Shown: in pieces, positions 1 to 9,473 of the stretch
How the letters are laid out: every line of letters begins with the position of its first letter
How positions within the stretch are numbered: position 1 is the stretch's first letter
Source of the DNA: an uncultured Verrucomicrobiota bacterium
GTDB taxonomy: Bacteria; Verrucomicrobiota; Kiritimatiellia; RFP12; UBA1067
Assembly: GCA_946631535.1 (NCBI GenBank)
Contig: CAMPAF010000101.1
Span: 1-9,473 of the forward strand
Length of the DNA: 9,473 nucleotides
Direction of reading: 5' to 3'
Made by a program: the position numbers and the translations under genes
Notes under the pieces: model-generated
What the model was told of the DNA's origin: nothing
The model's database searches: none
The model's input: the letters and a program-made list of their open reading frames with translations, nothing else

Positions 1-1
1 G

Positions 2-1321
2 GCGCCGAAGGTCGTGCAGGGAGGGTCGCGCTCCGGCGCGACCGATGCGGACGCGCAGGAGCGCGTCCCTCCCGGTGACGAGGCGTATGCGATTTCCGCC
101 GACTCTTCAGGTATCCGCATCTCTGCGCGGTCGCTTGCAGGCGTAAGGTGGGCGGCTTACACGATTCGCCAGCTTGCGATCGCGAAGCGCGGCACGTTCC
201 GCACCGAAGGGCGCATCATTCCTGCGCTCAAGGTCTCGGACCGTCCGCACCTCGCGTTCCGCGCCGTGCACCTTTGCTGGTTCCCCGAGGTGCGGCCCGC
301 GCAGATGGAGCGCGCGATACGCCTCGCGGCGCTCATGAAGTTCAACTACGCGATCATCGAGCCGTGGGGGATGTACGCGAGCGCCAAGCATCCGTGGTGG
401 CACTGGCCGAACCCGACGATGACGAAGGAGACGGTGCGCAGGCTCGCGGCGATCGGGGCTGATCTCGGCATCACGCTCATACCGCAGATCAACGCATACG
501 GGCACGCCACGTCCTCCCGCGGTTGCACGATCAAGCACGCCATGCTCGACCTGCAGCCGGAGTACGAGCCGCTCTTCGAGCCGGGCGGCTGGAACTGGTG
601 TATCTCCAATCCAGAGACGCAGCGTGTCCTGCGCGACCTGATCGCGGAGATGCACGACGACTTCGGCCGGCCGCCGTTCTTCCACCTCGGCTGCGACGAG
701 GCCCAACCGCCGTCCTGCCCGGAGTGCCGCAAGACGCCATACGCCGAGCTCGTGTGCAAGCACATCACCGGCCTCGCCGACTTCGTCAAGTCGCGTGGCG
801 CTCGCGCGATGATATGGCACGACATGCTCCTCGCGCGCGGCGATCCACGCTGGAAAGGCTATGTGCATCATGGGACCAAGACCACGGCCACGCTTGCCGA
901 CACCTTGCCGAAGGACGTGATCATCTGCGACTGGCAGTACTCCTACGGCAACATGAAGGAGGCGCGCAAGGACTGGCCCACGATGGCGTACTTCAAGGAG
1001 AAGGGCTTTCCGGTGGCGGGATGCCCATGGATGAACTTCAATGCGATGAAGCCCATGGCAGACTACATCTCAAAGATCGGCGGCTTCGGGTTCATCGAAA
1101 CGACGTGGCACCACCTGCGCGGAAGCGACTGGGTGCAGATGTACAAGTTCGCTTCTGCCGCGGCATGGGGAACCTCGGTACCTCCGCGTCCGCCGATGTA
1201 CGACACTCCGTTCGGCAATGCGCTGCGCCTGGTCGGCCACGACATGAAGCTGACGGACTACCTAGACACCGGCCATCTCAACAACCAGGTGCCACCCGGC
1301 TGGTGGGTGGACAACAACTGA
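2..1321 (+). CDS. GH20-type beta-N-acetylhexosaminidase (5' end missing)
   Basis: Predicted glycoside hydrolase of family 20, which removes terminal N-acetylglucosamine or N-acetylgalactosamine from glycans by substrate-assisted catalysis. The frame is open from base 2, so the true start is probably upstream; a GTG at 14 is the first in-window candidate. Counting from that GTG, residues 21-60 match the small alpha/beta domain that precedes the barrel in GH20 enzymes (DEAYAI, SGIRISARSLAG, then TIRQL). Residues 75-435 fit the TIM barrel, with DRPHLAFRAVHL at its start and the hallmark Asp-Glu pair in FHLGCDEAQ (D228, E229), where E would be the acid/base. A CPEC motif (235-238) follows and an aromatic-rich segment (IETTWHH, 361-367) fits the sugar-binding end. 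Residues 2-20 are encoded by a palindromic repeat and are unlikely to belong to the ancestral fold. It converges with the minus-strand operon. Substrate and localisation cannot be judged without the N-terminus. Confidence 0.82.
   Translation, partial: APKVVQGGSRSGATDADAQERVPPGDEAYAISADSSGIRISARSLAGVRWAAYTIRQLAIAKRGTFRTEGRIIPALKVSDRPHLAFRAVHLCWFPEVRPAQMERAIRLAALMKFNYAIIEPWGMYASAKHPWWHWPNPTMTKETVRRLAAIGADLGITLIPQINAYGHATSSRGCTIKHAMLDLQPEYEPLFEPGGWNWCISNPETQRVLRDLIAEMHDDFGRPPFFHLGCDEAQPPSCPECRKTPYAELVCKHITGLADFVKSRGARAMIWHDMLLARGDPRWKGYVHHGTKTTATLADTLPKDVIICDWQYSYGNMKEARKDWPTMAYFKEKGFPVAGCPWMNFNAMKPMADYISKIGGFGFIETTWHHLRGSDWVQMYKFASAAAWGTSVPPRPPMYDTPFGNALRLVGHDMKLTDYLDTGHLNNQVPPGWWVDNN
19..73. 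repeat. REP-like inverted doublet inside the GH20 gene
   Basis: Two related 25-nt units (19-43 and 49-73) lie in inverted orientation around a 5-nt spacer (44-48). The first unit and the reverse complement of the second differ at only three positions. Each unit folds on its own: GGTCGCGC (24-31), loop TCCG, GCGCGACC (36-43); and GGACGCGC (49-56), loop AGGA, GCGCGTCC (61-68). The outer arms GGGAGGG (19-25) and CCCTCCC (67-73) also pair. This is the architecture of a REP doublet. It is read in frame as a hydrophilic stretch immediately before the conserved DEAYAI segment of the GH20 protein. No second copy was found in the window. Confidence 0.8.
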
Positions 1322-1322
1322 C

Positions 1323-2150
1323 CTAGAAGGTGAAATCCACGCGAGCGAACCGCTTGTTGATGCGGTCCGCAAGAGCGGCGTCGCGGTTGTCGCGGCGCCG
1401 CTCGTCCGCAATGGACTGCGGCGGCGGGAGGTCCGGCTTCTTCGCCTGCGCGGCCATGAGCGAGATGACCTCGCTGCCGGTGATGCCTGCGATGTATCCC
1501 ATGTTCGCCGCGAGGCGTATGGGCGAGAGAAGGTCGAAAAGCTCCCAAGGCGACAGCAGGCGGGCCGACCTGAGTATGGCAAGCGCGCGCATGATCGAGT
1601 CCTCGAAGATGCGCGGCGTGTCCTCTATGAGCATCTGCCTGGCGTACAGCTCCTGCGTCACGAGGTCCTCGAACGTGCGCATCACGCGGCGGACCAGCTT
1701 GCGCTCGGACAGGCCTAGCGTGGCGTTGTTCCAGATGCGGAAGATGTGTCCGGCGTTGTGGATGCCGTCAGCATCGACGCCGTGGAAAGTCATGCGCATG
1801 GCCTCGATTCCGGCACGAACCGGCTGGAGGTCGCCGATGAGGTTCAACCCTTCGAGGTGGAACTCGGCCCACACGTGAAGGCCTGTCCCGCAATGCTCAG
1901 GGAAGGGGGAGAGGTAGCCAAACTCTGGATGCCATGCGAATACGTGCTCTGCGGCGAGCCGGCGCTCCGCGGCCTCCAGGCGCGTGTAGGCGTCGGGGAT
2001 GTCCGACGGCAGTTCCCACAGCTCCGTTATCACATGCTGGTCATCGGCGTCGAAACGGCGGCCCTGGTCGTTTCTGTATAGGCACATCGACCCGCCGGTC
2101 ACGACGTGGTTCGCCTGGAACTGGGAACTCTGGCCGCGACAGGCGCTCAT
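1323..2150 (-). CDS. McsB-like guanidino-kinase domain protein, probably catalytically dead
   Basis: 275-residue relative of protein arginine kinase McsB (phosphagen kinase fold), about 80-90 residues shorter at the N-terminus than typical McsB, so the SSRIRLARN-type ATP-site segment is absent. Recognisable blocks are FGYLSPFPEHCGTGL (77-91; family GYLTSCPTNVGTG), FHLEGL (97-102; family HLPAL), HIFRIWNNATLGLSE (135-149; family QISNQ-TLG-SE), LLSPIRLAANMGYI (207-220) and RRDNRDAAL near the C-terminus. By eye the catalytic Cys of CPTN is Phe83, the Arg after GTG is His92, RGxxGEGSEA has become HGVDADGIHNA (123-133), and NEEDH is DADDQH (34-39). A phosphoarginine-binding RDxxRA motif reads RDNRDA. 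The start at 2150 is supported by AAGGAG five nt upstream and a 4-nt ATGA overlap with mcsA; in-frame sequence further upstream lies over mcsA and is not real. The likely role is a McsA-bound pseudoenzyme or adaptor; arginine phosphorylation is doubtful. Confidence 0.82.
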   Translation of the reverse strand: MSACRGQSSQFQANHVVTGGSMCLYRNDQGRRFDADDQHVITELWELPSDIPDAYTRLEAAERRLAAEHVFAWHPEFGYLSPFPEHCGTGLHVWAEFHLEGLNLIGDLQPVRAGIEAMRMTFHGVDADGIHNAGHIFRIWNNATLGLSERKLVRRVMRTFEDLVTQELYARQMLIEDTPRIFEDSIMRALAILRSARLLSPWELFDLLSPIRLAANMGYIAGITGSEVISLMAAQAKKPDLPPPQSIADERRRDNRDAALADRINKRFARVDFTF

Positions 2151-2695
2151 TGGCTCTCCTTGTCGCCGAGGGCGTCGATCAGGCGCTTGAGTGCTGCGGC
2201 GCGCTTGAAATCCTCTCGGGCAACGGCAGACTTGAGCTCGCGTTCGAGGTAGGCGCGCGACGCCTCTCCAGTGACGTTGGGCGGCATCGAGCCAACATGC
2301 TTGGGACCATACTGGCCTGAAAGGAAGTTGGCGCGGATGTTCTTCGCGAAAGCCTTCCAGCAGTTCGGGCATCCAAGATGCCCAGAATCCTTGGCCTGTT
2401 CCCATGTCGTCTTGCAGGCTGGGCAAGTGCGTGCGTTCTGCTCGCTTTCCACGACACCTTTCATGAAGCCAAGCGTCGCCTCGACAAGATTCTTCACGAA
2501 TTCCGGCGGTTCTTCCCCATCTCCAAGCTCCAGGGCCGGCGCATCTTCACCCTTCGGCTTAAGATTAGGATCCTTCTTCTTGTGCCGGGACTTCGCAGCA
2601 CATGCCTTGCAGACGTACAGTTCGCGATCCTCGCCGTCCTTCTTCACGTGGATCACGGCCGCCGCATCGGCCTCATGGCATATTTCGCATTTCAT
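2147..2695 (-). CDS. mcsA: McsA-like zinc-finger protein with UVR motif
   Basis: 182-residue homologue of McsA, the activator and adaptor of the arginine kinase McsB in the Clp stress system of Firmicutes. The length is close to the roughly 185 residues usual there. Four CxxC pairs are present: CEIC (3-6), CKAC (29-32), CPAC (91-94) and CPNC (109-112), giving two likely zinc sites. Residues 146-178 form a UVR motif (ERELKSAVAREDFKRAAALK), a helical hairpin that mediates protein contacts. The middle is acidic and low in complexity (about 50-65). The gene starts 9 nt after rodZ without a clear Shine-Dalgarno sequence, suggesting translational reinitiation, and overlaps the mcsB-like gene by 4 nt. 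Neither ctsR nor clpC, its usual neighbours in Firmicutes, is in the window. Family assignment is strong; the function with a degenerate McsB partner is unknown. Confidence 0.88.
   Translation of the reverse strand: MKCEICHEADAAAVIHVKKDGEDRELYVCKACAAKSRHKKKDPNLKPKGEDAPALELGDGEEPPEFVKNLVEATLGFMKGVVESEQNARTCPACKTTWEQAKDSGHLGCPNCWKAFAKNIRANFLSGQYGPKHVGSMPPNVTGEASRAYLERELKSAVAREDFKRAAALKRLIDALGDKESQ
2156..2161 (-). promoter_or_regulatory. Ribosome binding site of the mcsB-like gene
   Basis: AAGGAG on the minus strand, five nt before the ATG at 2150 and inside the last codons of mcsA. It fixes the start of the shortened McsB-like protein and shows that the missing N-terminus is not a start-site error. 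Confidence 0.75.
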
Positions 2696-2704
2696 GACGG
2701 ACTG

Positions 2705-3856
2705 TTAGTCGGCGTACAGTGTCGGCACCTTCTGGCCTGTGGTACGGAGCTGCCGCTTGGCTGGCGTGGGCTGGGGTTTTGCAGTCGGCTTGGTGCCTTT
2801 GGGCTTTTTAAGGTCTCCAAGGCCTTTGGCGCTCTTAGGGTCTTTAGCGTCCTTGATGTCCTTGATGTCCTTAGAGACATTGGCTTCTCTTGTGGCGTCA
2901 ATGGCTTGTGGCTGCTGGATAGGCGTGATGCTGGTGGCGTTGTAGAGCTTGATACAACCCCAGGCAAGGATTGCAAGAAGGACGAGTGCCGTGATTGACA
3001 GGAGTGAGATGCGCCAGACGCTACGCGGGATTTCACGCACCGTCTGTATTACGCCGTGAGAGACGTTGGAGAGGCTTTTCCTGAAACGGTCGGCGGCAGA
3101 TGGCCCATCTGCGCCATATGTGGATTCGGTAGAGAGATAGGGAGAACCGGAAAAGATGTCGGCCACGTTAGTGGGCGGAGGCTGGTTGCCTGGGTTGGGC
3201 GAGGATGGAGTAACGTCATTAGTCTCCTGCGGCAGGTGTGCGGCTGGAGCCTCGAACAGCTCAAGCCCACGAACGACGGGTGGCGGCTCATGGACGGGCT
3301 CTTGGATGGTTTCTGGCATTGCCGTAACCTGTCGCTCTGGCCGAAGAGGGGCAACAGGCGGCGGCTCTGGAGACTGCTCCGGCTGAAGGGGGGCAACAGG
3401 CGGCGGCTCTGGAGTCTGCTCCGGCTGAAGGGGGGCAACAGGCGGCGGCTCTGGAGTCTGCTCCGGTTGAGGCGTGACGACAGGCATCGGTTCTTGGTTT
3501 GGTTCTGCTTCTGGCGTCGGCTTGAGCCGAGGCGTGACGACAGGAGGAGGCTCGGGCGGCGTGACAGGAGGTTGTTCATGCACTGGGACTTCCCTCGTGC
3601 GGACGATCGGGGCACGGCGTCCCTCGTAGATGTCCATGAATTCCTTTACTAGGGGTATGGGGTCCAGATCTACGCATTCGGCGTAGAGCTTGACGAACCC
3701 GCGCCCGTAGATTGGTGCTGCGATGCGGTGGAAGTCTTCGTTTTCCATCTCCTCGACGATCTGGACGAGCATTCGCGTCTTCGAGGCGATCTGCGAGGTG
3801 GTGAGGCCCTTGGCCTCGCGTGCGTTCCTGAGGGTTTCTCCGAATGAGGTATTCAT
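2705..3856 (-). CDS. rodZ: RodZ-like membrane protein with HTH domain and repeat-rich linkers
   Basis: 383-residue protein with RodZ architecture. Residues 1-75 are a Cro/CI-type helix-turn-helix domain (SFGETLRNAREAKGLTTSQIA, then APIYGRGFVKLYAECVDLD), the part that contacts MreB in RodZ. A long proline- and glutamate-rich cytoplasmic linker follows (about 91-230), containing 14-residue repeats. One membrane helix is seen at about 281-303 (SLLSITALVLLAILAWGCI). The remaining 80 residues, expected in the periplasm, are Lys/Asp and Pro rich with tripeptide repeats, and show no sign of the usual folded RodZ C-terminal domain. The ATG at 3856 was chosen because the HTH domain begins there; the in-frame sequence upstream overlaps ftsK. 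Spacing is 28 nt after ftsK and 9 nt before mcsA. Likely role: cell-shape scaffold linking MreB to the membrane. Another membrane-anchored HTH protein is possible. Confidence 0.8.
   Translation of the reverse strand: MNTSFGETLRNAREAKGLTTSQIASKTRMLVQIVEEMENEDFHRIAAPIYGRGFVKLYAECVDLDPIPLVKEFMDIYEGRRAPIVRTREVPVHEQPPVTPPEPPPVVTPRLKPTPEAEPNQEPMPVVTPQPEQTPEPPPVAPLQPEQTPEPPPVAPLQPEQSPEPPPVAPLRPERQVTAMPETIQEPVHEPPPVVRGLELFEAPAAHLPQETNDVTPSSPNPGNQPPPTNVADIFSGSPYLSTESTYGADGPSAADRFRKSLSNVSHGVIQTVREIPRSVWRISLLSITALVLLAILAWGCIKLYNATSITPIQQPQAIDATREANVSKDIKDIKDAKDPKSAKGLGDLKKPKGTKPTAKPQPTPAKRQLRTTGQKVPTLYAD
2795..2875 (-). repeat. Degenerate 9-bp tandem repeat encoding Lys-x-x tripeptides in rodZ
   Basis: On the plus strand, units resembling GTCCTTGAT recur every 9 bp (starts at about 2795, 2804, 2813, 2822, 2831, 2840, 2849, 2858 and 2867); the units at 2849 and 2858 are identical. 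In the protein they give Lys-led tripeptides (KDI, KDI, KDA, KDP, KSA and weaker copies) at about residues 328-354, in the predicted periplasmic tail. Confidence 0.8.
3351..3470 (-). repeat. 42-bp tandem repeat (about three copies) in the rodZ linker
   Basis: The string GCAACAGGCGGCGGCTCTGG starts at 3351, 3393 and 3435, exactly 42 bp apart, and the units are nearly identical across their length. Each encodes the 14-residue unit VAPLQPEQTPEPPP (about residues 130-169). A separate 16-bp direct repeat, GAGGCGTGACGACAGG, lies at 3469-3484 and 3529-3544 and encodes the two PVVTP segments. Confidence 0.92.
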
Positions 3857-3884
3857 GTTTGTCGCTCGTTGTTCGTTGTTCTGG

Positions 3885-6605
3885 TTAAAGGGTTGTGCCG
3901 AATGGGTCGTCATCCTCCGACGCCTGGATGGCGTCGGAGCCAGGACGATTGCCGAGAGCGTCAGGATCCTGGCTGTCGGGATGGACGGGGACGCTTTCGC
4001 CATCAGCAGCACTGCCGCCGTTGAGAATGGCTTCGGGGTCCAGAAGTATCTCGCGCGGGCCTGCGCCGCGGGCCGGGCCGATGACGCCACGCTCTTCAAG
4101 CAGGTCCATGAGGCGCGCCGCGTGGTTGTAGCCGATGCCCATCCTGCGCTGGAGATGCGAGGTGGATGCGCGCTTCGTCTCCTGCAGCACCTCGAGCGCG
4201 CGGCGATATAGCTGGTCGTCCTTGCTCTGCGTCATGCCAGCGGGGGCGGGAATGCCGCCTGCAGATCCCGCAAGCGGCTCCGAGGACTCTTCATCCTCGG
4301 ACTCCTCTCCATCGAGCCCCTCAGTGGGATCGGCCTCCTTGATCTTTTCCAGACGCTCCTTGAACTTCTGGTCGAACTGCTGGTTGGAGTGTTCGCCGAT
4401 GAAGGCGAGGATGCGCTCGATCTCGTCGTCGGCAATGTATGAGCCCTGGGCGCGGAGAAGGCGGCCGTCGGTGAGCTTGAAGAGCATGTCGCCCTTGCCG
4501 ATGAGTGATTCGGCGCCTTGCGCGTCGAGGATGGTGCGCGAATCGATCGCACTGGAGGTCTTGAAGGCGACGCGGCCAGGTATGTTGGACTTGATGGTGC
4601 CGGTGATCACCTTGGTGTCCGGACGCTGGGTTGCGAGAATGAGGTGGATGCCGGCTGCACGGGCAAGGGCGGTGAGGCGGGCGATGAGTGGATCGACCTC
4701 CTTCTGGGCGGCCTGCATGATGTCGGCCACCTCGTCGATGATGATGACGATGTAGGGGATCGTGCGAGGCAGGTCCGGGTTGCCGCCGACGGTCGTCTCC
4801 TCGCCGCCAAGCATGTCAGGCTGGGTGATGGTCTTACGGTTGTTGAAATCCACGATGTTGCGGCACTTGGCGCGCTGGAACATCTTGAGGCGCTTCTCCA
4901 TCTCCACGACGGCCCAGCGGAGGCCGAACATGACCTTCTTCGTGTCGTTGATGACTGGCACGAGCAGGTGCGGAAGCGCGTTGTAGGAGGTGAATTCGAC
5001 GCGCTTCGGATCCACCATGATGAACTTAAGCTGCTCCGGCGTGCGGCACATCAGCAGTCCGTTGATGATGGAGTTGAGGCACACGGATTTGCCTTGGCCG
5101 GTGGCGCCGGCGACGAGCAGGTGGGGGAGCTTCGCCAGGTCTGCCACAAGGTCGTTGCCGGCGGCGTCCTTGCCAAGAAGGAGCGGCAGCTGGTACTTGG
5201 AGGGGGCGTTCTTCTGCCACAGCTCCCCGTCGATGATCTCGCGAAAGCAGACAGAGGCGGGGAATGCGTTCGGCACCTCGATGCCGACTGCGTTCTTGCC
5301 AGGGATCGGGGCCTCGATGCGGAGGCTCTTCGCCTGAAGCGCCATCTGCAGGTTGCGGGCGAGCCCGGCGACTCTCTCCACGCGCGTGCCGAGGTCTAGC
5401 GTGAGCGCGTACTGCGTCACGACGGGACCGGCCACGTAGTAGGCTAGTTCTGCGTTGACGTCGAATACCTTGAGCGTGTCCACGAGCCTCTGTGCCATGG
5501 ACTCGATGTCTTCGCCCGGACCGCCCTGCTTCGGCGGCACCTCATTGAGGAGAGTGACAGGCGGCAGGATGTAGGGGCCTTTGTCCTCGGGCTCGACGAC
5601 ATCCTGAAGGTCCGCCGCCTCAGGATGGTTGCTGGAAAGTGGCTGGTGAGTTTCGGGCTTGACGGGAATGGTGGCTGGCTTGACGGGAGCGGGAGCCGGC
5701 TTGGCTGCTGTAGGCTGTGGCGGGGGCGCAACGATGTCTTCTCTGGCCGGGAAGAAGTCTTTCGGCGCTTGTGCGGCTTCGCGGATGCGGCGCTGCGCGT
5801 CCAGTTTGGCTTGGCGTTCCGCATCTCTGGCGGCTTGTGCGGCTTCGCGCTCCCTGCGGCGCTCCTCCTTGGCGGCCTCCTTCGCGGCTTTTGCGGCGGC
5901 CTTTTCTTCTGCAATGCGCTGTTTCTCGGCCTCACGTTCGGCCTGCGCGGCCTCGCGAGCGGCTTCGGCGGCAGACAGCGCCTCGTCCTTGCTATTTTCG
6001 TCGAGCTTCTCGCGTTCGCGATCCGCCGCCCAGGCCGTAAGGCGGGCGAGTCCGGCGATGATGTTGCGGAATCCTACGGTCATCAGGATCGAGAATATGG
6101 CAAGACTTGCCATCAGCACGCCGGAGCCGAATGGCGAAAGAAGTCGTGCAAGGCACCGTGTCATCAGGAGGTAGCCTACGGCGCCGCCGGCATTGGGGAC
6201 GATGTTGAGAGACGTCAAGATCGACTGTATGCCGGAGGATTGCATGCCGATGATCTGGAGCAGGCATGTTACGGCCAGCAGGAAAAGCATGACGCCGAGG
6301 GTGCGCCGGCCGGGATGGAAGGAGCGTCCTAGCACGAGGCGGAGCCCGCAGAACACGCAGATGAGCGGAACGGCCCAGACCCCGAGGCCCAGCAGCTGGT
6401 AGCCGGTATAGGCGAACCAGTCGCCGGCGATTCCGATCAGGTTTGACGCTAGCGCGTTCGGGGGAATGCACAGGTCGGAGATGCGGTGCCAGTCGTACGA
6501 CCAGAGCGCGAGGAACGGGAAGAGCGCGATCGGAAACATGAAGAATCCGATCAGACGGCGACGGATGCCTGTGTCGTTTCCGCCAGCGTTATCGGGCTGC
6601 TTCAT
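3885..6605 (-). CDS. ftsK: FtsK/SpoIIIE-family DNA translocase
   Basis: 906-residue septal DNA pump that clears and aligns chromosomes at division. Residues 1-185 hold about four membrane helices (around 17-37, 66-92, 103-124, 160-182). Residues 195-280 are an Ala/Glu/Arg/Lys-rich helical, probably coiled-coil, linker, followed by a Pro-rich stretch (290-330). The motor follows: alpha region 345-470, Walker A GATGQGKS (500-507), Walker B IVIIIDE (619-625), and ATQRPD (658-663). The C-terminal winged-helix gamma domain is at 796-858 (TSHLQRRMGIGYNHAARLMDL, then PREILLDPE), which in relatives reads KOPS-type sites and contacts XerD. An acidic linker with a REP-like segment (755-795) precedes gamma, and a 48-residue acidic tail ending DDDPFGTTL follows it. 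The ATG at 6605 has AAAGGA 10 nt upstream and overlaps the small ORF by 17 nt. All key motor residues are present, so it should be active. Confidence 0.96.
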   Translation of the reverse strand: MKQPDNAGGNDTGIRRRLIGFFMFPIALFPFLALWSYDWHRISDLCIPPNALASNLIGIAGDWFAYTGYQLLGLGVWAVPLICVFCGLRLVLGRSFHPGRRTLGVMLFLLAVTCLLQIIGMQSSGIQSILTSLNIVPNAGGAVGYLLMTRCLARLLSPFGSGVLMASLAIFSILMTVGFRNIIAGLARLTAWAADREREKLDENSKDEALSAAEAAREAAQAEREAEKQRIAEEKAAAKAAKEAAKEERRREREAAQAARDAERQAKLDAQRRIREAAQAPKDFFPAREDIVAPPPQPTAAKPAPAPVKPATIPVKPETHQPLSSNHPEAADLQDVVEPEDKGPYILPPVTLLNEVPPKQGGPGEDIESMAQRLVDTLKVFDVNAELAYYVAGPVVTQYALTLDLGTRVERVAGLARNLQMALQAKSLRIEAPIPGKNAVGIEVPNAFPASVCFREIIDGELWQKNAPSKYQLPLLLGKDAAGNDLVADLAKLPHLLVAGATGQGKSVCLNSIINGLLMCRTPEQLKFIMVDPKRVEFTSYNALPHLLVPVINDTKKVMFGLRWAVVEMEKRLKMFQRAKCRNIVDFNNRKTITQPDMLGGEETTVGGNPDLPRTIPYIVIIIDEVADIMQAAQKEVDPLIARLTALARAAGIHLILATQRPDTKVITGTIKSNIPGRVAFKTSSAIDSRTILDAQGAESLIGKGDMLFKLTDGRLLRAQGSYIADDEIERILAFIGEHSNQQFDQKFKERLEKIKEADPTEGLDGEESEDEESSEPLAGSAGGIPAPAGMTQSKDDQLYRRALEVLQETKRASTSHLQRRMGIGYNHAARLMDLLEERGVIGPARGAGPREILLDPEAILNGGSAADGESVPVHPDSQDPDALGNRPGSDAIQASEDDDPFGTTL
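4233..4254. repeat. REP-like imperfect hairpin inside ftsK
   Basis: CATGCCAGC (4233-4241), loop GGGG, GCGGGAATG (4246-4254), pairing at 7 of 9 positions. Together with the adjoining CGT it resembles the widespread REP type CGTCATTCCCGC...GCGGGAAT. Read in ftsK it encodes GGIPAPAGMT (783-792), a peptide typical of translated REP sequences, in the flexible linker between motor and gamma domain. Confidence 0.45.
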
Positions 6606-6738
6606 CTGTGATGTTTCCTTTCATGATAAACGACGGCTTGTCGCGCAGCGCGTCCTTCATTGCGAAGTATATGACAATTGCGAGAACGAGGGCCAGAATC
6701 TTCAAGCCCAAGTTGCCATTCGAAGTGAAAAATTTCAT
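6589..6738 (-). CDS. 49-residue single-helix membrane protein, CdaR/YbbR-like N-terminus
   Basis: Short ORF of 49 codons between cdaA and ftsK. It begins at an ATG whose first bases form an ATGA overlap with the cdaA stop, preceded by a strong GGAGGT six nt upstream, and ends with TAA inside the start of ftsK (17-nt overlap). The protein has a short N-terminus, one membrane helix (NLGLKILALVLAIVIYF, 9-25), then a charged tail of 24 residues. The helix and its lead-in resemble the N-terminal membrane segment of CdaR (YbbR), the membrane regulator of the c-di-AMP cyclase CdaA, and the position directly after cdaA is that of cdaR in many genomes. The YbbR repeat domains are absent. It may be a minimal CdaR that contacts CdaA in the membrane, or a remnant kept for translational coupling to ftsK. 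Translation looks likely; the CdaR link is an inference. Confidence 0.72.
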   Translation of the reverse strand: MKFFTSNGNLGLKILALVLAIVIYFAMKDALRDKPSFIMKGNITDEAAR

Positions 6739-7649
6739 GTTGTGACCTCCTCGGTCTTGCGTGCTTCCTCGGCCTGCTGGGCCGGCGGCACGGGTTTCCC
6801 GAAAATGCGCGGATGCTTCTCCCGGCGTCGCCGAAGCCAGTCGGCGAAAGCTTCTGCGGTGGTCTTCTGCTGCGGCATCGCCTTGCGCACCCAGCGGAGG
6901 ATTGCGGTGCGCGAGACATCGCCCACGTCAGAGTAGCGGATCAGCTTGCCGTTGTGCGCCACGGATATGCGTCCTGTCTCCTCGGAGACGACGAGCACGA
7001 GGGCGTCGGTTTCCTCGCTGAGGCCGACTGCCGCGCGATGACGCATGCCAGACATTGAGAGGTCGCTCAAGCTGGAGACGGGGAAGAGGCAGTGCGCGGC
7101 AGCGATCCGGCCGTGGCGCATGATGACTCCTCCGTCGTGGAGCGGCATCGGCTCGGTGAAAATCGCGAAGAAGAGCTCGGGCGAGACTAGCGCGTCGAGG
7201 GAGACGCCGGTAGCCTCGTAGCCGCGGAGCGAGATGCCGCGCTCGAAGGCGATGAGCGCGCCCGTCTTCGACTTTGCCAGCTTGATGACGATGGAGACGA
7301 TCTCTTCCGGCGTCGTGCGCGATCCTAATCCTTGCGCTCGATGGCGGTCTGAGAGGAACGAGCCCATCGTGGCGAGAGCACGCCTGATTTCAGGCTGGAA
7401 GATGACGACGCTTGACATTGCAAGGTAGATGAGCAGCCAGCGCACTACGGCGGAAAGCACCTTGAAGTCGAACAGCTGCGTGAACGCTATCAGTAGCGCG
7501 AAGAGGATTGCGATTCCCATGAGCAGCTGGCCAAAGCGCGAACCACGCGCCGCCTTCAGGATGGCGTATATGACCACGTACAGGATAAGTATCTGAACGG
7601 CGTCGGGAAGGTAGGTGACGACGGTGGTGATTATGTCGTGCATGTTCAT
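6735..7649 (-). CDS. cdaA: Diadenylate cyclase CdaA (c-di-AMP synthase)
   Basis: 304-residue membrane enzyme that condenses two ATP into cyclic di-AMP, a messenger controlling potassium, osmotic balance and wall homeostasis. Three membrane helices lie at about 16-33, 41-58 and 65-84, followed by the DisA_N cyclase domain (about 105-255). Motifs are GALIAFERG (130-138), PLHDGGVIM (169-177) and GMRHRAAVG (201-209), then VSEETGRISVAHNGKL (221-236). The usual DGA motif reads DGG here, a conservative change; the RHR motif is intact. A basic, then Glu-rich tail of about 50 residues follows the domain. The ATG at 7649 is preceded by AAAGGAG with a 7-nt spacer and overlaps the folP stop as ATGA; a second ATG two codons later is less well placed. 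Its neighbours ftsH and folP upstream and a CdaR-like peptide downstream match the known cdaA neighbourhood. Confidence 0.95.
   Translation of the reverse strand: MNMHDIITTVVTYLPDAVQILILYVVIYAILKAARGSRFGQLLMGIAILFALLIAFTQLFDFKVLSAVVRWLLIYLAMSSVVIFQPEIRRALATMGSFLSDRHRAQGLGSRTTPEEIVSIVIKLAKSKTGALIAFERGISLRGYEATGVSLDALVSPELFFAIFTEPMPLHDGGVIMRHGRIAAAHCLFPVSSLSDLSMSGMRHRAAVGLSEETDALVLVVSEETGRISVAHNGKLIRYSDVGDVSRTAILRWVRKAMPQQKTTAEAFADWLRRRREKHPRIFGKPVPPAQQAEEARKTEEVTT
6745..6750 (-). promoter_or_regulatory. Ribosome binding site of the 49-codon ORF
   Basis: A perfect GGAGGT on the minus strand, six nt before the ATG at 6738, within the last codons of cdaA. It is the main evidence that the small ORF is translated. 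Confidence 0.75.
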
Positions 7650-8467
7650 GCCACGTCTCCTTTCGCGAGCGCCTCCACGACCTTGAGCGCCTGCAATGTT
7701 TCCTTGACGTCGTGGACGCGGACGACGCTAGCGCCGTTCATCGCGCACCACACCGCCGCGCCGACGCTGCCGCCGAGCCTGTCGTGCGGATCCTCCGCGC
7801 CCGTGAGCGCCCCGACAATCCTCTTGCGCGAGACGCCCACCAGCACCGGCGCCCTCTGCGCCAAGCGGCGGATGCCTCTCAGGAGCGCCAAGTCCTCCTC
7901 GCGCGTCGTGCCGAAGCCGATCATGGGGTCGATGATGATTTGCGATTTTAGGATTGAAGATTGGGGGATTGTGGGATTGGAGGATTGTGAGATTGTGGGA
8001 TTGGCGCTGTCGGCGGCCGGCGGTCGATTGTCGAAGATGATGCTGGCAGGGAGCACGAGGCCGCAGCTGGTCTTGCCCGCGAGCTCGAGCATGGCAGGAA
8101 CGGACTTCGCGTAGACGCAGTTGAGTATGGCGGCACCGAGGCAAAGCGCGCGCTCGGCGGTCTCTGGGTGGTACGTGTCGATGGAGATCGGCATGGTCGG
8201 CATCTCGCGCGCGAGGACGCGAAGCACCGGCTCGAGGCGCGCCCACTCGGCCTGCCAGGAGATAGGCGTCGCGCCTGGGCGCGTGGACTCCGCGCCGAGG
8301 TCTATGATGTCGGCGCCCTCCTGCGCAAGTGCGCGCGCGCGCGAAACAGCCGCCTCTGTGCGCAGGCAACGCACTCCGTCCGAGAAGGAGTCGGGCGTGA
8401 TGTTGACGATTCCCATGACGCGCGTCCGGGAAAGGTCGATCTCAAACTGTCGGCATGTCCAGGTCAC
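7646..8467 (-). CDS. folP: Dihydropteroate synthase with a repeat insert
   Basis: Dihydropteroate synthase joins p-aminobenzoate to 6-hydroxymethyl-dihydropterin diphosphate in folate synthesis. From the GTG at 8467 it has 273 residues. Both family signatures are present: VMGIVNITPDSFSDG (17-31) and DIIDLGAESTRPGA (53-66). Also seen are SIDT (95-98), Asn116 in ILN, IIIDPMIGFG (177-186, the pterin Asp), GVSRKR (211-216, catalytic Lys) and RVHDV (250-254). Two departures stand out: the INDxS Asp is Cys (ILNCVYA), and the HMxGxPxxM segment with the following helix is missing, replaced by LPASIIFDN and a low-complexity stretch (155-176) encoded by an 8-bp repeat array. The GTG at 8467 gives a GTGA overlap with the ftsH stop and an N-terminus of usual length; a GTG at 8476 is the alternative. 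Activity is plausible but uncertain. Confidence 0.9.
   Translation of the reverse strand: MTWTCRQFEIDLSRTRVMGIVNITPDSFSDGVRCLRTEAAVSRARALAQEGADIIDLGAESTRPGATPISWQAEWARLEPVLRVLAREMPTMPISIDTYHPETAERALCLGAAILNCVYAKSVPAMLELAGKTSCGLVLPASIIFDNRPPAADSANPTISQSSNPTIPQSSILKSQIIIDPMIGFGTTREEDLALLRGIRRLAQRAPVLVGVSRKRIVGALTGAEDPHDRLGGSVGAAVWCAMNGASVVRVHDVKETLQALKVVEALAKGDVA
7657..7663 (-). promoter_or_regulatory. Ribosome binding site of cdaA
   Basis: AAAGGAG on the minus strand with a 7-nt spacer to the ATG at 7649. It favours this ATG over the in-frame ATG at 7643. Confidence 0.7.
7944..8006. repeat. Octanucleotide tandem repeat inside folP
   Basis: GATTG cores on the plus strand start at 7952, 7959, 7967, 7975, 7983, 7991 and 7999, with a weaker GATTT at 7944; spacing is 8 bp apart from one 7-bp step. 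In the folP direction the unit is CAATCCCA with variants. It is poorer in G and C than its surroundings. Because 8 is not a multiple of 3, the frame rotates through the array and gives an 8-residue protein period (SANPTISQ, SSNPTIPQ) at residues 155-175. Confidence 0.9.
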
Positions 8468-9473
8468 TCTTGGCACTTCGCTTCTTCTGGGCTATTCGTT
8501 TCCAGCTCTTCATTCTTCTCCGCCAGCTCTTCGCTCTTCCCGAGGCCGAGGAGATTCTCTACGTCGCGGCCGTCCATCGTCTCTTTCTCGAGAAGCGTGG
8601 TGGCGAGGAGCTCGAGCTTGTCGCGGTTGTCGTTCAGGAGCTTCGTGGCGCGGTCGTATGCGGAGGATATGAGCTCCTGCACCTCGGCATCGATGGCCTC
8701 GGCCGTCTTCGAGGAATACGGCGGCGGGGCCTCCTCCGCGGCGAACTGGTTGGGCTCTATGAACGCCTGGAAGCCGAACGTCTTGCTCATGCCGTAGCGG
8801 CACACCATTGCGCGTGCGATGTCGGTGGCGACCGCTATGTCGGAGGCGGCGCCCGTGGAAATGTCGTGCGTGTGCATCTCCTCGGCGATGCGGCCGCCGC
8901 AGAGGACCGCCAGCTCGTCGAGGAAGTAGGTGCGCGAACGGTTGAGGACGTCCTTCTCGGGGAGGGTCATCGTCACGCCAAGCGCGCGTCCGCGCGGGAT
9001 GATGGAGACCTTGTGCAGCGGGTCGGCGTTCTCCACGAGCAGCTGGAGCAGCGCGTGGCCCGCCTCGTGCCATGCGGTGGTCTCGTATTCCTTGCGGGTG
9101 AAGCCGGCGCTCTTGCGCTCGCGGCCCCAGAACACCTTGTCGCGCGCCTCCTCGAGGATGGCGTGCGGAATCTCGGTCATGCCGTTGCGCGCGGCGAGGA
9201 GCGCGGCCTCGTTGATGATGTTGGCGAGGTCGGCGCCGGAATGGCCGGAGGTGCCGCGCGCGAGGCGGGAGAGGTCGGCGTCGGGGGCGAGCTTCACCTT
9301 GGAGGCGTGCAGCTTGAGTATCTCCTCGCGGCCCTTGAGCGTGGGCAGGTCGACGTGCACCTGGCGGTCGAAGCGTCCAGGGCGGAGGAGCGCGGGGTCG
9401 AGGATGTCCGGGCGGTTGGTGGCGGCGATCACGATCACGCCGTCGTTCGTGCCGAAGCCGTCCATCTCCACGA
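8464..9473 (-). CDS. ftsH: ATP-dependent zinc metalloprotease FtsH (N-terminal part outside window)
   Basis: C-terminal 336 residues or so of the membrane-anchored AAA+ protease that degrades unassembled or damaged membrane proteins. The frame is open to the right edge; the first codons read VEMDGF, the end of the Walker B region, so the two membrane helices and Walker A lie outside. Numbering from that Val, the visible parts are the second region of homology ([21 protein letters not shown], 16-36) with its arginine fingers, the AAA lid ([19 protein letters not shown]), the zinc site HEAGH (135-139), and the third zinc ligand Asp211 in [12 protein letters not shown]. The C-terminal 40 residues are Glu-rich and variable, as is common. 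The catalytic core is complete. The stop overlaps the folP start. As the first gene seen here, it probably shares its promoter with the rest of the operon. Confidence 0.97.

Follow-up and report, generated by a model that had tools for sequence, protein, structure and literature searches.

A shortened, preserved McsB relative from a gut-type bacterium that probably still helps feed proteins to ClpC without a tag

The mcsA-mcsB' locus and its product

The window analysed here, a stretch of 9,473 nucleotides from an uncultured Verrucomicrobiota bacterium, carries on its minus strand ftsH (partial), folP, cdaA, ftsK, a rodZ-like HTH gene, mcsA, and a homologue of mcsB that we term mcsB'. The features of the last two genes are as follows:

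1323..2150, minus strand: mcsB', encoding a kinase-dead short McsB homologue of 275 aa
2147..2695, minus strand: mcsA, 182 aa, with two zinc sites and both CxxC pairs of each present
2147..2150, minus strand: ATGA, the overlap of the mcsB' start with the mcsA stop, read from the sequence
2155..2160, minus strand: AGGAGA, a Shine-Dalgarno-like sequence 4 nt 5' of the mcsB' ATG, read from the sequence

The mcsB' open reading frame runs from 1326 to 2150, is closed by a TAG at 1323-1325, and contains no internal stop; both this intact frame and the signals at its start are as the first-pass annotation had described them. The mcsA product scores 57.6 bits against the McsA model NF053706, under its cut-off of 210. 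clpC does not adjoin mcsB' in the window, and the downstream neighbour is instead a convergent GH20-like glycosidase gene (2-1321, plus strand), which stands where clpC lies in most relatives of the short type defined below. Upstream of ftsK-rodZ-mcsA-mcsB', folP and cdaA (diadenylate cyclase) overlap one another (6735-8476, minus strand), and the rodZ-like protein has proline-rich repeats encoded by a 42-base tandem repeat of 3.3 copies at 3334-3470.

Kinship with the ATP:guanido phosphotransferases, supposed when the sequence was first read, is borne out by both a profile search and a predicted model. Pfam PF00217 matches the mcsB' product at 63.2 bits (cut-off 22.4), the match being confined to residues 49-167 and model positions 82-200, while the two NCBIfam McsB equivalogs score 94.6 and 118.5 bits, far short of their cut-offs of 500 and 385. 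In the predicted model, residues 12-272 superpose on McsB residues 20-353, and McsB' is thus a member of this family by homology and by predicted fold. This superposition places the missing stretch inside the protein, which overturns the earlier claim that the gene starts about 85 residues late and rules out a late-start or truncated gene. The positions that bear on catalysis and on ligand binding are these:

2070..2117, minus strand: residues 12-27, the first strand of the catalytic domain, still present (model and alignment)
1902..1904, minus strand: F83, in place of catalytic Cys167 (alignment)
1890..1895, minus strand: H86-C87 of the family motif PxHCG (family alignment)
1875..1877, minus strand: H92, in place of Arg176 (alignment)
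1767..1769, minus strand: D128, in place of catalytic Glu212 (alignment)
1380..1394, minus strand: R253-D254-N255-R256-D257, with RD aligned to the phosphoarginine (pArg) receptor R337/D338 (alignment)

In the phmmer alignment to the solved McsB structure 6fh1, F83 lies on the catalytic Cys and H92 on the Arg of GTGLR, and within the RGxxGEGSEA loop H123 lies on the first Arg (R207) and D128 on the first Glu (E212). The first strand reads GGSMCLYRN in McsB' as against SSRIRLARN in McsB, so that S21 and C23 stand where two phosphate-binding Arg stood and R26 is kept. Catalytic competence was scored on a set of eight positions, namely the two N-terminal Arg, the second Glu of NEEDH, the HLR Arg, the catalytic Cys, R176, R207, and E212. 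Six of the eight agree with the active-site residues R29, R31, E122, R126, C168, and E213 named in a passage of PMC12387690, and C167 is named as an McsB residue in a passage of PMC7235348. The window protein (P0001) retains none of the eight, and the catalytic replacements first proposed from a by-eye alignment (F83, H92, the RGxxGEGSEA loop, and NEEDH) were right. D37 was weighed as a match for the catalytic NEEDH Glu but set aside, as the alignment is unsure there. Toward the C-terminus, the alignment used pairs R256-D257 with R337/D338, named as the pArg receptor residues of McsB in a passage of PMC8370763; R253-D254 is the other possible register, and R341 of the RDxxRA motif is replaced by Leu.

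Conservation and history of McsB'

The mcsB' product matched 215 proteins, and the 120 among these that were listed are all 256-296 aa long. Every one of the matches listed carries PxHCG and 119 of the 120 carry RDxRD[AS], while the canonical Cys motif, EEDH, and GE[GH][ST]E occur in none of the 120; judged from sequence, the motif pattern shared among the matches listed is more than chance. Two of them are named Kiritimatiellia in a source. In an alignment of 38 family proteins, H86, C87, H98, D107, and H135 do not vary. Among 34 short rows, a wider set, Asp occupies the Glu212 position in 94% and H86 is held in 79%; L043 reads PSFCG at the PxHCG site, and the divergent L113 reads PEHIGCG. 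Of 61 columns that are at least 90% conserved in 55 live rows, the 34 short rows keep 25 (at least 90%), have lost 27, among them the catalytic Arg, His, and Cys, and have 9 deleted.

Purifying selection on mcsB' is apparent from dN/dS ratios of 0.042, 0.072, and 0.133 against L001, L002, and L003, and mcsA gives 0.077, 0.078, and 0.143 against the same loci. ftsK, cdaA, and folP were not found in L003, and their ratios come from L001 and L002 alone: 0.071 and 0.072 for ftsK, 0.098 and 0.102 for cdaA, and 0.202 and 0.190 for folP. The mcsB' values, together with the conserved family, uphold the earlier view that the gene is maintained rather than decaying. McsB' combines a kinase fold kept in the predicted model, lost catalytic residues, and purifying selection, as a pseudokinase does, and we are highly confident that it is catalytically dead and maintained.

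Statements on whole genomes are drawn here from those of relatives. A second McsB was not found in the three relatives' draft assemblies G001, G002, and G003, each of which has one PF00217 locus. Of 105 family genomes having a match, again draft assemblies, 103 likewise show a single A1 match; in the two exceptions the matches lie on two contigs (G516) or are two pieces of one contig (G525). Three of the 22 short-type genomes (G003, G087, and G576) have one stop inside the matched stretch, and in G087 alone does it fall well inside the frame, leaving 151 aa; this in-frame TAG, which cuts short the mcsB' of L042, is either an assembly error or decay.

The classification covers 99 loci from one GTDB family, comprising 13 live, 22 short, 50 fusions of McsA with the McsB C-terminus, and 14 other dead loci; six further family genomes with a match (G525, G526, G542, G543, G553, and G567) lie outside it. 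The classes rest on the eight residues, 'live' meaning that all eight are present without implying activity, and the set is incomplete in 86 of the 99. The fusions are single proteins of about 300 residues. For the McsA beside the short type, CxxC pairs were read in L037-L043 only.

A quick tree of 167 rows, built on 188 C-terminal columns with long branches and unsure in its details, unites in one clade (SH-aLRT 93) all 22 short rows, made up of the window protein and 21 loci, with 47 of the 48 rows of fusions and four rows of the other dead type, and places the 13 live rows of the same family in a separate clade (SH-aLRT 88), with at fewest four changes between live and dead. L044, L112, and L114, all full-length and dead, branch together with the fusions, and L113 does so with the short rows (84 each). 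Read from this tree, the order of events may have been loss of the kinase first, followed by two ways of shrinking.

Two more joined proteins were noticed: L126 (G574) is a natural McsA-McsB fusion of 523 aa that has all eight catalytic residues and is followed by clpC, and L082 (G255), from the phylum sample, is an McsA-McsB fusion of 566 aa that has lost most of the set, keeping two of the eight.

ClpC and the phosphoarginine phosphatase in relatives

Among loci with room for a downstream gene, clpC follows next on the same strand in 17 of 21 short loci, 46 of 49 fusion loci, 9 of 13 loci of the other dead class, and 8 of 11 live ones, so that it adjoins 72 of the 83 dead-class loci. The short loci without an adjoining clpC, those of G001, G002, G003, and G515, belong to the window's nearest kin, and in them clpC lies elsewhere in the genome. 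All 79 genomes searched match the ClpC query, a count that may include ClpB-like proteins. The Walker residues and the GF loop of ClpC are present in all 17 short rows read at full length.

GTEH may in part be structural, as a motif of Clp N-terminal domains. In ClpC, E32 and E106 are given as pArg-pocket residues in a passage of PMC12583610. Both are kept in all 23 short rows (22 genomes) and in 45 of the 46 live rows, the sole live row in which both were not read, L049, having a split frame; both are also kept in 16 of 22 other dead rows, but in only 5 of 46 fusion rows. As E32 is kept in 46 of 46 fusion rows, the pocket change in the fusions is one of E106, and since E106 persists in 16 of the 22 other dead rows, loss of the pocket does not simply follow loss of the kinase.

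A different pattern is seen at R9, which a passage of the same paper (PMC12583610) describes as an anchor of the resting state of S. aureus ClpC. Arg stands at this position in 45 of the 46 live rows and in 11 of the 22 other dead rows; none of the 23 short or 46 fusion rows has it. However, all five live full-length ClpC rows have His in place of E435, the partner of R9 in S. aureus, which weakens the argument from R9, as the anchor may differ in this phylum.

The fifth P-loop position of LMW phosphatases is described, in a passage of PMC8001253, as Thr in pArg-type and Ile in pTyr-type enzymes. Of 79 genomes, 66 have a PF01451 match. A Thr-type (YwlE-type) P-loop occurs in 6 of the 13 live genomes, the other seven showing none, and in none of the 51 genomes read from the dead types (short, 19 of 22; fusion, 23 of 30; other dead, 9 of 14); the P-loop CHGNICRS was read in all 19 short-type genomes. 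This comparison is one-sided and weak, as the seven live genomes without such a P-loop show and as 8 of 78 PF01451 matches were left unread, seven of them in dead-type genomes.

A proposed role for McsA-McsB' in delivery to ClpC

In the short-type lineage the active site of the pArg writer is gone and a pArg eraser was not seen in the genomes read, while McsA and ClpC are still there; the sister clade has McsA fused to the McsB remnant. On these grounds we lean, with modest confidence, toward McsA-McsB' being a phosphoarginine-independent adaptor of ClpC. The mcsB' product would then be a pseudokinase descended from McsB, the protein arginine kinase; it no longer has the residues for ATP-phosphate binding and phosphotransfer but keeps the scaffold and the C-terminal domain. 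McsA and McsB' together would serve as a stoichiometric adaptor and activator, passing substrates on to ClpC and thereby to ClpCP, independently of pArg, and the N-terminal pArg pockets of ClpC may have been kept as a docking site for this adaptor or for another ligand. Loss of R9 may in turn have given a less locked ClpC that can start without pArg.

The proposal builds on the residue loss, the predicted fold, the purifying selection, the ClpC linkage in relatives, and the pocket conservation, and from these we infer complex formation, docking, and substrate hand-over. An adaptor for Clp had already been suggested by the first-pass annotation, and to that extent the suggestion gains indirect backing, from clpC adjacency in relatives, the intact ClpC, and the fusions beside clpC. 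In B. subtilis, the kinase-dead McsB-C167S still acted in part as an adaptor for MgsR, perhaps on behalf of ClpX, according to a passage of PMC7235348, whereas ClpC stimulation is stated to require the kinase in a passage of PMC5506225, which counsels caution. Two further observations speak against the adaptor: clpC does not adjoin mcsB' in the window's sub-lineage (G001, G002, G003, and G515), and the retention of both ClpC pockets fits continued pArg reading as well.

That last possibility is the main rival. Some other kinase would make pArg, and the RD site of McsB' would bind pArg proteins and pass them to ClpC. RD is found in 35 of 37 short rows as opposed to 1 of 42 other dead rows (L086), RDxRD[AS] is nearly universal among the matches listed, E32 and E106 are kept throughout the short type, and M. 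smegmatis has pArg with no mycobacterial McsB known, as stated in a passage of PMC9604228. Against this, none of the 19 short-type genomes read, out of 22, showed a Thr-type P-loop (although the same holds for 7 of 13 live genomes), R341 is Leu, and the RD can be aligned in two registers. We consider this explanation unlikely. A reader of guanidino ligands, the other role suggested by the first-pass annotation, may be what McsB' is, with a conserved Asp at the E212 position and the RD retained in most short rows.

It is less probable still that McsB' controls its partner without delivery to Clp, either by stabilising or titrating McsA or by acting in the ftsK-cdaA-folP neighbourhood. While the window's operon neighbours (rodZ-like, ftsK, cdaA, folP, and ftsH), with clpC not in view, would suit such a role, the same-strand clpC that comes next in most short-type loci with room and the sister clade's fusion of McsA to McsB remnants beside clpC do not. 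Lower again do we rate new chemistry, in which the His-Cys of PxHCG near the former active site would form, with D128, a new catalytic, metal, or redox site; the invariant residues of the 38 aligned proteins and the ubiquity of PxHCG in the matches listed are countered by the looser hold on H86 in the wider set (as in L043), by the divergent L113, and by the fusions, which lack the PxHCG region yet keep the clpC linkage. Residual arginine kinase activity with altered residues, for which the Asp at the Glu212 position might speak, is barely credible given that the window protein has other residues in place of both N-terminal Arg, the HLR Arg, the Cys, R176, and R207, and ordinary decay of an unneeded gene, as the stops in three short-type genomes might suggest, is equally hard to reconcile with dN/dS values of 0.04-0.13 and conserved new motifs. 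Neither a dN/dS close to 1 nor common frameshifts turned up in the gene pairs and loci compared.

Known systems offer partial parallels to the adaptor that we favour. Unlike McsB of B. subtilis, G. stearothermophilus, and S. aureus, McsB' has other residues in place of the catalytic Cys, five Arg among the scored positions, and most of NEEDH, is missing an internal stretch, and has the new PxHCG motif; both stand beside McsA, the mcsA of McsB' being joined to it by the ATGA overlap. The MecA-type ClpC adaptors, compared here by way of working alone, resemble McsB' in the proposed docking to ClpC without phosphorylation, and MecA binds both pArg sites of ClpC in the account given in a passage of PMC12583610, but McsB' is of kinase descent and has McsA as its partner. 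B. subtilis McsB-C167S is kinase-dead like McsB', but through a single laboratory change rather than as a natural lineage altered at many positions. Chlamydia McsAB (CT675) has, as in the window, an mcsAB operon separate from clpC, and is described, unlike McsB', as a putative arginine kinase (passages of PMC10128030 and PMC5177608). A natural kinase-dead McsB or McsA-McsB fusion is not described in the titles and abstract openings of the open-licence PubMed Central papers listed.

On a wider scale, the evidence seems to us evenly poised as to whether this group left pArg tagging and rebuilt McsA-McsB-ClpC as a tag-free degradation adaptor, in which a dead full-length McsB would have become either the short McsB' or the McsA::McsB fusion, with ClpC altered at R9 in both and at the pArg pockets in the fusions. 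In B. subtilis it is difficult to tell the kinase role of McsB apart from its adaptor role, as a passage of PMC5506225 puts it; evolution has perhaps made the separation, in 86 of 99 loci without the full catalytic set and with clpC adjoining 72 of 83. Should the adaptor reading be true, McsA-McsB' and ClpC would be a minimal delivery unit, and a phosphorylation-based degradation system could drop its chemistry and survive.

Annotations as 'protein arginine kinase' are unsafe in this phylum. About 70 of 364 phylum matches score weakly (E above 1e-45, a hand count among the matches listed), and the 30 loci taken from weak scorers all have at most four of the eight catalytic residues. A further full-length dead McsB lineage (L083, L084, L088, L090, and L092-L096) is 364-382 aa long where the start is clear, and its Cys motif is replaced by LTAQ- or LTSQ-like ones.
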